The position numbers were made by a program, and so were the translations under genes. Under the pieces are notes generated by a model. It searched no databases. It was given only the letters and a program-made list of their open reading frames with translations, and was not told the origin of the DNA. From positions 62,001 through 126,000 of the forward strand of contig NZ_LMUS01000004.1 in the NCBI RefSeq assembly GCF_009765835.1: a stretch of DNA of 64,000 bases, given 5' to 3'. The DNA comes from Granulicella sp. L56. Lineage in GTDB: Bacteria; Acidobacteriota; Terriglobia; Terriglobales; Acidobacteriaceae. Shown here in pieces: positions 1 through 64,000 of the stretch. Positions within the stretch are counted from its first letter, which is position 1. Each line of letters opens with the position of its first letter.

Positions 1-284
1 ACCCCTTTGGTGGTGGCCAGCTCGACATCTATGGCCTGCTGTTCAATGTCGCGGGCGGCTACAACGTCGACGTGTGGAGCAATGGCGTGCTGCCGGGGCT
101 TGGTTTGAGCTATGGCGCGGGTGATTCGCTCAATGGAACAGTGCTCACCACCTTCGGAGAGCCGTTTGCCGGTACGAGCGTCAACTTTGCCGCCTCGCCG
201 ATTCCGGAACCGGGTTCTCTGATACTGCTGGGCACCGGGATGCTTGGACTGGTAGGCACCCTGCGGCGCAGGATGGCCGCATAA
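1..284 (+). CDS. PEP-CTERM sorting domain protein, 5' truncated
   Basis: The reading frame is open from the window edge (codon at position 3) to the stop at 284, so this is the C-terminal end of a longer exported protein. The last 25 residues or so are a classic PEP-CTERM tail: a PEP motif, a hydrophobic segment (SLILLGTGMLGLVG) and a closing basic cluster (RRR). Such tails are cut and handled by an exosortase in bacteria that make exopolysaccharide. The visible upstream part is Gly/Asn/Leu-rich and gives no functional domain. A GTG at 72 could be read as a start, but the frame continues upstream with sensible sequence, so I treat it as internal. Confidence 0.85.
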   Translation, partial: PFGGGQLDIYGLLFNVAGGYNVDVWSNGVLPGLGLSYGAGDSLNGTVLTTFGEPFAGTSVNFAASPIPEPGSLILLGTGMLGLVGTLRRRMAA

Positions 285-438
285 GGCTGGCATAATCGGG
301 CAAGATCGACCACGGATGACGCGGATCGACTCGGATGAGAATTTTAATCCGGGTTCGTCTGCTTCATCCGTGGTCGTCGCTTTTACCGTTGCTATAAGTG
401 CTTATCCTTCAGATGCTGAAGCAGGCGGCAGACAATTC
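285..438. repeat. Long inverted repeat in the gap before rpsT
   Basis: Two perfect 13-base arms, at 307-319 and 364-376, face each other across 44 bases and carry the phrase ACCACGGATGA. The right arm is followed by a T-rich stretch, so it could end the PEP-CTERM transcript. The wording resembles dispersed repeats seen in many GC-rich bacterial genomes. A short ORF across it (316-504) has no recognisable content and I do not call it. Confidence 0.6.
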
Positions 439-467
439 TTGACCATCCCGTCAGACTTCCGTAGACT
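439..467 (+). promoter_or_regulatory. Probable sigma-70 promoter of rpsT
   Basis: TTGACC at 439-444 and TAGACT at 462-467 are 17 bases apart and lie about 100 bases before the rpsT start. This predicts a leader of roughly 95 bases, long enough for the S20 autoregulation known in other bacteria. The match is by eye only. Confidence 0.5.
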
Positions 468-567
468 TAGAGATTGCAGGGGATGGGTCGGGCTGTGTCT
501 ATAGCCAGCCTCCGGCCTGCATCCTAAATTCCCCGACAAATGACGGGTTAGAGAAAAGAGTTCAGTA

Positions 568-846
568 ATGGCAAATCATGTTTCCTCGTTGAAGCGCGCA
601 CGTCAGACCGAAACCAAGACCGCGATCAACCGCGCCAACAAGAGCAAGCTGCGCGGCACCCTGCGTACCCTGCGTGAGGCCATCGCCGCTGGCGACGCCA
701 AGACGCTCGGCGAGGTCTATCGCTCGACCGTGTCCGTGCTTGACAAGAGCGTCCAGAAGGGCGTTCTGCATAAGAACACCGCCAGCCGCTACAAGAGCCG
801 CCTCAACGCCCGCGTCAAGGCTGTGGCGACCACCAAGGCTGCCTAA
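568..846 (+). CDS. rpsT: 30S ribosomal protein S20
   Basis: A 92-residue, very basic, helical protein starting [15 protein letters not shown], which is the S20 signature, with the conserved Lys/Arg-rich body and the [16 protein letters not shown] end. It binds 16S rRNA early in 30S assembly. Length fits the family (85-95 residues). It stands alone, with its own promoter upstream and an intrinsic terminator just after the stop. The start ATG follows a weak purine-rich stretch (AGAGAAAAGAG), a loose Shine-Dalgarno. Confidence 0.97.
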
Positions 847-870
847 GCACTTTACAAACAAAGAATTATC

Positions 871-916
871 AGAGGGCTGGCTTCCGAGATCACCGGAGCC
901 GGCCCTCTCTTATTTT
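871..916 (+). terminator. Terminator between rpsT and the convergent gene
   Basis: A GC-rich stem (871-885 with 895-908, about 14 pairs with G-U wobble and one bulge) is followed by CTCTTATTTT. It lies between two convergent genes and can serve rpsT directly. Confidence 0.75.
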
Positions 917-2517
917 GGCGCGTCCCCATCATTGCCAGGCGGCGTCTCGCCCGGCAACGTATACAGCGTTGGCCGCTTGCGAGGCTCATCCGGCGGGGCG
1001 TCACCGACAGCCGTAGTGGTCGCAGGCTGAGGCGGCTGGGGAGCCACTGAGGCGGTCGAAACTGCGGTAGCCGCATTCTGCACCGCAGGCACGGTCGTCT
1101 TTACGTCTGTAGCTTCAGCCGGAGCGGGACTCGCTGTAGTTGGCGCAGGCGAGGGCCCGGCGAAATCGATGGGGGAAGCACTTTCTTCGGGGACCATCGC
1201 CCGCGCCTCTTTCAGATCGGACTGGTCTTTCTTGCTGAGCGGCGGCAGGGGATAGATTTCGACGGCGTTCTCGCGTAACACTGCCAGGCCCATGCCGTCC
1301 GGCGACAGGGCGAAGTTCTGCCCGGCGCGTACCACGGGGGAGCAGTCGACATGCAGGATCTGCTTGCCGCTCTCCATCTGATAGACGACGACGCTTTGCC
1401 CGGTGAGTCCCGCCGCTGCTGGCTGCTCCAGGTGATCGGCAGGCGCGCCTCCGATCACTCGTCCCAGGGCGAACCGCCCGCTCTCCGGAGCGAAGGTCAT
1501 AAACGTCGCCACGTAGTCGCCAAAGAGGTTCTGCTCCCACATCTCTTCGCCGCGCAGGTTGAATCCGGCAAGCACCTGCGGTGAATCTCCGGTGTGGCAG
1601 CCGAACCCGACGAACTCGCTGCTGCTGACGAACCGCGGCGTCGGTTCGCAGGTCGAAGCAAATGGCGCCAGTTCCTTCACGTCGCCGTTGAAAGGGTGAA
1701 AATCAAAGCCCCATTCCTGCCGTCCCTCATCGACCACGGCGATATGCCCCGACCCCATCGCCGCAAGGTCGCCAAAGTGAGTGGCATGGGCAATACCGGC
1801 CAGCGTGGCCTCCACTACATCGCCAGTGTCCGATAGCGACAGGCGATAAAAGCTCAACGCCACCGGATCAGGATCTCCCGGCTTTCCTACAGACTCTGGA
1901 GCTGGTTTGGGTGTCGGTCCAAACAGCGAGGCCGGGGCGGCAGGCGCGGGCGGTGTCCGTTCTGCCGACTCGACGATCATCAGATCGGACTCCGGCGAGA
2001 GCAGCACCACGCCAATGCGCCGGTTCGTCGTCAGAAAATCCCGCTGCCGGAAGGGCTGTCCCGAAGCCAGGTTCGCCAGCGGGGCAAACGTCGTCAGCGT
2101 ATCGTGGGTGCGCAGCAGGAACCGCCCATGCCCGAGGTTCCACAGATACTGGCCATTGTCATGGAAACGCCAGTCCGTCCGTGCCAGAACGCGGCCGGAA
2201 GGCAGCTCGACCAACACTGCCTCCACCATGCGGTCTTCGTCGTCGGGGGGATCATTGGGGATCCGCGCCATCAAACGATGGACGCAAAAAGTAAAAAGCA
2301 GGTGCTGGCTATCCACATAATTCACGGTCAGCATGGAGCTGCCCGCCGCCAAAAACTGCGGCGACTGTGGCTCGAAGCCAAGTGAATCCAAAGGAATACG
2401 AGTTGCGGGCCCATTGGCCCAGGCAAACAGAGGGGTCAAAGCCAGCAAGACCAGAAGGGCCAGCCGGGGAAGCTGGCGGGGCCGTGAAGTCGCGTAAGTC
2501 CTGACGGGAACCGGCAT
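910..2517 (-). CDS. Secreted beta-propeller-like protein, function unknown
   Basis: About 535 residues. I place the start at 2517 because the residues after it form a signal peptide (two Arg, then LALLVLLALTPLFAWA and a cleavage-like ANG); the frame is open to 2697 but the added residues look non-coding. The mature part has recurring short beta-rich stretches, such as GRVLARTDWRF, GRFLLRTHD and SPDGMGLAVLREN, resembling repeat blades of WD40/NHL-type propellers. A low-complexity Pro/Ala/Thr tail follows (last 100 residues or so). No catalytic motif is visible. It is convergent with rpsT and divergent from the M13 peptidase gene. Family assignment is inference from repeat texture only. Confidence 0.6.
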   Translation of the reverse strand: MPVPVRTYATSRPRQLPRLALLVLLALTPLFAWANGPATRIPLDSLGFEPQSPQFLAAGSSMLTVNYVDSQHLLFTFCVHRLMARIPNDPPDDEDRMVEAVLVELPSGRVLARTDWRFHDNGQYLWNLGHGRFLLRTHDTLTTFAPLANLASGQPFRQRDFLTTNRRIGVVLLSPESDLMIVESAERTPPAPAAPASLFGPTPKPAPESVGKPGDPDPVALSFYRLSLSDTGDVVEATLAGIAHATHFGDLAAMGSGHIAVVDEGRQEWGFDFHPFNGDVKELAPFASTCEPTPRFVSSSEFVGFGCHTGDSPQVLAGFNLRGEEMWEQNLFGDYVATFMTFAPESGRFALGRVIGGAPADHLEQPAAAGLTGQSVVVYQMESGKQILHVDCSPVVRAGQNFALSPDGMGLAVLRENAVEIYPLPPLSKKDQSDLKEARAMVPEESASPIDFAGPSPAPTTASPAPAEATDVKTTVPAVQNAATAVSTASVAPQPPQPATTTAVGDAPPDEPRKRPTLYTLPGETPPGNDGDAPK

Positions 2518-2688
2518 GGCAGAGTCCGCGTATCCATCTTCATACAGCGCGCGTAGGTCTACTCTTTCACAGACGCACCGGAGACGCCAAGGTCTGCCTT
2601 GCGCAGCCAAATTTATAGTGGTTTCGTGCGCACTGGTGATACAAAGACTGAACAACGTTGAGGCGTCAAGGCCCGGAGGAGAAACTGT

Positions 2689-4788
2689 ATGTTGCAAGGA
2701 CGGAAGATGAGATTTGTTCGTAAGACAAGCTTTGTGGCGACCGCCGCCATCGTCGCGGTTGGCTCATGCGCTGCCGCATTTGCACAGACACCGGCCCCAG
2801 CCACCGGTCAGCCGACCAAGGTCTATCTCCCTATCCCTGCCTTCGATACCTCTTCCATCGACACCTCGGCTAATCCCTGCGATGATTTCTACAAGTTTGC
2901 CTGCGGCAAGTTCACGGCCAACCACCCCATTCCGCCCGATCAGGATGGTGTCGACAACTTCTACGCCCTCTTCAACGTCAACACCCAGCGCTTGAACGAC
3001 ATTCTCACCAAGACCGCGGACGGTGGCGCGTCGCGCTCGCCTGAAGAGCAGAAGATCGGCGACTACTACAAAGCCTGCATGGATACCGATGCGATCAACG
3101 CCAAGGAACTTGCCCCGGTCCAGCCTCTACTCGACGAGATCAATGCCATCACCAGCAAGAGAGAGCTTCCCGCGCTGATCGGCAAGCTACAGCGCGTGGG
3201 CGTCGATGCGTTCTTCGGCTATGGCGAGCAGCAGGACCTCAAGGACGCTACCAAGCAGATCGCATTCATTCAGCAGGCTGGCCTCGGCCTGCCTGAGAAG
3301 GACTACTATCTCCGCACCGGCGCGAAAGACGAGACCATCCGCCAGCAGTATGTTGCCCACGTCGCAAAGATGCTGACCCTCGCTGGCAGCACGCCAGAGC
3401 AGGCACAGAAAGATGCTGTCACCATCATGGCGTTTGAGACCGCGCTGGCCAAGGGCTCCCTGAGCGTCACCGATATGCGCGATCCGGAGAAGACCTATCA
3501 CCTGCAACCTATCGCAACCTTCGAGGCCAGCCTTCCCGGCGTCAACTTTGGCTCGTTTGAGGATGCCATTCACTCTCCGCGCGTCAGCGAGATCAACAAC
3601 GCCACGCCGCAGTTCTTCCCTGTTCTCTTTCAGCAGATTCGATCCAATGATCTTGAGACGTTGAAGGCGTACATGCGCTACCACCTGCTTACCACTGTTG
3701 CCGGACGCCTGCCCAGCCAGTTCGACCAGGAGAACTTCGACTTCTATGGCCGCAAGCTGCGCGGCCAGCCTGAGCAGTCTCCGCGTTGGAAGCGCTGCTC
3801 GAACTCGGTCGATGCCGCACTCGGCGAAGCTCTCGGCAAGGTCTACGTCGAGCATTACTTTGCCGGAGACAGCAAGGCACGCATGCTCCAGATGGTCAGT
3901 GATATCGAGACCGCCATGAGCAATGACATCGACCAGCTTGCATGGATGTCGCCCGCCACCAAGGCCCGCGCCAAGCAGAAGTTGCAACTCGTAGCCAATA
4001 AGATCGGCTACCCGGAAAAATGGCGCGACTACAGCAGGCTTGAGGTCAAACCCGATGACGCGCTGGGCAACTCGCTGCGCGCGAACGGATTTGAAAATGA
4101 CCGCCAGCTCAACAAGATCGGCAAGCCGGTCGACCCTAACGAGTGGCAGATGACACCTCCCACGGTCAACGCCTATTACGACCCCAGCATGAACAACATC
4201 AACTTTCCCGCAGGCATTCTGCAGCCCGCCTTCTACGATCCAAAGGAAGACGATGCCGTCAATTACGGCCACATCGGCGCCGTCATCGGCCACGAACTGA
4301 CCCACGGCTTCGACGATCAGGGTCGCAAGTTCGATGGCAAGGGTAATCTCACCGACTGGTGGACGTCTGAAGACACGAAGAACTTCGAGGCCCGCACCGA
4401 CTGCCTCGTCAACGAGTATGGCGGCTTCACTGCGGTCGACGACGTCAAGATCAACGGCAAGCTCACACTCGGCGAAAACACCGCAGACAATGGTGGCCTG
4501 GTGCTGGCCTACATGGCCTATCTCGAGCGCGCCAAGAAGGAAGGCATCGACCTCGATACGAAGAAAGATGGGTACACCTCGCCGCAGCGGTTCTACATCG
4601 CCTTCGCGCAGAACTGGTGCGAGAACTCGCGCCCAGAGAGCGTTCGCGCGCAGGTACTCAGCGACCCGCACTCACCCGATCACTTCCGCGCCAATGGAGC
4701 CATCGTCAACCAGCCCGGCTTCGCCGAGGCCTTCGGCTGCAAAAAAGGAACGCCGATGGTGCCGGTCGATAGTTGCCGAGTCTGGTAA
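2689..4788 (+). CDS. M13 family zinc metallopeptidase (neprilysin-like), paralogue 1
   Basis: A 699-residue exported peptidase of the M13 family (neprilysin/PepO), which cleaves peptides outside the cytoplasm. A signal peptide (residues 1-33, ending AAAFAQ) precedes the mature N-terminal motif NPCDDFYKFACG. The zinc site is explicit: HELTH at about 535-539 and the third ligand in GENTADNGG (Glu near 596). The NAYYDPSMNNINFPAGIL substrate-binding segment and the C-terminal CRVW are also present. GGAGGAG stands 7-8 bases before the 2689 ATG, supporting this start over the ATG at 2707. It is a close relative of the gene at 38158. Confidence 0.95.
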   Translation: MLQGRKMRFVRKTSFVATAAIVAVGSCAAAFAQTPAPATGQPTKVYLPIPAFDTSSIDTSANPCDDFYKFACGKFTANHPIPPDQDGVDNFYALFNVNTQRLNDILTKTADGGASRSPEEQKIGDYYKACMDTDAINAKELAPVQPLLDEINAITSKRELPALIGKLQRVGVDAFFGYGEQQDLKDATKQIAFIQQAGLGLPEKDYYLRTGAKDETIRQQYVAHVAKMLTLAGSTPEQAQKDAVTIMAFETALAKGSLSVTDMRDPEKTYHLQPIATFEASLPGVNFGSFEDAIHSPRVSEINNATPQFFPVLFQQIRSNDLETLKAYMRYHLLTTVAGRLPSQFDQENFDFYGRKLRGQPEQSPRWKRCSNSVDAALGEALGKVYVEHYFAGDSKARMLQMVSDIETAMSNDIDQLAWMSPATKARAKQKLQLVANKIGYPEKWRDYSRLEVKPDDALGNSLRANGFENDRQLNKIGKPVDPNEWQMTPPTVNAYYDPSMNNINFPAGILQPAFYDPKEDDAVNYGHIGAVIGHELTHGFDDQGRKFDGKGNLTDWWTSEDTKNFEARTDCLVNEYGGFTAVDDVKINGKLTLGENTADNGGLVLAYMAYLERAKKEGIDLDTKKDGYTSPQRFYIAFAQNWCENSRPESVRAQVLSDPHSPDHFRANGAIVNQPGFAEAFGCKKGTPMVPVDSCRVW

Positions 4789-4827
4789 CAAGAAACTGCG
4801 TCAGGCGTTCTTCAATCACTTAAATTA

Positions 4828-4869
4828 GAGGTGCCCTATTCGATGAGTAGGGCACCTCGCTAAGTTTTT
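4828..4869 (+). terminator. Strong intrinsic terminator after the M13 peptidase
   Basis: A perfect 11-base stem (4828-4838 with 4848-4858), a 9-base loop, then GCTAAGTTTTT. It sits between convergent genes and can also stop the ArsR-type transcript. Confidence 0.85.
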
Positions 4870-4899
4870 AATGAGGCGTTTGCGGCTTTGCGCTTGAGT

Positions 4900-5193
4900 C
4901 TAAGTGCGAACATTAGGGCCAATGCTATTCAGATACCGGATATATCCCGCAAACTTCTCCGGGATCGCACGGTAATAGACATTCAGGCCTTCTTTGCGAG
5001 ATGTAATCAGCCCCAGATCATGCAAAACCTTGAGGTGGTGGGACAAGGTAGCGGGCGAGATGGTGTGCTTGGCGTGCATTTCGCCGCAGAACAGCTCGTC
5101 GTGCTGCGCGATCTGGGTATAGATGGCGAGACGGTTCGGATCACCAAGCGCCTTGCCGATCTGAGCGACTTCGTCGTCCGTCATCTTTGCCAT
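4900..5193 (-). CDS. ArsR/SmtB family transcriptional regulator
   Basis: A 97-residue winged-helix protein with typical ArsR layout: a GDPNRLAIYTQI helix, then SPATLSHHLKVLHDLGLI as the recognition helix, then a beta-wing (SRKEGLNVYYRAI). There is one Cys (FCGEMH) and no CxC metal site of the ArsR/CadC kind, so metal sensing cannot be claimed; it may answer to another ligand. It is divergent from the RND efflux operon with 114 bases between, and a palindrome at 5249-5270 lies in that gap, so repression of the pump genes and of itself is the natural reading. Confidence 0.9.
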   Translation of the reverse strand: MAKMTDDEVAQIGKALGDPNRLAIYTQIAQHDELFCGEMHAKHTISPATLSHHLKVLHDLGLITSRKEGLNVYYRAIPEKFAGYIRYLNSIGPNVRT

Positions 5194-5248
5194 AACTTAT
5201 CAGACGCAGCAGAACAAAATTCAGAGCAATGAAAAGCATGAATCCAAC

Positions 5249-5270
5249 TATTTCGATGCTCATCTAAATA
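5249..5270. promoter_or_regulatory. Palindromic operator candidate for the ArsR regulator
   Basis: Two 10-base half-sites, TATTTcGATG and CATCtAAATA, meet across two bases: 9 of 10 positions pair and only the lower-case position breaks symmetry. Size and AT-rich outer arms fit sites bound by winged-helix dimers. It lies between the divergent regulator and the RND pump, 38 bases before the pump start codon. Confidence 0.65.
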
Positions 5271-5307
5271 ACTCCAGCCAAACTGCTGTGCGAATGGAGA
5301 TATTGCG

Positions 5308-8300
5308 ATGTGGATCGTTCGACTTGCTTTGAACCGCCCTTACACCTTCATTGTAGCGTCGATCTTGATCCTCGTATTCGGTTTTTCTTCCATCGCCACG
5401 ACGCCCACTGACATCTTCCCGAACATCGACATCCCCGTCGTCACCGTCATCTGGTCCTACTCCGGCCTGCCCGCGAAAGAGATGGAAGAACGGGTTACGA
5501 CCTTCAGCGAATTTGTGATGGCTGTGGTCAACGATGTTAAATCCATCGACTCGCAGACGACCAGCGGAGCCAGCGTCATCAAGATTTCTTTCCAGCCGCA
5601 GGTGCATATCGACGCCGCGATGTCCCAGGTTGGAGCAGCCGTGAATTCGATTCGCTTCCGCATGCCGCCGGGCGTGAATCCGCCATGGATCCTGCGGTTC
5701 AGCGCATCGACGGTGCCGATCATCCAGCTTTCGCTCTCCAGCGACACGCTCTCCGAATCCGAGATTTACGACTATGGGCTGTTTCGTGTTCGTCAGCAAT
5801 TGACAACGGTTCCCGGCACACTGCTCCCCACGCCGTATGGCGGCGTTGCGCGGCAGATCATGGTGGACCTCGATCAGAACGCCCTACTGGCAAAGGGGCT
5901 AACGCCCATCGATGTAACGACGGCCATCAATGCGCAGAACGTCACGCTTCCATCGGGCACCGCGAAGATTGGCACGAACGAATATACCGTCAGCACCAAC
6001 TCAAGCCCGGTCGACGCGCTGTCGCTGAATAACGTTCCCATCAAGACCGTCAATGGCTCTCTTGTTTACGTGAGAGACGTTGCGCATGTAAGGGACGGCT
6101 GGTCGGTGCAGCAAAATGTGGCGCGCGCGAATGGCAAGCCGGCAGCGTTGCTCACCATCATGAAGACCGGATCGGTCTCGACGCTCGACATCGTCAACCA
6201 GATCAAAAACGATGTGCTCCCTGCGTCCCGAGCAGCCGCACCAAAGGGATTGAAGATCACGGAGTTATTCGATCAATCGATCTTCGTAAAGGCCTCCATC
6301 GTCGGCGTACTGCGCGAGGGAGTCATCGCTGCCTGCCTCACGGCGTTGATGATCCTGCTTTTTCTAGGAAGCTGGCGCAGCACGCTGATCATTGCGATCT
6401 CGATTCCTCTTTCGATCCTCAGCTCGATCATCGTCCTTAGCGCGATGGGCGAGACCATGAACACGATGACACTCGGAGGGCTGGCGCTGGCCATCGGCAT
6501 TCTGGTCGACGACGCAACCGTCACCATCGAGAACATTCACCGGCACATGAGCGAGCAGCCTCTTCGCGAGGCCGTGCTGATCGGCGCGTCAGAAATTGCA
6601 ACGCCTACGCTGGTCTCCACGCTGACCATCTGCATCGTCTTTGTGTCGGTCATCTTCCTCACCGGCCCTGCGAAATATCTTTTTACGCCCATGGCGTTTG
6701 CGGTCGTCTTCGCGATGCTCGCGTCCTATGTGTTGTCAAGAACGCTCGTACCCGTACTGGTGAATTTTCTTCTTGGCGCAGAGCATACCTTTGAGGGTCA
6801 CTCCACAGAGGAGTCGGCGGAAGCCGCGCCACGCTCGTTCTTGGGCCGCATCAACGACCGCTTCAATGAGGGTTATCTCCGGCTCCGCGACCGGTACACC
6901 CGTGCGCTTGAGGCCGTTCTGCACCACCGGAGACCCGCGCTCTTCGCATCGATTGCGCTTATGTCCACGGCGTTTGTGTTGCTTCCTTTTATCGGTAGAG
7001 ACTTCTTCCCTTCCGTCGATGCGGGGCAAATTAAATTACACATAAGAGCTAGACCAGGCACTCGCATCGAGAGCACCAAGGTGATCTTCAGCCAGGTGGA
7101 GGAACAGATCCGCAAGGTCATTCCCCCTGATGAGACCGAACTCATCATGGACAACATCGGTCTGACGCCGGAGACGTTTAACTATGCCTTCGGCGATGGA
7201 TCGACCATCAGCAGCGCCGATGGAGACGTGCTGATCGCGCTCAATGAGAAACACCATGGCCCGACGCAGAAATATGTCAAAGAACTAAGGTCGCAATTGC
7301 AGAAGCAGTTTCCAGATCTTACGTTCTTCTTTCAACCTGCAGACATGGTGACGCAGATCCTTAACTTCGGGCTTCCTGCTCCCATCGATGTTCAAGTGCA
7401 GGGCTACGATCCCGGCAACTATGAAATTGCTCGTCGCTTGCGACAGCGCGTGGCCACTGTTCCCGGAGCGGTTGATGTTCACCTGCACCAGGTCGTCGAT
7501 GCGCCTGACCTGCATCTCGACATCGACCGCGTCCGTGCCGCGCAGTTCGGACTGACACAACAGGACGTGGCCAACAGCCTCTATATCTCTCTCAGCTCCA
7601 GCGCTGCCGTGCAGCCGAACTTCTGGCTCGACCCGAAGATGGGAATCACCTACACCGTCGCGACACAGACGCCGCAATACGACATCAACTCCATCAACGC
7701 GCTGGAGAACACGCCCATCCCTATTCACACGCTGACCAACCGCACTGAGTTGCTGGGCAACATGGCGACACTTACGCCTGCCGTGCTGCCTGTCGTCATC
7801 AATCACCATAACGGCGCGCCGGTCTTCGACGTCTTCGCCAACACGCAGGACAGCGATCTCGGTTCGGTCGCAGCAAAAATCAATCGCATCGTGAAGGAAG
7901 AGAGCGCGCATCTTCCTCCCGGAACCAAGATCGTGATGCGCGGTCAGGTGGAGAGCATGAACGAGGCATTCAACCGTCTCGGCATCGGCCTCGCGTTCGC
8001 AGCGCTTCTGGTTTATCTATTGATGGTCGTCAACTACCAGAGCTGGCTCGATCCCTTCATCATCATCTGCGCTCTGCCGGGGGCCTTTGCAGGAATTGTC
8101 TGGGCGCTCTTTCTCACGCAGACCACCTTCAACGTGCCTAGCCTCATGGGAGCCATCATGTCCATCGGCGTGGCGACGGCGAACTCCATCCTTCTGGTGA
8201 CATTCGCCAATGAGCTGCGCGAGAAAGGCATGGATCCGCTCGAAGCGGCAGTCACCGCAGGCTATACGCGACTGCGGCCCATCATCATGACCGCCTGCGC

Positions 8301-8484
8301 CATGATCATCGGCATGTTGCCGATGGCGCTTGGCATCGGTGAAGGCGGCGAGCAGAACGCGCCGCTCGCAAGGGCCGTCATCGGTGGTCTTACCGTCGCC
8401 ACCTTCGCCACCCTGTTCTTTGTTCCCTTGATGTTCACCTTGATCCACGGAAGAAAAGCCCGCACCCAACAGGAGACAGCATGA
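5308..8484 (+). CDS. RND efflux pump, inner-membrane permease
   Basis: A 1058-residue proton-driven exporter of the RND superfamily (AcrB/MexB-like, HAE type). A first membrane helix follows MWIVRLALNRP; a large periplasmic loop leads to a block of six helices (around 335-540), including GLALAIGILVDDATVTIENI, where the adjacent Asp pair matches the proton-relay positions of TM4. The second half repeats this plan (helices around 540-560 and 890-1045). GGAG lies 8 bases before the ATG. The stop overlaps the adaptor start as ATGA. The order pump-adaptor-outer factor is the reverse of acrAB-type operons. Substrate unknown. Confidence 0.95.
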   Translation: MWIVRLALNRPYTFIVASILILVFGFSSIATTPTDIFPNIDIPVVTVIWSYSGLPAKEMEERVTTFSEFVMAVVNDVKSIDSQTTSGASVIKISFQPQVHIDAAMSQVGAAVNSIRFRMPPGVNPPWILRFSASTVPIIQLSLSSDTLSESEIYDYGLFRVRQQLTTVPGTLLPTPYGGVARQIMVDLDQNALLAKGLTPIDVTTAINAQNVTLPSGTAKIGTNEYTVSTNSSPVDALSLNNVPIKTVNGSLVYVRDVAHVRDGWSVQQNVARANGKPAALLTIMKTGSVSTLDIVNQIKNDVLPASRAAAPKGLKITELFDQSIFVKASIVGVLREGVIAACLTALMILLFLGSWRSTLIIAISIPLSILSSIIVLSAMGETMNTMTLGGLALAIGILVDDATVTIENIHRHMSEQPLREAVLIGASEIATPTLVSTLTICIVFVSVIFLTGPAKYLFTPMAFAVVFAMLASYVLSRTLVPVLVNFLLGAEHTFEGHSTEESAEAAPRSFLGRINDRFNEGYLRLRDRYTRALEAVLHHRRPALFASIALMSTAFVLLPFIGRDFFPSVDAGQIKLHIRARPGTRIESTKVIFSQVEEQIRKVIPPDETELIMDNIGLTPETFNYAFGDGSTISSADGDVLIALNEKHHGPTQKYVKELRSQLQKQFPDLTFFFQPADMVTQILNFGLPAPIDVQVQGYDPGNYEIARRLRQRVATVPGAVDVHLHQVVDAPDLHLDIDRVRAAQFGLTQQDVANSLYISLSSSAAVQPNFWLDPKMGITYTVATQTPQYDINSINALENTPIPIHTLTNRTELLGNMATLTPAVLPVVINHHNGAPVFDVFANTQDSDLGSVAAKINRIVKEESAHLPPGTKIVMRGQVESMNEAFNRLGIGLAFAALLVYLLMVVNYQSWLDPFIIICALPGAFAGIVWALFLTQTTFNVPSLMGAIMSIGVATANSILLVTFANELREKGMDPLEAAVTAGYTRLRPIIMTACAMIIGMLPMALGIGEGGEQNAPLARAVIGGLTVATFATLFFVPLMFTLIHGRKARTQQETA

Positions 8485-9734
8485 CCCAGCCAACCGAAAC
8501 ACTTCGTGAAGAGCAAACCAAAGCTACGTCCTCTGGAACGATCGTCAAGGTCGCCGGTACTGTGGCGTTTCTCCTGGTGCTGGTTGCCATCGGTGCCTTT
8601 CCTCGCATCGCGCGACAACGCGCAGCTCTTGCGGCGACGGGAGAAGCTCCGGCCACGCATCCTGTCGTGACCATCGTTCATGCGGAGGAGGGAGAGCCGA
8701 CGTCGGAGCTGCATCTGCCCGGCAACATCGAGCCGCTCTACAGCGCCAACCTCTACGCTCGCGTGGATGGCTATCTTGAGCGTCGCAATGTAGACATCGG
8801 CGCTCAGGTAAAGTCGGGCCAGGTATTGGCCGTCATCTCATCGCCTGAGGTCGACCAGCAGCTTTTGCAAGCGCGAGCCACGCTGGCGCAGTCTGAGGCA
8901 TCACTCCAACAAGCCAGGGCAGCGCTCGAACAGGCAAAGGCAAATGCGGAGCTTACCCGGCTGACAAAAGAGCGCGATCTGCCGCTGGGCGAGCAACACG
9001 CCATCTCGCAGCAGATCGTAGATAGCGCCGTGCAGTCCTATGACGCGCGCATGGCCGACGTATCGGCTGCGAATGCAAACATCGCCGCCGCGGAAGCGAA
9101 CGTGACCGCGAACCGCGCCAACGCCTCCCGCCTGCAACAGATGCAGCAGTTCGAGCGCATCGTCGCGCCCTTCGATGGAATCATCACCGAGCGCAATGTG
9201 GAGCGCGGCGACCTTGTCAGCACTGGCAGTTCGACCAACAGCAAGCCACTGTTCAGCATTGCGCAAAGTGGTACGGTCCGCATACAGGTCGACGTTCCTC
9301 AATCGGAGGCCGTGAATATTAAAGATGGCCAGACAGCCTCGGTCGATGTGAAGGAACATCTCGGCCGCACGTATACGGGCACCATCATTCGCAATGCGGG
9401 AGCGCTCGACAACGCTGCACGGACCATGCTGACCGAGGTACAAGTCGACAACAAAGACGCTTCCCTGCTGCCGGGCATGTATGCCCAGGTCAAGTTCACA
9501 CTGCCTGAACAGCGCACCTCGCTCATCATTCCCACCAGCTCTCTCGTCGTCGATCACAGCGGCATGCACGTCGTCACGGTCGATGCAGCGCATGCTGTCC
9601 ATTTTGTGCCTGTCACCATCGGCAAGGACATGGGCAAGACGATCGAGATTCTCAATGGGCTCAACCAGACCGAGTCACTGGTCGCAAGCCCGAGCGATCT
9701 GCTCAGTGAGGGGGAACATGTCGAAGTACGTTGA
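8481..9734 (+). CDS. RND efflux periplasmic adaptor (membrane fusion protein)
   Basis: A 417-residue HlyD/AcrA-type adaptor that links the pump to the outer-membrane channel. A membrane anchor is at about 23-43, with no lipobox. Then come a biotinyl-lipoyl-like domain (ARVDGYLERRNVDIGAQVKSGQVLAVI), a long Ala/Gln-rich coiled-coil hairpin (about 125-215), the returning lipoyl half (RIVAPFDGIITERNVERGDLV), and beta-barrel and membrane-proximal domains. It overlaps the pump gene by 4 bases and the outer-factor gene by 17, so the three are translationally coupled. Confidence 0.94.
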   Translation: MTQPTETLREEQTKATSSGTIVKVAGTVAFLLVLVAIGAFPRIARQRAALAATGEAPATHPVVTIVHAEEGEPTSELHLPGNIEPLYSANLYARVDGYLERRNVDIGAQVKSGQVLAVISSPEVDQQLLQARATLAQSEASLQQARAALEQAKANAELTRLTKERDLPLGEQHAISQQIVDSAVQSYDARMADVSAANANIAAAEANVTANRANASRLQQMQQFERIVAPFDGIITERNVERGDLVSTGSSTNSKPLFSIAQSGTVRIQVDVPQSEAVNIKDGQTASVDVKEHLGRTYTGTIIRNAGALDNAARTMLTEVQVDNKDASLLPGMYAQVKFTLPEQRTSLIIPTSSLVVDHSGMHVVTVDAAHAVHFVPVTIGKDMGKTIEILNGLNQTESLVASPSDLLSEGEHVEVR

Positions 9735-11214
9735 TGATCTTCCAACTCCAAATATCCCGTCCACCCATAGCACGGCGCAGATCGTCGCAGAAGGCGTAGC
9801 AAAGGCGGTCATTGCCAGCCTGCTCGTCTTGATGGTGATGGGTTGCAACGTAGGACCAAACTATAAAAGGCCCGCCGCCACAACTCCGCAGAGCTATCGC
9901 GGAGCGCTTGCTCCGGAGATTGCACCGACGGTCCCGACGGAATCGTCGCTAGGCGATCAACGCTGGTCGACAATATTTCAGGACCCGATTTTGCAGCAGC
10001 TCGTAACCGAGGCATTGCAGAACAATCTCGATCTGCGTGTGGCTGCGGAGCGTGTTCTCGAAGCACAGGCACAGGTCGGCATCACCCGTTCGCAGCAGCT
10101 TCCTTCCGTGAGTGCGAGCGGTGGCTACTCCGCGCTTCAACTCCCCTTGGGCCTCGCGGGAAAGAACTCCGACGGCACGCAGAAAAACTCCCTCATCAAT
10201 GGTGGCGGCTTCAGCGCCTCCGCCGCGTGGAACCTCGACTTCTGGGGTCTGTATCGTCGACAGACCGAAGCTGCACGGGCAGAGCTACTGGCGAGCCAAT
10301 GGGCGCAGAAGGCCACACGCGCTGCACTCGTTCAACAAGTGGCTGAGGCGTACTTTCAGCTTCGCAGCCTCGACGCTCAGTTAGAGATAACAAAAAGCAC
10401 GATCAAGGCCCGACAGGACTCTCTGCAACTGACCCAGACTCTCGAAAAGTATGGCGCCGGTTCGCTGGCGGACACGCGCCAGGCTGAGGAGTTGTTGCAC
10501 GCCGCGCAGGCAAACCTGCCTGAGTTGCGAAGGCAGGTTGCCACACAGGAAAACGCCATCAGCATTCTTCTTGGCCACAATCCTGAAGGGATCGCTCGCG
10601 GCCTCAACGTGGCCGATCAGCCTCACCCACAGGAGATTCCTGTAGACGTGCCATCGCAGTTGCTGGAACGGCGCCCCGACATTCAGCGCGCAGAAGCTAC
10701 GCTTATCGCGGCCAACGCTCGCATCGGCGTAGCTCGCGCACAATTCTTTCCCAATATCTCGCTCACGAGTCTTGGCGGTTCCTCCAGCAACCAGTTGCAG
10801 AGCGTCTTCTCCGGCAAGAATGCTTACTGGTACGCCGCTGGCTCGTTGTCTGAGCCTATCTTCGACGGTGGCCGCATCCGAAGTAACTACCATCTTTCGC
10901 AGGCGCAACAGCAGGAGATGCTGCTCGAATACCGGAAGACCATCCTGAATGCGTTGAAGGATGTCTCCGACTCGCTTGTTACTTACAAGGAGACGCGCGA
11001 ACGCCGCGAGCAGCAGGCCGCTCTGGTTGTCTCTGCCGCCGATGCCGTGCGGTTGGCGAGGCTCCGCTACTCCGGCGGCAATACCAGCTATCTTGAGGTG
11101 CTCACGACCGATACCAATCTTTACGACGCTCAATTGCAACTGGCACAGGCTCAGGAGCAAGAGGCAACCTCGCTGGTTCAGCTTTACGCCGCACTGGGTG
11201 GAGGCTGGCAGTAA
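9718..11214 (+). CDS. Outer-membrane efflux lipoprotein (NodT/OprM family)
   Basis: A 498-residue TolC-like channel. The frame is open from 9481, but the true start is 9718: GAGGGGG precedes it, and the next residues lead into a lipoprotein signal with lipobox VMGC (Cys at residue 43) followed by NVGPNYKRP, the usual N-terminus of NodT-family factors. Two repeats of alpha-helical barrel sequence follow, with family phrases such as LLERRPDIQRAEATLIAANARIGVARAQFFPNISLT and SEPIFDGGRI. It completes the tripartite pump. Confidence 0.94.
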   Translation: MSKYVDDLPTPNIPSTHSTAQIVAEGVAKAVIASLLVLMVMGCNVGPNYKRPAATTPQSYRGALAPEIAPTVPTESSLGDQRWSTIFQDPILQQLVTEALQNNLDLRVAAERVLEAQAQVGITRSQQLPSVSASGGYSALQLPLGLAGKNSDGTQKNSLINGGGFSASAAWNLDFWGLYRRQTEAARAELLASQWAQKATRAALVQQVAEAYFQLRSLDAQLEITKSTIKARQDSLQLTQTLEKYGAGSLADTRQAEELLHAAQANLPELRRQVATQENAISILLGHNPEGIARGLNVADQPHPQEIPVDVPSQLLERRPDIQRAEATLIAANARIGVARAQFFPNISLTSLGGSSSNQLQSVFSGKNAYWYAAGSLSEPIFDGGRIRSNYHLSQAQQQEMLLEYRKTILNALKDVSDSLVTYKETRERREQQAALVVSAADAVRLARLRYSGGNTSYLEVLTTDTNLYDAQLQLAQAQEQEATSLVQLYAALGGGWQ

Positions 11215-11237
11215 TACCGAGGACTCGCATGGGATGT

Positions 11238-11280
11238 AAGAAAGGGCATCGTGATTAATCGCGATGCCCTTTCTTATAGA
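11238..11280 (+). terminator. Bidirectional terminator after the efflux operon
   Basis: A long hairpin (11238-11275): 14 perfect pairs (AAGAAAGGGCATCG with its complement), continuing with one G-U almost to the centre. The stem itself ends in AAG/CTT, giving T-rich tails in both directions, and it lies between convergent genes. Confidence 0.8.
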
Positions 11281-11295
11281 GACCGTCGGCCGTTC

Positions 11296-12198
11296 CTATC
11301 CTCGCAGGCTCATTGGCCTATGGCTGACAGCCGACAGCTTGTCGAACGACGCCTGTGGCAGTTCAAGGTCCGCAGCGGCAACATTCTCTTCCAGATGCTT
11401 AACCGACGATGTTCCGGGAATGGGCAGGGTCACCGGAGAGCGCTTGAGCAGCCATGCCAGTGCGACCTGAAGCGGCGTCGCATCGAGCTCACTCGCCACC
11501 TCCTTCACCACCTCGTGCGCCTCCTTCGCCTGGCCAAGGGGAGCCCAGGGAAAGAAGGCGATGCCATTCTGCTCGCAATAGTCGACAACATAGTCGTACT
11601 CGCGGTCGGCGAAGCTGAAGCGGTTCTGCACCGAGACAATCGGAACGATCTTGCGGGCGCGCTCGATGTGCTCGCGGGTGACGTTCGAGAGGCCCACATG
11701 GCGAATCTTTCCCTGCTCGCGCAGCTTTGCCAGCGTCTCGACGGAGGCCTCAAAGGAGACCGCGTTATCGGGCGCGTGGAGCTGGTGAATGTCGATGCGC
11801 TCCAACCGCAGGCGCTTCAGGCTGCCCTCTAACGCCTCCGTCAGATGTTTGGGGCTGGCATTGTGCGTCCATTGACCCGGGCCGGGACGCTCCCAACCGC
11901 CCTTGGTAGCAATCACCAGATCTTTTGGGTAAGGATAGAGCGCTTCGGCTATTAGTTCTTCAGAGGTTCCCGGACCATAGGAGTCGGCCGTATCGATCAC
12001 GTTGATGCCGAGTTCGGTCGTTCGGCGCAGGGTGGCAAGGCACGCAGCCTTATCGGCAGGAAGTCCCCATATTCCAGCGCCTGTAATGCGCATGGCTCCA
12101 TAGCCAAGACGGTTGACAGTAAGATCGCCGCCGATGGTAAACGTGCCCGCGGCTGCGACGGAGAGAGATTGGTCATTATTCACAGAACTGTTCCTCAT
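11296..12198 (-). CDS. Aldo/keto reductase
   Basis: A 300-residue NAD(P)H-dependent oxidoreductase with a (beta/alpha)8 barrel. The catalytic tetrad is visible: Asp69 and Tyr74 in DTADSYG, Lys99 in IATKGG, His141 in IHQLHAPD. The cofactor-binding end is also present (PWAPLG, then TLPIPGTSSVKHLEEN). Substrate cannot be read from sequence. It is divergent from the HTH-like membrane protein gene with only 55 bases between, so the two may share a regulatory region. Confidence 0.93.
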   Translation of the reverse strand: MRNSSVNNDQSLSVAAAGTFTIGGDLTVNRLGYGAMRITGAGIWGLPADKAACLATLRRTTELGINVIDTADSYGPGTSEELIAEALYPYPKDLVIATKGGWERPGPGQWTHNASPKHLTEALEGSLKRLRLERIDIHQLHAPDNAVSFEASVETLAKLREQGKIRHVGLSNVTREHIERARKIVPIVSVQNRFSFADREYDYVVDYCEQNGIAFFPWAPLGQAKEAHEVVKEVASELDATPLQVALAWLLKRSPVTLPIPGTSSVKHLEENVAAADLELPQASFDKLSAVSHRPMSLRG

Positions 12199-12253
12199 TG
12201 GTCATTGCGGTTAGGGGGTAAGCGGTTGCTAGTAAAATTCTTACCATCAGCTT

Positions 12254-13531
12254 ATGCCCAGAAGTGCAGTTGCCGAAAGTCCAGGCGAAAAATTGAACCC
12301 AGAAGCAATTCGTGAGCAACTCGAGTCGATCGTTCAGGACCCAGCCTTTCGATCCAGCAAACGATCCATTCAATTCCTGAGATATGTCGTAGAGAAGACC
12401 CTAAGTGGCGCTGCCGATCAGATCAAGGAGCGGACGATCGGGGTGGAGGTCTTTGGACGGCCGCCTTCGTACGATACAAACGAAGACCATATCGTGCGGA
12501 CGGCTGCCGGCGAGCTTCGCAAGCGGCTGGCAATCTACTATGGCGAAGAGAAGCACCGTTCCGAGCTGCGAATGAGCCTGGTGCCGGGGTCGTATATCCC
12601 TCAGTTCAAGCTTCCGGAACCAGCCGGTGCGGTTGCGGAGGCTGACGCCGGGATCGACGGGACGAACGGACTGGCTTCCATCGCCATCGCTGAACCGGAG
12701 CTGAAAGAGCCTCTCGTGGGCAGCCGTCCCGCAGAACGAAGCTGGAAGAACTGGTACACGGCTTTCACCGTCGCTATGATCTTGCTGATAGCATGCTTTG
12801 GATATCTGTGGCTTCGCCCGCAAAGCGCCCAGGCTTTATTTTGGAGGCCGGTGGTGGAGACGCCGGGGGCGGTTCTGTTGGCGGTGGGCGACGTCCCCAA
12901 TGGGCCTCCGTCCTCGACAGCCGGAGACACGACGTCTTCGCTCCCCATCATCCATAAGACCTCGTCGACGACGGTCCCCTTTGCCGACGCTGTGACGACG
13001 GCGCGGGTTCTGGGAGTGTTGCAGTTGCAGGGTAAGAGGGTCATGATTCGGCGAGAAGAGGCCAGCTCTTTCTCCGATCTGCGCGAGGGGCCGGTGGTAC
13101 TCATTGGCGCCTTCAACAACGAATGGAGCCTGAGGCTGACGCAACAACTGCGTTACAGCCTGGCACTCGATGCGGAGAAGCACCTTATCTATATCAAGGA
13201 CGCCAAAAATCCGTCGCTGCGAACCTGGAGCTGGGCGACGGACAAGTCGACCGACGATCAGGGAGCCGCGGGAGGGCCTGCGCTGATGGACTATGCTCTG
13301 ATCTCCCGCATATGGAACTCGGAGACGGGCCACGTCGTCATCGTCGTCGGGGGGCTTTATACCTACGGGACCGAGACGGCCGGGGAGTTTCTCTCCGACC
13401 CGCAACTGATGCAGACGATTGCCAGCCAGATCCCGGAGAACTCGCACACCAACCTGCAGATCGTACTGGGAACTACGGTGACGGATGCGGTTGCCGGCCC
13501 TCCCAGGGTGCTTGCGGTGTCGACCGAGTAG
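12254..13531 (+). CDS. Membrane-anchored HTH-like protein of acidobacterial type
   Basis: A 425-residue protein in three parts. Residues 1-125 carry a motif seen at the front of several acidobacterial and planctomycete signalling proteins (FRSSKRSIQFLRYVVEKTL, then IKERTIGVEVFGR, then DHIVRTAAGELRKRL), which resembles a winged-helix DNA-binding fold. One membrane helix follows at about 170-188 (AFTVAMILLIACFGYLWL). Residues 190-425 should lie outside the cytoplasm and match nothing I can name. A cytoplasmic DNA-binding domain with an external sensor would fit a one-component regulator. It lies upstream of the TonB receptor and xylan genes on the same strand, so control of that cluster is an inference. 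Confidence 0.6.
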   Translation: MPRSAVAESPGEKLNPEAIREQLESIVQDPAFRSSKRSIQFLRYVVEKTLSGAADQIKERTIGVEVFGRPPSYDTNEDHIVRTAAGELRKRLAIYYGEEKHRSELRMSLVPGSYIPQFKLPEPAGAVAEADAGIDGTNGLASIAIAEPELKEPLVGSRPAERSWKNWYTAFTVAMILLIACFGYLWLRPQSAQALFWRPVVETPGAVLLAVGDVPNGPPSSTAGDTTSSLPIIHKTSSTTVPFADAVTTARVLGVLQLQGKRVMIRREEASSFSDLREGPVVLIGAFNNEWSLRLTQQLRYSLALDAEKHLIYIKDAKNPSLRTWSWATDKSTDDQGAAGGPALMDYALISRIWNSETGHVVIVVGGLYTYGTETAGEFLSDPQLMQTIASQIPENSHTNLQIVLGTTVTDAVAGPPRVLAVSTE

Positions 13532-13837
13532 CGCTGGCGCTGCGCTGTCACGGCAAAAGTCATCGACTTAAATGCTTGAAAATAAGCATTTTTGACATTC
13601 CTGACAGTCAGGAACCGTACCTGTCTATCTTTATGTCGCTTGCGCTCGATAGAAATCGGCTTCGAATTAGCCACCCTCCTTTTCGAGTGATGAAAAACGG
13701 AGACCGGGGAGAGCTAAATCGGGAGAGATCGAGCGCGATAAGCCATTTAGCCAGGAACAGGTTCAAGCCTGCCGAAGCTGATTCATGGCTGACACCTGAA
13801 GATCTCTCCCGCCAAAGCAAATTGAGGAGACCTTTTA
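13532..13837 (+). promoter_or_regulatory. Leader region of the TonB receptor gene with two inverted repeats
   Basis: This 306-base gap holds an AT-rich hairpin (13570-13577 with 13584-13591, followed by TTT), probably a weak terminator of the preceding gene. Next to it is a perfect 17-base palindrome at 13598-13614 (TTCCTGAC-A-GTCAGGAA) placed directly after TTGACA at 13592-13597, which looks like an operator next to a -35 element. GAGGAG lies 8 bases before the receptor ATG at 13838. Confidence 0.5.
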
Positions 13838-16800
13838 ATGAAATACCTTTTACGCACCATCCAGTGGTTCACCGTCCTCTGCGTTCTAAGTCTTGTAACG
13901 CCTCACGCCCTCTTCGGGCAGGGGCTCGCTCGCATCTCGGGAACGGTAGCTGACTCCTCGGGTGCGGCGATTCCGAATGCCACGGTGATAGCCACTCGGC
14001 TCAGTACGGGAGACAAAACCACGATTACATCCAACGGTGCAGGCGATTATGTCTTCCCGTCCCTGGCCCCAGCCGAGTACAGCCTCGGCGTAACGGCGAG
14101 CGGCTTTGCCGGGTTTCTGCAGAAGAGCGTCGTTCTGCAGGCCGACCAGTCGATTACGGTCAATGCGACGCTGACGGTAGGCAGTGACACGCAGACCATC
14201 AATGTCGACTCCGCCCCGCCGCAGGTGGACACCACGACCGGCACCCTATCGCAGGTCATCGACGAAAAACGGGTGAACGACCTACCCCTGAACGGCCGCA
14301 ACGCCGCCGCGCTGACAACGCTGGTGCCGGGTGTGGTCGTGGCTCCATCGGCCAATATCGACCAGGGACAGACCAAGACGTTTCCGGTGGTCGCAGCGGT
14401 CACTATCAATGGAACCCGTGCCAACCAGGTGAACTACATACTGGACGGCGGCAACAATGTCGATGAATACACTAACGTCAATGCTCCTTTCCCCATGCCC
14501 GACGCGCTGCAGGAGTTCAGCGTGCAGACGAGTAACTACAACGCCGAGTATCGCCAGAATGCGGGCGGAGTGGTGAACATCATCACCCCGCAGCGGCTCG
14601 AATCAATTTCATGGAGACGCGTTTGAATATCTGAGGAACCGGGTATTCAATGCAGCGAACTACTTCAGCTATGTCGGAACCCAGAAGACAGTCGATCCGC
14701 TCAAGCGTAATCAGTTTGGCGGCACCATCGGCGGCCCGGTCATCATTCCGCACCTCTACAACGGCGCAGACAAAACTTTCTTCTTCTTTGGCGTGCAATC
14801 GACACGGCTCCGCACCAATGGCGTGGGCGGCACGGCATTCCTTCCCACTCCGGCGCAGCTTGCGGGAACCTTTACCGGGGTGTCGAGCCCGATCTTGAAT
14901 CCCAAGACACTGCTTCCCTACCCATGTACTCCCACAGGAGCCACGTTTACCTGCACCGTCAATCCGAACGACTATAACCAGTCGTCGCTGGCGCTGTTGA
15001 AGTATCTGCCGACGATCAGCGGAGCCGATGGAACGTACCAGTTCTTCCGCCCAAGCAAGCAGAACTACATCGAATACACGGGCCGCGTCGATCAAGCGCT
15101 GGGAACGAACGACCATCTGAGCCTGCGCTACTTCTACGACAGCTTCGACAATGCGGGGGTACTCGACACGACGGACCTGCTGAGCTACTCCGATCAGGCC
15201 GCGATTCGATATCACAATGCGCTTATCTCCGAGACGCACACCTTCAACGCTCATCTGTTGAACAACTTCAGCCTGAGCTATCAGATTGAAGATGCCTCGC
15301 GCGGACCGCTGGCGGGCGCGCCGGATGTGAATGATCTGGGCGTAAACGTCTGGCAGCCTGCCTTCAAGCAGATCAATCAGATTCAGGTGACGAACTTCTT
15401 TACGATTGGCGACAATCCGGCAGCAAGTTTCCGCCGCAATAACTACACGCTGGCCGACGATCTGCACTGGGTGCTCGGCAGTCACACGATGAGCTTCGGG
15501 TTTCATGGAGAGCTGGCCAAGGTCGATGTCGACAATCAGTTTCAGCAACCCGGTATCTTCCAGTTCAACAGCAACGCTTCCATCTCGAACCCTTTGGCCG
15601 ACTATCTATTGGGCGGGCTGACGAACTTTCAGCAAGCCTCGGGACAATACTTCAACAACCGCTATCATGTGACCGGCTACTACGCTCAGGACAGTTGGAA
15701 GGTGAGCCGACGGCTGACACTGAACTACGGAATCCGCTATGAACCCTTCGCGCCGCAACATGAGAACCATGAACGAGAGGGAATGTTCAGCCCGGCTGCG
15801 CGCGCTGCCGGGACTGTCTCGACGACGCATCCCACTGCGCTTGCCGGCTTGCTGTTTCCTGGCGACGCAGGATTTGTCGAGAACATGGTACATCCCATCT
15901 ACTCTCACTTCATGCCTCGCGTTGGATTTGCATTGGATGTATTTGGTGATGGAAAGACCAGCATCCGCGGCGGCGCCGGACAGTTTTATGACACGCGCCT
16001 GCCGGGAGTCTTCGACAACATCTTCGCCAACTCGGTGCCGTTTGTCGCCTCCGTCAACGTGCAGTTTTTGCCGACGGCGCTGGCTGATTTCTCGAACCCC
16101 TATGCGAGCGTAGCGGGCGGCAATCCGTTCCCTGCTCCGCAGCCTCCGTCGGCAAGCTACTTCACGACGGCGAACTATCAGTCGTCGAGCTATAGTACGT
16201 TCGATCCAACGAAGTTCCGCCTGCCGGTGACGTACTCCTGGAACCTTGCGGTGGAGCAGCAGTTGACCGACAAGCTTTCCAGCCGGATCGCCTATGTTGG
16301 ATCGCGCAGCAATCACCAGTATGTGCCGTCGGACATCAATCCGACCTATAACCAGGGGCCGAACGTAGGCAAGCGCGTCTACTATTCGCCGAACTTATTG
16401 CAAAACTACACGCAGGCAATCGCGCAGGTGGATACAGGCGGAAACGCAATCTACCACTCGCTACAGGCCTCGCTGCAGAACCGGGTGAGCACAGGGCTTA
16501 CTCTTTTTCTCAAGTACACCTGGTCGAAGGCGATTGATAACTTCCCGTTTGGCGCATCGGCTACCGCCGTCGTACCGGGTTCGGGATATTCGCTTCCGGT
16601 CTATGAACCTCACTTCAAACGGCTGGACAGTGGTCCTTCGGACTACGACCACCGCAACGTGGTGTCTCTCTCGTACGTGTGGATCTTGCCGAAGCTCAGC
16701 AAAGGCAATGCAGCAGTTCGATATATTGCGAACGGCTGGCAGACCAATGGCATCTTCGCCTTCCGCAGCGGCGATCCTCTCACTGTGACCGGCGCAGGCA

Positions 16801-17201
16801 ACAGCGGAACCAACCTGGGTCGCGAGCGCGGCGTGTGGAATAGTCAGAATCCTTATGGTGGCAACGCCTGCGGAGGGGTCGGCACTGCATGCAAGTCGTA
16901 CCTGAACACTGCCAACTTCTCGACCAATCCAAGCTACACGGTGAACCTGCCGTTGTCGTACGGCAATATCGTGAAGGGCAGCTTCGTCGGGCCGCAATAT
17001 ACCGACTGGGACGTCAGTGTCGTGCGCTACTTCCCCGTGCATGAGGCTGTGCAGTTGCAGTTCCGCGCGGAGTATTTCAACGTGCTGAACCACACCAACT
17101 TCGGCGACCCGAATGCCTCGGTGACGAATGGAGCCTTTGGCCGGGTCACTTCGGCCAGCGATCCGCGCATCGGCCAGATGTCGCTGAAGCTATCGTTCTA
17201 A
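13838..17201 (+). pseudogene. Oar-type TonB-dependent receptor interrupted by a frameshift
   Basis: Together the two frames encode about 1120 residues. Frame one (13838-14626) has a signal peptide, a carboxypeptidase-regulatory-like domain (RISGTVADSSGAAIPNATV) and a plug domain (LPLNGRNAAALTTLVPG, LDGGNNVDEY, NAGGVVNII). It should then read the family phrase for a Ser-Gly-Ser/Asn block, but one extra base within 14588-14591 throws it out of frame and it stops at 14626. The frame resuming at 14592 continues the protein without loss (SGSNQFHGDAFEYLRNRVF) through the beta-barrel to the typical end at 17201. An ORF start at 14793 is internal, not a real start. It lies beside GH10 and GH3 genes, so an oligosaccharide receptor role is likely. 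It may be a true mutation, programmed frameshifting or a sequencing error at a C4 run. Confidence 0.85.
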
Positions 17202-17220
17202 CCGCTTGAGCATTAGGCCT

Positions 17221-17261
17221 GGGCATGTGGTGCAAAGAAAATCTCTTTGCACCACATGCCC
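17221..17261 (+). terminator. Long perfect hairpin after the TonB receptor
   Basis: An 18-base perfect stem (17221-17238 with 17244-17261) with a 5-base loop, followed by TTCACTTTCATT. It ends the receptor transcript or acts as an RNA-stability element before the xylanase gene 46 bases further on. Confidence 0.8.
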
Positions 17262-17306
17262 TTCACTTTCATTCGGCTTAGCTGGTGACGGCATGGGAGA
17301 TCGACG

Positions 17307-18548
17307 ATGGCAACACGAAGAGAGATATTGGCCGGAGGATTAAAGGCCGCGGTGGCAGTAGTGCTTTCGCGAACGGCAATCGACAAGAGACTACTGGCAC
17401 AGGTCGCGCAGCATCCTGACGATATGACGCTGAACAGTGCGCCGAGGCTGCAGACCTTTCCGCCGCCTGACTTTGGAACGATACCGAAGGTGCTGCCGAA
17501 GGAAGCGAAGGCGGTTGCAGGCGCTGGATCATTGAAAGCCCACGCTGCACGGCACCAATTAATTTCGGGAGCCGCCGTGGTCGTGCGCTCGCTCGGCAAC
17601 GATACCGCGCTGGCGGAGTTAATCCTCGATCAGTGCGGCATCCTCGTACCCGAGGGCGAACTGAAGTGGCGCGCCCTTCGGCCAGCACAAGACAAGTTCG
17701 ACTTCTCCCAGTCCGACGCACTCTTCGCCTTCGCGGCGGAGCATCATTTGCTGGTTCGTGGGCACACGCTCGCGTGGCATAACAGCGTGCCCGATTGGTT
17801 GATGGCCGCGCCCGCAAGTCTGGATGTGCGGACATTGTTTGTCGAGCACATTCGCACTGTGATGGGGCGATACCGAGGACGAGTGCATTCGTGGGATGTC
17901 GTGAACGAAGCGATCCTGCCGAAGGACGCGATGCCCGGCAACTTGAGAAAGTCCTTCTGGTATGAGCGCGTAGGCGCGGACTATATCGACCTTGCCTATC
18001 ACACGGCGCGCGAAGCAGACCCGAAAGCCAAGCTCACTTACAACGACTACGGCGTGGAGTACGAGAACGCAGAGGACGAGGAGCGCCGACGTGCGATTCT
18101 TGAGTTGTTGCGTGGAATGCAGGCGCGCAGAGTGCCCTTGGATGCGGTTGGAATTCAGTCGCATATCAAGGCAGCTTCGCCATCGATCGTCGGCAACGGT
18201 TTAGCAGATTACATGGAAGCAATTCGCGCAATGAAGCTCGAGGTTTACCTCACCGAGCTCGATGTCAACGAGCATGATATTGCGTCGAATGAGATCGCGG
18301 AACGCGATCGCCTGATCGCTCAGACATATAAGAACTTTCTCGATGTCGCGCTGAACAATGCATCGGTGAAGCTGGTGTTGACGTGGGGCATCAGCGATCG
18401 CCGAACGTGGTTGAATGACGGACCGACGCATCACCGCAAACAGCCGAATCGGCCGCAGCGTTCCCTTCCCTTCGATCCGGAGTATCGGCCAACGCCAGCG
18501 TTTTTTGCCATTCGCGAGAGCTTTGACAGCCGCAGCGCCAAAAGGTGA
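17307..18548 (+). CDS. GH10 endo-1,4-beta-xylanase
   Basis: A 413-residue glycoside hydrolase family 10 enzyme, which cuts internal beta-1,4 bonds of xylan. The N-terminus (TRREILAGGLKAAVAVVLS) is a twin-arginine signal, so it is probably exported folded. Catalytic residues are clear: acid/base Glu201 in DVVNEA and nucleophile Glu317 in YLTELDVNE. Other GH10 blocks are present: GHTLAWHNSVPDWL, LTYNDYGVEYEN, VGIQSHI and TWGISDRRTWL. It lies between the TonB receptor and the GH3 gene on the same strand (45 bases to the latter). Confidence 0.95.
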   Translation: MATRREILAGGLKAAVAVVLSRTAIDKRLLAQVAQHPDDMTLNSAPRLQTFPPPDFGTIPKVLPKEAKAVAGAGSLKAHAARHQLISGAAVVVRSLGNDTALAELILDQCGILVPEGELKWRALRPAQDKFDFSQSDALFAFAAEHHLLVRGHTLAWHNSVPDWLMAAPASLDVRTLFVEHIRTVMGRYRGRVHSWDVVNEAILPKDAMPGNLRKSFWYERVGADYIDLAYHTAREADPKAKLTYNDYGVEYENAEDEERRRAILELLRGMQARRVPLDAVGIQSHIKAASPSIVGNGLADYMEAIRAMKLEVYLTELDVNEHDIASNEIAERDRLIAQTYKNFLDVALNNASVKLVLTWGISDRRTWLNDGPTHHRKQPNRPQRSLPFDPEYRPTPAFFAIRESFDSRSAKR

Positions 18549-18593
18549 ACAAGCGGCAACATTCAGCAACTCATTTTTAGCCGGGCGCGCGAC

Positions 18594-21299
18594 ATGCGAG
18601 CTCTCTACCTACAAGGAACGGTCCTCTGCATGGCTTTCGTCACCACCCTCTTTCTATTTTTTGTTCTTACTCCTGCTTGCCTCCTTGCTGCTCCGCTGTC
18701 TTCGCACAGCCAGAACAAGGCTCCTCTCTATCTTGATTCCAGCGCTCCTCTGCAACAGCGTGTCAACGATCTGGTCGGGCGCATGACGCTCGAAGAAAAA
18801 GTCGCACAGATGCAGAACGAAGCGCCGGCAATTCCGCGCCTGCATGTTCCTTCCTATGACTGGTGGAATGAAGGCCTGCACGGCATGGCGCGGTCCGGCT
18901 ATGCCACCGTGTTTCCGCAGGCGATTGGACTGGCTGCGACTTGGGACCCAAAATTAATTGGCAGAGCCTCCGATGTCATCTCAACGGAGGCGCGTGCAAA
19001 GTACAACGAAGCACAGCGCCTGGGAAATCACTCGATCTTTTACGGCCTGACTATCTGGTCGCCGAACATCAACATCGTTCGCGATCCTCGCTGGGGACGC
19101 GGTCAGGAGACCTATGGGGAAGACCCTTTCCTGACGGGTGAGATCGGCAGCGCCTTTGTGCGCGGGCTGCAAGGCAACAATCCCAGATATCTGAAGACGG
19201 TGGCTACAGCCAAGCACTTCGCTGTACATAGTGGGCCGGAGTCGGAGCGGCACAGCTTCGATGCCGCGATCTCTCCCCACGACCTTGAAGACACCTACCT
19301 GCCCGCATTTCGCGAGCTGGTGACGCAGGCACAGGTGGACAGCGTGATGTGCGCGTATAACGCAGTCGATGGCGCACCTGCGTGCGCCAACACCATGCTG
19401 TTGCAACAGAAGCTGAAGCGTGACTGGGGATTCCATGGCTTTGTAGTCTCAGATTGCGCAGCAATCTCGGATGTCAGCGTTGGTCATAAGTATGCTCCGG
19501 ACCTGGAACACGCGGCTGCTGTATCCGTGAAGGCCGGTACCGACCTGAGCTGCGGCAAGGAATATGCGGCGTTGGCGGGGGCGGTGCGCCATCATCTGAT
19601 TCCAGAGTCAGACATCGATACAGCCGTGCGTCGCTTGTTCACGGCGCGGTTTCGGCTCGGCATGTTCGATCCTGCTGCCTCGGTGTCATTCAATCAAATT
19701 CCATTCTCGCAAAATGATTCACCTCAACATGCTCAGTTTGCGCTCGAAGCGGCGCGTGCTTCGTTGGTGCTCCTGAAGAATGACCATCGCATATTGCCGC
19801 TGCGTTCCGATCTGAGAAGCATTGCGGTGATCGGGCCAAATGCCGACACACTGCCAGCGCTCGAGGGCAACTATAACGGCGTGGCCTCGCACCCAGTAAC
19901 TCCGCTGGAGGCTCTGGAGAAGCGAATGCAGGGCCGCGTGCGATACGCGCAGGGATCGCCGTATGTCGATGGTGCCTCCCTGCCTGTACCCGAAACCCTA
20001 TTGACCATAGATGGAGCAGCCACGCACGGTCTGCGTGGAGAGTATTTCTCCGATACAGATTTCAAGAGCGCTCCAGTAGTGACCCGTGTCGATCGCAGAA
20101 TTGACTTCGACTGGAATGGCGCACCACCTGCACCCGGCATCTCGGCCAAAGCGTTTGCCGTTCGCTGGACAGGCATGATGACCGCCCCCGTGCCCGGCAC
20201 GCTCGACATGGGCTTCTCCTTCGCGCATTGCAGCACCTGCGAGGACGCGGAGACGATCAAGGTATGGCTCGACGGCAAGCAGGTGTATGCCTACGATCAC
20301 GCAGCAACGCATGGCAGGCGCGCTCCGGCAACGCCTTTTCAACTGGCGTTTGCCGACACCAGGCCGCATCGTTTGCGCATTGAATACACCCACCAAGCGC
20401 CTCACTTCGGAGCTGGGCTTACTCTGAACTGGAGACCGCCGCTGGACGTGCTGCGCCAGCAAGCGGTTGAGGCTGCGTCCAAGTCAGATGCTGTCGTGCT
20501 GTTTCTGGGACTGAGCCCTGAACTCGAAGGCGAAGAGATGCCGATTGCGGTGACAGGATTTCGCGGAGGAGACCGCACCTCGATTGAGCTGCCGGACGCG
20601 CAGCAGCAACTGGTCTCTGCACTCGCCGCCACGGGCAAGCCGATTGTCATGGTGCTCATGAATGGAAGCGCAATCGCGCTTGGCGAGGCGGCGAAGAAAG
20701 CGGATGCCATTCTCGAAGCGTGGTATCCAGGACAAGCTGGCGGAACGGCGATTGCGGAGACTCTCTTCGGAGAGAACAATCCTTCGGGGCGATTGCCGAT
20801 TACGTTCTATACGAGCACGGCGCAGCTTCCGCCGTTTGATGACTACAGCATGAGCGGCCGAACTTATCGTTACTTCAGCGGCGAACCGCTTTACGGCTTT
20901 GGATATGGGCTCAGCTACACGCGTTTCGGTTACTCCGCAGGCAAGCTTTCTGCCTCGACTGTGCAAGCGGGACAACCGCTCAAAGTGCAGGTAGAGGTGA
21001 AGAATGAGGGTGATCGCGACGGCGCGGAGACGATTGAGGCTTATCTGATTCCTGAGCATTCGGTTGGAGCGCCGCTGCGCGAATTAGTCGGCTTCCAGAA
21101 GACGCAGCTTCGTCGCGGTGAGAGCAAGACGGTGCGGATGACATTGACGCCGCGCGAGTTGAGTCTTGTCTCCGCAGACGGAACGCGAAGCGTGCAGCAG
21201 GGCGAATATAAGCTTTTTGTTGGCGGAGGCCAACCTGAACAATCCAATGGAGTTATGATGCGATTTCGAATTTTGGGCCACTCCGATTTGCAGCCCTGA
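18594..21299 (+). CDS. GH3 beta-xylosidase/beta-glucosidase with PA14 insert
   Basis: A 901-residue glycoside hydrolase family 3 enzyme releasing terminal sugars from oligosaccharides. A signal peptide ends near residue 33. The TIM-barrel contains WSPNINIVRDPRWGRGQETYGEDP, KHFAVHSGPE and the nucleophile Asp287 in VVSDCAAI. The second domain is interrupted by a PA14-like carbohydrate-binding insert (about 480-610, GLRGEYFSDTDFK to LTLNWRPP). A fibronectin-III-like domain closes the protein (FGYGLSYTRF onward). The ATG at 18594 has no Shine-Dalgarno; the ATG at 18630 has AAGGA 12 bases upstream and also gives a good signal peptide, so either may be used. Xylosidase activity is inferred from the GH10 neighbour. 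Confidence 0.92.
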   Translation: MRALYLQGTVLCMAFVTTLFLFFVLTPACLLAAPLSSHSQNKAPLYLDSSAPLQQRVNDLVGRMTLEEKVAQMQNEAPAIPRLHVPSYDWWNEGLHGMARSGYATVFPQAIGLAATWDPKLIGRASDVISTEARAKYNEAQRLGNHSIFYGLTIWSPNINIVRDPRWGRGQETYGEDPFLTGEIGSAFVRGLQGNNPRYLKTVATAKHFAVHSGPESERHSFDAAISPHDLEDTYLPAFRELVTQAQVDSVMCAYNAVDGAPACANTMLLQQKLKRDWGFHGFVVSDCAAISDVSVGHKYAPDLEHAAAVSVKAGTDLSCGKEYAALAGAVRHHLIPESDIDTAVRRLFTARFRLGMFDPAASVSFNQIPFSQNDSPQHAQFALEAARASLVLLKNDHRILPLRSDLRSIAVIGPNADTLPALEGNYNGVASHPVTPLEALEKRMQGRVRYAQGSPYVDGASLPVPETLLTIDGAATHGLRGEYFSDTDFKSAPVVTRVDRRIDFDWNGAPPAPGISAKAFAVRWTGMMTAPVPGTLDMGFSFAHCSTCEDAETIKVWLDGKQVYAYDHAATHGRRAPATPFQLAFADTRPHRLRIEYTHQAPHFGAGLTLNWRPPLDVLRQQAVEAASKSDAVVLFLGLSPELEGEEMPIAVTGFRGGDRTSIELPDAQQQLVSALAATGKPIVMVLMNGSAIALGEAAKKADAILEAWYPGQAGGTAIAETLFGENNPSGRLPITFYTSTAQLPPFDDYSMSGRTYRYFSGEPLYGFGYGLSYTRFGYSAGKLSASTVQAGQPLKVQVEVKNEGDRDGAETIEAYLIPEHSVGAPLRELVGFQKTQLRRGESKTVRMTLTPRELSLVSADGTRSVQQGEYKLFVGGGQPEQSNGVMMRFRILGHSDLQP

Positions 21300-21450
21300 A
21301 CTCGGACTTTTTGGCTGAAAAACCGAGGTATCCCCCACCCCCGGACTAAAGTACCCAAAGTCTTCGAAAGAAAGGACATAGGTCCAGACCTGGTCTTCGA
21401 GTCCGGTTTCGGGAAGGGGGCGTGGGAGGCCGGGGTTTGTCAAGTTTCCG
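21300..21450. repeat. Gap with a possible dispersed repeat (AAAGTCTTCGAA type)
   Basis: No gene seen. At about 21352-21372 the sequence reads CCAAAGTCTTCGAAAGAAAG, and a very similar phrase recurs at 43241-43261. Two copies in one window suggest a small dispersed element. Confidence 0.4.
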
Positions 21451-21864
21451 TTACTTGTTCTGGAGCTGGAGGGTCATTCGGGTGAGGTCCATGAAGTTGC
21501 GACCCTCGATCACTTGGCCGTCGCGGCAGGTGATGAAGGAGGCGCCGGGGAAGGTGGTCTTTTTGCCGGTGGCGGGAAAGCCTAGGCCATCGCCGTTGTG
21601 GATCATCGAGCAGGTCCAACGGATGGCGACGCGGTCTCCCTCGGCGATGAGGTCGTCGATGTCGATGTGGATGTTGGTGAAGGCGCTGTGGAACTGACGG
21701 TGGATGGTTTTGAAGCCTTCCGGGCCGATGAGGACGGAGTCGGCGTCGGGAAAACCGTAGGCTTTGCCCTGCGGGTGGAAGAGTTCGTCGATGGTTGCTT
21801 CGCTGCCTTGATTCCAGACTTCTTCAAACCAGCGTCTTGCGAGGGCCCTGTTTTGCTCTGACAT
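21451..21864 (-). CDS. SnoaL-like ester cyclase family protein
   Basis: A 137-residue alpha+beta barrel protein of the NTF2/SnoaL superfamily. The start MSEQNRALARRWFEEVWNQGSEATIDELFHP is typical of the polyketide-cyclase-like branch, as are AEGDRVAIRWT and the end GQVIEGRNFMDLTRMTLQL. These small proteins isomerise, cyclise or hydrolyse small molecules, but the substrate cannot be told here. It stands alone, tail-to-tail with the GH3 gene. Confidence 0.85.
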   Translation of the reverse strand: MSEQNRALARRWFEEVWNQGSEATIDELFHPQGKAYGFPDADSVLIGPEGFKTIHRQFHSAFTNIHIDIDDLIAEGDRVAIRWTCSMIHNGDGLGFPATGKKTTFPGASFITCRDGQVIEGRNFMDLTRMTLQLQNK

Positions 21865-22120
21865 AGTGACACCTCATGCGGGAAAGATTAGCACGCGGCG
21901 CAGTCGGTGGGATGAGCGTCGTTTGAGTCTTCGCCATGTCCTGCTTAGGGGCGCAGCTTTGGAGGGGTGCGATGGGCGGCCAGATATTCGTTGAGGCTGG
22001 CGTAACCGTAGTTGCTTCGGAAAAGCTCGCTTTGATGAGGGGGATGTGGGCCGTTTGCCATCCACCTGAGCTAATGACAGTGCGAGCTGCGCTTGAGGTC
22101 GCAACCCGCATGTCCTTGAT

Positions 22121-22315
22121 TTACCTACTGCGCCCGGCTCCATTTCGAGCTGGGCGAGTTAGCGTGTAGCTACTGTTTGGCTTTTGGGTAGGGGGTAAAG
22201 TGTGTCCTCGAGGTACAGTAACCTCTGGTCCACGCCCCCCTCTTGGTCCGATAGTTGTATACTCACCGGACCTGGGAGCCGTAGTACCTGGGGGAAGATT
22301 ACTTATTTTAGCCAT
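22121..22315 (-). CDS. YjzC-like small protein
   Basis: A 64-residue protein whose pattern (PPGTTAPRSGEYTTIGPRGGRGPEVTVPRGHTLPPT) matches my recollection of the YjzC family of short proteins: PGTxAPxSGxY, a Gly-rich turn, EVTVxxGxxxPPT. Function of the family is not established. AGGAG lies 9 bases before the ATG at 22315, which supports it as a real gene. It is at the edge of an AT-richer patch, downstream of a 40-residue ORF on the same strand. Confidence 0.7.
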   Translation of the reverse strand: MAKISNLPPGTTAPRSGEYTTIGPRGGRGPEVTVPRGHTLPPTQKPNSSYTLTRPARNGAGRSR

Positions 22316-22368
22316 ACGAATAGTCTCCTAATTCAGCTTGATTATTATTGCCAGTTGATGTTGAATCA

Positions 22369-22388
22369 GGGGCTGAGGTACCAGCCCC
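22369..22388. other. Short GC hairpin between two small ORFs
   Basis: GGGGCTG (22369-22375) pairs with CAGCCCC (22382-22388) over a 6-base loop. It lies 34 bases past the stop of the 40-residue ORF on the minus strand. There is no T-run, so it is either a weak terminator or an RNA-processing or stability element. Confidence 0.45.
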
Positions 22389-22421
22389 CGATGTTAAGGA
22401 GTGCGTCAACACTCCGGGCGA

Positions 22422-22544
22422 CTACTTCTTCGTACACTTGCCAATGGGCCAAGACTTTAACCCATAGGCATAAGCGTCATAGGTAATGCCGTTACGCCAG
22501 TGCTTGAAGTACCGACGAAACGTTACTGCTTCCACATTCTTCAT
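22422..22544 (-). CDS. Hypothetical 40-residue protein
   Basis: A short frame starting MKNVEAVTFRRYFKHWRNG and ending IGKCTKK, basic and aromatic (several Tyr, two Trp). GAGGAG stands 6 bases before the ATG, the best ribosome site in this part of the window, which is the main reason to call it. It is bracketed by hairpins at 22559-22586 (just upstream of its ribosome site) and 22369-22388 (downstream). I do not recognise the family. A DNA- or RNA-binding peptide would fit the composition, but that is inference. Confidence 0.5.
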   Translation of the reverse strand: MKNVEAVTFRRYFKHWRNGITYDAYAYGLKSWPIGKCTKK

Positions 22545-22558
22545 GTGGCCTCCTCAAG

Positions 22559-22586
22559 TGGCAGAAGAGCCGAACCTCTTCTGCCA
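22559..22586. other. Perfect hairpin before the 40-residue ORF
   Basis: An 11-base perfect stem (TGGCAGAAGAG, 22559-22569, with 22576-22586) and a 6-base loop, a few bases upstream of the Shine-Dalgarno of the minus-strand small ORF. It could be a leader structure affecting translation, or the end of an upstream RNA. Confidence 0.5.
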
Positions 22587-22655
22587 TTTGCCGTCCGAAT
22601 AGGCCCGACAAATATTAATCTCCGTGGCTGCATTGGATCGTGAAGCCATAAATAT

Positions 22656-22700
22656 AACGATCGTTGAACATCGTACACACACTTTACATTCTGTGTACGA
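22656..22700 (+). promoter_or_regulatory. Inverted repeats in the promoter of the HTH-ParA gene
   Basis: AACGATCGTT (22656-22665) is a perfect 10-base palindrome. Just after it, TCGTACACA (22671-22679) faces its exact complement at 22692-22700, with centres 21 bases apart, about two helical turns. They lie 20-65 bases before the GTG start of a protein with its own DNA-binding domain, so autoregulation, or a partition-site-like role, is likely. Confidence 0.5.
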
Positions 22701-22719
22701 GTAGCGTAAATTAACTTCT

Positions 22720-23796
22720 GTGAACAAGTCAATGCATAATCCCGAAGCAGACGAGGTTTCACTCCTTGGCGTGTCCGAAATTGCCGACCTACTTGCCGTA
22801 AGCAAGCAGACTGTTAGCAACTGGCGCACGAGAGATGAAGCGTTCCCGAAGCCTATGGCGGATTTGAAGTCCGGCCCCGTTTGGATGCGTAACGAAATTG
22901 TGATCTGGGCTCAAGCAAACGGGCATCGTCTTCAGAAGACTGAAGAGGTTAAGCCCAGCGCCAAAACACCACGAAAAAAAGCCTGCGTTGTGGCCGTAAT
23001 GAACGCAAAGGGTGGCGTAGGTAAATCGACAGTTACCATCAATCTCGGTTGGTACTGCTATTCGCGCTTTCAAAAGAAGGTTCTTCTTGTAGATTTGGAC
23101 CCTCAATTTAATTTGAGCCAGTATGCACTCGGGAGCGACGAATACGAAAAATTAGTGCGCGCCAAAAAGCCAACTATATCCACTATTTTTGCGAATGGGT
23201 CGTCGAAAGTCGGAAAGGAAGCCGTTAATCAGATCAGAGCGTCACGCGCAGGCGGAAAATTGGATCTTATCCCTTCGGATTTGGATTTAGCTTGGGTTAC
23301 GCGGGATGGATATTTCAAAGACGTGATGCTCGACAATTATTTGAAACACACTATTGGCAAAGATAACTACGATCTGATTCTTATAGACTGCCCGCCTACT
23401 GACTCCATGTTGACAGACGCGGCTTATTCAGCAAGCGATTTTTTGTTGATTCCGGTTCGACCAGAATTTCTTCCTGCAATCGGGTTGCCCCTTATAGATC
23501 GATCCCTCCATCGTTTTCGCGAACACAAACCCGATTCGAATGTTCAAGTCGCTGGAATTGTCTTAAATGGGGTTGTTGAGAGTAAACCGGAATATAAACG
23601 ATCTAAGGCTGACATACTTAAAGCTTCAAAAGTTTTTAATTGGCCCATGTTTCAGACCGAGTTAAGCGCCTCTGAGTCATACCCGAAAGGATCTCGATTA
23701 GGTTTACCTATTTTTCTGACGAATCATGCACGGTGGGAAAAAGTAACAAACTTTTCTAGTTTTGCAAAGGAGTTTGCAGAAAGGATATCCCTGTGA
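22720..23796 (+). CDS. HTH-domain ParA-family ATPase
   Basis: A 358-residue fusion. Residues 14-62 form an AlpA/MerR-like helix-turn-helix (GVSEIADLLAVSKQTVSNW, then VWMRNEIVIWA). Residues 88-358 are a ParA/MinD-type ATPase with deviant Walker A KGGVGKST (97-104), VLLVDLDPQFN, and a Walker B-like LILIDCPPTDS. ParA proteins move DNA or protein cargo using ATP-dependent DNA binding; several carry an HTH that represses their own promoter. GTG start at 22720 (an ATG at 22732 is the alternative). The gene is clearly AT-richer than its surroundings, and overlaps the next gene by GTGA. No ParB, replication or phage gene is nearby. Confidence 0.88.
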   Translation: MNKSMHNPEADEVSLLGVSEIADLLAVSKQTVSNWRTRDEAFPKPMADLKSGPVWMRNEIVIWAQANGHRLQKTEEVKPSAKTPRKKACVVAVMNAKGGVGKSTVTINLGWYCYSRFQKKVLLVDLDPQFNLSQYALGSDEYEKLVRAKKPTISTIFANGSSKVGKEAVNQIRASRAGGKLDLIPSDLDLAWVTRDGYFKDVMLDNYLKHTIGKDNYDLILIDCPPTDSMLTDAAYSASDFLLIPVRPEFLPAIGLPLIDRSLHRFREHKPDSNVQVAGIVLNGVVESKPEYKRSKADILKASKVFNWPMFQTELSASESYPKGSRLGLPIFLTNHARWEKVTNFSSFAKEFAERISL

Positions 23797-24203
23797 CGAA
23801 AAAACAGCTAAGTATGCTCCAGCGCCTATCCGATTTGCTTTCGACAAACAGCGTTCGCGATTGGGCTTTTGTGTTGTCCGAGATCGATCCGACAATAACG
23901 GCTGATCGCATTTCCAAAATCAAGACAAAAATTAAAGCTCGTATCCGCGATGAAGAAGGTAAACAGCCAGATAACGGCCTGCACAAATTCGTAAAAACTC
24001 GCGCTAAATTTCCTGCTTCCCAAGAAGATACGGCTATAAGAGAATTCATCTTGCAGGTGCAGAGACCCTCCGAGAAATTTAATCGACCTTCAGGTGAAGA
24101 ATTTTCTAAATGGCTTAACATAATCAGCGCCAAAGAGGGACCAATAGATAAATCCCGGAAAACCACGCCTAAGACTTCCAGCCGAAATGCGAAAAAACGT
24201 TAG
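23793..24203 (+). CDS. Unknown partner protein of the HTH-ParA ATPase
   Basis: A 136-residue, Lys-rich protein starting at a GTG that overlaps the ParA stop by 4 bases, so the two are translated together. The N-terminal 60 residues look helical (QLSMLQRLSDLLSTNSVRDWAFVLSEI); the tail is a basic, Ser/Thr-rich stretch ending RNAKKR, as in proteins that touch nucleic acid. I recognise no family. In ParA systems the second gene usually encodes the centromere-binding or cargo adaptor protein, and that is the best guess. It shares the low GC of its partner. Its last two codons and stop lie inside a hairpin that terminates nrdJ from the other strand. Confidence 0.75.
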   Translation: MTKKQLSMLQRLSDLLSTNSVRDWAFVLSEIDPTITADRISKIKTKIKARIRDEEGKQPDNGLHKFVKTRAKFPASQEDTAIREFILQVQRPSEKFNRPSGEEFSKWLNIISAKEGPIDKSRKTTPKTSSRNAKKR

Positions 24204-24230
24204 GCGCTATAAATGCTAGCGCCTAACGTT
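24190..24230 (-). terminator. Intrinsic terminator of nrdJ overlapping the partner gene's stop
   Basis: A perfect 14-base stem (24196-24209 with 24217-24230) with a 7-base loop. On the minus strand it is followed at once by TTTTTT, so it is a textbook terminator for nrdJ. On the plus strand it has no T-run but contains the last codons of the ParA partner. Confidence 0.85.
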
Positions 24231-24243
24231 GGCAATTCATAAT

Positions 24244-27200
24244 CTAACTGCAGCCTGATGTGCTGCCGCAGCTCATGCAGCGGTAGCAGGAGCCGCTTCT
24301 GGTCATGATGGCTCCGCAGGTGGCGCAGGAGGGTGCGTCGCCCATGTCGTACATCGACTTCATCGCGTCAGCTGCGTGGTAGATGCCGCGGTCTTCTGTG
24401 TTGGGGAAGGCAGACGCAGATCCTCCGGCTTCGCCGAAGGATGACAAAGAAGAGTCGGGGGCGATTCCCTGCTGGGGTGGGGTGGTGGTGTAGAAGCTCT
24501 CCGAGAGATCCTGAGGAGCTTCGGACGAGATGCGGGGGTTCTTCGCTTCGCTCAGAATGACAGCATCTTCATTTGAGGCGGACAGGGACTGGATGACGTT
24601 GCCGGGGCTGTTGACGGTTCCTTCGACGGGGACGCTGCCCTCGGTGTGGGGGGCGAGGCCGGCGAAGAGGTCGAACTGGTGACCGGAGAGGAAGCGGATC
24701 TGGATCCAGCGGAAGATGTAATCCATGATGGACTTGGCGTAGCCGATCTCAGCGTTGCCGGTCCAGCCGCTGGGCTCGAAGCGGGTGTGCGCGAACTTTT
24801 CGCAGAGCACCTTGAGCGGCACGCCGTGCTGGAGCGCAAGCGAGATGGCGGTGGCGAAGCTGTCCATGAGGCCGGAGACGGTGCTTCCCTCTTTGGCCAT
24901 GCGGATGAAGATTTCGCCGGGTTGACCATTTGGATATAGCCCGACGGTGATGTAGCCTTCGTGTCCGGCGAGGCCGAACTTGTGCGTGACCGAGGCGCGC
25001 TCGGCGGGCAGGCGGTGACGGACGGCGCGGGGTGGTGACTGCGCGTCGAGCGAGTCGGAGTTTTGCAGGGCGGCGTCGGTGATGGTCTTGAGCTGGGTCT
25101 CGAGCGCCGTGATGCGTGCCTGAGCAGCGGCCTTGGCAGCGATGACAGCCTCTTCGATTTCGACCGAGCCTGCTGCGGCGGGGGCTACGGCAGTGGTCTG
25201 CTTCTGGGCCTTGCCGTCGCTGGCGGAGACGTTGAGCGGCTGCGAGCCCTTGGAGTTGTCGCGGTAGATGGCTACGGCCTTGAGGCCCTGACGCCAGGCT
25301 TCGAGGTAGGCCTCCGCAATGTCATCGACGGACGCGTCCTGCGGCAGGTTGACGGTCTTCGAGATGGCTCCCGAGAGGAAGGGCTGGGTGGCTGCCATCA
25401 TCTTGATGTGGCCCATGTAGTGGATGCTGCGCGTGCCCTTGGATGGCTTGAAGGAGCAGTCGAAGCAGGCGAGGTGCTCGGGCTTGATGGCGGGAGCGCC
25501 TTCGATGGTGCCGGTCGCGTCGATGTAGCTGACGATGGCGTTGACCTCGGCCTCGTTATAGCCGAGCTTGATGAGCGCCGAGGGGACGGTGTTGTTGACG
25601 ATCTTGATCATGCCGCCGCCGACGAGCTTCTTGTACTTGACGAGGGCGAGGTCGGGCTCGATGCCGGTGGTGTCGCAGTCCATCATGAAGCCGATGGTGC
25701 CGGTGGGGGCGAGGACGGTGACCTGCGAGTTGCGGTAGCCGTGCTTTTCGCCGTGGGCGAGCGCGCCGTCCCAGGCGTGGCGGCTGGCTTCGATGAGCTG
25801 GTCAAGCTGAGGGACGCTGAAAGGCTCGGCGCTGGTCTTCGACTTGCCGATGTTGTTGACCTCGGCGCGGTGCATACGGATGACGTCGAGGAAGGGCTCG
25901 CGGTTGACGTAGAAGCCGGGGCAGGCTCCTCCGGCGATCTCAGCCTGCTGGGTGAGCGGAGTCGCTGCACCGAGGGCGGGGCAGGTCTCGGCGATGCGCG
26001 ACGACTGCCAGTAGGAGTCGCCGCAGAGGATGGCGGTGAGGACGGCGGCGAAGTCGCGGCCGGCGTCGGAGTCGTAGGGCAGGCCGAAGGCCATCAGCAG
26101 CGCGCCGAGGTTGGCGTATCCGAGGCCGAGAGGGCGGTAGTCGTGAGAGTTCTTCGAGATCTGCTCGGTCGGGTAACCGGCGGCGTCGACGATGATCTCC
26201 ATCGCGGTGGTGAGGATGCCGATGGCGTGGCGATAGGCCGGGATGTCGAACTGGCCGCCGGGGGTGAGGAACTTCAGCAGGTTGAAGCTGGCCAGGTTGC
26301 AGGCGGAGTCGTCGAGGAACATGTACTCGCTGCAAGGATTGCTGGCGTTGATGCGTGCGGTGTTCTTGCTGGTGTGCCAGCGATTGATGGTGGTGTCGTA
26401 CTGCATGCCAGGGTCGCCGCACTGCCAGGTGGCTTCGGCGATGTTGTGCATGATGTCGCGGGCACGGTACTCCTTGACCGGCTTGCGCTCTTTGACGGTC
26501 TTGGTGCTGAAGGTGCCGTCGGCTTCGACGGCCTGCATGAACTCGTCGTTGACGCGGACGGAGTTGTTGGCGTTCTGGAAGAAGATGCTGCTATAGGCTT
26601 CGGAGTCGGGGCCGCTGCCATCGTAGCCTGCCTGCACGAGTGTCCAGGCTTTCTTCTCTTCGCTGACCTTGCACTGGATGAAGTCGTTGATGTCGGGATG
26701 GTCGACGTTGAGGATGACCATCTTGGCGGCGCGGCGGGTCTTGCCACCGGACTTGATGACACCGGCGAAGGCATCGAAGCCGCGCATAAAGCTCAAGGGG
26801 CCGCTGGCAGTTCCACCGCCGGAGAGCGTCTCCATGCTGCCACGGATGCTGCTCAGATTCGAGCCTGCGCCCGAGCCCCACTTGAAGAGCATGCCCTCGG
26901 TCTTGGCCAAGGTAAGAATGCTGTCGAGCGAATCGTTCACCGAATTGATGAAGCAGGCCGAGCACTGCGGGCGAGTGTAGCCGGTAACGGAGAACTCGAC
27001 CTTGCCGGTGGTCTGGTTCCAGTGCCAGTTCTGGGCGTCGGAGTTGGGCTCCAACCGGTCGCAGCCTACGTTGAACCAGACGGGCGAGTTGAAGGCCACT
27101 TTCTGATTGAGCAGCAGGTGGGAGAGCTCGGCGAAGAAGGTGTCTGCATCTTCGGACGTGGCGAAGTAGCCGTCGCGGATGCCCCAGTCGCGGATGGACT

Positions 27201-27540
27201 CGGCGACGCGGGTGATGAGGGCGCGAACGCCGGACTCGCGCTCATCGGTGCCGTTGAGGCCGTGGAGGTACTTCGACGCCACGATGTTGGTGGCGGTCAT
27301 CGACCAGTCGGCGGGGACTTCGACGTTCTTCTGCTCGAAGATGATCTTGCCCTTGAAGTCCTGAATGATGGCATCGCGGAACTCCCAGGTGATCTCGTCG
27401 AAGGGGGAGAGGCCGGGCTTGGTGAAGTGACGACTGAAGGACAACCCCGGAGCCTTGGAACTGGATTTAGCGGACGCCTGAGACGGAGCAGGGACGGTGT
27501 TCTTGGAGGTCTTGGCGGGCTGGGTAGGAATGGTGGCCAT
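24244..27540 (-). CDS. nrdJ: Adenosylcobalamin-dependent ribonucleotide reductase (class II)
   Basis: A 1098-residue class II reductase, making deoxyribonucleotides with B12 and independent of oxygen. The NrdJ block [21 protein letters not shown] is present, with its Cys near 403. Other blocks are [68 protein letters not shown], and a C-terminal Cys-rich zinc ribbon (CATCG...[14 protein letters not shown]). The frame is open to 27768, but AAGGAG lies 10 bases before the 27540 ATG and the promoter lies at 27727-27755, so 27540 is the start. Residues about 993-1044 are a translated dispersed repeat inserted in frame. No class I or III reductase gene is in the window. Confidence 0.95.
   Translation of the reverse strand: [1098 protein letters not shown]
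24411..24562. repeat. Dispersed repeat inserted in frame within nrdJ
   Basis: At one end, 24411-24450 is a copy of the CATCCTTCG...GGAGGA(C/T)CTGC element also found at 61131 and 61847. At the other, 24535-24562 reads, on the minus strand, TCATTCTGAGCGAAGCGAAG, a phrase I recall as a frequent acidobacterial intergenic repeat. Between them GAAGCTC and GAGCTTC form an inverted repeat. The whole block of about 150 bases is translated ([18 protein letters not shown] to [13 protein letters not shown]) without breaking the nrdJ frame. Confidence 0.7.
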
Positions 27541-27726
27541 GGGGGAATTGCTCCTTCTAATTTGATGATGAAACTTAGCTTCTGGCTCACGGTGCGTACT
27601 CTCGTGAGCGGGTGAAAATGTCCCTGACGACACTGGATATGAATCCGGAGCAACTGGCTTCGGCGGCGTCGAAGCAGGGCGAAAAATGTGAACCCGAACC
27701 GAACGATCTGGAGCGGTGCAGTCGCA

Positions 27727-27755
27727 AAAGTACCGCCGCCTGTAGGGTCTGTCAA
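27727..27755 (-). promoter_or_regulatory. Sigma-70 promoter of nrdJ
   Basis: Read on the minus strand, TTGACA (27755-27750) and TACTTT (27732-27727) are exactly 17 bases apart. The -35 is perfect and the -10 matches at four of six positions. Confidence 0.7.
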
Positions 27756-27762
27756 GTATAAA

Positions 27763-27778
27763 GCACAACCTATTGTGT
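27763..27778 (-). promoter_or_regulatory. NrdR-box-like palindrome upstream of nrdJ
   Basis: On the minus strand ACACAATAGGTTGTGC closely fits the 16-base NrdR box (ACAC-A/T-AT...AT-A/T-GTGT pattern), the site of the universal repressor of ribonucleotide reductase genes. It begins 8 bases upstream of the -35 hexamer. NrdR usually uses two boxes a few helical turns apart; I see only one good copy. nrdR itself is not in the window. Confidence 0.55.
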
Positions 27779-28068
27779 TATCTGTGCAAATACCCCTGTT
27801 TACGGGCGATTCACCAAAAGAGGGTAAAAAAAACAGGGATTTGGCTGTGGAAGTTGCCGCAGAAGCACGTCGGAGGCGGAGATTACGAGATGGTTAATAG
27901 GCACTTTTTGAAGGTATGCGCCTGCGATACAGACGACAAGGTGCAGCGATGGTGCACTGGATGTGGATAAGAGTGGAAAAGTGGGAAAACAGGGTCCGGA
28001 TTACAGCGAATGCTAAATAGGTGAGGCCCGGGAAGTTACCCCCGGACCCCAAATCGTGCAGTTACAGC

Positions 28069-31000
28069 TTAGAAGGCGTAGTGCAGGGAGAACTGGATCT
28101 GCCGCTGCGGCGAACGCACGTCGCTGATCTGGCCGAAGTTGCTGTCAGCAATGCCGTTATCGGGGTTCTTGTAGCTGGCAATGTTGAAGGCGTTGAAGAG
28201 GTCCGCACGGAACTCCAGCGCCTGCTCGTGATAGATGGTGAAGCTCTTGCCTCCGGTCAGGTCGATCTGTTCGTAGCCGGGAGCGCGCTCGGTGCCGACT
28301 GAGGCGCTACCAAACTCTTCGCCAACCGTCGGACCGTAGGCGCAGCCGTAGGACTGTGCCTGAGCGGTGGCACAGCCATTAACCGTACCTGTAGGCGTCA
28401 CCACCGGATGGACGACCGTGTTATCGGTGCCGAACCAGTTGTTGAGGGTACGGTTCGCGATCTTCAGGTGCTGGTAGTGGTTGGCGCGTCCGGTTTTGTT
28501 GTTGACGCTGGTGGTAACCGGAGCGGTGATGGTGACGGGAAGGCCCGAGTAGGCCATCGCCGTTCCGCTCAGCTTCCAACCGCCGACCGCCTCGTCAACA
28601 AAGCGATTGATGTTGCCGCCGAAACGCCTGCCGCGACCGAAAGGAAGCTCGTAGACGGCTGTGGCGCTCATGTTGTGCCGGGCATCGAAGCCGCTGGGAC
28701 CGTAGTCAGCACTCCCGTTGTAGCCGTTCTGCCAGTAGGCACTGGCGCCGTTGACGCTGGCCGTGCCGAAGAAGCCAGGATTGTTGGTCATCGCCTTGGC
28801 AAAGGTGTAGTTGATCTGGAACTCCAGGCCTTCGGACTGGCGACGGCGCATCTGCAACTGAGCGGCGTTGTAGTTCATCATCGAGTTTGTCTCGGTCACG
28901 ACGATGTTGCCGGTCTGGCCGACCAGGTTGAAGTAAGGGGCCTGCGTGCCGGGCGCGGTGAGCTGGTTTCCGGCGCGAGCGTCGATCAGATGCTGTCCCG
29001 TCTGGCCGACGTAGCCCAGAACGACCGAGGTCTTGTTGTCGAGCTGGTACTCGGTCGAGAGGGTGAACTCCTGAATGAACGCAGGCTTGAGATTTTTGTC
29101 CCAGGCACGGTAGGTATTGCTGACAAGAGAGCCTGAGACGTTGGTGGGAATGGCCGTCTGCACGGTCAAAGGGGTTCCGGCGCTGGTGTCCGAGGCAGCC
29201 ACCGCCTGATAGGTGTAGGCAGGCTGGAACGGCGGGTTGAAGTTGAGGCGAAGGTTCGCTCCCGTGCCCTCAAGGTAGTTGGTGATGCCGTAGCCACCAC
29301 GAACGACGAGCCGTGTCTTCGGCTGATAGGAGAAGCCGACGCGGGGCATGAAGTTGGTATAGGTGGGATGGTAGAGCGCGCGCGCATCGCCAAAGGCGGC
29401 GGCTGCTCCGGGCTGGTTGGCGGCGTAGTAGAGACCGGTGGCGAGGTCAACGTTGGCCTGCTTGTTATTGACCTCGTAGATGGGCTGATCGTACTCGTAG
29501 CGAAGGCCGAGGTTCAGGGTCAGGTTGTCCCTCACCTTCCAATCGTCTTGTACGAAGGCGGCGTCGCGGTACTGGCGCTGGCCGGAACGGCCGACGTTGC
29601 CGGCGATACCGGCGTAGTAGATATTGTTGGTGTCGAAGTCGGAGACAGTGTTGCCGGTAAACGCACCTGCATACTGGAGACGGCCCATGACACCATCGTT
29701 GCCGGGGTAGAAGTTGTTCTGCTGATAGCGCAGGATCTCGACGCCGGCCTTGACTACGTGACGGCCCAGTTGCAGGGTCAGGTTATCGCCATAGGTAAAG
29801 ATGTTGTCGATCAGGCTGCTGCCGCCGCCGAAGGTTCCGATATCGGTGAGGTAGGTCTGGGTGGAACGGCCCTGGCCGTTGCCAAAGTCCTGCAAGGCAA
29901 AGCCGGGATAGGGCTGGGCCGCATTGATGCCGACGATCGAGTTGCCTTTAAGTCCGAAGACTCCGGTCGTGTCCTGCGGGATGCCCTGCAACCAGCGAAT
30001 GCGCGACCAGCCGCCACGGGCTTCGTTAATGATCCGGGGAGAGAAGGTATGCACCCAGTTGAGCGCCAGCCCCTTGAAGGGATAGCTGCTGGTCGTGGGA
30101 AAGGTGATGGCGATGGGCGTCTCGGGAGTGGAGTCCGCCGCTTCGCCCTGAGAGTAGCGCGCCATGATGGAGTTATGCGCGCCCAGCGTGTAGTCGATCT
30201 TGATGTCGCCCTGGTCGTTGCGAACTACGTTCCGATAGGTACCGAGGTAGTTGTTCTGCGCGATACCGTCCGTAGCAGGCCGGTTTGGCAGCGGGTAAAG
30301 CTCGGGGTGAGCGAACAGATATTGGGCGACTGGGTTGGTGACAGGAACCTGGTTGCCGGGATAGGCGACCTGTCCCTGACCGGCGACATAGTGAGATAGC
30401 TGAACGGGAAGCGAGGAGAAGTCTCCGGTACGGAAGGCCGCCGGGATGACCGATGCAGCCTGCGTGCCGCCCTTGTGGTAGCGGATGCCCTCGTAATCGG
30501 CAAAGAAAAAGAGTTTGTCGCGAAGGATGGGGCCACCGACAGTGCCCCCAAAGGTGGTCTGCGTAAAGGGCTGGCGAGGATTACCGGCAAACTTGTTCGC
30601 CCAGGTGTTGGCATCGAGGTTGTAGTTCTCAAGAAACGCGAACGCCGATCCATGAAAGTGATTGGTACCGCTCTTGAGGACGGCGATCACATCGCCGCCA
30701 TTGACGTTGCCGTACTCTGCACCCGCGTTCGAGGTGATGACGGTCAGGTTCTCAATGGCGTCCGGGCTGGGGTTGTAGCCGATGACGTTGTTGATGGTCT
30801 CGTTGATCTCGATGCCGTCGAGCAGGTAGTTATTGGTCTGGTTTCGGTTTCCGTTGATGGAGACCTGGCCGCCCTGATTGGTGTCGCGCTCGATGGCGTT
30901 GGTGTTCGACATGCTCGTCGGCTCAGTCGCGACGGCACCGGGAAGGAACATCGTAATCGAAGAGAAATTGCGGCCGTTGAGCGGAAGGTTCTGAATCGTG

Positions 31001-31437
31001 CTTGGTGTAAACGTCGTGGCCAGCGTGGAGTTGTCCGTGTCCAGGATCGGCTGCAGCGTGTTCTCTACGGTGACGGTCTGGGTCTCGGAACCGACTTCGA
31101 GCTTGCCGTCGACCTTTGCGGTCTGATTGACCTCAAGCGTGAAGGGCGACGACGAAAATGACTTGAAGCCGTCGTGTTTGATGGTGACGGTGTACTGGCC
31201 AATCTGGAGGAAGCGGATCGAATAGTCTCCGCTGTTGTTGGTGGTGGCATTGGTCTCGACGTTGGTGGCGACGTTTTTGACGGTGACCGCCGCACCGGGA
31301 AGGACCGCGCCGGATGGATCAGTCACGGTTCCGTTGACCGCGCCTGTAATGGTTTGCGCCTGCGTCACGGGCAAAAAGACTAGACAGAGACAAAGGGGGA
31401 GGACTGCGCGAAGCAGTTTTTTATACGAGGTACACAT
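28069..31437 (-). CDS. Oar-type TonB-dependent receptor with carboxypeptidase-regulatory domain
   Basis: A 1122-residue outer-membrane protein. The ATG at 31437 is chosen because CCAGGAG sits 6 bases before it and it opens directly into a signal peptide (LLRAVLPLCLCLVFLPVTQAQ). Then come a carboxypeptidase-regulatory-like beta-sandwich (GAVNGTVTDPSGAVLPGAAVTV, about 30-115), a plug domain (LPLNGRNFSSITMFLPG, LLDGIEINETINN) and a 22-strand-type barrel ending FSLHYAF. Such receptors take up large ligands, often glycans, in acidobacteria. No enzyme gene adjoins it, so the ligand cannot be guessed. It is the intact counterpart of the frameshifted receptor at 13838. Confidence 0.92.
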   Translation of the reverse strand: MCTSYKKLLRAVLPLCLCLVFLPVTQAQTITGAVNGTVTDPSGAVLPGAAVTVKNVATNVETNATTNNSGDYSIRFLQIGQYTVTIKHDGFKSFSSSPFTLEVNQTAKVDGKLEVGSETQTVTVENTLQPILDTDNSTLATTFTPSTIQNLPLNGRNFSSITMFLPGAVATEPTSMSNTNAIERDTNQGGQVSINGNRNQTNNYLLDGIEINETINNVIGYNPSPDAIENLTVITSNAGAEYGNVNGGDVIAVLKSGTNHFHGSAFAFLENYNLDANTWANKFAGNPRQPFTQTTFGGTVGGPILRDKLFFFADYEGIRYHKGGTQAASVIPAAFRTGDFSSLPVQLSHYVAGQGQVAYPGNQVPVTNPVAQYLFAHPELYPLPNRPATDGIAQNNYLGTYRNVVRNDQGDIKIDYTLGAHNSIMARYSQGEAADSTPETPIAITFPTTSSYPFKGLALNWVHTFSPRIINEARGGWSRIRWLQGIPQDTTGVFGLKGNSIVGINAAQPYPGFALQDFGNGQGRSTQTYLTDIGTFGGGSSLIDNIFTYGDNLTLQLGRHVVKAGVEILRYQQNNFYPGNDGVMGRLQYAGAFTGNTVSDFDTNNIYYAGIAGNVGRSGQRQYRDAAFVQDDWKVRDNLTLNLGLRYEYDQPIYEVNNKQANVDLATGLYYAANQPGAAAAFGDARALYHPTYTNFMPRVGFSYQPKTRLVVRGGYGITNYLEGTGANLRLNFNPPFQPAYTYQAVAASDTSAGTPLTVQTAIPTNVSGSLVSNTYRAWDKNLKPAFIQEFTLSTEYQLDNKTSVVLGYVGQTGQHLIDARAGNQLTAPGTQAPYFNLVGQTGNIVVTETNSMMNYNAAQLQMRRRQSEGLEFQINYTFAKAMTNNPGFFGTASVNGASAYWQNGYNGSADYGPSGFDARHNMSATAVYELPFGRGRRFGGNINRFVDEAVGGWKLSGTAMAYSGLPVTITAPVTTSVNNKTGRANHYQHLKIANRTLNNWFGTDNTVVHPVVTPTGTVNGCATAQAQSYGCAYGPTVGEEFGSASVGTERAPGYEQIDLTGGKSFTIYHEQALEFRADLFNAFNIASYKNPDNGIADSNFGQISDVRSPQRQIQFSLHYAF

Positions 31438-31719
31438 TTGCATCTCCTGGCACGCCAAAAATGGAAGCTATTTGACCCAGGCAGAAAGGTGAATCAATTA
31501 TTTGCACATATAACGGCTAAATGAACAAAATCCGGTCTTTAAAAAATCTACCCCTGTAGCCGGATTTTTACAAGCAAGTGCGGCCACATAAGGACTTAGA
31601 TAAATTTTTCTTTTCCGGAAGATAAGTCGCGAAGCAGATTTTCATGCCTCTTTAATGGGTAAATAAGGCAAGACGACAAGGTAGATATGATGGACGAGAG
31701 AGAGTTTGGGAGGATTTCG
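31438..31719. other. Divergent promoter region with an AATCCGG hairpin
   Basis: An AT-rich gap between the receptor and the thioredoxin-like gene. AAAATCCGG (31527-31535) faces its complement (31560-31568) across 24 bases. No further element is clear. Confidence 0.4.
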
Positions 31720-32289
31720 ATGTCGAGGACGCAATCGGCGATGGTGGAGCTGGGAACGGTGGCCCCAGCCTTTGAACTGGCAGACGTAGTGACGGGAAAG
31801 GCCGTTGGACGGGACGACGTAGCCAAAAACGGCCTTCTGGTGATGTTTATCTGCGTACATTGCCCCTATGTGAAGCATGTCGAGGCAGAGCTGGCCCGCA
31901 TCGGCGCTAACTACGAAGGGAAGATCGGCATCGTGGCGATCTCGTCCAATGACGTGGTTGCCTATCCACAGGACGGGCCGGACGAGATGAAGGCGCAGGC
32001 GCAACGGCTGGGCTTCCGCTTCCCTTACCTGTTCGACGAGTCGCAGGAGGTGGCGCAGTCTTACGATGCGGCGTGCACCCCTGACTTTTTCCTCTTTGAT
32101 GCGGAGATGAAGCTCGTCTATCGCGGCCAGTTGGACGAGAGTCGACCGCGGCGGGGAGATTCCGGCAACGATATTCCAGTAACAGGCAAGGACCTACGGC
32201 AGGCGCTGGACGACGTGATCGCCGGCAAGAGGCCGGACACGAATCAGCGGACCAGCCTTGGCTGCAACATTAAGTGGCGCGAAGCCTAA
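31720..32289 (+). CDS. Thioredoxin-fold redox protein
   Basis: About 189 residues of the AhpC/TSA-thioredoxin superfamily. The active-site pair is CVHC (Cys45 and Cys48), followed by PYVKHVEAELARIGANY, then GIVAISSNDVVAYPQDGP and a cis-Pro-like CTPDFFLFD. Proteins of this kind reduce disulphides or peroxides in the cytoplasm; there is no signal peptide. I prefer the ATG at 31720, with GGAGG 6 bases before it, over the ATG at 31687. It is followed 17 bases later by a carbonic anhydrase gene, probably as one transcript. Confidence 0.88.
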   Translation: MSRTQSAMVELGTVAPAFELADVVTGKAVGRDDVAKNGLLVMFICVHCPYVKHVEAELARIGANYEGKIGIVAISSNDVVAYPQDGPDEMKAQAQRLGFRFPYLFDESQEVAQSYDAACTPDFFLFDAEMKLVYRGQLDESRPRRGDSGNDIPVTGKDLRQALDDVIAGKRPDTNQRTSLGCNIKWREA

Positions 32290-32306
32290 TCTCAGAAGGA
32301 GAACCG

Positions 32307-32948
32307 ATGCAGGACGTGCTTGAGCAATTGAAGGCAGGAGTTCGCCGATTTCAGGCGACGGTGTACCCCGAACAGGCAGAGATGTACCGCAAGGCGGTAA
32401 GCGTACCGCAGGAACCACACACGCTCTTTGTGGCTTGCGCCGACTCGCGGATTGAACCCGAAACAATCACGCAAACGAAACCCGGCGAGATGTTTGTGCT
32501 GCGCAACATCGGCAACCTGATACCGGCCTACGGCGAGATGATGGGCGGCGTGAGCGCTGTGGTCGAGTACGCCGTCAGCTTGCTGAAGGTGAAGCATGTG
32601 GTGGTCTGCGGCCACGCCGATTGCGGAGCGATGAAAGGCCTGCTCAATCCCGATAGCGTGACGACCATGCCCGCAGTCAAAAACTGGCTGAAGAACGCGG
32701 CGACGGCAATGAGCGTCGCTGAGGCGCTGGGAGCCAGAGACGAGGCACCGGAGACGCTGATGCGGAGCGTTACGGAACAAAATGTCCTGTTGCAGATTCA
32801 GCATCTGCGGACACATCCCTCAGTGGCCGCGGCAATAGCGCGGGAGGAGTTGACCATCTCCGGTTGGGTCTATGAGATCGGCACCGGCCAGGTGCGTATT
32901 TCTGAGGATGGCGCAAAGAGCTTTGTACCCGTCTCTGGAGCGGCCTGA
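32307..32948 (+). CDS. Beta-class carbonic anhydrase, copy 1
   Basis: A 213-residue zinc enzyme interconverting carbon dioxide and bicarbonate. The zinc and active-site residues are all visible: Cys44, Asp46 and Arg48 in CADSR, His103 and Cys106 in GHADCGAMKG. AAGGAG before the 32307 ATG sets the start; the ORF extends 11 codons further upstream without support. It is downstream of the thioredoxin-like gene. A second, more diverged copy is at 46456. Confidence 0.94.
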   Translation: MQDVLEQLKAGVRRFQATVYPEQAEMYRKAVSVPQEPHTLFVACADSRIEPETITQTKPGEMFVLRNIGNLIPAYGEMMGGVSAVVEYAVSLLKVKHVVVCGHADCGAMKGLLNPDSVTTMPAVKNWLKNAATAMSVAEALGARDEAPETLMRSVTEQNVLLQIQHLRTHPSVAAAIAREELTISGWVYEIGTGQVRISEDGAKSFVPVSGAA

Positions 32949-32971
32949 ATCTTCGTAATTTGCAGCGAGAA

Positions 32972-33014
32972 AAGATGCCCTGGATTCCTGTTTTAATCTC
33001 CGGGCATCTTCCCG
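32972..33014. terminator. Bidirectional terminator between carbonic anhydrase and membrane protein genes
   Basis: AAGATGCCC (32972-32980) pairs with GGGCATCTT (33002-33010); the stem can extend by three pairs (TGGA with TCTCC region). The minus-strand tail is TTTT. Confidence 0.6.
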
Positions 33015-33020
33015 CTCTTC

Positions 33021-33296
33021 TTATGGATTCAGCGAATTGATCGCCTTAGTGCCGTCGGAGCCGTGTATTTTGACGAGCTTGTTGTAGATGCCGATCAACA
33101 GGAAGGGCGCAGCCCACTGGCCGACAAAGAGGGCATTATGGGGCTTCTTCGCTGCTGAAAAACCAAGCGAGACGGCCATCGAGGCCAGCGCCAGTCCTAA
33201 ATAAACGCTGGAAGGAACCTGGGCAGTGAACTGCTCAATAGATGCGGTTATTTGATCTTCCTGAGCTTCACCTTTTGCTACGCGGTAATCGGTCAT
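33021..33296 (-). CDS. Hypothetical small membrane protein
   Basis: A 91-residue protein with two predicted membrane helices (about 30-50, YLGLALASMAVSLGF; and 58-75, LFVGQWAAPFLLIGIY). The N-terminus is acidic and soluble, the C-terminus short (SDGTKAINSLNP). AAGGAG precedes the ATG at 9 bases, so it is expressed in its own right. No family recognised. Neighbours (carbonic anhydrase, CorA) give no firm hint. Confidence 0.7.
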   Translation of the reverse strand: MTDYRVAKGEAQEDQITASIEQFTAQVPSSVYLGLALASMAVSLGFSAAKKPHNALFVGQWAAPFLLIGIYNKLVKIHGSDGTKAINSLNP

Positions 33297-33437
33297 GACA
33301 AAAATCTCCTTATCGGTTTCGCAACCTGTCTGTTAAGGAGAGATGCGAAAAAACGGCTCCGCGAACGCCTGTGTGCCGAAGTCAGCGCTGGATTTTCATT
33401 GTGCGAAAAGTCGATCGCTCTTTTGGTGATGGGATAG

Positions 33438-34307
33438 TCAAAGCCACTTCAACTTGCGAAGGATGACCAGTAACAATGCAGTGCAGAGGATGGTGATGCC
33501 ACCGACATAAAATGCGCCGTTGGCAGACTCTTCAAATGGCAAACCCTTGAGGTTCATGCCATAGATGCCGGAGATGGCGATAACCGGCAGGGCGATGGTG
33601 CCGAGCACGGTGAGCACCTTCATCACCTCGTTGGTGCGGTTGGCGACGCTCGACAGGTAGATGTCGAGGGTGTTATTCAGCAAGTCGCGCTGCGTCTCGA
33701 CGGAGTCAAGCAGGCGCGCCACATGATCGTAGATATCGCGGACATAGGGCTGGTGCTCGGCGTCGATGATGGAGCCAGGGTCGCGTTGCAGGTGCAGCGA
33801 GGCGTCGCGGGTGTTGACGAGGACGCGGCGAAGATCGATCAACTCGCGCTTGATGGCGAAGACGCCCTGGAGCACCTCGGGCGAGGGTGAATCGATGACA
33901 ACGTCTTCGAGATCGTCGATGCGGTCGTCGAAGTTGTCGATGGCGGGAAAGTAGAGATCGACGATGGTGTCGAGGATGAGATACAGGAGCTTGCCGGGAT
34001 TGTCGTCGGAGCCGTCGCGGCGGGCGCGTGCCAGCGCCTCAGCGGTAGAGGGGCACTTGGGGTCAGCGATCGTGATGAGAAAGTCTTTGCCGGCGAAGAG
34101 GTCGATGGTCGCGAAGGCTGGCATCTCAGGATTGCCCTCAAGATGAACCGGCTTGAAGACGGCGAAGGTATAGTGCGGTGCCGTGTCGACCTTCACGCTC
34201 TCGTTTTCGCTGCGGCAGTCTTCGATGTGAAGCGGATGCAGGTTATATTGCTTCGCCAGTTCGTCCAGGCGGGGGTCGGCTGCGGATTCGAGTTCGTACC
34301 AGGGCAT
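33438..34307 (-). CDS. corA: CorA-family magnesium/cobalt transporter
   Basis: A 289-residue divalent-cation channel. A long cytoplasmic domain (1-225) with helical neck leads to two membrane helices. The diagnostic GMN motif sits at 250-252 (IYGMNLKGLPFEES), just after the first helix, and the protein ends with a basic KLKW tail, as in CorA. Length is a little short of Thermotoga CorA (351) but normal for the short branch. It lies downstream of the ABC ATPase gene on the same strand with 85 bases between. Confidence 0.93.
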   Translation of the reverse strand: MPWYELESAADPRLDELAKQYNLHPLHIEDCRSENESVKVDTAPHYTFAVFKPVHLEGNPEMPAFATIDLFAGKDFLITIADPKCPSTAEALARARRDGSDDNPGKLLYLILDTIVDLYFPAIDNFDDRIDDLEDVVIDSPSPEVLQGVFAIKRELIDLRRVLVNTRDASLHLQRDPGSIIDAEHQPYVRDIYDHVARLLDSVETQRDLLNNTLDIYLSSVANRTNEVMKVLTVLGTIALPVIAISGIYGMNLKGLPFEESANGAFYVGGITILCTALLLVILRKLKWL

Positions 34308-34392
34308 CGGCTGTCCTTGCAGGTTCGGCTAAATACCTTCGACTACGCCAGGATCACAGAATTTTTACCGCGTTGAAAACGAACTGGAGTCT

Positions 34393-35094
34393 TTATCCCC
34401 TGCCCTGCTCGATGTGCGTAATCTCGCCATCGCGCATGTGCAGGATGCGGTCGGCGATCTGCGCGGCCTCGCTATTGTGCGTAATCATCAGGACGGTCTG
34501 GTTGAGATCGCGGCTGGACTTGCGCAGCATCCCGAGGACGGCATCTGAGTTCTTAGTATCGAGGTTGCCGGTAGGCTCGTCGGCAAGGACGATGGCGGGT
34601 CGCGTAATAAGCGCTCGTGCAATGGCCACGCGCTGTTGCTCGCCGCCCGACAGCTCATTGGGCCGATGCTCGAGACGGCCATCGATACCCAGCATGTGGG
34701 TGAGTTGATCGAGCAGAGGCCGGTCGATCTCCTTCTTGGGCGAACCGAGGTTGGCGATATCGTGGGCAATCTCGATATTGCCCATGGCCGACAGCGTAGG
34801 CAGCAGGTTGAATCGCTGGAAGACGAAGCCGATCTTGGCGCGGCGCATCTTGGTGCGCTCGGCATCGTCGAGCGTGGCAAAGTCGACGCCGTCGATGCAG
34901 ACCGAGCCGCTGGTAGCGTGGGTGAGGCCACCTAGAATATAGAAGAGGGTCGATTTGCCGGAGCCCGAGGGGCCTACGATGGCCACAAATTCGCCCGGCT
35001 CGATGGCAAAGCTGACTTTGCGGAGTGCCGTGACTGCGAGTTTTCCGGAGCGGTAGGTCTTGCTGAGGTCCTGCGCGAGAATGATGGGTGCCAT
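34393..35094 (-). CDS. ABC transporter ATPase of the MacB/LolD type, orphan
   Basis: A 233-residue nucleotide-binding subunit. Walker A GPSGSGKST is at 41-49, the Q-loop at Gln93, signature LSGGEQQR at 148-155, Walker B in AIVLADEPTGNLD, and an H-loop in LMITHNSEAA. The sequence is closest in style to LolD/MacB/FtsE proteins, which work with FtsX-like permeases. No permease gene adjoins it; the FtsX-like permease at 54179, 20 kb away, is a possible partner. Confidence 0.93.
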   Translation of the reverse strand: MAPIILAQDLSKTYRSGKLAVTALRKVSFAIEPGEFVAIVGPSGSGKSTLFYILGGLTHATSGSVCIDGVDFATLDDAERTKMRRAKIGFVFQRFNLLPTLSAMGNIEIAHDIANLGSPKKEIDRPLLDQLTHMLGIDGRLEHRPNELSGGEQQRVAIARALITRPAIVLADEPTGNLDTKNSDAVLGMLRKSSRDLNQTVLMITHNSEAAQIADRILHMRDGEITHIEQGRG

Positions 35095-35132
35095 GTAGTT
35101 ACTATGAAGTTTATCGCGAGTGAGGGTCTGGA

Positions 35133-35729
35133 ATGAATTTTCGGGAGTTGCTGCTGCTTGTGCTGGCGGGCTGGACGGCGGTCGGCGTGGCCGGAATCAC
35201 GATCTCGCTGGTACGGAAGGAACGCCGGAAAGCGGCACGGCATTCGCTGTGGGTGGTTGCCGTCTGGGTGGTCTATATGACGATCCTGCTGTGGACTTCG
35301 CTTACAAAGCCGCAGAAAGTTGTGGCTCTCGGGCAGGACCAGTGCTTCGATGATATGTGCTTCGCCGTGACCGGCGTGCAGGAGCTGCCAGGCTACTTGA
35401 TTCAGGATGGCAGCAGGCTGATTCGCGTTTCGGTACGCATCTCGAACCACGGCAAGGAGAAGATGCAGAGCGAAGCGCTGATTCAGGCTTATCTGATCGA
35501 CAAACAGGGACGGCAATGGGCGGAATCGACCGCGGTTTCAGGCGTGCGGATGACGGCGCGGGTTGCGGCGGGAGATTCTGTGATGAGCCAGCCGGTATTC
35601 AAAGTGGCAGGGGACGCCACCGGACTGGGGCTAATCTTTACCCACGGTCCCCGTCAGCCGGGAGTCTTCGTCATTGGTAATTCCGACAGCCTGCTTCACA
35701 AACGGACAGTGGTCTGGCTGGGGCGATAG
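35133..35729 (+). CDS. Hypothetical membrane protein with extracytoplasmic beta domain
   Basis: A 198-residue protein with two N-terminal membrane helices (about 5-25 and 39-58) and a soluble domain of beta-rich sequence (LIRVSVRISNHGKEKMQSEALIQAYLID, AGDSVMSQPVFKV). That part resembles the immunoglobulin-like DUF4352 type that holds two antiparallel sheets. Two Cys (QDQCFDDMCF) may form a disulphide outside the membrane. It is divergent from the ABC ATPase gene, 38 bases apart. Function unknown. Confidence 0.65.
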   Translation: MNFRELLLLVLAGWTAVGVAGITISLVRKERRKAARHSLWVVAVWVVYMTILLWTSLTKPQKVVALGQDQCFDDMCFAVTGVQELPGYLIQDGSRLIRVSVRISNHGKEKMQSEALIQAYLIDKQGRQWAESTAVSGVRMTARVAAGDSVMSQPVFKVAGDATGLGLIFTHGPRQPGVFVIGNSDSLLHKRTVVWLGR

Positions 35730-35772
35730 TTTTTGAAAGCTCTTGTGACTCGATCGAACAAGATGAAGCTCA

Positions 35773-36219
35773 TCAGACGGGAATGGTGCCAATCATCAGC
35801 AGCGAGTTGATCGTCACATCTTCAAGAAAACTGATTTCGAGCCGAATGGTGACTACCTGTCCCATATCGGAGGGCGTCGCGAGATTTTTGCGGCAGGTGC
35901 AGAGGTCGGTGAGTGCGAGGTGGCCTGCCCGGGTCAACTCCAGGCCAGAGCATACGATGGAAGCGTAGAGGTCGACGATGGAACGAAGCTGGATCTCCAG
36001 GCGGATCTCCACCATGCTGGGCGAGAGCGTCCTGCGGCAGAGAACCCAGCCACCGCAATCAGCCAGCGCCGCGGTCAGGTTGGGGAGCAGTCCTTGCCGC
36101 TCTTCGTAGCTGAAGCTCTGTATATCAAGAAGTTGCATCGTATTCTGTAGCCGCCGGGGCGAGAAATTTCTGCCGTTAGGCTGTTCATCGGAAAGGTTTG
36201 CGGGAAGCGTGATAGACAC
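35773..36219 (-). CDS. Hypothetical protein
   Basis: Up to 148 residues; an internal ATG (residue 28, MQLLDIQSFSYEERQGLLPNLTAAL) may be the real start. The body alternates amphipathic helices and strands (CGGWVLCRRTLSPSMVEIRLEIQL, GHLALTDLCTCRKNL, QVVTIRLEISFLED). There is a CTC motif but no known cofactor pattern. No signal peptide. Family unknown to me. It is divergent from acpS with a perfect palindrome in the gap. Confidence 0.5.
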   Translation of the reverse strand: MSITLPANLSDEQPNGRNFSPRRLQNTMQLLDIQSFSYEERQGLLPNLTAALADCGGWVLCRRTLSPSMVEIRLEIQLRSIVDLYASIVCSGLELTRAGHLALTDLCTCRKNLATPSDMGQVVTIRLEISFLEDVTINSLLMIGTIPV

Positions 36220-36249
36220 AGCGCACGGTAGTCATGTGACGGCAGAGAG

Positions 36250-36267
36250 TATCGAGCGTGCTCGATA
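36250..36267. promoter_or_regulatory. Perfect 18-base palindrome upstream of acpS
   Basis: TATCGAGC and GCTCGATA meet across GT with no mismatch, in the gap between the hypothetical gene and acpS. It has the size of a dimeric repressor site and no T-tail, so it is more likely an operator than a terminator. Confidence 0.5.
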
Positions 36268-36349
36268 TGGATTCGCACAGTGACTACAGTTACTTATATG
36301 TTGATGGCTTAAGCGGCGTGGAGGTTGGTCGAGCCGCAGGAGATGCCGG

Positions 36350-36727
36350 ATGGTTCTTGGAGTGGGAACAGATTTAATCGAGATCGAGCGCGTACAGCAA
36401 AGCCTCGCCCGTTTCGGCGACCGCTTTATGCACAGGATCTTTACCGAAGGCGAGATTGCCTACTGCCAGCAGAAGAAGCACGCCGCGGAGAGTTTTGCGG
36501 CTCGATTTGCCGCCAAAGAGGCAGCAGCCAAAGCACTTGGGACCGGTATCGCCCATGGCATCAGTTGGCGGGAGATTGAAGTGCGGCGCAACCCCGGAGA
36601 GCGGCCAACGCTGCATCTAACGGGAAGAGCGGCAGACCGGGCCGAAGCCATGGGCGTGCGCCATTTGCACTTGAGCCTGAGCCATAGCAATGACATCGCC
36701 ATGGCCGTCGTGATTGCGGAGAATTGA
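36350..36727 (+). CDS. acpS: Holo-[acyl-carrier-protein] synthase
   Basis: A 125-residue phosphopantetheinyl transferase that activates ACP for fatty-acid synthesis. Both magnesium-binding signatures are present: Asp8 in GVGTDLIEI and Glu57 in FAAKEAAAKALGTG. The C-terminal HLHLSLSHSNDIAMAVVIAE is also typical. Length is normal. It stands upstream of the MCE gene on the same strand, 163 bases apart. Confidence 0.96.
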   Translation: MVLGVGTDLIEIERVQQSLARFGDRFMHRIFTEGEIAYCQQKKHAAESFAARFAAKEAAAKALGTGIAHGISWREIEVRRNPGERPTLHLTGRAADRAEAMGVRHLHLSLSHSNDIAMAVVIAEN

Positions 36728-36890
36728 AACCAATGGACGACTTCATGCATCCATTGAAAGCAAGCACTTTACACAATCGGAGCGATGCAAGAAGATGTGC
36801 CGGACAGCAGACCGGCTGATGTATCCTCTCACTTACCGGGTACCCTGCTGCCTGTGTCGCATCCCGTTGAAAGAGATTTGAAGGAGAGCT

Positions 36891-37976
36891 ATGCCCAGCC
36901 AGCAGGAGGTCAGATGGTCGCAGTTGAAAGTGGGCGTGATTGTACTGGTCTCATCGGTGATTCTGGTGACGCTACTGTTCCTGATGACCAGCGCGTCGGG
37001 GCTGGGACTTTTTTCGCACAAGCTGACGATTCCCGTCTACTTTGAAAACTCAGCAGGCCTGAAAGAAGGCGCTGCCGTAAACCTTGAAGGCGTCACTATC
37101 GGCACCGTGAAGAGCGTGACGGTGGTAAACACCCCTGATCGCAAGCTGACTCCGGTCAGGGTCATCATGAAGCTCGATGACAAATATGCCGCGAGCCTCA
37201 AGAAGGACTCGAAGGCATCACTGACCACGGTCGGCGTGCTCGGCGATACCGTCGTGGACATCAACAGCCAGTTCGCCGTCGGGCCTCCTCTGAGAGACGG
37301 CGATGAGTTGAAGACGCTGGAGACGCCGAGCATCACCGATGTCGTCAAAGCCAGCCAGGGGACCATTGAGAGCCTGAACGTGATCCTGTCGAAGATGAAC
37401 GTGATCGTCGACAATCTCCAGTCGGGCAAAGGCTCCGTCGGCCTGTTGATCAATAACCCCGATCTGTACAACAAGGCCAATGAGACGGTGAATGAGCTGT
37501 TGACGCTCGAAAAGAACCTGAACAACGGTCGCGGCTCCATCGGCAAACTGATGACGGACGACACCATGTATAACCGGCTGAACGACGCCGCCGGCAAGCT
37601 GGAGAATATCGCCAACGATCTGAATAGCGGCAAGGGCTCGGCCGGGATGTTGCTGAAGGACGACTCACTCTACAAGAACCTGAACTCCACGCTCATTCAT
37701 GCCAACTCGATCATGGCGGATGCGGACGCGGGCAAGGGCGGTCTTGGGCTGATGCTCAAAGATCCGAAGTTCCGGAGCGATCTGAGCAATACGTTGGCAC
37801 AGGTCAATACTCTGGTGAGCGGCATCAACGACGGCCGGGGCACGCTTGGCAAGCTGACCACCGACGATCAGGCTTACACCAATCTGAACAAGCTGCTGAG
37901 CGCGAGCACCGACCTTGTAACCACGATCCGTAAAGATCCGAAGAAGTATCTGACGATTCATATGAAGATCTTCTAA
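36891..37976 (+). CDS. MCE/MlaD-family lipid transport protein with 34-residue repeats
   Basis: A 361-residue protein with one N-terminal membrane helix (14-34) and an MCE domain (about 44-125, IPVYFENSAGLKEGAAVNLEGVTIGTVKSV). MCE proteins carry phospholipids between membranes as part of Mla-type complexes. The C-terminal half holds five repeats starting at residues 179, 213, 247, 281 and 315, a constant period of 34, each beginning G(K/R)G(S/T/G)xGxL and running into a D/N-x-x-x-Y-like helix. No MlaE, MlaF or MlaB gene adjoins, unlike classical operons. GAAGGAG lies 4 bases before the start. Confidence 0.9.
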   Translation: MPSQQEVRWSQLKVGVIVLVSSVILVTLLFLMTSASGLGLFSHKLTIPVYFENSAGLKEGAAVNLEGVTIGTVKSVTVVNTPDRKLTPVRVIMKLDDKYAASLKKDSKASLTTVGVLGDTVVDINSQFAVGPPLRDGDELKTLETPSITDVVKASQGTIESLNVILSKMNVIVDNLQSGKGSVGLLINNPDLYNKANETVNELLTLEKNLNNGRGSIGKLMTDDTMYNRLNDAAGKLENIANDLNSGKGSAGMLLKDDSLYKNLNSTLIHANSIMADADAGKGGLGLMLKDPKFRSDLSNTLAQVNTLVSGINDGRGTLGKLTTDDQAYTNLNKLLSASTDLVTTIRKDPKKYLTIHMKIF

Positions 37977-37998
37977 GCATCGTTTAGTAGATCCAGAG

Positions 37999-38026
37999 GT
38001 CCAGGCTGCGGCCTGGACTTTTCTTT
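37999..38026 (+). terminator. Intrinsic terminator after the MCE gene
   Basis: GTCCAGGC (37999-38006) pairs with GCCTGGAC (38011-38018) over a 4-base loop, followed by TTTTCTTT. Confidence 0.85.
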
Positions 38027-38157
38027 GCGAGATCAACAAAACTTTGGACCGGCACAATCAATGCCTCTACTGTTGACTCAACACGCTTTGTACGGATGAA
38101 GCCGCGGTTTATGCTGAATCTACAAATATTGCTTCCTCGGCACTCTTCAGGAGACCC

Positions 38158-40242
38158 ATGACCTTTAAATCTTTCGCTGCATTTCTGGTGTTAAGCAGTG
38201 GCCTGTGTCTCGGCCAGACCTCCACCCCGGCAGGTCAGGCAGACACAGGCCTGGCACCCACCTCCGTGCCGAAGAAGCCCATCAGCTTCGACCTGTCGGG
38301 AATCGACAAGACAGCCGACCCGTGCACCGACTTCTATCAATACGCCTGCGGAAGTTGGAAGAAGGAGAACCCCATTCCTGCCGACCAGACGCGGTGGGGC
38401 CGCTTCAATGAGCTGGCGGAGCGCAACAACTATCTTCTCTATCAGGATTTGAAGACGGCAGCAGATGCTCCGAAGACCCCACTGCAAAAGAAGTATGGCG
38501 ATTATTTCGCCGCCTGCATGAATGTAAATCTGGCCAACCAGCTTGGCGCGAAGCCGATCGACCCGGCGCTGAAGACCATCGCCGACTGGAACGACAAAAA
38601 GACACTGGCCACGCTGCTGGGCACGATGGAGGACAAGTACGCCGTCGGCTTCTTCTTCGACTTCGGCTCTGAGCAGGACCAGAAGGATTCGACCCAGCAG
38701 ATCGGTGCGCTCGATCAGGGCGGCCTTGGCCTGCCCGACCGCGACTACTATCTCAACCAGGATGAGCGCTCCAAGACCCTCCGCGAACAGTATGTCGCGC
38801 ATGTAACGAAGATGTTCGTGCTGCTTGGCGACACTCCGGCACAAGCCGCCACCGAGGCGCAGAATGTGATGACGGTCGAGACAGCGCTGGCGCAGGGCTC
38901 CATGGCGCGCGTCGATCGCCGCAATCCCGCGAACGTCTATCACGTCATGACGATTGCCCAGTTGCAGGACATCACTCCTGACTTCAACTGGAAGGTCTAT
39001 CTCGACGCCAAAAAAGAGGGCAGCCTTGAGACCGCCAACATCGTCTCGCCTGGCTTCTTCAAGGCGATGCAGCAGCAGATCGACGCCACCAGCGTCGACG
39101 CGCTGAAGAGCTATATGCGCTGGCACACGGTCCATCGCTTCGCCGCCAACCTCAGCGCCCCCTTCGTCGAGGAGAACTTCAACTTCTACGGTGCAACCCT
39201 TACCGGCCAGAAAGAGATCACGCCGCGATGGAAGCGCTGCACCGCCGCCACTGATCGCGCCATGGGCGAGGCCGTTGGGCAGGACTGGGTCGCCAGAAAC
39301 TTCCCGCCCGCCGCCAAGGACAACATGGAGAAGCTCGTCCATGCGCTCGAAGTCTCACTCGGACAAGACATCCAGCATCTCGACTGGATGAGCGACGCCA
39401 CCAAGGTACAGGCGCAGAAGAAACTCGAAGCCTTCCGCGAAAAGATCGGCTATCCCGACAAATGGCGCGACTACTCGCCGCTGACCGTCAAGCGTGACGA
39501 TCCCGTCGGTAACGCCGAGCGTGCCAGTGCCTTCGACGACCGCCATGACCTGAACAAGATCGGCAAGCCCGTCGATGAGAAGGAATGGGGCATGACGCCG
39601 CCAACAGTGAACGCCTATTACAATCCGGCGATGAACGACATCAACTTCCCTGCCGGAATTTTGCAGCCGCCGTTCTACGACTTCAAGATTGACCCGGCGG
39701 TAAACTTCGGCGGCATCGGCATCGTCATCGGTCACGAGATGACGCACGGCTTCGATGACCAGGGCAGCCAGTACGACGCGCAGGGCAACGTGCGCAGTTG
39801 GTGGACGCCCGAGGACAAGAAGAAGTTCGACGAGCGCACCGATTGCGAGGCCAAGGAGTACGACAACTTCGAGGTCGCTCCCGGCCAGAAGCTGAACGGG
39901 CGTCTGACCCTGGGCGAGAACACCGCCGACAATGGCGGCCTGCGCATCGCCTACGCTGCGCTGATGAGCACGCTGGCCGAGGAGAACAAGTCGGCGGACA
40001 AGTCGACCACGGAAAAGATCGACGGCTACACCCCCGAGCAGCGCTACTTCATCTCCTGGGGACAGGTCTGGTGCGAAAACACCCGCGAACAGGCCGCACG
40101 CCTGCGCGCCAAGACAGATCCACACTCCAGCGGCCAGTGGCGCGTCAACGGAAGCGTGCAGAACTTCGACGAGTTCGGCAAAGCCTTTGGCTGCAAGGTT
40201 GGCCAGCCGATGATGCCGGAGAAGAGCTGCCAGGTCTGGTAA
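38158..40242 (+). CDS. M13 family zinc metallopeptidase, paralogue 2
   Basis: A 694-residue exported peptidase of the same kind as the gene at 2689. A signal peptide ends near residue 20 (GLCLGQ), then DPCTDFYQYACGSW. The zinc motif is HEMTHGFDDQG and the third ligand lies in GENTADNGG; NAYYNPAMNDINFPAGILQPPFYD and the C-terminal CQVW are also conserved. AGGAG precedes the ATG by 4 bases. The two copies keep all catalytic residues and differ mostly in the N-terminal helical domain. A terminator follows. Confidence 0.95.
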   Translation: MTFKSFAAFLVLSSGLCLGQTSTPAGQADTGLAPTSVPKKPISFDLSGIDKTADPCTDFYQYACGSWKKENPIPADQTRWGRFNELAERNNYLLYQDLKTAADAPKTPLQKKYGDYFAACMNVNLANQLGAKPIDPALKTIADWNDKKTLATLLGTMEDKYAVGFFFDFGSEQDQKDSTQQIGALDQGGLGLPDRDYYLNQDERSKTLREQYVAHVTKMFVLLGDTPAQAATEAQNVMTVETALAQGSMARVDRRNPANVYHVMTIAQLQDITPDFNWKVYLDAKKEGSLETANIVSPGFFKAMQQQIDATSVDALKSYMRWHTVHRFAANLSAPFVEENFNFYGATLTGQKEITPRWKRCTAATDRAMGEAVGQDWVARNFPPAAKDNMEKLVHALEVSLGQDIQHLDWMSDATKVQAQKKLEAFREKIGYPDKWRDYSPLTVKRDDPVGNAERASAFDDRHDLNKIGKPVDEKEWGMTPPTVNAYYNPAMNDINFPAGILQPPFYDFKIDPAVNFGGIGIVIGHEMTHGFDDQGSQYDAQGNVRSWWTPEDKKKFDERTDCEAKEYDNFEVAPGQKLNGRLTLGENTADNGGLRIAYAALMSTLAEENKSADKSTTEKIDGYTPEQRYFISWGQVWCENTREQAARLRAKTDPHSSGQWRVNGSVQNFDEFGKAFGCKVGQPMMPEKSCQVW

Positions 40243-40274
40243 CCAGCCCGGTAAATTCCACCAGCGCTAACACA

Positions 40275-40302
40275 AGGCCCAGGCTTCGGTCTGGGCCTTT
40301 TT
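40275..40302 (+). terminator. Intrinsic terminator after the second M13 peptidase
   Basis: AGGCCCAG (40275-40282) pairs with CTGGGCCT (40291-40298), then a run of T. Confidence 0.85.
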
Positions 40303-40488
40303 GCTGCGCAAAAGGGGTCTGGCAGCGTAACCGCCGGCTGGGGACCAGAAACTTCGGCAAGGAATGCGTTCCGGGAAGTGGCATAAAGTCGCAACAGCTT
40401 CTACAATTGGCGAAGGAATCGTATCCCTACAGAGTTGCTCGCGGCAGAAGGTGATCGAACAAGATCACTGGCGAGGTTAAGGAAGCGC

Positions 40489-41772
40489 ATGAAGTTGAGC
40501 AGGATTGGCCGGGTTTCAATGGCCTTGGTAGTGTCCGTAGCGATGGGTCTGGGCATGACGGCGTGCGGTGGCGGCACCGTCGGTTTCATGTGGGTTCTTG
40601 GCACGCAGTATAACCAGATCGCCGGTTTCAAGATCGACGACTACACGGGTAATCTGACAGATATTCCGCATGAGCCGTTCACCTCCGGCGGGGCAAATCC
40701 TGTCTCTCTCGTCGTGAGGGCGGGTGGCCGATATCTTTATGTGATCAACGAGGGCGTTACCCCGACCTCAGGCAATACCTCGGGAACGCAGCAGTGCGGC
40801 ACCAATGGCAGCGGCATCGCTGAGTTCAGCATCGGTGGCGACGGCGTCCTGACCTTCCAGCAGTGCTTTGCCAGCCAGGGAACTACTCCGGTCTGGGCGC
40901 AGATGGACAGCACCGGCTCCTATCTCTATGTTCTTGACCAGGTCGCACCCACTGCGGATTGCAGCGTTGGTGCTCCGGCCGCAGGATGCTTCGGCGACAT
41001 CACCGTATTCTCGGTCGCCGACGACACCGGGCGGTTGACGCTGGTGCCGAACAAGCAGATCAAGAATTCGGATGGCACCCAGCTCACCTACTTCCCCGTC
41101 GGCAACACTCCGATCATGATGAAGGTCGCTGGTAGCGGATGCCTGTTCACGGTGGATTCGGGCGACCAGACGGTCTTCCCCTATACCATCGGGGCCGCAG
41201 GCCAGTTGACGCTGCCCGCCAATACCACCATTGCAACCGGCGCAGGCAGGCTGACCTCGATCAATGCAGGCTCGCAGTATGTCTACCTGACCGATGCGGC
41301 GGCCACAAGCGACAGTTCGGGCGGCTATATTCTTCCCTACACGGTCGGGACCGGTTGCGCCTTGAACACGCTGACCGGCGGCAAGGTGGCGAACCTGCCC
41401 CAGACCTCAAACCCCGTCTACTCGATGGTTGACAGCAGCAACAAGTACCTCTACGTTGCCAACCAGTCGTCGTCCAACTCGAACGCCCCAGCTTACAGCT
41501 CCATCTCGGCGTACACCATCGACGGAACGACCGGCAAGCTGCAGGAGATTCCCGATACGGGCAACAATCCCTACCAGGTTGGCGCAGGTCCGGTGTGCAT
41601 GGTCGAAGATCCTTCGAACCAGTACCTGTTCACTTCGAACAATGTGGACGGCACGGTCACCGGCTTCAACCTCGACAAGAGCACCGGCGAACTCTCGAAC
41701 CTGAAGAGAGGCTCGAAGTTCACTGCGACAGGGTTGTCGACCTGCCTCGCAGTCAGCGGAAACGTTAATTAG
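40489..41772 (+). CDS. Beta-propeller lipoprotein (lactonase/YVTN-like), tandem copy 1
   Basis: A 427-residue surface or periplasmic lipoprotein. The ATG at 40489 has GGAAG just before it and opens into a lipoprotein signal (MALVVSVAMGLGMTAC, Cys at 26). The mature part has repeating blades of the seven-bladed 6-phosphogluconolactonase/YVTN type: GGRYLYVINEG, GSYLYVLDQ, SNKYLYVANQSS, SNQYLFTSNN. Enzymatic activity is not shown; in acidobacteria such proteins are commonly annotated as lactonase-like without proof. It is paired with a paralogue 110 bases downstream. Confidence 0.85.
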   Translation: MKLSRIGRVSMALVVSVAMGLGMTACGGGTVGFMWVLGTQYNQIAGFKIDDYTGNLTDIPHEPFTSGGANPVSLVVRAGGRYLYVINEGVTPTSGNTSGTQQCGTNGSGIAEFSIGGDGVLTFQQCFASQGTTPVWAQMDSTGSYLYVLDQVAPTADCSVGAPAAGCFGDITVFSVADDTGRLTLVPNKQIKNSDGTQLTYFPVGNTPIMMKVAGSGCLFTVDSGDQTVFPYTIGAAGQLTLPANTTIATGAGRLTSINAGSQYVYLTDAAATSDSSGGYILPYTVGTGCALNTLTGGKVANLPQTSNPVYSMVDSSNKYLYVANQSSSNSNAPAYSSISAYTIDGTTGKLQEIPDTGNNPYQVGAGPVCMVEDPSNQYLFTSNNVDGTVTGFNLDKSTGELSNLKRGSKFTATGLSTCLAVSGNVN

Positions 41773-41882
41773 CTGGCAGCATTTCCAGCTAAAGACACAG
41801 GACAGGGTGTCAGCACGAACCCTGAGTTGTTTTTGAAACAGCAGAAGCGGGCGGAAACGATTTGCCCCGGAGCCAGGTAAGC

Positions 41883-43145
41883 ATGAAGTTGAATAACATA
41901 GGCCGTGGTGCACTGGCCTCGATTTTGTCTCTTGCAATTGGTCTTGGCGTAACGGCTTGCAGCCGCGACTACACGTTGGCATACGTCTACGTGACCACCG
42001 CGGCCCCTCTCTCGGCGGCCTCCTCGACCGCCGGCGGCGTCAGCGCGTTTGCCGTCGACTATCAATCCGGCGCATTGACACCGCTAGCTGACTCCCCGAT
42101 CGCGGCTGGCAAGAAGCCGATCACCCTGGTTGCCGGACCGGCCAGCGCAAACGGCCAGTTCATCTATGTCGTCAACCATGACGACTCGACCGTGATGGAG
42201 TTCTCCATCGGGACCGACGGCAAGCTGTACCTCAAGAACACCTACAACACGACCGGCAGCCTGCCGACAGCAGCAGCCATCGATGCTGGCGGCACGTTCC
42301 TGTATGTCACCAACACCTACCAGAACGGGCCGAATAACACGCAACTCTACACGGCTGGCTCCCCTGGACCAGGCAGCGTCACCATCTTCCCCATCAACGC
42401 AGACGGCAGCCTTGGCACGGCGACGACGCAGAACGTCGGCAACCTCCCGGTCGGCATCGTGACCAGCAAGGTCAACAGCTATGTCTACGTGCTGGATCAG
42501 GAGAATGCATCCACCGCCAGCCCGCTGGGTGTCATTCTTGGCTACGCTGAAAACACCTCCACGGGCGCTCTGACGCCGACCACGGACGGCACCGTGATTC
42601 TGAACGGCGTCCCTGTTACCAATGGCTATCCGGCCGGCACGACCCCCAGCGCGATTGCTGAGGACCCCTCGGCACGGTTCGTTTATGTCACCGACAAGGC
42701 CACCAACCAGCTTTATGGCTACCTGACCGGAACCAATGGACAGCTTTCCACGATGACCAATGGTCCGTTCGCGACGGGTACCTTCCCGGTCAGCGTGACC
42801 GTCGATCCGCGCGGCAAGTATCTATACGTCGCCAACTATAACGACAACACAGTGAGCGCCTATGCCATCGATGTCGCAACCGGCGCGCCAGTTGGCTCCG
42901 TAGGTTCGGCCACGACGGCAGTTGGAACCACCCCCACCTGCATCGCCATCGAGCCGGCACTGGGCAAGTACCTGTACGTTTCGAACTACCTGGACGGAAC
43001 GGTCTCGGGCGAAGCGCTCAACTCGCACAATGGCGGCCTGACCGCAGTCCAGAACACGCCCTTCCCCACCTCCGGTCTGCCGACCTGCGCAGTAGCTGTG
43101 GCGAATGGCTCGTACGGTCATCCCAACCAGATCATCAACCCCTAA
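41883..43145 (+). CDS. Beta-propeller lipoprotein (lactonase/YVTN-like), tandem copy 2
   Basis: A 420-residue relative of the preceding gene with the same start (MKLNNIGRG), the same lipoprotein signal ending GVTAC, and repeated blades (GGTFLYVTNTYQNG, SARFVYVTDKATN, RGKYLYVANYNDNTV, LGKYLYVSNYLDGTV). The two arose by tandem duplication and have diverged a good deal. An intrinsic terminator follows, so the pair may form one transcription unit. Confidence 0.85.
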   Translation: MKLNNIGRGALASILSLAIGLGVTACSRDYTLAYVYVTTAAPLSAASSTAGGVSAFAVDYQSGALTPLADSPIAAGKKPITLVAGPASANGQFIYVVNHDDSTVMEFSIGTDGKLYLKNTYNTTGSLPTAAAIDAGGTFLYVTNTYQNGPNNTQLYTAGSPGPGSVTIFPINADGSLGTATTQNVGNLPVGIVTSKVNSYVYVLDQENASTASPLGVILGYAENTSTGALTPTTDGTVILNGVPVTNGYPAGTTPSAIAEDPSARFVYVTDKATNQLYGYLTGTNGQLSTMTNGPFATGTFPVSVTVDPRGKYLYVANYNDNTVSAYAIDVATGAPVGSVGSATTAVGTTPTCIAIEPALGKYLYVSNYLDGTVSGEALNSHNGGLTAVQNTPFPTSGLPTCAVAVANGSYGHPNQIINP

Positions 43146-43166
43146 CAACACGCAGTTGCCACAACA

Positions 43167-43196
43167 AAAAGTCCCGCGATTGCGGGGCTTTTTGTT
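43167..43196 (+). terminator. Intrinsic terminator after the lipoprotein pair
   Basis: AAAAAGTCCCGC (from 43167) pairs with GCGGGGCTTTTT (to 43194) over a GATT loop, with T-runs on both strands; one G-U pair. Confidence 0.85.
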
Positions 43197-43594
43197 GCCT
43201 GCGGGCGAGTCTGGCAAATATGCCCTCTCCCCTATTTAGGTGCCAAAGTCTTCGAAGAAAGGGACTTCCCTCGACTTAGAGACGCTCCAGTTAAATGCGA
43301 AAGTCCGGAGCGATGGTCAGACTCAATTGGCTTTACTCACTGAGATTAGCTGTAGCAGAGGAGTGGAGCTTTTTTGCAATTGTATGTTGCTGATTTTATG
43401 GAATTTGCATGATTTATGACTTGACAGAGTTTTCCACAGCAGGGAGCTCTGTCGCTGGAAAAGGGAAGGCACACCCCAGGGGCTAAGAGCCCTTGAGGTG
43501 CTGGGAGAGAGAGGCCAGGGCTGAAGCCTTGGCGTACCCAGAAGCAAGTGCAACTATAAAGGGCAGCCAGTGCATCGGCAGCGATGACAATGCT
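43197..43594. repeat. Gene-free gap with two dispersed repeat copies
   Basis: No gene seen. Positions 43241-43261 match the AAAGTCTTCGAA phrase of 21352. Positions about 43478-43540 are a degenerate copy of the CTAAAGCC...GGCTGAAGCC element found at 47306, 49371 and 49899. The part between is AT-rich and featureless. Confidence 0.5.
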
Positions 43595-44749
43595 TTAGGA
43601 CGAAGCGGTTTGGGTGGCGCGTGGGCGGGTGGAGAGGTGGGTGAGGATCAATCTGCGGGCTGGGTTCTCGACAAAACGGAAGGCGGCCAGCGAAAAGAGG
43701 ACCACGAAGACGTAGGAGAACCAGGGATCGAACGCCGCCAGGTGCAGGTGCTGCGACAGGTGGTACTTGCGCACGAGGATCAGCACATTGAAGTGCAGCA
43801 GGTAGAGGCAGTAGCTGCTCTCGCCGACGATCAGCAGCGGACGACAGGCAAAGACGGCAGCCACTGGGTTGACTCCGCTGAGGCCAAGCACAAGGGCAGC
43901 AAAGAGCGGGATGAGCAGGCCGCCATGCATCAGCAGGTACGGCAGGTGCTCAACAAAACCGTAGAAGACGACCAGGAGGGCTCCAACGCTGGTGGCGGCG
44001 ATGGCAAAGCGCTGGCGAGGCGTGATGTCGAGCACATGCTGGAGCTTGCCCAGCACAACGCCCACCAGAAAGGTGCAGATATAGGGTAGCGGCGTGTACT
44101 TGAGGAAGCGAATGAGGTAGGTGGAGCTGTAGCGCGTGACCGGGCCGTCGAGGTGGTCGGGGTTAAGCAACAGATAGAGGCTGTGCGGCACCATTCCGAT
44201 CGCCCAGATAGCGAGCAGAAGAGCGATAAGCCGACTTGCCGTCTTGGGCCAGGGGATGCGGATGAGCCAGGGAAAGGCGGCGTAGAGCATGACCTCGCAG
44301 GAGAGCGTCCAGGCGACGGTGTTCCAGAAGGTGGCGAGGTTGGGGCTCCAGCCCTGAAGCAGAAAGGGGGTGAGGACGATTCCCTTCCAAAATTCGGCAT
44401 GGCTGCGGACGGCCCACTCATCTTCGAGCATCTTGACAGAGACGATAAGGGCGAGCAGATAGATAGGGTAGAGGCGGGCAAAGCGGGCGACCCAGAAGTT
44501 GCGCTTGTTGAAGCTGGCGCCGCGGTCGGCGTAGTTGTACGTGAGGATATATCCGGAGATAAGAAAGAAGACGCCGACGAAGATGTAGCCGTTATCGACA
44601 AAGGGATAGAGCGGGCCGAGGTGCGAGGGCGTGAAATGGAAGAGGACGATGCTGAGCGCGAGCAGGGTACGGATGCCGGTGAGTGCCGGAAGAGGCGGCT
44701 TGCGGGTCGTCTTGAGCGGCGTGGCAACGGCAGTGGCGGCGGTTGGCAA
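43595..44749 (-). CDS. Acyltransferase family 3 (OafA/YrhL-like) membrane protein
   Basis: A 384-residue protein with about ten membrane helices that transfers acyl groups to surface sugars. Family marks: PALTGIRTLLALSIVLFHF at the first helix with its His, the FFLISGYILTYNY block, KRNFWVARFARLYPIYLL, and TLSCEVMLYAAFPWL. It is the first of four acyltransferases in the window. Target molecule unknown; it lies just downstream of pyrH on the same strand but with 128 bases between. Confidence 0.92.
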   Translation of the reverse strand: MPTAATAVATPLKTTRKPPLPALTGIRTLLALSIVLFHFTPSHLGPLYPFVDNGYIFVGVFFLISGYILTYNYADRGASFNKRNFWVARFARLYPIYLLALIVSVKMLEDEWAVRSHAEFWKGIVLTPFLLQGWSPNLATFWNTVAWTLSCEVMLYAAFPWLIRIPWPKTASRLIALLLAIWAIGMVPHSLYLLLNPDHLDGPVTRYSSTYLIRFLKYTPLPYICTFLVGVVLGKLQHVLDITPRQRFAIAATSVGALLVVFYGFVEHLPYLLMHGGLLIPLFAALVLGLSGVNPVAAVFACRPLLIVGESSYCLYLLHFNVLILVRKYHLSQHLHLAAFDPWFSYVFVVLFSLAAFRFVENPARRLILTHLSTRPRATQTASS

Positions 44750-44877
44750 AGGGCGGATTCCTGTTTCTAACTAATATTTAAGGTAGATGCTTGGATCGTG
44801 CTTTGGGCAGCGGTCAATACAACAGGAAAATGACGCAACTTCGGCTCCCGATACAGGGATGCTTTGCGAACGATGGC

Positions 44878-45582
44878 TTAGGCGGTGACGAGCGAACCGA
44901 GCTTTTCGCCGCCGACGACGCGGACGATGTTTCCCTGCTCCTTCATGCTGAACACCATCATGGGCATATTGTTGTCCTTGCAGAGAGAGACGGCGGTGGT
45001 GTCCATGACGCGGAGGTTGAGGCGGAGGATATCGTTATAGGTGATCTGGTCGAACTTGGTGGCGTCGGGGTTGGTCTTGGGGTCGGCAGTGTAGATGCCG
45101 TCGACGGAGGTCGCCTTGAGTAGGATGTCCGCTTTAATTTCCATTGCCCGGAGGCTGGCGGCGGTGTCGGTCGAGAAGTAAGGGTTGCCGGTGCCTGCGG
45201 CGAAGATGACGATGCGGCCCTTTTCGAGGTGGCGCATGGCGCGGCGGCGGATATAAGGCTCGGCGACCTGGTGCATCTCGATGGCAGACATGACGCGGCA
45301 GGTGAGGCCGCGCTTTTCGATGGCGTCCTGCAGCGCGATGGAGTTGATGACCGTCGAGAGCATGCCCATGTGGTCGGCGGCGACGCGGTCCATGTCGATG
45401 GCCTGCTGGGCTACGCCGCGGAAGAAGTTGCCTCCGCCGACGACGATGCCGATCTGGCAGCCGAGCGCGTGAGCGTCTGCGATCTCTTCGGCTATTTTGT
45501 GAATGAAAATTGCGTCGATGCCGAAGCCGCTGCCTGCGGCAAGGGCTTCTCCGGAGAGCTTGAGGAGGACTCGCTTGTACAT
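44878..45582 (-). CDS. pyrH: UMP kinase
   Basis: A 234-residue hexameric kinase of the amino-acid-kinase fold making UDP from UMP. Start [14 protein letters not shown], then [29 protein letters not shown] and [17 protein letters not shown] are all diagnostic. pyrH usually follows tsf directly; here a carbonic anhydrase and an oxidoreductase gene separate them. The ribosome site before the ATG is weak. Confidence 0.97.
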
Positions 45583-45635
45583 ATCAGGCTTAAGTATCGC
45601 ATGGCAGCGGCTTGGGGTTTTGGGTCGGCTTGTGA

Positions 45636-46277
45636 TCAGTAGCCGATGGTGAAACGCTGGCGTTCGTGTTGCGGCTTTTCGAGCTCATCGACGAGGGCGA
45701 TAGCGTAGTCCTCCATCGAGATTTTGCTGTTACCCTCGGCGTCAGTAATGAGCTGGTCTTTGCCTAGACGAAACTTGCCTGTGCGCTCGCCGGGAGCAAA
45801 GAAGGCGGCCGGGCTGAAGCTGGTCCAGTTGATGTCGGACTTTTTGATGAGGGCGAGCGCGTCGATGTGGGACTTGGCGATGGGCTGCCACTCGGCGGGG
45901 AGATGGCCGCTGTCGAGCAGGGTGACGCCGGGAGCGACTTCGAGGCTGGCTGCTCCACCAACGTAGAGGAATCGCGGGGCTTTGCCGGAGGTGCCGACTT
46001 GCTTGACGGCATCGATGAAATTTTGAGTGACGGGGAGGATCTGGTCGGTGTTGTCGGCGGGTGGAGCGTAGGCGCTGACGACGGTATCGGCTCCCTTGAT
46101 GTTGGCGGCGATGGCGGCGGCGGAGTTTACGTCTCCCTGCTTGATGGTGAGGTTGGGCTGAGGCGCGATCTTTGCGGGGTCTCGGGTAATCGCGGTGACT
46201 TGGTGGCCGCGGCTAAGGAGTTCGGTGAGGATGCGGTTGCCAGCGTGTCCGGTGGCTCCGTAGAGGACGATTTGCAT
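45636..46277 (-). CDS. NAD(P)-binding Rossmann-fold oxidoreductase (NmrA/YwnB-like)
   Basis: A 213-residue atypical short-chain dehydrogenase. The nucleotide-binding motif GATGHAG opens the protein ([16 protein letters not shown]), followed by [21 protein letters not shown], and the end [21 protein letters not shown] lies 8 bases before the 46277 ATG, so I discard the 7 extra codons of the longer frame. Substrate unknown; relatives act as flavin or NADPH sensors. It lies upstream of pyrH in the same direction. Confidence 0.9.
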
Positions 46278-46455
46278 GTGATTTCTCCCGTTAGTCATGA
46301 GATGTTGGGATGGACGGAAACGACTTGTGCATCCACGTCATTCGCATCCCCTACCCTACGAAAAAGAAAATGTTGGACGCGAGTTTAAAAGCCCGGGTTT
46401 ATTCACAGGCTTGATTTTGGTTTTGAGGCGGCTCGCTGCTTATGTGGGCAACAGT

Positions 46456-47037
46456 TCAATGGGCGCGGCCAGCTTCGGTTGCGGCTGGCACCTCGATGAG
46501 CTTGCCGGAGTGCACGTCGTAGATATAGCCATAGATTGGAATGGACTTCGGCACGAGAGGGCTGGCGCGGATGTGGGTTACGTCGGCCAGAACGGACTGG
46601 GCCTGATCTTTGATGGTCAGCCATTCGACGAACTCAGCGGCGGTAGAGCCGGGGCCTTTGCCGATGTCTTTGAAGCCTTCGGCGGTGAGCGCCGCGGTTT
46701 CAAGGCTGTTGGCGAGAAGGCCACGGATGACCTCGTTGGTGAAGAAGAGCATGCCGCAGTCGGTGTGGTGGATGACGAAGAACTCTTTGGTGCCGAGAAG
46801 CTTGTAGCTGATGACGAGGGAACGGATGGCGTCGTCGCTGGCGCGGCCGCCAGCGTTGCGGATAACGTGCGCGTCGCCTTCGGCGAGTCCGGCGTATTTG
46901 GCGGGGTCGAGGCGCGCATCCATGCAGGTGAGAATGGCGAAGCCGCGGGCTGGTGGGAGCGCGAGCTTGGCTTTGTCGCCGAACTGGCTGGCGTAGGCTT
47001 CGTTGGCGGAGATAACTTCGGTGAGGACCTTGCTCAT
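46456..47037 (-). CDS. Beta-class carbonic anhydrase, copy 2
   Basis: A 193-residue zinc enzyme of a different branch from the gene at 32307. Active-site residues Cys38, Asp40 and Arg42 in CMDARLDP, His91 and Cys94 in [15 protein letters not shown] 7 bases before the ATG at 47037 sets the start; the frame is open further to 47205 but without support. It lies between tsf and the oxidoreductase gene, on the strand of the translation block. Confidence 0.92.
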
Positions 47038-47472
47038 GTTGGTGCTCCTTGGGGGCTTGGTGGATGACATGAGATTCCGTCTTGTGGATATCGAGACAGA
47101 ACCAGCGTGCTCGTACGCGGATGGCTGGCTAATGGAGATTTCAAAAAGAGATACTGCGCGGAGCCCAGAAAAGGCGTCGTCAGCTAGAAGCTGGACGGAC
47201 AACAATAACGGGCTGCTACGGCAGGATGCATGGTTGGAGAGTAGTGGAGGGTGGATAGGACGTCAAGAGGGCAGGTTCCGGGGTAGTGGGTAAGTTTGAA
47301 CAAAACGTACCTCAGCGACTAAAGCCTCTCACTATTTTCGAGTTCTTATGTCACGGCTTCAGCCGTGCCCTTAGCAAAACCATTCAAACTGGCACATTCG
47401 ACGTTTTTGTAAGTTTTGCGATGAACGAAAGCCCGGACTAGTGTCCGGGCTTTCGTAAAAGTTTTGTGCGGG
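47038..47472. repeat. Gap between tsf and carbonic anhydrase with repeat copy and terminator
   Basis: No gene seen. Positions 47306-47380 hold one copy of the dispersed element: ACGTACCTCAGCGACTAAAG, then about 25 variable bases, then CACGGCTTCAGCCGTGCCCT and AGCAAAAC. A separate terminator follows at 47426-47455. Confidence 0.65.
47426..47455 (-). terminator. Intrinsic terminator after tsf
   Basis: A perfect 13-base stem (47426-47438 with 47443-47455) and a TAGT loop, 18 bases past the tsf stop. The minus-strand tail is TTCATCGC, a weak T-run, but the stem is strong. Confidence 0.75.
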
Positions 47473-48141
47473 TTAGGCCGAGGCTTCTTCGGCGGCTGCG
47501 ACCTGAGCGGTGGTGGCTACCGTCCAGTTGGGATCGCCTACCTTGAAGCGGGCGAAGCGGCGGACGCTGATGTTTTCGCCGAGCTTGGCGACCTTGCTGG
47601 CGATAAGCTGTGCGATGGTCTGGGTCTGCTCCTTGATGAAGGGCTGGTCGAGCAGGCAGACTTCCTCGTAGAACTTGCTCATCTTGCCTTCGAGCATCTT
47701 CTCGACGATGTTCGCGGGCTTGCCGCTGGCAGCGGCCTGGGCGCGGTAGACGTCCTTCTCGCGGGCGATGTCTTCTTCGGTGACATCTTCGCGGCGGACA
47801 TAGCGCGGATCGGTGGCGGCGATGTGCATGGCTACGTCGCGGAGCAGCTCCTGGAAATCATTAGTGCGAGCGACGAAGTCGGACTCGCAGTTGAGCTCAA
47901 CCAGGACGCCGATCTTGCCGCCAGCGTGGATGTAGGTTCCGACCGCGCCTTCGTTGGTGGAGCGGCTGGCCTTCTTGGCAGCCGAAGCCATGCCGCGCTT
48001 GCGCAGGACGACGAAGGCGGCCTCAATTTCACCGCGGGCTTCTTGCAGCGCTTTCAGGCAGTCGCCCATGGGGGCGCCGGACTTTTCGCGGAGTTCTTTG
48101 ACGAGTTTTGCGTCGATCTTTACTGGGGTTTCCGTGGACAT
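47473..48141 (-). CDS. tsf: Elongation factor Ts
   Basis: A 222-residue guanine-exchange factor for EF-Tu. N-terminal UBA-like LVKELREKSGAPMGDCLKAL, then the signature RGMASAAKKASRSTNEGAVG and ELNCESDFVARTNDFQELLRDVAMHIAA. The C-terminal DQPFIKEQTQTI is also typical. The ATG at 48141 gives the canonical N-terminus; the frame is open to 48414 without support. Shorter than E. coli Ts (283) but normal for many phyla. It follows rpsB with two hairpins between. Confidence 0.97.
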   Translation of the reverse strand: MSTETPVKIDAKLVKELREKSGAPMGDCLKALQEARGEIEAAFVVLRKRGMASAAKKASRSTNEGAVGTYIHAGGKIGVLVELNCESDFVARTNDFQELLRDVAMHIAATDPRYVRREDVTEEDIAREKDVYRAQAAASGKPANIVEKMLEGKMSKFYEEVCLLDQPFIKEQTQTIAQLIASKVAKLGENISVRRFARFKVGDPNWTVATTAQVAAAEEASA

Positions 48142-48170
48142 TCGAGTTTCCTTAGGTACGGTTTCTGCGA

Positions 48171-48199
48171 AAAGGGGCGCAGGCTTCGGCCCGCGCCCC
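48171..48199 (-). terminator. Hairpin with T-tail between rpsB and tsf (second)
   Basis: GGGGCGCAGGC (48174-48184) pairs with GCCCGCGCCCC (48189-48199) over a TTCG loop. On the minus strand it is followed by TTTT. It lies 30 bases before the tsf start, so it can attenuate tsf. Confidence 0.7.
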
Positions 48200-48214
48200 C
48201 AATCAAGGTAATAA

Positions 48215-48253
48215 AACGCTGTTACGGGCTGGATAATGCGCGCCCGTAACGCA
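48215..48253 (-). terminator. Hairpin with T-tail between rpsB and tsf (first)
   Basis: GTTACGGGC (48221-48229) pairs with GCCCGTAAC (48242-48250); on the minus strand it is followed by AGCGTTTTATT. It lies just past the rpsB stop and would end or reduce transcription before tsf. Confidence 0.65.
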
Positions 48254-48259
48254 GGGGTT

Positions 48260-49180
<921 letters not shown>

Positions 49181-49488
49181 AGAGGCTCCTTGGTTAAGAC
49201 AGCCGGACCGAAATGCTCCGATGCCTGGATTGATCCCGCTTTTATGAGAAAGCGCGGGAGATTTGACTCCTTGCCTTCCGGTGAGCTGGAAGGGTGGTGC
49301 TGACGGCGATACATTTTCGCCGGATGCTTCTTGATCCGGGCCGGTAGAGCAGCGAGGCCGAATCGAAAACTGTACCTCGGCGGCTAAAGCCGCACCGCCG
49401 AGGTGAGAAGTAGCGGCATGGCTGAAGCCGTGCCCTTAACACTGCGAGAACAAAAGCAACTGCAAAAGACTTTGCTGAAAGGCTCTTT
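49181..49488. repeat. Gap between rpsI and rpsB with a dispersed repeat copy
   Basis: No gene seen. Positions 49371-49450 hold a repeat copy: GTACCTCGGCGGCTAAAGCC, a CGGCGG...CCGCCG pairing, about 20 variable bases, then TGGCTGAAGCCGTGCCCTTA. An imperfect hairpin (49235-49258) would lie in the rpsB leader. Confidence 0.6.
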
Positions 49489-49884
49489 TTATCGCTTCGA
49501 GAACTGGAAGCGAGCGCGAGCGCCCTTCTGGCCATACTTCTTACGCTCTTTACCACGCGAGTCACGGGTAACGAGGCCTTCTGCCTTGAGCGCCTTGCGC
49601 AGCTCAGGATTGAAGACCATGAGAGCGCGGGCGATGCCGAGCTTGACGGCATCGGCCTGTCCCATGACGCCGCCACCCTTAACGGTGGTGATAACGTCGA
49701 AGGTCTCGCCGATGTCGGCGATGCCGAGCGAGCGGCGGGCTGCGGCGCGCTGCTGGGCGGTGACGAAGTAGACGTCAACGTCCTTCTTGTTGACGGTGAA
49801 GTTGCCGCTGCCGGGACGCAGGAAGACGCGCGCAATCGAAGACTTGCGACGGCCGGTTCCGTAGTATTGGATCAGATCTGCCAT
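49489..49884 (-). CDS. rpsI: 30S ribosomal protein S9
   Basis: A 131-residue S9 starting [25 protein letters not shown] and ending in the basic tail [18 protein letters not shown] whose last residues reach the P-site tRNA. AAGGAG 4 bases before the 49884 ATG supports this start; the longer frame to 49944 is not supported. It follows rplM as in most bacteria, but with a 123-base gap containing a repeat. Confidence 0.97.
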
Positions 49885-50007
49885 GGTGCTCCTTGAACTT
49901 GCCTCAGGGGCTAAAGCCCCGAAATCTCTTGCTCTGTGCAGCACGGTTGAAGCCGTGCCTTTAACAAAACGCTTGTTCAGCGGACAAATGCCCGCCGCGC
50001 ATAAAAA
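49885..50007. repeat. Dispersed repeat between rplM and rpsI
   Basis: Positions 49899-49970 hold another copy: GCCTCAGGGGCTAAAGCCCC, about 25 variable bases, then CACGGTTGAAGCCGTGCCTT and TAACAAAAC. Both ends can form small hairpins. rplM and rpsI are normally close together, so an insertion here is notable. Confidence 0.65.
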
Positions 50008-50460
50008 CTAGGCCTTAGGAGCGTTGGAGGCGTGAAAATCCATCGCTACGGGCTGCTGGGCGAGATGCGGATGCTGGCTGCCCTTGTAAACCTTGAGCTT
50101 GGTGGCCATCTGACGGCCCATCTTGGACTTGGGAAGCATGCCCTTGATCGACTGCTCGACGATTGCTTCAGGACGGCGGGCGAGCAGCTTGACGAAGGAC
50201 TCTTCACGCAGACCGCCGGGGAAGCCGGTGTAACGGCGATAGAGCTTGGTGTTGGACTTGAGGCCCGTGAGGACGATCTTTTCGGCATTGATGACGATGA
50301 CGTGATCGCCCATATCGATATAAGGGGTGTAGAGCGGATTGAGCTTGCCTGCGAGAACGCTTGCGGCCTGCGTGGAAAGACGACCGAGGGTCTTGCCGGT
50401 GGCGTCGATGACAAACCACTTGCGCTTAATATCTTTGCCGCTGGGGATAGTGGTGGACAT
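50008..50460 (-). CDS. rplM: 50S ribosomal protein L13
   Basis: A 150-residue L13 with [52 protein letters not shown], and the [11 protein letters not shown] signature, ending in [13 protein letters not shown]. Length is normal. First gene of the rplM-rpsI-rpsB-tsf block on the minus strand. Confidence 0.97.
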
Positions 50461-50826
50461 TGCTATGTTTACTCCCTGGTTCTGCCGTCTTCAGTGTTCG
50501 GCGTGGTGCATGAAGAAAGGTGGATCGAATGTGTTTCTCACAAAAAATAGAACGAGTTACAGCACGAAAGACCTGACGACGAGAGAGTACCCTCGAACGT
50601 AAAAGAGGCCATTCCGCATAGGGCAACGCACAAAGCCTTGAAAAATCAGCCTGGGAAGTGGGTGCTTCGGGAGCGGCCGTGCAACGTTGGCTACCCCAAG
50701 TGAGTCCACCACGATATCTCTTTCGCCCGCCTTACCTATGGAGATAGACCTACATAGACGCACGGACGCGAGACTGCGCGAGATTCAAGATTAGCCTAAA
50801 GGCCGGGGATTCGTCAATGAAAATGC
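50461..50826. other. Gene-free region upstream of rplM
   Basis: These 366 bases should hold the rplM promoter, but I could not pick one hexamer pair with confidence. No repeat copy, tRNA or ORF with recognisable content is visible. Confidence 0.4.
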
Positions 50827-52740
50827 TCAATTCGCCGCCGACTGAGCGGCTGGGATGGCCAGGTCGAGGACGTAAAGGGAGCCGTCGTCGTAGAGGTGAC
50901 GGCGGGTACGGGACAGTTCGCTGTATTGGCGGTGGCTGTCGAGCATCATCTCGTCCTCGCTTCGGATCCACTGGGTAACGCTCCTGTCGTTCATGACGGA
51001 GATGAGGTGGCTTTGTTCGGACTCATCGTCGCTATAGGAGTGGGCCAGATAGCGAATGTGGTGGGCGAGGAGATAGCTGGCCAGAGCCTCTCCGTCGGAG
51101 CGACCGGGCCAGCCGGGCGGAAGGCTGGCAGCGCCGGGAAAGTCAGCGATATCAATGTGATGGGTGCGGTAGTCCAAAAGAAAGGTGTCGTCCACGGTGG
51201 CTATGACGCCGGAGTCGGTGGGGATGGCGCGCTCCATGGCGGCGTACTGGAGACGAACCGAGGGAGACACAATCGAGTAGCCGGAGAAGCTGGTGCGAAG
51301 GTTTTGCGCGGTCCTGCTGTACTCGTGCGTCCAGGAGTTGAGTCCTATATAGAGGGCGGTGGCGACGGCAAGCACGGCGGAACAGCCCTGGATAAGGCGC
51401 CATCTGCTCACGAGAGGAAGATGGTTCACGCGGCGGCTGAAGACTACATAGAGAAGAAGGACCGACGGGACGATCGCGGGATAGTTGTAACGGCGAACAG
51501 AGTCTCCCCCGGTGGCGATGCCGACGAGTACCGAAGCGATCAGCGTGGCGGCGGTGAGGGCGGCGATAGCGCGGGTCTGCTCGTCATCCTCGCCCCAGAA
51601 CCATTCAAGAAGAAGAATGACCAGAAGGGGAAGGTTGAACGGCAGGACTTTGTGAAGGATGATCTTCGCGTTGAAGCCGGATGGCGGCGGGTAGAGTCCA
51701 TAGCTGCTGTAGTGGAAGCCCTTGCCGAGCAATGGATAAAAATATGTTCCGGAGGTGGCGTGCTGGGCGACCATCCAGGGAGCGAGGACGAGCAGGCAGC
51801 CCGCAGCTCCGATGACGACCATGCGAAGGCCTGCGGCGGTGCCTCGTCGACTGAAGACAAGGACGGCGATGCAGAGGACGAACAGCACACCGTGAGGAAG
51901 ATAGGTGGATTTGGTCGAGGCGATGGCAGCGGTCGTCATGCCGAGCAGCAATGCCTGCAGGTTTCTGTACTCGGCTAGCAGGCTTCGATGAGAGGCCAGG
52001 TAGACCAGGCCGAAGAAGAGGGCACTGGGGAGAAGAACGAAGGTCAGGTTGAACTGGAGCTGCGGCGTGATGAGCACGAAGACGGCAAGGGCTGCCCGCT
52101 GGAGCAGCGTCAGGTCAAACTCGTCTGCGAGACCGAAGGCTACGACCGCGAGGAGAAGCAGGCCAAGGGCGCGGTCGGCCATCTGAACGTCTTCGAGGGG
52201 GAGCTTGGTGAGCACGAGAGTTTGCAGAAAGTAGTTGCCGCCGACGCTTGCCATGATGCGGCGCTCGCTGAATGGGTCCGGAGCGTACTCGTGCAGTTGG
52301 AGCATCTTTTTTGGCGCGGCCAGATAGAAGTTGTAGTCGTCCTCCTGCTGGTAATGCGCAGTGTGGACGGTGGCTGCGACACGCACAACGAAGACAAGGG
52401 CAAAGAACAGAAGCAGCAGCTTGACCTGAATGTTCCCACTCGAAGGCGCGGGAGTTTCAAGCTCCGCCGGCTGCTTGTCGATGAGGCGAAGCAGAAGGAG
52501 TGCAAAGACTCCGATGATGCTGAATCCGAAGAGCACCGGAACGGTAATGGCATGCAGAAGGTTGAGGACTCCGCCGATCAGAATGGTGGCGCTGAATCCC
52601 GAGACTGCTGCGAGCGCGAATGCAGGGCGGCCCACACCGAAGAGTCGCAGGAGGAGAGCACCATAACCGGAGATGGCCGCGAAGAGCCCGGCGCACCAAA
52701 GAATCGCTACAGCAAACTGAAGCAGGATTGTGGCATTCAT
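50827..52740 (-). CDS. Multi-membrane protein, probable GT-C glycosyltransferase-like
   Basis: A 637-residue protein with about a dozen membrane helices in the first 430 residues and a soluble C-terminal domain (about 440-637). A luminal-type loop after the fourth helix (HTAHYQQEDDYNFYLAAPKKMLQLHEYAPDPFSERR) has the acidic-rich form of GT-C first loops, but no clear DD or ExD motif is seen. GT-C enzymes add sugars from lipid-linked donors outside the membrane. It opens a stretch of surface-polysaccharide genes, which supports that role. It could instead be a polymerase-like protein of unknown family. Confidence 0.6.
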   Translation of the reverse strand: MNATILLQFAVAILWCAGLFAAISGYGALLLRLFGVGRPAFALAAVSGFSATILIGGVLNLLHAITVPVLFGFSIIGVFALLLLRLIDKQPAELETPAPSSGNIQVKLLLLFFALVFVVRVAATVHTAHYQQEDDYNFYLAAPKKMLQLHEYAPDPFSERRIMASVGGNYFLQTLVLTKLPLEDVQMADRALGLLLLAVVAFGLADEFDLTLLQRAALAVFVLITPQLQFNLTFVLLPSALFFGLVYLASHRSLLAEYRNLQALLLGMTTAAIASTKSTYLPHGVLFVLCIAVLVFSRRGTAAGLRMVVIGAAGCLLVLAPWMVAQHATSGTYFYPLLGKGFHYSSYGLYPPPSGFNAKIILHKVLPFNLPLLVILLLEWFWGEDDEQTRAIAALTAATLIASVLVGIATGGDSVRRYNYPAIVPSVLLLYVVFSRRVNHLPLVSRWRLIQGCSAVLAVATALYIGLNSWTHEYSRTAQNLRTSFSGYSIVSPSVRLQYAAMERAIPTDSGVIATVDDTFLLDYRTHHIDIADFPGAASLPPGWPGRSDGEALASYLLAHHIRYLAHSYSDDESEQSHLISVMNDRSVTQWIRSEDEMMLDSHRQYSELSRTRRHLYDDGSLYVLDLAIPAAQSAAN

Positions 52741-53025
52741 TCGATGGGCACCTGTCTGTTTGTCGAGGAGCGAAATGAGAGGAAGTACGCCTTGCGGCAG
52801 GAAAACAAAGGCGACGAGATTTTAAGGCTACTGAGTCCCTCAAGCTGCGTCAAGGATTGGAGACGAATGTTACAAAATGCGATTTCAGAACGATGGCTCA
52901 CGCTTCATGATGGATTTCGTCGTCCAATCTTTTGAGCGATGGTTTGTCGTTCCCATAGAGCGGCTACACTTAAGGCAGCTATCGCGAATGCACTAAGATA
53001 TAAAAATCCCCTCGCAAAAGGACTC
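52741..53025. other. Divergent intergenic region, no feature seen
   Basis: A gap between divergent membrane-protein genes. The frame of the downstream acyltransferase is open from 52939, but the ATG at 53026 has the better ribosome site. I see no repeat or strong promoter. Confidence 0.4.
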
Positions 53026-54138
53026 ATGCCGGAACGCAAACCCAGCAGATTCTATCGGCCAGAACTGGATGCGTTGCGGTTCTTCGCTTTTCTGTGCGTC
53101 TTTCAGCACCATGTGCCCTTCACACTGGGCCTCGATCGAATTTTCCCCGCGCGTATTCAAGAGTTGAAGGAGGCCGGCGCTTATGGGGTTTGCCTCTTCT
53201 TTCTGCTGAGCGCCTATTTGATTACGGAGCTGCTGTGCAAAGAACGCGATGAGACGAACAGCGTTCACCTGAAGGCGTTTTACATACGGCGCGTGCTGCG
53301 CATCTGGCCGCTCTATTTTGTATTTCTAGGCTTTGGCGTAGTCTTTGGCATCGTCATGCCACACTTCAGAGTGGAACACTACCGTGTCCTCGCGTTTCTT
53401 CTGCTGGCCGGCAACTGGTACACAAGTTATTTTGGCTTTACCCTGAATCCCATCTCGCCTTTATGGAGCATCTCGGTCGAGGAGCAGTTCTATCTGCTGA
53501 TTCCGACGATCATGAAGCATGGCGGCAGGCGTGCAATCTGGGCGGTCTCCGCTCTCTTTTTCATCGTGTCGTATGGTGTGCTGGCGTGGCTGGGACAACA
53601 TGACGCCAGCGTGAACATCAGGGTGTGGACGAACAGCCTGGTGCAGTTCCAGTTTTTTGCTGCCGGGTGCATGTTAGCGATCGGGCTGCGTGCGCGAGTT
53701 CCAAAGCTGAGAGTGTATTGGCGCATAGCTTGCGTGGGGGGCGGTGTGGCCCTTTGGATGGCTTCTACCCATGTGACCCGCCATATCGATGTTCATCCCG
53801 GCGCCGCGAGGCTGTGCGTGATGTATGGCATGATCCTCGCCGGCACGGTGCTCATCTTCCTGGGATTCCTGGGATTGAAGGCTTCGCTGATACCAAAGGG
53901 CCTGCGCTATCTTGGGCAGATATCGTATGGCCTGTACGTCTTCCATGAATTTATCGGCGACTCGATCTCTTCAGCGGCGAAGCACTGGCCGCATTCAGGC
54001 CTAAGAGGCTCGCCCTTCAGCGGCGCCCTCGATCTCGCGCTTACGATCGGCGTGGCTGCACTCTCCTATCAATTTTTGGAGAGGCCCTTCCTGCGGCTGA
54101 AGGAACGCTATACGTTCATCAAGTCGAGGCCTGCGTGA
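53026..54138 (+). CDS. Acyltransferase family 3 membrane protein
   Basis: A 370-residue OafA-like acyltransferase. MPERKPSRFYRPELDALRFFAFLCVFQHH gives the first-helix RPELDALR...H motif; later blocks are FFLLSAYLITELL, FYIRRVLRIWPLYFVF, and PLWSISVEEQFYLLIPTIM, the usual signature, ending with SYQFLERPFLRLKERY. AAAGGA lies 4 bases before the ATG. It is the only plus-strand gene of the polysaccharide region and is tail-to-tail with the ABC permease. Confidence 0.92.
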   Translation: MPERKPSRFYRPELDALRFFAFLCVFQHHVPFTLGLDRIFPARIQELKEAGAYGVCLFFLLSAYLITELLCKERDETNSVHLKAFYIRRVLRIWPLYFVFLGFGVVFGIVMPHFRVEHYRVLAFLLLAGNWYTSYFGFTLNPISPLWSISVEEQFYLLIPTIMKHGGRRAIWAVSALFFIVSYGVLAWLGQHDASVNIRVWTNSLVQFQFFAAGCMLAIGLRARVPKLRVYWRIACVGGGVALWMASTHVTRHIDVHPGAARLCVMYGMILAGTVLIFLGFLGLKASLIPKGLRYLGQISYGLYVFHEFIGDSISSAAKHWPHSGLRGSPFSGALDLALTIGVAALSYQFLERPFLRLKERYTFIKSRPA

Positions 54139-54178
54139 GCCGCCTGCTTGCTGATCGCATCTGCGAATCGCTCAATTT

Positions 54179-55279
54179 CTACTCATAAGACAAAGCGTCG
54201 ATAGGATCTTTGCGTGCTGCTTTGATAGCAGGATAGAAGGCCCCCAGAATAGCGCCGCTAAAGGCGATGACGACCGCAGTCGCGACCCACTCCGGCGTAA
54301 CTGCGAACGCCAGCGTTGGGAATTTGTAGTGGAAGATGGCCCGCATGAGATAGGTGAGGCCCACTCCAAGGATGATCCCCGAAATAGCCAGCAAGCCGGT
54401 CTCTCGCAGCACCACCGTAATGATGTAGAGGCGGGAGGCGCCGAGCGATTTGAGGATGCCGATCTCGCGGGTGCGCTCCATGACGGCGGTGTACATGGAC
54501 TGAAAGATGACGAGGAAGCCGATGAGCACCGCGATGCCGATGACAACGTGAAGGCCGATGTTGAAGCCGGGCAGCTTTTCCGGGGAGAGATTGGCGAGCA
54601 GTTCGGCAAGGGTCTCGATGTTGTATTCCTGCATACCAGGAGTAGCAAGGACCTCTTTGCGAACGTCGGCCTGAAATTGCGGATTGTTTTCGGTGCGGAG
54701 GTAGAACATGCTGGCTTTGCCGGGAGTTCCGCCGATCTCGTTCATGGTCGTGATGGGGATGAACTTGCGACCGCCTTTGCCATGCTGGACGATACCGCAG
54801 ATATGGAAGGGATGGTGCAAGACCTCCACGGTGTCGCCGATCTTGAAGCCACGGGCGGCTTCAAGATCATCGATGATAAGGTCATCCGGATGCTGAAAGG
54901 GACCGCCCGCAACGAAGACGAAGGGGCGAAGGGCGTTATAGCTGGCATAGTCGATGCCGTAGATGTTTTCGAGGGTCTTGCCGGAGGTTAGCTGGATGTT
55001 GACTGGAGCCGCAACCTCAACATGAGGCAGGCCGCGCAGAACATCGGCAACCTGAATCGAAGCGGCGGCGCCGGACATGCCGATGAGGTTCGTGGCTGCA
55101 CCGGGATGCACGACCATGTCCATGCCGATGCCGCTCTGACTGGTGCGCTGACCATTCAACTGACCAAGCATGATGGCAGCGATGGAGAGGATCATGATGA
55201 CTTCAATGGCTACAGCGAAGGCACTGATGATCGAGCGCAGCGGACGATGGACGAGATTACCGACAACCAGTTTATTCAT
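54179..55279 (-). CDS. MacB/FtsX-type ABC transporter permease
   Basis: A 366-residue permease with one membrane helix at 20-40, a large extracytoplasmic MacB-like domain (about 45-235, GMDMVVHPGA..., VEVAAPVNIQL...) and three C-terminal helices in an FtsX domain (ending GAFYPAIKAARKDPIDALSYE). Members export lipoproteins, peptides or drugs, or act as mechanotransmission complexes. No ATPase gene is adjacent; the orphan ATPase at 34393 is the only one in the window. A palindrome abuts the start codon and no ribosome site is visible. Confidence 0.9.
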   Translation of the reverse strand: MNKLVVGNLVHRPLRSIISAFAVAIEVIMILSIAAIMLGQLNGQRTSQSGIGMDMVVHPGAATNLIGMSGAAASIQVADVLRGLPHVEVAAPVNIQLTSGKTLENIYGIDYASYNALRPFVFVAGGPFQHPDDLIIDDLEAARGFKIGDTVEVLHHPFHICGIVQHGKGGRKFIPITTMNEIGGTPGKASMFYLRTENNPQFQADVRKEVLATPGMQEYNIETLAELLANLSPEKLPGFNIGLHVVIGIAVLIGFLVIFQSMYTAVMERTREIGILKSLGASRLYIITVVLRETGLLAISGIILGVGLTYLMRAIFHYKFPTLAFAVTPEWVATAVVIAFSGAILGAFYPAIKAARKDPIDALSYE

Positions 55280-55295
55280 ACACTTAACAGTGTAT
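55278..55295. promoter_or_regulatory. Inverted repeat abutting the permease start codon
   Basis: ATACACT (55278-55284) and AGTGTAT (55289-55295) are perfect complements across four bases, directly against the ATG at 55277-55279. It could hide the start in RNA or bind a repressor. TAACAGTGTA within it recurs at 56761-56770, upstream of the next minus-strand gene. Confidence 0.45.
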
Positions 55296-55415
55296 TGGAA
55301 GCGGCGTCAGGGAACCTTGGCTGGCCAGAGTTCTCTGCTGCACGGCGTGGTGCAATATGGAGCAAATCGGGAAAATAGCAGGCTTTGAGCGTTCGCCGGG
55401 TTCAAGATGCCCTCG

Positions 55416-56702
55416 CTAATTTACGGGCAGATGCTCCCTGCGAACGATCCTGTCGACTGCGACAATCTGTTGCACCGATGCTAAAAGAAGCCAGCCATAG
55501 CCTGCGAGCAGGAGAATTTCGATTCCGAGAAAGACAAGGCAATGCGGGTCGTGGGCGAGAAGGCCCTGATGAAACTCTGGAGCGGAGAACGCGTGCAGAA
55601 TGGTGGCGTAATAACTATGCTCCACCACGGCGACCACGCCAAAGATGGCAAACAAGAATGCTCCGAGCCTATGGCGGTTTGAAATGAGCAGGCAGAGGGG
55701 CAGAAGAGTCAGCATCAGGTAGGGAGGCCAGGACTTCTTGGCGAAGAGAATGAGCGTGAGGGTGAGCGCGGGCACAGCGAACGTGAGCACGCGCAGCCGC
55801 ACAGTCTCATTCGCCTTGTAGCAGGCTTTAGCGATAAGCCCAAAGGTGAGGGCAAGCAGAGCCAGCAAAAGCCCATTCCAGAGAGAGGAAGGCAGGGTCG
55901 CGCCGGTCGCGCCCTCGATAAGGAAAGGGATATCCGCCGAGGTCCTTAAGCTGCCCTCCCTCAGCAGGGGCTGAAGAAGCGGAGCATGGGCCATTGCAAC
56001 GCTGCCGTAGACGACAGCGACAAGAACTCCGAGCCCGCCGACCCAGCGCCATCGCCGCGGTACAGCAAGGAAGAACGCCGGAACGTAAAGCAAAGGTAGA
56101 AATTTCAGTAACGCGACTCCAACGCCCACTGCAACTCCTGAAGAGAAGGCTCGCCGCCGTTGGACCAGAAGCATGGCGAGCGCGAGCAGGACGGCGATGA
56201 TGATGTTGTCCTGTCCATCGATGGCGACAAACTGAAGGCTGACCGCGCTGGTCAGGTACAGGATGGCGCCGGTGCGCAATTCGCGGTCAGAGAGAAAAGT
56301 GCGGCCTGCTCGAAACCAGAGAGGGAGCAAAAGCGATTCAACAAGGATCGCAAAGAGGATCAGCGAGAGCGGCGTTCGAAAGAAGCCGACCAGAAGCGCG
56401 TCCATGTAGGAATGAAGCGGGGCATAACTGGAGACGAAGTCCCTGTAAGGCATGAGATGGAGCAGAGCTTTTTGGGCCTCTCCCATGTAGATGGTCACAT
56501 CTCCTCGTGGAGAGACGCGCAGGACAAAGAAGACAAAGAGCCAAAGCCCGATTCGGCTGGCAATAAAGGAGATGGTGATAAGGCGCTCGAAAGCCTGACG
56601 CGGCAGATCGTGCAGACGGCGGCTTCGGACGGCTGGGATGCTGACGGCGCCGGCAAAGATGCCAAGAGCTGCTCGAGCGACGAGAGTCTGCTCTCCAGTC
56701 AT
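55416..56702 (-). CDS. Multi-membrane mannosyltransferase-like protein (GT87/DUF2029 style)
   Basis: A 428-residue protein with about ten membrane helices. The first loop carries GDVTIYMGEAQKALLHLMPYRDFVSSYAPLHSY, a Y-R-DF...Y-P-type motif like that of GT-C enzymes of the GT87 group, and a later AIDGQDNIIIAVLLALAMLLVQRRR segment is typical of the same group. Such enzymes use polyprenyl-phosphate sugars. GGAGAG lies 5 bases before the ATG. It is in line with the Wzy-like gene upstream (91 bases). Confidence 0.75.
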   Translation of the reverse strand: MTGEQTLVARAALGIFAGAVSIPAVRSRRLHDLPRQAFERLITISFIASRIGLWLFVFFVLRVSPRGDVTIYMGEAQKALLHLMPYRDFVSSYAPLHSYMDALLVGFFRTPLSLILFAILVESLLLPLWFRAGRTFLSDRELRTGAILYLTSAVSLQFVAIDGQDNIIIAVLLALAMLLVQRRRAFSSGVAVGVGVALLKFLPLLYVPAFFLAVPRRWRWVGGLGVLVAVVYGSVAMAHAPLLQPLLREGSLRTSADIPFLIEGATGATLPSSLWNGLLLALLALTFGLIAKACYKANETVRLRVLTFAVPALTLTLILFAKKSWPPYLMLTLLPLCLLISNRHRLGAFLFAIFGVVAVVEHSYYATILHAFSAPEFHQGLLAHDPHCLVFLGIEILLLAGYGWLLLASVQQIVAVDRIVRREHLPVN

Positions 56703-56793
56703 AGGTTCTCTCCATGATTATTTTTGCTGTCACGACCGACTGCCTGTTGCTTGGTGCAGCTAACAGTGTACGGGACTGGCACGCCGAACCATG

Positions 56794-58311
56794 TTACCGT
56801 CCGGACTCTTGCGGAGGATGGGCCGGGGGCAAGCGGCGGGGGATGCTGCGAATCGGTGCGATGCGGCGAAGACGAGTGCGTTCCGGCACCGAGACGAGCG
56901 CGCCGATGATCGGCATGACATAAGCCGAGGTAACCGCTGCGACGACAATGCCCAGAGCAAAATATCCGGAGTCGTGAACGACACCTCGAAGCATTCCTTC
57001 CGGCGCCTCATGCGCGAAGATCACAATGGCGAGCAGCCCCCACGGGTACTTGCGAACATCGCCGCAAAGCGAATCGAAGATGACAAACAGCATGATCCAC
57101 AGGAGAGGAGCGAGGACAAAGATGCCCATCCAGCGGCCGAGATGAAATGCCTCTCCAGTGGGACTGAAAGAGATTCCGGTCGAGAAGTCATCTGCACCGA
57201 TCATGCCTATCTCGTGGGCATAAAGGTTGCCGAAGCCGACCTCGGGCTTGCCCGGCCAGAGGAAATGGGGGATAAGATTCGCGAAGTCCATAACAATGGG
57301 AACATAGCCGATGTTGCCATTGTCCTCGGTGACGTTGATGAGAGCGTCATCGGGGGAGATCATCTGCAGGCGGTCGAAGAAGCCCTGGGGGGTATCGAAG
57401 TATGCCTGCACCCTGTCCTCGACGATTCCGTCGGCAGTCTGGTGGGACTGCTCACGAACATAGTCCAATTTTGAAAGCAGGGAGATCGAGGTGCTTACGT
57501 TTTCGCTTATAGAGATTGACTTGTAGTTTCTACCGTACTGGGAATACGGGACGAGATAATATCCCATAAAAAGGAGCGCCAGAACGCAGCCAAGGGTTTG
57601 GTAAAAGGTGATCCGATATCGTTGTGAAGCGGCGGCTATGAGCCAGCACAACGGAGGGCTGAAGATCCCTTGTTTGGAAAAATTAATAAGGCCGCCAGCG
57701 AAGAGAGCGCCGCAAGCAATCAGGACAGTCAGATTCACGCTGCTGGTTCCACCGCTTTTGCGAATCTGCGCGATCGTTCCAAGGATGATTGCAAGAGGAA
57801 GGAAGAAGTTGACTTGACCGACTGCGCTGAGGACCGAACCACTCCCTGAAGGGGCTACAGTTATAACCGCTGTGAGAGCAAAACCTGCGATCATGCAGCC
57901 CGTAGCTGCGTTCGACATGTTCTCGTCTGAGACCATGTTGGCCAGAAGAGGACGCTTCGCGGTCAATTTTCGGCTAAAAAAAACGGCCGCAAGCATTGCG
58001 GTGATGCCGCCGACGTAGACCTGAAACGTCAAGAGAGGCTGTTTCAGATCGGAGCCAGCCTGTTCGCCCAGAACAGCCTTCCAGGTAATGCCCACGATGA
58101 CTACCAGAACAGCGTAGAAAAAAACATACCCCCCGGAGGCACTCGTGAACCCGCCGGCGAGATTGAAGGTAAAGGCAGCAATGATGATAAAGAGGAAACA
58201 GCAGAGAGAGATCGCGGCAGGCGTCCCCTGAAGCAGTTGCGCGATGCTGAGCAGCGCGGCAAAGCAGATAACGTACAGAAGGGGAATGCGTTCTGGAAAT
58301 GGGAGGCGCAC
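56794..58311 (-). CDS. O-antigen polymerase-like membrane protein (Wzy)
   Basis: A 505-residue protein starting at a GTG, with about twelve membrane helices, one large external loop (about 270-375, SKLDYVREQSHQTADGIVEDRV to FLWPGKPEVGFGN), and a low-complexity Arg/Pro tail. Topology and the large late loop are those of oligosaccharide repeat-unit polymerases, which join repeat units of O-antigen or exopolysaccharide. Sequence in this family is poorly conserved, so the call rests on topology and its place among acyl- and glycosyltransferase genes. Confidence 0.7.
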   Translation of the reverse strand: MRLPFPERIPLLYVICFAALLSIAQLLQGTPAAISLCCFLFIIIAAFTFNLAGGFTSASGGYVFFYAVLVVIVGITWKAVLGEQAGSDLKQPLLTFQVYVGGITAMLAAVFFSRKLTAKRPLLANMVSDENMSNAATGCMIAGFALTAVITVAPSGSGSVLSAVGQVNFFLPLAIILGTIAQIRKSGGTSSVNLTVLIACGALFAGGLINFSKQGIFSPPLCWLIAAASQRYRITFYQTLGCVLALLFMGYYLVPYSQYGRNYKSISISENVSTSISLLSKLDYVREQSHQTADGIVEDRVQAYFDTPQGFFDRLQMISPDDALINVTEDNGNIGYVPIVMDFANLIPHFLWPGKPEVGFGNLYAHEIGMIGADDFSTGISFSPTGEAFHLGRWMGIFVLAPLLWIMLFVIFDSLCGDVRKYPWGLLAIVIFAHEAPEGMLRGVVHDSGYFALGIVVAAVTSAYVMPIIGALVSVPERTRLRRIAPIRSIPRRLPPAHPPQESGR

Positions 58312-58555
58312 TCTTTCTCTTTCTAAACCAGTGTCTGGTTCAACTGCCGGAGGTCAGCGGCGAATTTGGCGCACTTGCATTGGCCCCCCGAAATCTATCC
58401 AACCGAGGGCTTAGGAAGATGATACCAGCGGCGGGGAGTGAGCCAACCAGCATGCGCGGAACTTAGCAGTCACTAGGTGCCCCGGAAACGATTAAGACAA
58501 TCTATGCCAGTTATAGCGAACCAATCTTAGAAGCTTCAATTGGGATGCTTACCTA
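58312..58555. other. Intergenic region, no feature seen
   Basis: A 244-base gap between two minus-strand membrane protein genes. I see no ORF, repeat or clear terminator. Confidence 0.4.
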
Positions 58556-59704
58556 TTATTCGACAAGAGGGACGCTCTTTGATGACTTTGCAGGGATATA
58601 TCGCATGAGTCGATTTCGGAGGCGCAGCGAGGGCTGCTCGACCACATAGTAGGAAAGTTCGGCGACGATGAGGATTGCGACCCAGTTGCCAGGAAAGGTG
58701 CTGATGATCTTCAGGGAAGGGCCGAACACAGACGCGTTCATACTGTGCAGGAACAGCGTCTGCCAGATGTAAATGCTGTAGGACAGAACACCGATATGCA
58801 TGACAGGGCGACTGTTCAGCACATTGCCGACGGCGGAATGTGGATTGCGAACACACCAGAGCAGGAAGAACGCGATGGCTGTTCCGCAGAGTGTAAAGCC
58901 AAAGGGAAACTCCCAATAATTCTGGAAGCGGGCACCGATGCAATCGGAGAGGAAGATAACGGCGGGAGGAATCCACCATATCTTCGTGACGAAGCTGTAG
59001 ACGCGCTCGAAGAGCGGGGTCCCCTGCAATAAGGCGATGACGCAGCCAAACATGAGCGAGTCCGCACGCATTTGAAACATGCCCCCATGATGCAGGTAAG
59101 GAACATGAGAAGCGAAAGAGGCGACACGAATCACCGGGGAGATGACGATGACGACAAGGGCGAACTTCGCAGCAGCCATACGGCCGGCGATGCCGGGACG
59201 ATGACGCAGGCAGTAATAAAGGATGCAAGGCCAGATGAAGTAGAACTGCTCTTCGATGCTGAGAGTCCAGAAATGCTCCAGCGACCACATGCGCACCGTG
59301 AGTGCGTAGTTATGAAAGAAGAAGAGTGCGCTGACGATATCGATTCGAGTGACCGCCAATCGCCCAGCCCAGCCGAGAAGAAGAAGGACGGCCACATAGA
59401 GATAGACCGGGGGCAGGATGCGCATGGCGCGTCGAAAGTAGAAGCTGCCCATACTGATGGAGCCGCGCTTCTGTTGCTCATGCAAAAGAAGGCTTGTGAT
59501 GAGATAGCCGCTGATGACAAAAAAGATAAATACGCCGGTATCACCATTGAAGATGGCAAACCAGATGAGAGAGACATGGTGAGTCATGCCGAATCGCTGG
59601 ATCGTGTGCAGAGCGATGACGAGAAAGATAGACAGCGCACGCAGACCATCGAGACTGGGAATGCGAGACATCGATGCGGCCCGTGTGGGGAGGGGTTCGA
59701 CCAT
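58556..59704 (-). CDS. Acyltransferase family 3 membrane protein
   Basis: A 382-residue OafA-like protein. RIPSLDGLRALSIFLVIALH opens the first helix with its conserved Arg and His; FIFFVISGYLITSLLL, FYFRRAMRILPPVYLYV and HFWTLSIEEQFYFIWPCILYY are the remaining family blocks. An ATG at residue 12 (MSRIPSLDGLRAL) is an alternative start; GAGG before the longer one is modest support. It probably O-acylates the same surface glycan as its neighbours. Confidence 0.92.
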   Translation of the reverse strand: MVEPLPTRAASMSRIPSLDGLRALSIFLVIALHTIQRFGMTHHVSLIWFAIFNGDTGVFIFFVISGYLITSLLLHEQQKRGSISMGSFYFRRAMRILPPVYLYVAVLLLLGWAGRLAVTRIDIVSALFFFHNYALTVRMWSLEHFWTLSIEEQFYFIWPCILYYCLRHRPGIAGRMAAAKFALVVIVISPVIRVASFASHVPYLHHGGMFQMRADSLMFGCVIALLQGTPLFERVYSFVTKIWWIPPAVIFLSDCIGARFQNYWEFPFGFTLCGTAIAFFLLWCVRNPHSAVGNVLNSRPVMHIGVLSYSIYIWQTLFLHSMNASVFGPSLKIISTFPGNWVAILIVAELSYYVVEQPSLRLRNRLMRYIPAKSSKSVPLVE

Positions 59705-59751
59705 AAGAAAGGGTCCTCTATCTGGGGCTAATTATATATAGTGACCCGTTT

Positions 59752-59830
59752 ACGGAAGTGCTTTGACTTGATAGGGATGCAGGTCATGCTTCGAGCAGCT
59801 AACGGCTGAGCCGAGCGAATGGAACGATTC
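59752..59830. repeat. Partial duplicate of the rodZ-like gene's 5' region
   Basis: Positions 59752-59785 are identical for 34 bases to 61288-61321. The match resumes at 59798-59828 against 61374-61404 with three differences in 31, including the first codons of the rodZ-like gene. About 40 bases present in the downstream copy are missing here. The two copies flank the acyltransferase gene at 59917. Confidence 0.85.
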
Positions 59831-59916
59831 GCACGATAGACCCCTTTGTTGAAATTAGTCACGCAAACCGATGCAGCTCATAGCTCCTGCTGGTTCTTCT
59901 GGGTTTCCTTCCAGGT

Positions 59917-61035
59917 TCACGTTGTCGAGCTTGCGTGGGCTTCTACTTCGATTTCGGCTGGCGTGCCTACAGCGGAGTCAACTCTTCTTGGAAACAGCCG
60001 ATCTCGCAGCTTCAAGGCTGGAAATTCGACGACTTTAGTAAAGAAGATGCCGACCAGCGCTCCCAGCAGGGTTGGAGCAATCGCCACCCAGACCGGTGCC
60101 AGCCATCGCGGCAGGTGTGGTGACACCTGAACGAGGGGAGCAATCACGGCAACGTGCCAGAGATAGATTCCATACGAATACAGTCCAATCCACGCAACCA
60201 GACGATAGAGCGCAGACCGCCGGCGTCCTTCCCGATGCCGGTACAGCAGCATTAAGAGGGCAACGCCTAATGCGTTGGCACAGTCGAAGCTGAGCGAAGC
60301 CGCCCATCGCGTTTGCAGATTCAGCCGGAAGAAAGCAAACACCAATGCAAGAACAAGAAACCAGATCCATCTGCGATTCTGCCACCGCCTGAATGTCTCC
60401 GGGGCATAGTGATAAAGAATGGCAAGCAATACACCTTCCAGGATTCCATCAATCCTGGTATGGGTGGCTGTGACCGTATCGAAACCGTACACCGTCAGCA
60501 TCATTCGCAGGAAAATGACAGTACCTGTCACTCCTGCGAGAAAGAGGAAGAGATTTCTCATCCGCGTTGCACGCCAGGCAGCGATGGCTAGGCACAATAC
60601 CAGCAGCAGGTAAGCGTGCTCTTCTACACCCAGACTCCATGTGTGAGCGACACCCCCCACATAGTTTTGGATATTTAACAGATTGCCCCACATCTGGTGG
60701 AAGGTGCGGTGGCCTGTCAACAGGATCAAGCCTATAAAAAGATAATATTGTGGCCAGATTTTAAAGCCGCGGCGAATCAGAAAGCGCTTGCTGTCAATCC
60801 GGCCATACAGCATCCATTCCTTTACCAGCAGACCACCCACCAGAAAACCGCTCAGGATGAAGAAGACGTCCACGCCCGCCCACCCAAAATGACTAAACCC
60901 CAATACTCTGAAAGGATAAAACAGAATGGCCCGCGGGGAATGGTAATCGATCACCATTAAGATGGCGATGCCGCGCAAAAAATCCAGTTCTATCTCGCGC
61001 TTTGATGGCTTTTGATGACTGACTTTTGGGGTCAC
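59917..61035 (-). CDS. Acyltransferase family 3 membrane protein between direct repeats
   Basis: A 372-residue OafA-like protein starting at a GTG without a visible ribosome site (MTPKVSHQKPSKREIELDFLRGIAILMVIDYH). The blocks are FFILSGFLVGGLL, RFLIRRGFKIWPQYYLFI and HTWSLGVEEHAYLLLVLCLA; the last has HAY where the family usually has QFY. It ends EFPALKLRDRLF. It lies between two copies of a duplicated 34-base segment, which suggests rearrangement or insertion at this site. Confidence 0.9.
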   Translation of the reverse strand: MTPKVSHQKPSKREIELDFLRGIAILMVIDYHSPRAILFYPFRVLGFSHFGWAGVDVFFILSGFLVGGLLVKEWMLYGRIDSKRFLIRRGFKIWPQYYLFIGLILLTGHRTFHQMWGNLLNIQNYVGGVAHTWSLGVEEHAYLLLVLCLAIAAWRATRMRNLFLFLAGVTGTVIFLRMMLTVYGFDTVTATHTRIDGILEGVLLAILYHYAPETFRRWQNRRWIWFLVLALVFAFFRLNLQTRWAASLSFDCANALGVALLMLLYRHREGRRRSALYRLVAWIGLYSYGIYLWHVAVIAPLVQVSPHLPRWLAPVWVAIAPTLLGALVGIFFTKVVEFPALKLRDRLFPRRVDSAVGTPAEIEVEAHASSTT

Positions 61036-61394
61036 TGTACAAGTATAGATGACTGGGTTCGCCGGCCTTCTTTTGAATCATTCCAATAAAACTCTCTAAT
61101 AATCTGAAAAAACTTTTTAATGAACCTGTAATCAAACGTGTCATCCTTCGCCGCAGGCGGAGGACCTGCTTGTGCGGTTGTCTGCTTTTGCCGCTGAGAC
61201 GCAGCGATAAGGCAATCAGCAGGAAGATCACTCGATCTCTTTTGGAAGTTAAGGGTTGTCAGAGATGATCCTCTAGCTTCCGATTGCACGGAAGTGCTTT
61301 GACTTGATAGGGATGCAGGTCTATTCTTCGAGCAACTGGGACACATCCGGCAGAAATCTGGGGTTCCAGTAAGGCTAACGGCTGAGCGGAGCGA
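61036..61394. repeat. Gap with a dispersed repeat and the parent copy of the duplication
   Basis: No gene seen. Positions 61131-61180 hold one copy of the GTCATCCTTCGCCGCAGGCG element. Positions 61288-61321 and 61374-61394 are the parent copy of the segment duplicated at 59752, leading directly into the rodZ-like gene. Confidence 0.6.
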
Positions 61395-61811
61395 ATGGAA
61401 AGATTCTGCGACGAGCTGCGATGGGCGCGTGAGCAGCGCAAGATCTCGATTGAAGCGATCTGCGAGGAGACCAAGGTCTCGCCGCGGCACCTGCGCGCGT
61501 TAGAAGCGGGAGAGTACAACGAGTTGCCCGGCGGAGTCTTTCGCAAGGGCATCGTGCGCAGTTATCTTGCTGCGCTGGGGCTAGAAGAGTCATCGTGGCT
61601 CGACCGGTTCGAAGCAAGTCTGCGCGAGAGCGGCGCGCAGGATGCCGAGGTCGAAGACTGGTCTGAATTCGCCGAGAATGTGCGCAGGAACAGAGGCGCC
61701 AGCGAGTCAGGAACGAAGCTGCAGTGGATGGGCGTGGCAATGATGATGGTTGCGCTGCTCGCTCTGGCATGGTCCGTGTGGAAGTTCGTTCTGCACGGGC
61801 GATTGCCTTAG
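61395..61811 (+). CDS. RodZ-like HTH membrane protein
   Basis: A 138-residue protein: an HTH_25-type domain (residues 4-68, LRWAREQRKISIEAICEETKVSPRHLRALEAGEYNELPGGVFRKGIVRSYLAALGL), an acidic linker, and one membrane helix (about 110-131). This is the RodZ plan, a cytoplasmic HTH that contacts MreB plus a membrane anchor, but the external domain is missing, leaving only a few residues after the helix. It could be a short RodZ form or a membrane-bound regulator. Its 5' end is duplicated at 59798-59828. Confidence 0.8.
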   Translation: MERFCDELRWAREQRKISIEAICEETKVSPRHLRALEAGEYNELPGGVFRKGIVRSYLAALGLEESSWLDRFEASLRESGAQDAEVEDWSEFAENVRRNRGASESGTKLQWMGVAMMMVALLALAWSVWKFVLHGRLP

Positions 61812-62140
61812 AATCTGTCAAAAACTCATTAACCACGCGATCTGTCATCAAATTTGTCATCCTTCGCCGCAAGGCGGAGGACCTGCTTTTGCGGTTGCCC
61901 CTTGCTTTTGCCTGTTCCTAATCCGTGCCATCGGCGACTATCGGTGTTAAGCCTTCAGTTTTTAAACAGCCTCTTAGAAGCAGGGCAAACCTTCCCATTC
62001 GATGCAGAATATCGCCATTGAAGCGAGAATCGGCACGGATAAGTGCGCTCCTTTGTCGAGGGGCCTACGCGACGAGTAAAATAGAAGGGTTGCAAACTGA
62101 TCAGGCTAAGTGTCTGTTCTGGCACCTAAAAGGAGTTGTT
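61812..62140. repeat. Gap before metK with a dispersed repeat
   Basis: No gene seen. Positions 61847-61900 hold a copy of the GTCATCCTTCGCCGCAAGGC element, nearly identical to 61131-61180. The rest contains the metK promoter and leader. Confidence 0.6.
62053..62082 (+). promoter_or_regulatory. Probable metK promoter
   Basis: TTGTCG (62053-62058) and TAAAAT (62077-62082) are 18 bases apart, 59 bases before the metK start. I could not fit any S-adenosylmethionine riboswitch class to the short leader. Confidence 0.45.
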
Positions 62141-63310
62141 TTGGCGACACGCGATAAGTTTTTGTTTACGAGTGAGTCTGTAACCGAAGGTCATCCTGAC
62201 AAGATTGCCGACCAGATCTCCGATGCGATTCTTGATGCCTGCCTGGAGCAGGATCCATACAGCCGTGTGGCTTGCGAGACGCTGACCTGCACCGGCCTGG
62301 TGGTCGTCGCCGGTGAGATCACGACCAAGGCCTATGTGGACTTTCAGAGCATCGTGCGCGGGACAGTGGCGGCGATTGGCTATGACAATGCCCTCTACGG
62401 CTTCGATTCCAATACCTGCGCGGTGATCTCGACGATCAACAAGCAGTCGGGCGATATCGCCATGGGCGTCGATACTGGCGGAGCGGGCGATCAGGGCATG
62501 ATGTTCGGCTATGCGACCAACGAGACGCCGGAGCTGATGCCGACGCCGATCTCGCTGGCCCACAAGCTGGTGCAGAAGCTGAGCGAGGTCCGCAAATCGG
62601 GCCTGATGTCTTATCTGCGTCCCGACGGCAAGAGCCAGGTGACAGTCGAGTATGACTCCAACAACAAGCCAGTGCGTGTGGATGCAGTCGTCATCTCGAC
62701 ACAGCATGCAGAGAACGTCAGCAACGACGAGCTTCGCGGCGACATCCTGAAGCATGTGATTCAAGCTGTGATCCCTGCCGAGTTACTCGATCAGGATACG
62801 AAATACCACATCAATCCAACCGGCCGTTTCGTGGTCGGTGGACCGATGGGCGATACCGGGTTGACAGGCCGCAAGATCATCGTCGACACCTATGGCGGCA
62901 TGGGCCGTCATGGCGGCGGGGCCTTCAGCGGCAAGGATGCAACCAAGGTTGACCGTTCAGCAGCGTACATGGCTCGCTATGTGGCGAAGAACATTGTTGC
63001 CGCCGGGCTGGCCGATCGCTGCGAAGTTCAGCTCGCCTACGCGATTGGCGTTCCTGAGCCAGTGAGCGTGCTGGTCGAGACGTTTGGCACGGGTAAGGTC
63101 GATGAGGCCAGGCTCGAAGCGCTGGTGCGAAAGAACTTCTCGTTGACCCCGAAGGGGATTATCGAGAGCCTGAACCTGCGTCGGCCGATCTACAAGGCAA
63201 CCGCGGCCTATGGGCACTTTGGCCGCAAGGGCGAGAACTTTACGTGGGAGGCAACCGACAAGGCTACTGCTCTGAAGGAGCAGGCTGGACAGGCTGTTTC
63301 GGCCAAGTAA
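62141..63310 (+). CDS. metK: S-adenosylmethionine synthetase
   Basis: A 389-residue enzyme making S-adenosylmethionine from methionine and ATP. I place the start at a TTG (62141): AAAAGGAG lies 5 bases before it and it gives the canonical N-terminus (M)[30 protein letters not shown]. The ATP-binding hexapeptide GAGDQG and the P-loop-like GGGAFSGKD are present, as are [21 protein letters not shown] and the C-terminal YGHFG. The frame is open to 61925, but that part contains the promoter. A terminator follows. Confidence 0.96.
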
Positions 63311-63330
63311 TTTTTTTTGTGGATTGGAGA

Positions 63331-63363
63331 AGGGGCGGGCCTTAGGGCCTGCCTCTTTTTTTT
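63331..63363 (+). terminator. Intrinsic terminator after metK
   Basis: A GGGCGGGCC / GGCCTGCCT stem over a TTAG loop with one or two wobble pairs, followed by eight T. Confidence 0.85.
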
Positions 63364-63430
63364 GGCCAATACGAGTTTGAATGAACGAATCGGAGTGTAG
63401 CGTGCAACAGCAGTGGAGGAAGATACTGGA

Positions 63431-64000
63431 ATGACGATGGCTAACGGAAGTTCCAGAGCAAATACGGTTCCCAGCTTTTTCCCAGGCAAACAGTGGCAGC
63501 AGGTGCTGGAGCGGGATGCCAGCGCGGATGGGCAGTTTTTCTATGCGGTGAAGTCAACGAAGATCTACTGCAAGCCAAGCTGCCCGAGCCGCAGACCAAC
63601 GCGGAAACAGGTGGCCTTCTTCCCTACCCCGGCTGCGGCAGAGGCTGCGGGGTACAGGCCTTGCATGCGCTGCGAGCCGGAGCGGACTGCACCGAAGGAA
63701 GATCCTCAGGCAGGAGCCATCGTTGCCGTGACCAAGTATCTGAAGGAACACGCGAACGAGCGGACGAAGCTCGCCGATGTTGCCAAAGCTACTGGCGTAG
63801 GGCGGCTGACGATTCTGCGCGGATTCAAGCGGGTGCTGGGAGTGAGTCCGGGACAGTATGCCAAGGAGCAGCGTCTGGCGAAGTTTAAGAACAAGGTGCG
63901 GGAGCCCCGGCCTGGTGGAGCAAAAGCGCGGATTACGGACGCGATCTATGAGGCAGGGTTTGGGTCGAGCAGCAGGCTCTATGAGAAGAGCGAGGCTTCG
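63431..64000 (+). CDS. ada: Ada-type methylated-DNA repair protein and regulator, 3' truncated
   Basis: The frame is open from the ATG at 63431 to the window edge (190 residues). The N-terminal Ada zinc domain has all four Cys (47, 51, 78, 81), in the pattern YCKPSCPSRRP...GYRPCMRCEPE; the first-Cys pair includes the residue that accepts methyl groups from phosphotriesters. An AraC-type HTH follows (ERTKLADVAKATGVGRLTILRGFKRVLGVSPGQY). The O6-methylguanine methyltransferase domain should lie beyond the edge. GGAGGA is 10 bases before the start. Confidence 0.92.
   Translation, partial: MTMANGSSRANTVPSFFPGKQWQQVLERDASADGQFFYAVKSTKIYCKPSCPSRRPTRKQVAFFPTPAAAEAAGYRPCMRCEPERTAPKEDPQAGAIVAVTKYLKEHANERTKLADVAKATGVGRLTILRGFKRVLGVSPGQYAKEQRLAKFKNKVREPRPGGAKARITDAIYEAGFGSSSRLYEKSEAS

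Follow-up and report, generated by a model that had tools for sequence, protein, structure and literature searches.

ParA ATPases are textbook segregation motors. Among the described systems closest to the locus considered here, the type Ia partition ATPases have an HTH-ParA layout and repress their own promoter, according to the available part of PMC9178275. The same source describes ParI, an orphan ParA encoded in a genomic island of Pseudomonas putida, whose destabilising effect on IncP-7 plasmids depends on its Walker A motif. GiPD474, a single ParA-fold (AAA_31) protein from the immunity region of a Gifsy prophage, confers phage resistance, as described in the accessible text of PMC12724215. 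Here, we analyse a chromosomal gene pair that is probably an orphan ParA-adaptor unit of mobile-element origin, repressed by its own product. Relatives of its ATPase are found in bacterial viruses and in chromosomes, with a small partner gene as neighbour, and this setting hints at a role in mobile-DNA conflicts rather than in plasmid segregation.

The gene pair and its chromosomal site

The window, by which we mean the whole 64-kb stretch of DNA analysed, belongs to a chromosome whose gene content looks acidobacterial. It contains the following features (residues are those of the focal ParA):

21934-24243: variable segment; colinearity with close relatives ends at about 21933 and restarts at about 24244
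22656-22665: 10-bp palindrome AACGATCGTT, a possible operator element
22671-22679 and 22692-22700: arms TCGTACACA and TGTGTACGA of a 9-bp perfect inverted repeat with a 12-nt spacer, judged from its sequence a candidate operator for the ParA HTH
22683-22712, plus strand: promoter-like TTTACA-18-TAAATT, with its -35 box between the inverted-repeat arms and its end 7 nt before the GTG
22720-23796, plus strand: HTH-ParA ATPase gene, open reading frame of 358 aa with a GTG start
23793-24203, plus strand: partner gene, open reading frame of 136 aa, Lys-rich, with a GTG start
about residues 15-65: HTH, from profile search (HTH profiles at 12-83, borderline scores)
residues 95-104: deviant Walker A motif NAKGGVGKST
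residues 125-129: DLDPQ
residues 222-226: IDCPP

A first-pass annotation of this DNA had read a ParA-type ATPase overlapping by GTGA a 136-residue Lys-rich protein. Both reading frames were verified, as was the overlap, in which the ParA stop and the partner start share GTGA at 23793-23796 in the coordinates of the frames. The pair is also AT-richer than its flanks, as had been claimed, with a GC content of about 0.45 (ParA 0.458, partner 0.44) versus 0.58-0.63 in the two measured flanks (0.581 and 0.627), and a GC3 of 0.457 and 0.438 versus 0.631 and 0.842. Two small minus-strand open reading frames lie upstream of ParA, at 22121-22315 and 22422-22544. The product of the former is a 64-aa Pro/Gly-rich protein that may resemble YjzC-type proteins, and the 40-aa product of the latter has no match in Pfam.

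The ATPase itself is clear. It matches AAA_31 in Pfam (E 1.2e-30, residues 90-269, 107 bits against a cut-off of 27) and phrog_164, 'ParA-like partition protein', in PHROGs (E 6e-49, residues 7-356). Together with this AAA_31 match, the KGGVGK[ST] motif with its signature and catalytic lysines, kept in all three HTH-type sequences aligned, places it among the ParA/MinD deviant Walker A ATPases. The fused AlpA/MerR-like HTH proposed earlier is recovered less firmly: PF07022 scores 23.3 bits against a cut-off of 22, HTH_17 stays under its cut-off and an excisionase-type PHROG matches at E 7.4e-7. PADLOC-DB 2.0.0 returned only weak HTH or P-loop matches for the ParA (best E 1e-6) and none for the 136-aa partner.

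Both the palindrome and the 9-base inverted repeat of the earlier reading are present upstream; the 21 bases it gave between their centres in fact separate the midpoints of the two inverted-repeat arms, and the palindrome centre lies 25 bases from the inverted-repeat centre. Together, a palindrome of 10 nt and an inverted repeat of this kind occur in 5 of 3,196 80-nt windows taken at steps of 20 along the 64 kb, a count that includes overlapping windows of the focal site itself. No matching repeats were found upstream of the ParAs of L016 and L017, the closest HTH-bearing relatives among those listed. The promoter-like match is not above chance (2 such sites versus a shuffle mean of 2.8); since it ends 7 nt before the GTG, the message may be leaderless or nearly leaderless.

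The pair sits beside an nrdJ-like ribonucleotide reductase gene, at a place taken up by other genes in close relatives. The nrdJ-like DNA adjoining the unit is present in 55 of 60 genomes of the genus, and the flanks beside nrdJ were compared in 12 relatives (L205-L216). The nearest relative, L205, is colinear with 14318-21933 and again from 24245, L216 is colinear with 21447-21910 and again from 24244, and the other ten share little or no left flank with the focal stretch. Between the colinear parts, both L205 and L216 have a RAYT-type transposase (read by eye), accompanied in L205 by a gene for a 571-aa protein and in L216 by one for a DUF4238 protein (33.3 bits against a cut-off of 27). ParA stands next to nrdJ in 0 of the 12 flanks. 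Given these breaks in colinearity and the other genes found in relatives, the locus is variable, and the position next to nrdJ is possibly a hotspot for accessory genes. By eye, the genes beside nrdJ in the 12 relatives are mostly different from one another.

The same genome has a second ParA match elsewhere, beside genes read as ParB and RsmG. In the window, no ParB was recognised by eye among the open reading frames at 12-36 kb, and canonical parS was absent at up to 3 mismatches; the whole genome also gave none at up to 1 mismatch, so that this search has no positive control, and non-canonical sites are invisible to it. The variable site and the second ParA beside the genes read as ParB and RsmG agree with the idea of an orphan HTH-ParA with a translationally coupled partner, carried by the chromosome, as does, within the limits of that search, the lack of a canonical parS in the window. 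The suggestion that the pair is possibly mobile is consistent with the variable site and with the phage relatives of ParA described below.

Relatives of the ATPase and their partner genes

The unit is rare among close relatives: the focal ParA was matched at E≤1e-20 in 3 of 150 relatives and at E≤1e-30 in 2 of 396 genomes of the phylum, own genome included in each case. Among the matches listed, the closest HTH-bearing ParAs are those of L016 and L017, with 45% and 42% identity, and the other close ones (29-47% identity) are without HTH. The relatives' loci are the best 80 by query similarity from each of the viral and genome collections, and counts based on them are not prevalence figures. 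In a tree of 134 ParA sequences (duplicates at 90% removed; quick method with SH-aLRT and a midpoint root), the focal ParA groups with L016 and L017 (96, starred) inside a 19-row clade (99, starred), and thus within the clade of partner-bearing ParAs. A match to the partner profile lies directly behind ParA in 17 of the 18 non-focal rows of this clade, and in the remaining row, L027, a contig end cuts the locus; L032 was labelled by an all-ORF match, the focal row by hand and L027 as without partner. One starred level further out, the set comprises 61 rows, of which 53 are labelled with partner, the focal row among these. Over the tree, the partner label is clustered, with 6 changes versus 42.3 in shuffles. 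Another branch of HTH-ParAs (L012, L013, L014, L015, L098, L100 and L101) comes from plasmids, viral contigs and other Acidobacteria. Here ParA is followed by a small protein with the conserved C-terminal segment 'LKDIVAEYGMD..KLV.KWK', which the partner profile does not recognise.

The gene after ParA starts between -4 and +3 nt from the ParA stop in all 18 loci inspected out of 24 (all except L021, L022, L027, L030, L032 and L034), and the gap is at most 3 nt in 78 of 80 partner loci. A 17-row partner profile found matches in 19 of the 20 genomes searched. Fifteen of the 20 were already in the profile, and of the other five, four match at the ParA locus; the L034 match lies on another contig, and the L027 fragment at the contig end scores E 2e-4. 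When each row was left out in turn, 16 of the 17 were recovered at E≤1.4e-7 (Z 1e4), the exception being the focal row (0.21). An iterated profile built without the focal row converged on 80 of the 159 open reading frames behind ParA in these best-ranked loci, near-identical phage loci included. Searched over 24,216 open reading frames, it gave 90 matches at E≤5, namely the 80 directly behind ParA, one at the same position in L032 and nine more at E≥0.29. Partners from the distant phages fall into phrog_6264 or phrog_12497, two PHROGs of unknown function, and have a K-S-R core in common. With the focal row included, the partner profile matched 7 of 396 genomes of the phylum at E≤0.01: besides the own genome, G332 and G358 strongly and four weakly. 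In G358 (L218), the unit has decayed: its partner is intact, but only a 107-aa remnant of ParA is left.

For the predicted fold of the L018 partner (pLDDT 81.5), Foldseek retrieved nothing at E≤0.001 from PDB or BFVD. A likeness to the C-terminus of T4 endonuclease VII was discarded, because its VIA Z of 5.2 over 54 residues is under the meaningful level for helical models; the matched part presumably belongs with the LEM/SAP helix-loop-helix motifs. Sequence searches of PDB with the partner and third-gene profiles returned nothing convincing.

Behind the partner, 55 of the 80 partner loci carry a third co-directional open reading frame of one family. In an alignment of 34 third proteins, L006 and L026 having been added by eye, Arg86 and His142 are invariant (34/34) and Glu90 nearly so. 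One of the 34 passes the Pfam cut-off for DUF5677, which we take to be HEPN. The Lactococcus phage PLg-TB25, used as an independent check, carries ParA, partner (E 6.4e-13) and third gene (E 2.5e-27), all annotated as hypothetical. No third gene was found in the 16 listed loci of the focal ParA clade, nor behind the 136-aa partner, nor by a search of the own genome, for which there was no positive control. Third-family frames also occur in four loci without a recognised partner (L007, L042, L051 and L074), which suggests a still more divergent partner class. MauJ/DzbB-like genes lie beside the unit elsewhere (DzbB in L034, E 4.8e-13; L029, E 1.9e-6), and a neighbour in L018 matches MauJ just under the cut-off.

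Does the 136-aa protein belong to the partner family? It had been called unplaceable, and indeed it matches no ParB or other family convincingly in Pfam, PADLOC, PHROGs or NCBIfam (best E 0.11 in PHROGs and 0.029 in NCBIfam). Among 100 relatives it was found in its own genome only, and no plasmid or phage match appeared at E≤1. The full partner profile built without the focal row gives it E 4.7e-5 in a single test, with 2 of 2,000 shuffles scoring higher, and hhalign aligns it over residues 1-35 only (E 0.0022, probability 12.8). By eye, a D-W-x-x-V motif in this N-terminal match is common to the 136-aa partner, L016 and L017, and BLASTP against the L016 partner gives E 0.022. The iterated profile scores it at 5.0 bits versus 5.3 for the best of 78 non-member frames. 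With the core partner profile it falls to -3.3 bits, a score that is reached by 4,048 of 5,000 shuffles and reached or exceeded by all 58 scored non-member downstream frames. Pairwise similarity to the relatives' partners was rejected as proof: shuffle p ranges from 0.002 to 0.97 over 15 partners, and z medians are alike (members -0.04, non-members -0.10; best member 5.6, best non-member 3.2). The protein is predicted to be helical at low confidence, and its model (pLDDT 57.1) is too poor for a fold search. It is therefore the partner by position and by the kinship of its ParA, possibly also by its N-terminus, and homology to the partner family is not shown. Of the expectation that both genes occur together elsewhere, the part that holds concerns the ParA clade and the partner family (17 of 18 other rows); membership of the 136-aa protein itself is not supported by the core profile.

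Genomic setting and possible function

Among the PHROGs matched by 128 proteins encoded around 26 viral loci, those of integrases and repressors come first, in a ranking made with no control. L004 lies between genes read as phage spike and tail-completion genes, with a baseplate protein as its neighbour, L006 lies by eye between terminase- and portal-like genes, and the gene row of Streptococcus phage Javan1 reads integrase, unannotated partner, ParA, repressor. The three-gene unit of E. coli is present with a query coverage of at least 80% in 16 of 5,426 genomes and with any match in 68. In the regions read, it stands beside a prophage integrase and a LexA-family repressor in two, beside an integrase and P2-like tail genes in one, and in two others at the paoD locus or by IS elements near a DUF262 gene. 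That the relatives sit in phages and prophages favours an accessory role in mobile elements. Enrichment in defence islands was considered and dropped: 247 PADLOC families among 139 clade-neighbour proteins versus 123 among 135 near control ParAs, counts inflated by overlapping methylase models, make no clear excess, with at most 3 proteins per family in the clade versus at most 4 in the control. The clade set has one L034 gene replaced by its neighbour, and the control set is 135 of 143 chosen proteins, 4 long ones among those left out. As the comparison gives no defence-island support, the odds for interference are kept modest. Leads noted by eye are SIR2/HerA-like genes at L011, a Cas9-like gene at L024, methylase genes at L019 and L031 and an HNH gene at L028. 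We know of no phage or plasmid phenotype for any member of the focal ParA clade. No description of a ParA-partner-third gene module was met in the literature texts available, and ParA is not found in the accessible parts of VarioGold, Vassallo 2022 and Rousset 2022.

The reading that we tentatively prefer, at a probability of about 0.42, is that the focal pair was gained by horizontal transfer and represents a two-gene branch, with HTH, of a wider set of orphan ParA-adaptor modules. Such modules would be carried by phages, prophages, some plasmids and variable sites in chromosomes, and would most likely serve to interfere with elements that compete with them. In the mechanism that we infer, ParA-ATP would bind DNA non-specifically and act as a switch, by analogy with type Ia ParAs (PMC9178275, available part). 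The small partner would be made 1:1 from the coupled operon, dock on ParA through its N-terminal helix and, as a regulator or adaptor, stimulate ATP turnover or release. Through its HTH, ParA would act on the palindrome and inverted repeat to repress the promoter of the unit, and in the phage branch the third protein, with its invariant Arg...Glu...His, looks like a possible effector. The benefit may be interference with a superinfecting phage or plasmid, an idea drawn from the phage setting together with the precedents of GiPD474 (PMC12724215) and ParI (PMC9178275), as far as the accessible texts describe them. A broader version, which we hold doubtful, is an uncatalogued family of mobile-element defence composed of ParA, an adaptor with a Lys-Ser-Arg core and a phage Arg...Glu...His effector (HEPN/DUF5677-like), of which the focal pair would be an effector-less, HTH-autoregulated chromosomal offshoot with a remodelled partner.

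The main rival, somewhat unlikely in our view, is the partition-like or cargo-positioning cassette proposed at first, with ParA on the nucleoid and the partner tying a DNA site or a protein cargo to it. The upstream repeats at 22656-22700 could be such a site, the ParA motifs are intact, the HTH-ParA layout is that of type Ia in the available text of PMC9178275, the small partner is coupled and phrog_164 is named a ParA-like partition protein. However, these repeats are two short ones only, the pair occupies a variable place in the chromosome where no replicon was seen, no cargo gene is common to the loci by eye, and relatives lie in prophages with integrases, which need no partition while integrated. 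Less probable still is incompatibility or silencing of the ParI type, in which the orphan ParA would jam the partition apparatus of plasmids entering the cell, with the partner as an accessory. ParI causes loss of IncP-7 plasmids and needs Walker A (PMC9178275, available part) and the focal site is likewise chromosomal and variable, but a conserved partner beside the ParA relatives would be superfluous for plain competition. Nor do we find it at all likely that the pair is a decaying remnant, no longer functional, in which ParA persists and the partner core is lost. The focal partner is indeed short (136 aa versus 163-197 aa in relatives) and fails the core profile, and the 107-aa ParA remnant of G358 offers a precedent; yet both frames are open, the 4-nt overlap is kept and the ParA motifs and operator-like repeats are intact.

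If true, a recurring ParA-partner(-third gene) module without ParB in prophages and variable sites would extend the ParA family to mobile-element conflicts and supply a defined, testable operon. As a divergent single-genome case, the focal pair offers a less favourable start than the phage operons. Since the ParA-fold prophage protein GiPD474 is already reported, in the accessible text of PMC12724215, to block phages, the question is now directly testable.

Comparison with known systems

With the type Ia partition ATPases (P1 ParA, F SopA class), the focal pair shares an N-terminal HTH (borderline scores) fused to a deviant Walker A ATPase, repeats resembling operators in the promoter region and a small coupled downstream gene. 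It differs from them in its chromosomal variable site, in a 136-aa partner without family match and in having no recognised ParB and, in the parS search that had no positive control, no canonical parS in the window. In McdA/McdB carboxysome positioning, too, a ParA-type ATPase has a small partner that is no relative of ParB; the signature lysine is missing from McdA according to the available part of PMC9178275, whereas the focal ParA has KGGVGKS, and no cargo operon lies beside the focal pair. Compared by description only, ParI is also an orphan ParA at an acquired chromosomal site, but the available text of PMC9178275 mentions no partner for it, and the focal ParA has one. GiPD474, again compared by description, is a ParA-fold AAA_31 ATPase at a mobile-element accessory site, and differs in being described as a single gene (coordinates 2,768,985-2,770,070, that is 361 aa, in the accessible text of PMC12724215). 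Salmonella phage SE1 gp23 (L249) was rejected as a stand-in, as it is not GiPD474. This ParA-like protein of 357 aa has a Walker motif KGGVSKT near its N-terminus and a C-terminal extension, and gave no partner or third-gene match; its gene sits between those of a CI-like repressor and sieB. The phage ParAs with phrog_6264 or phrog_12497 partners differ from the focal pair by the third gene, carried by most of their loci and not by the focal one, and by a partner that the profile recognises, as it does not the focal partner, but they belong to the same wider ParA clade (53 of 61 rows labelled with partner) and, like the focal pair, have the partner directly behind ParA.
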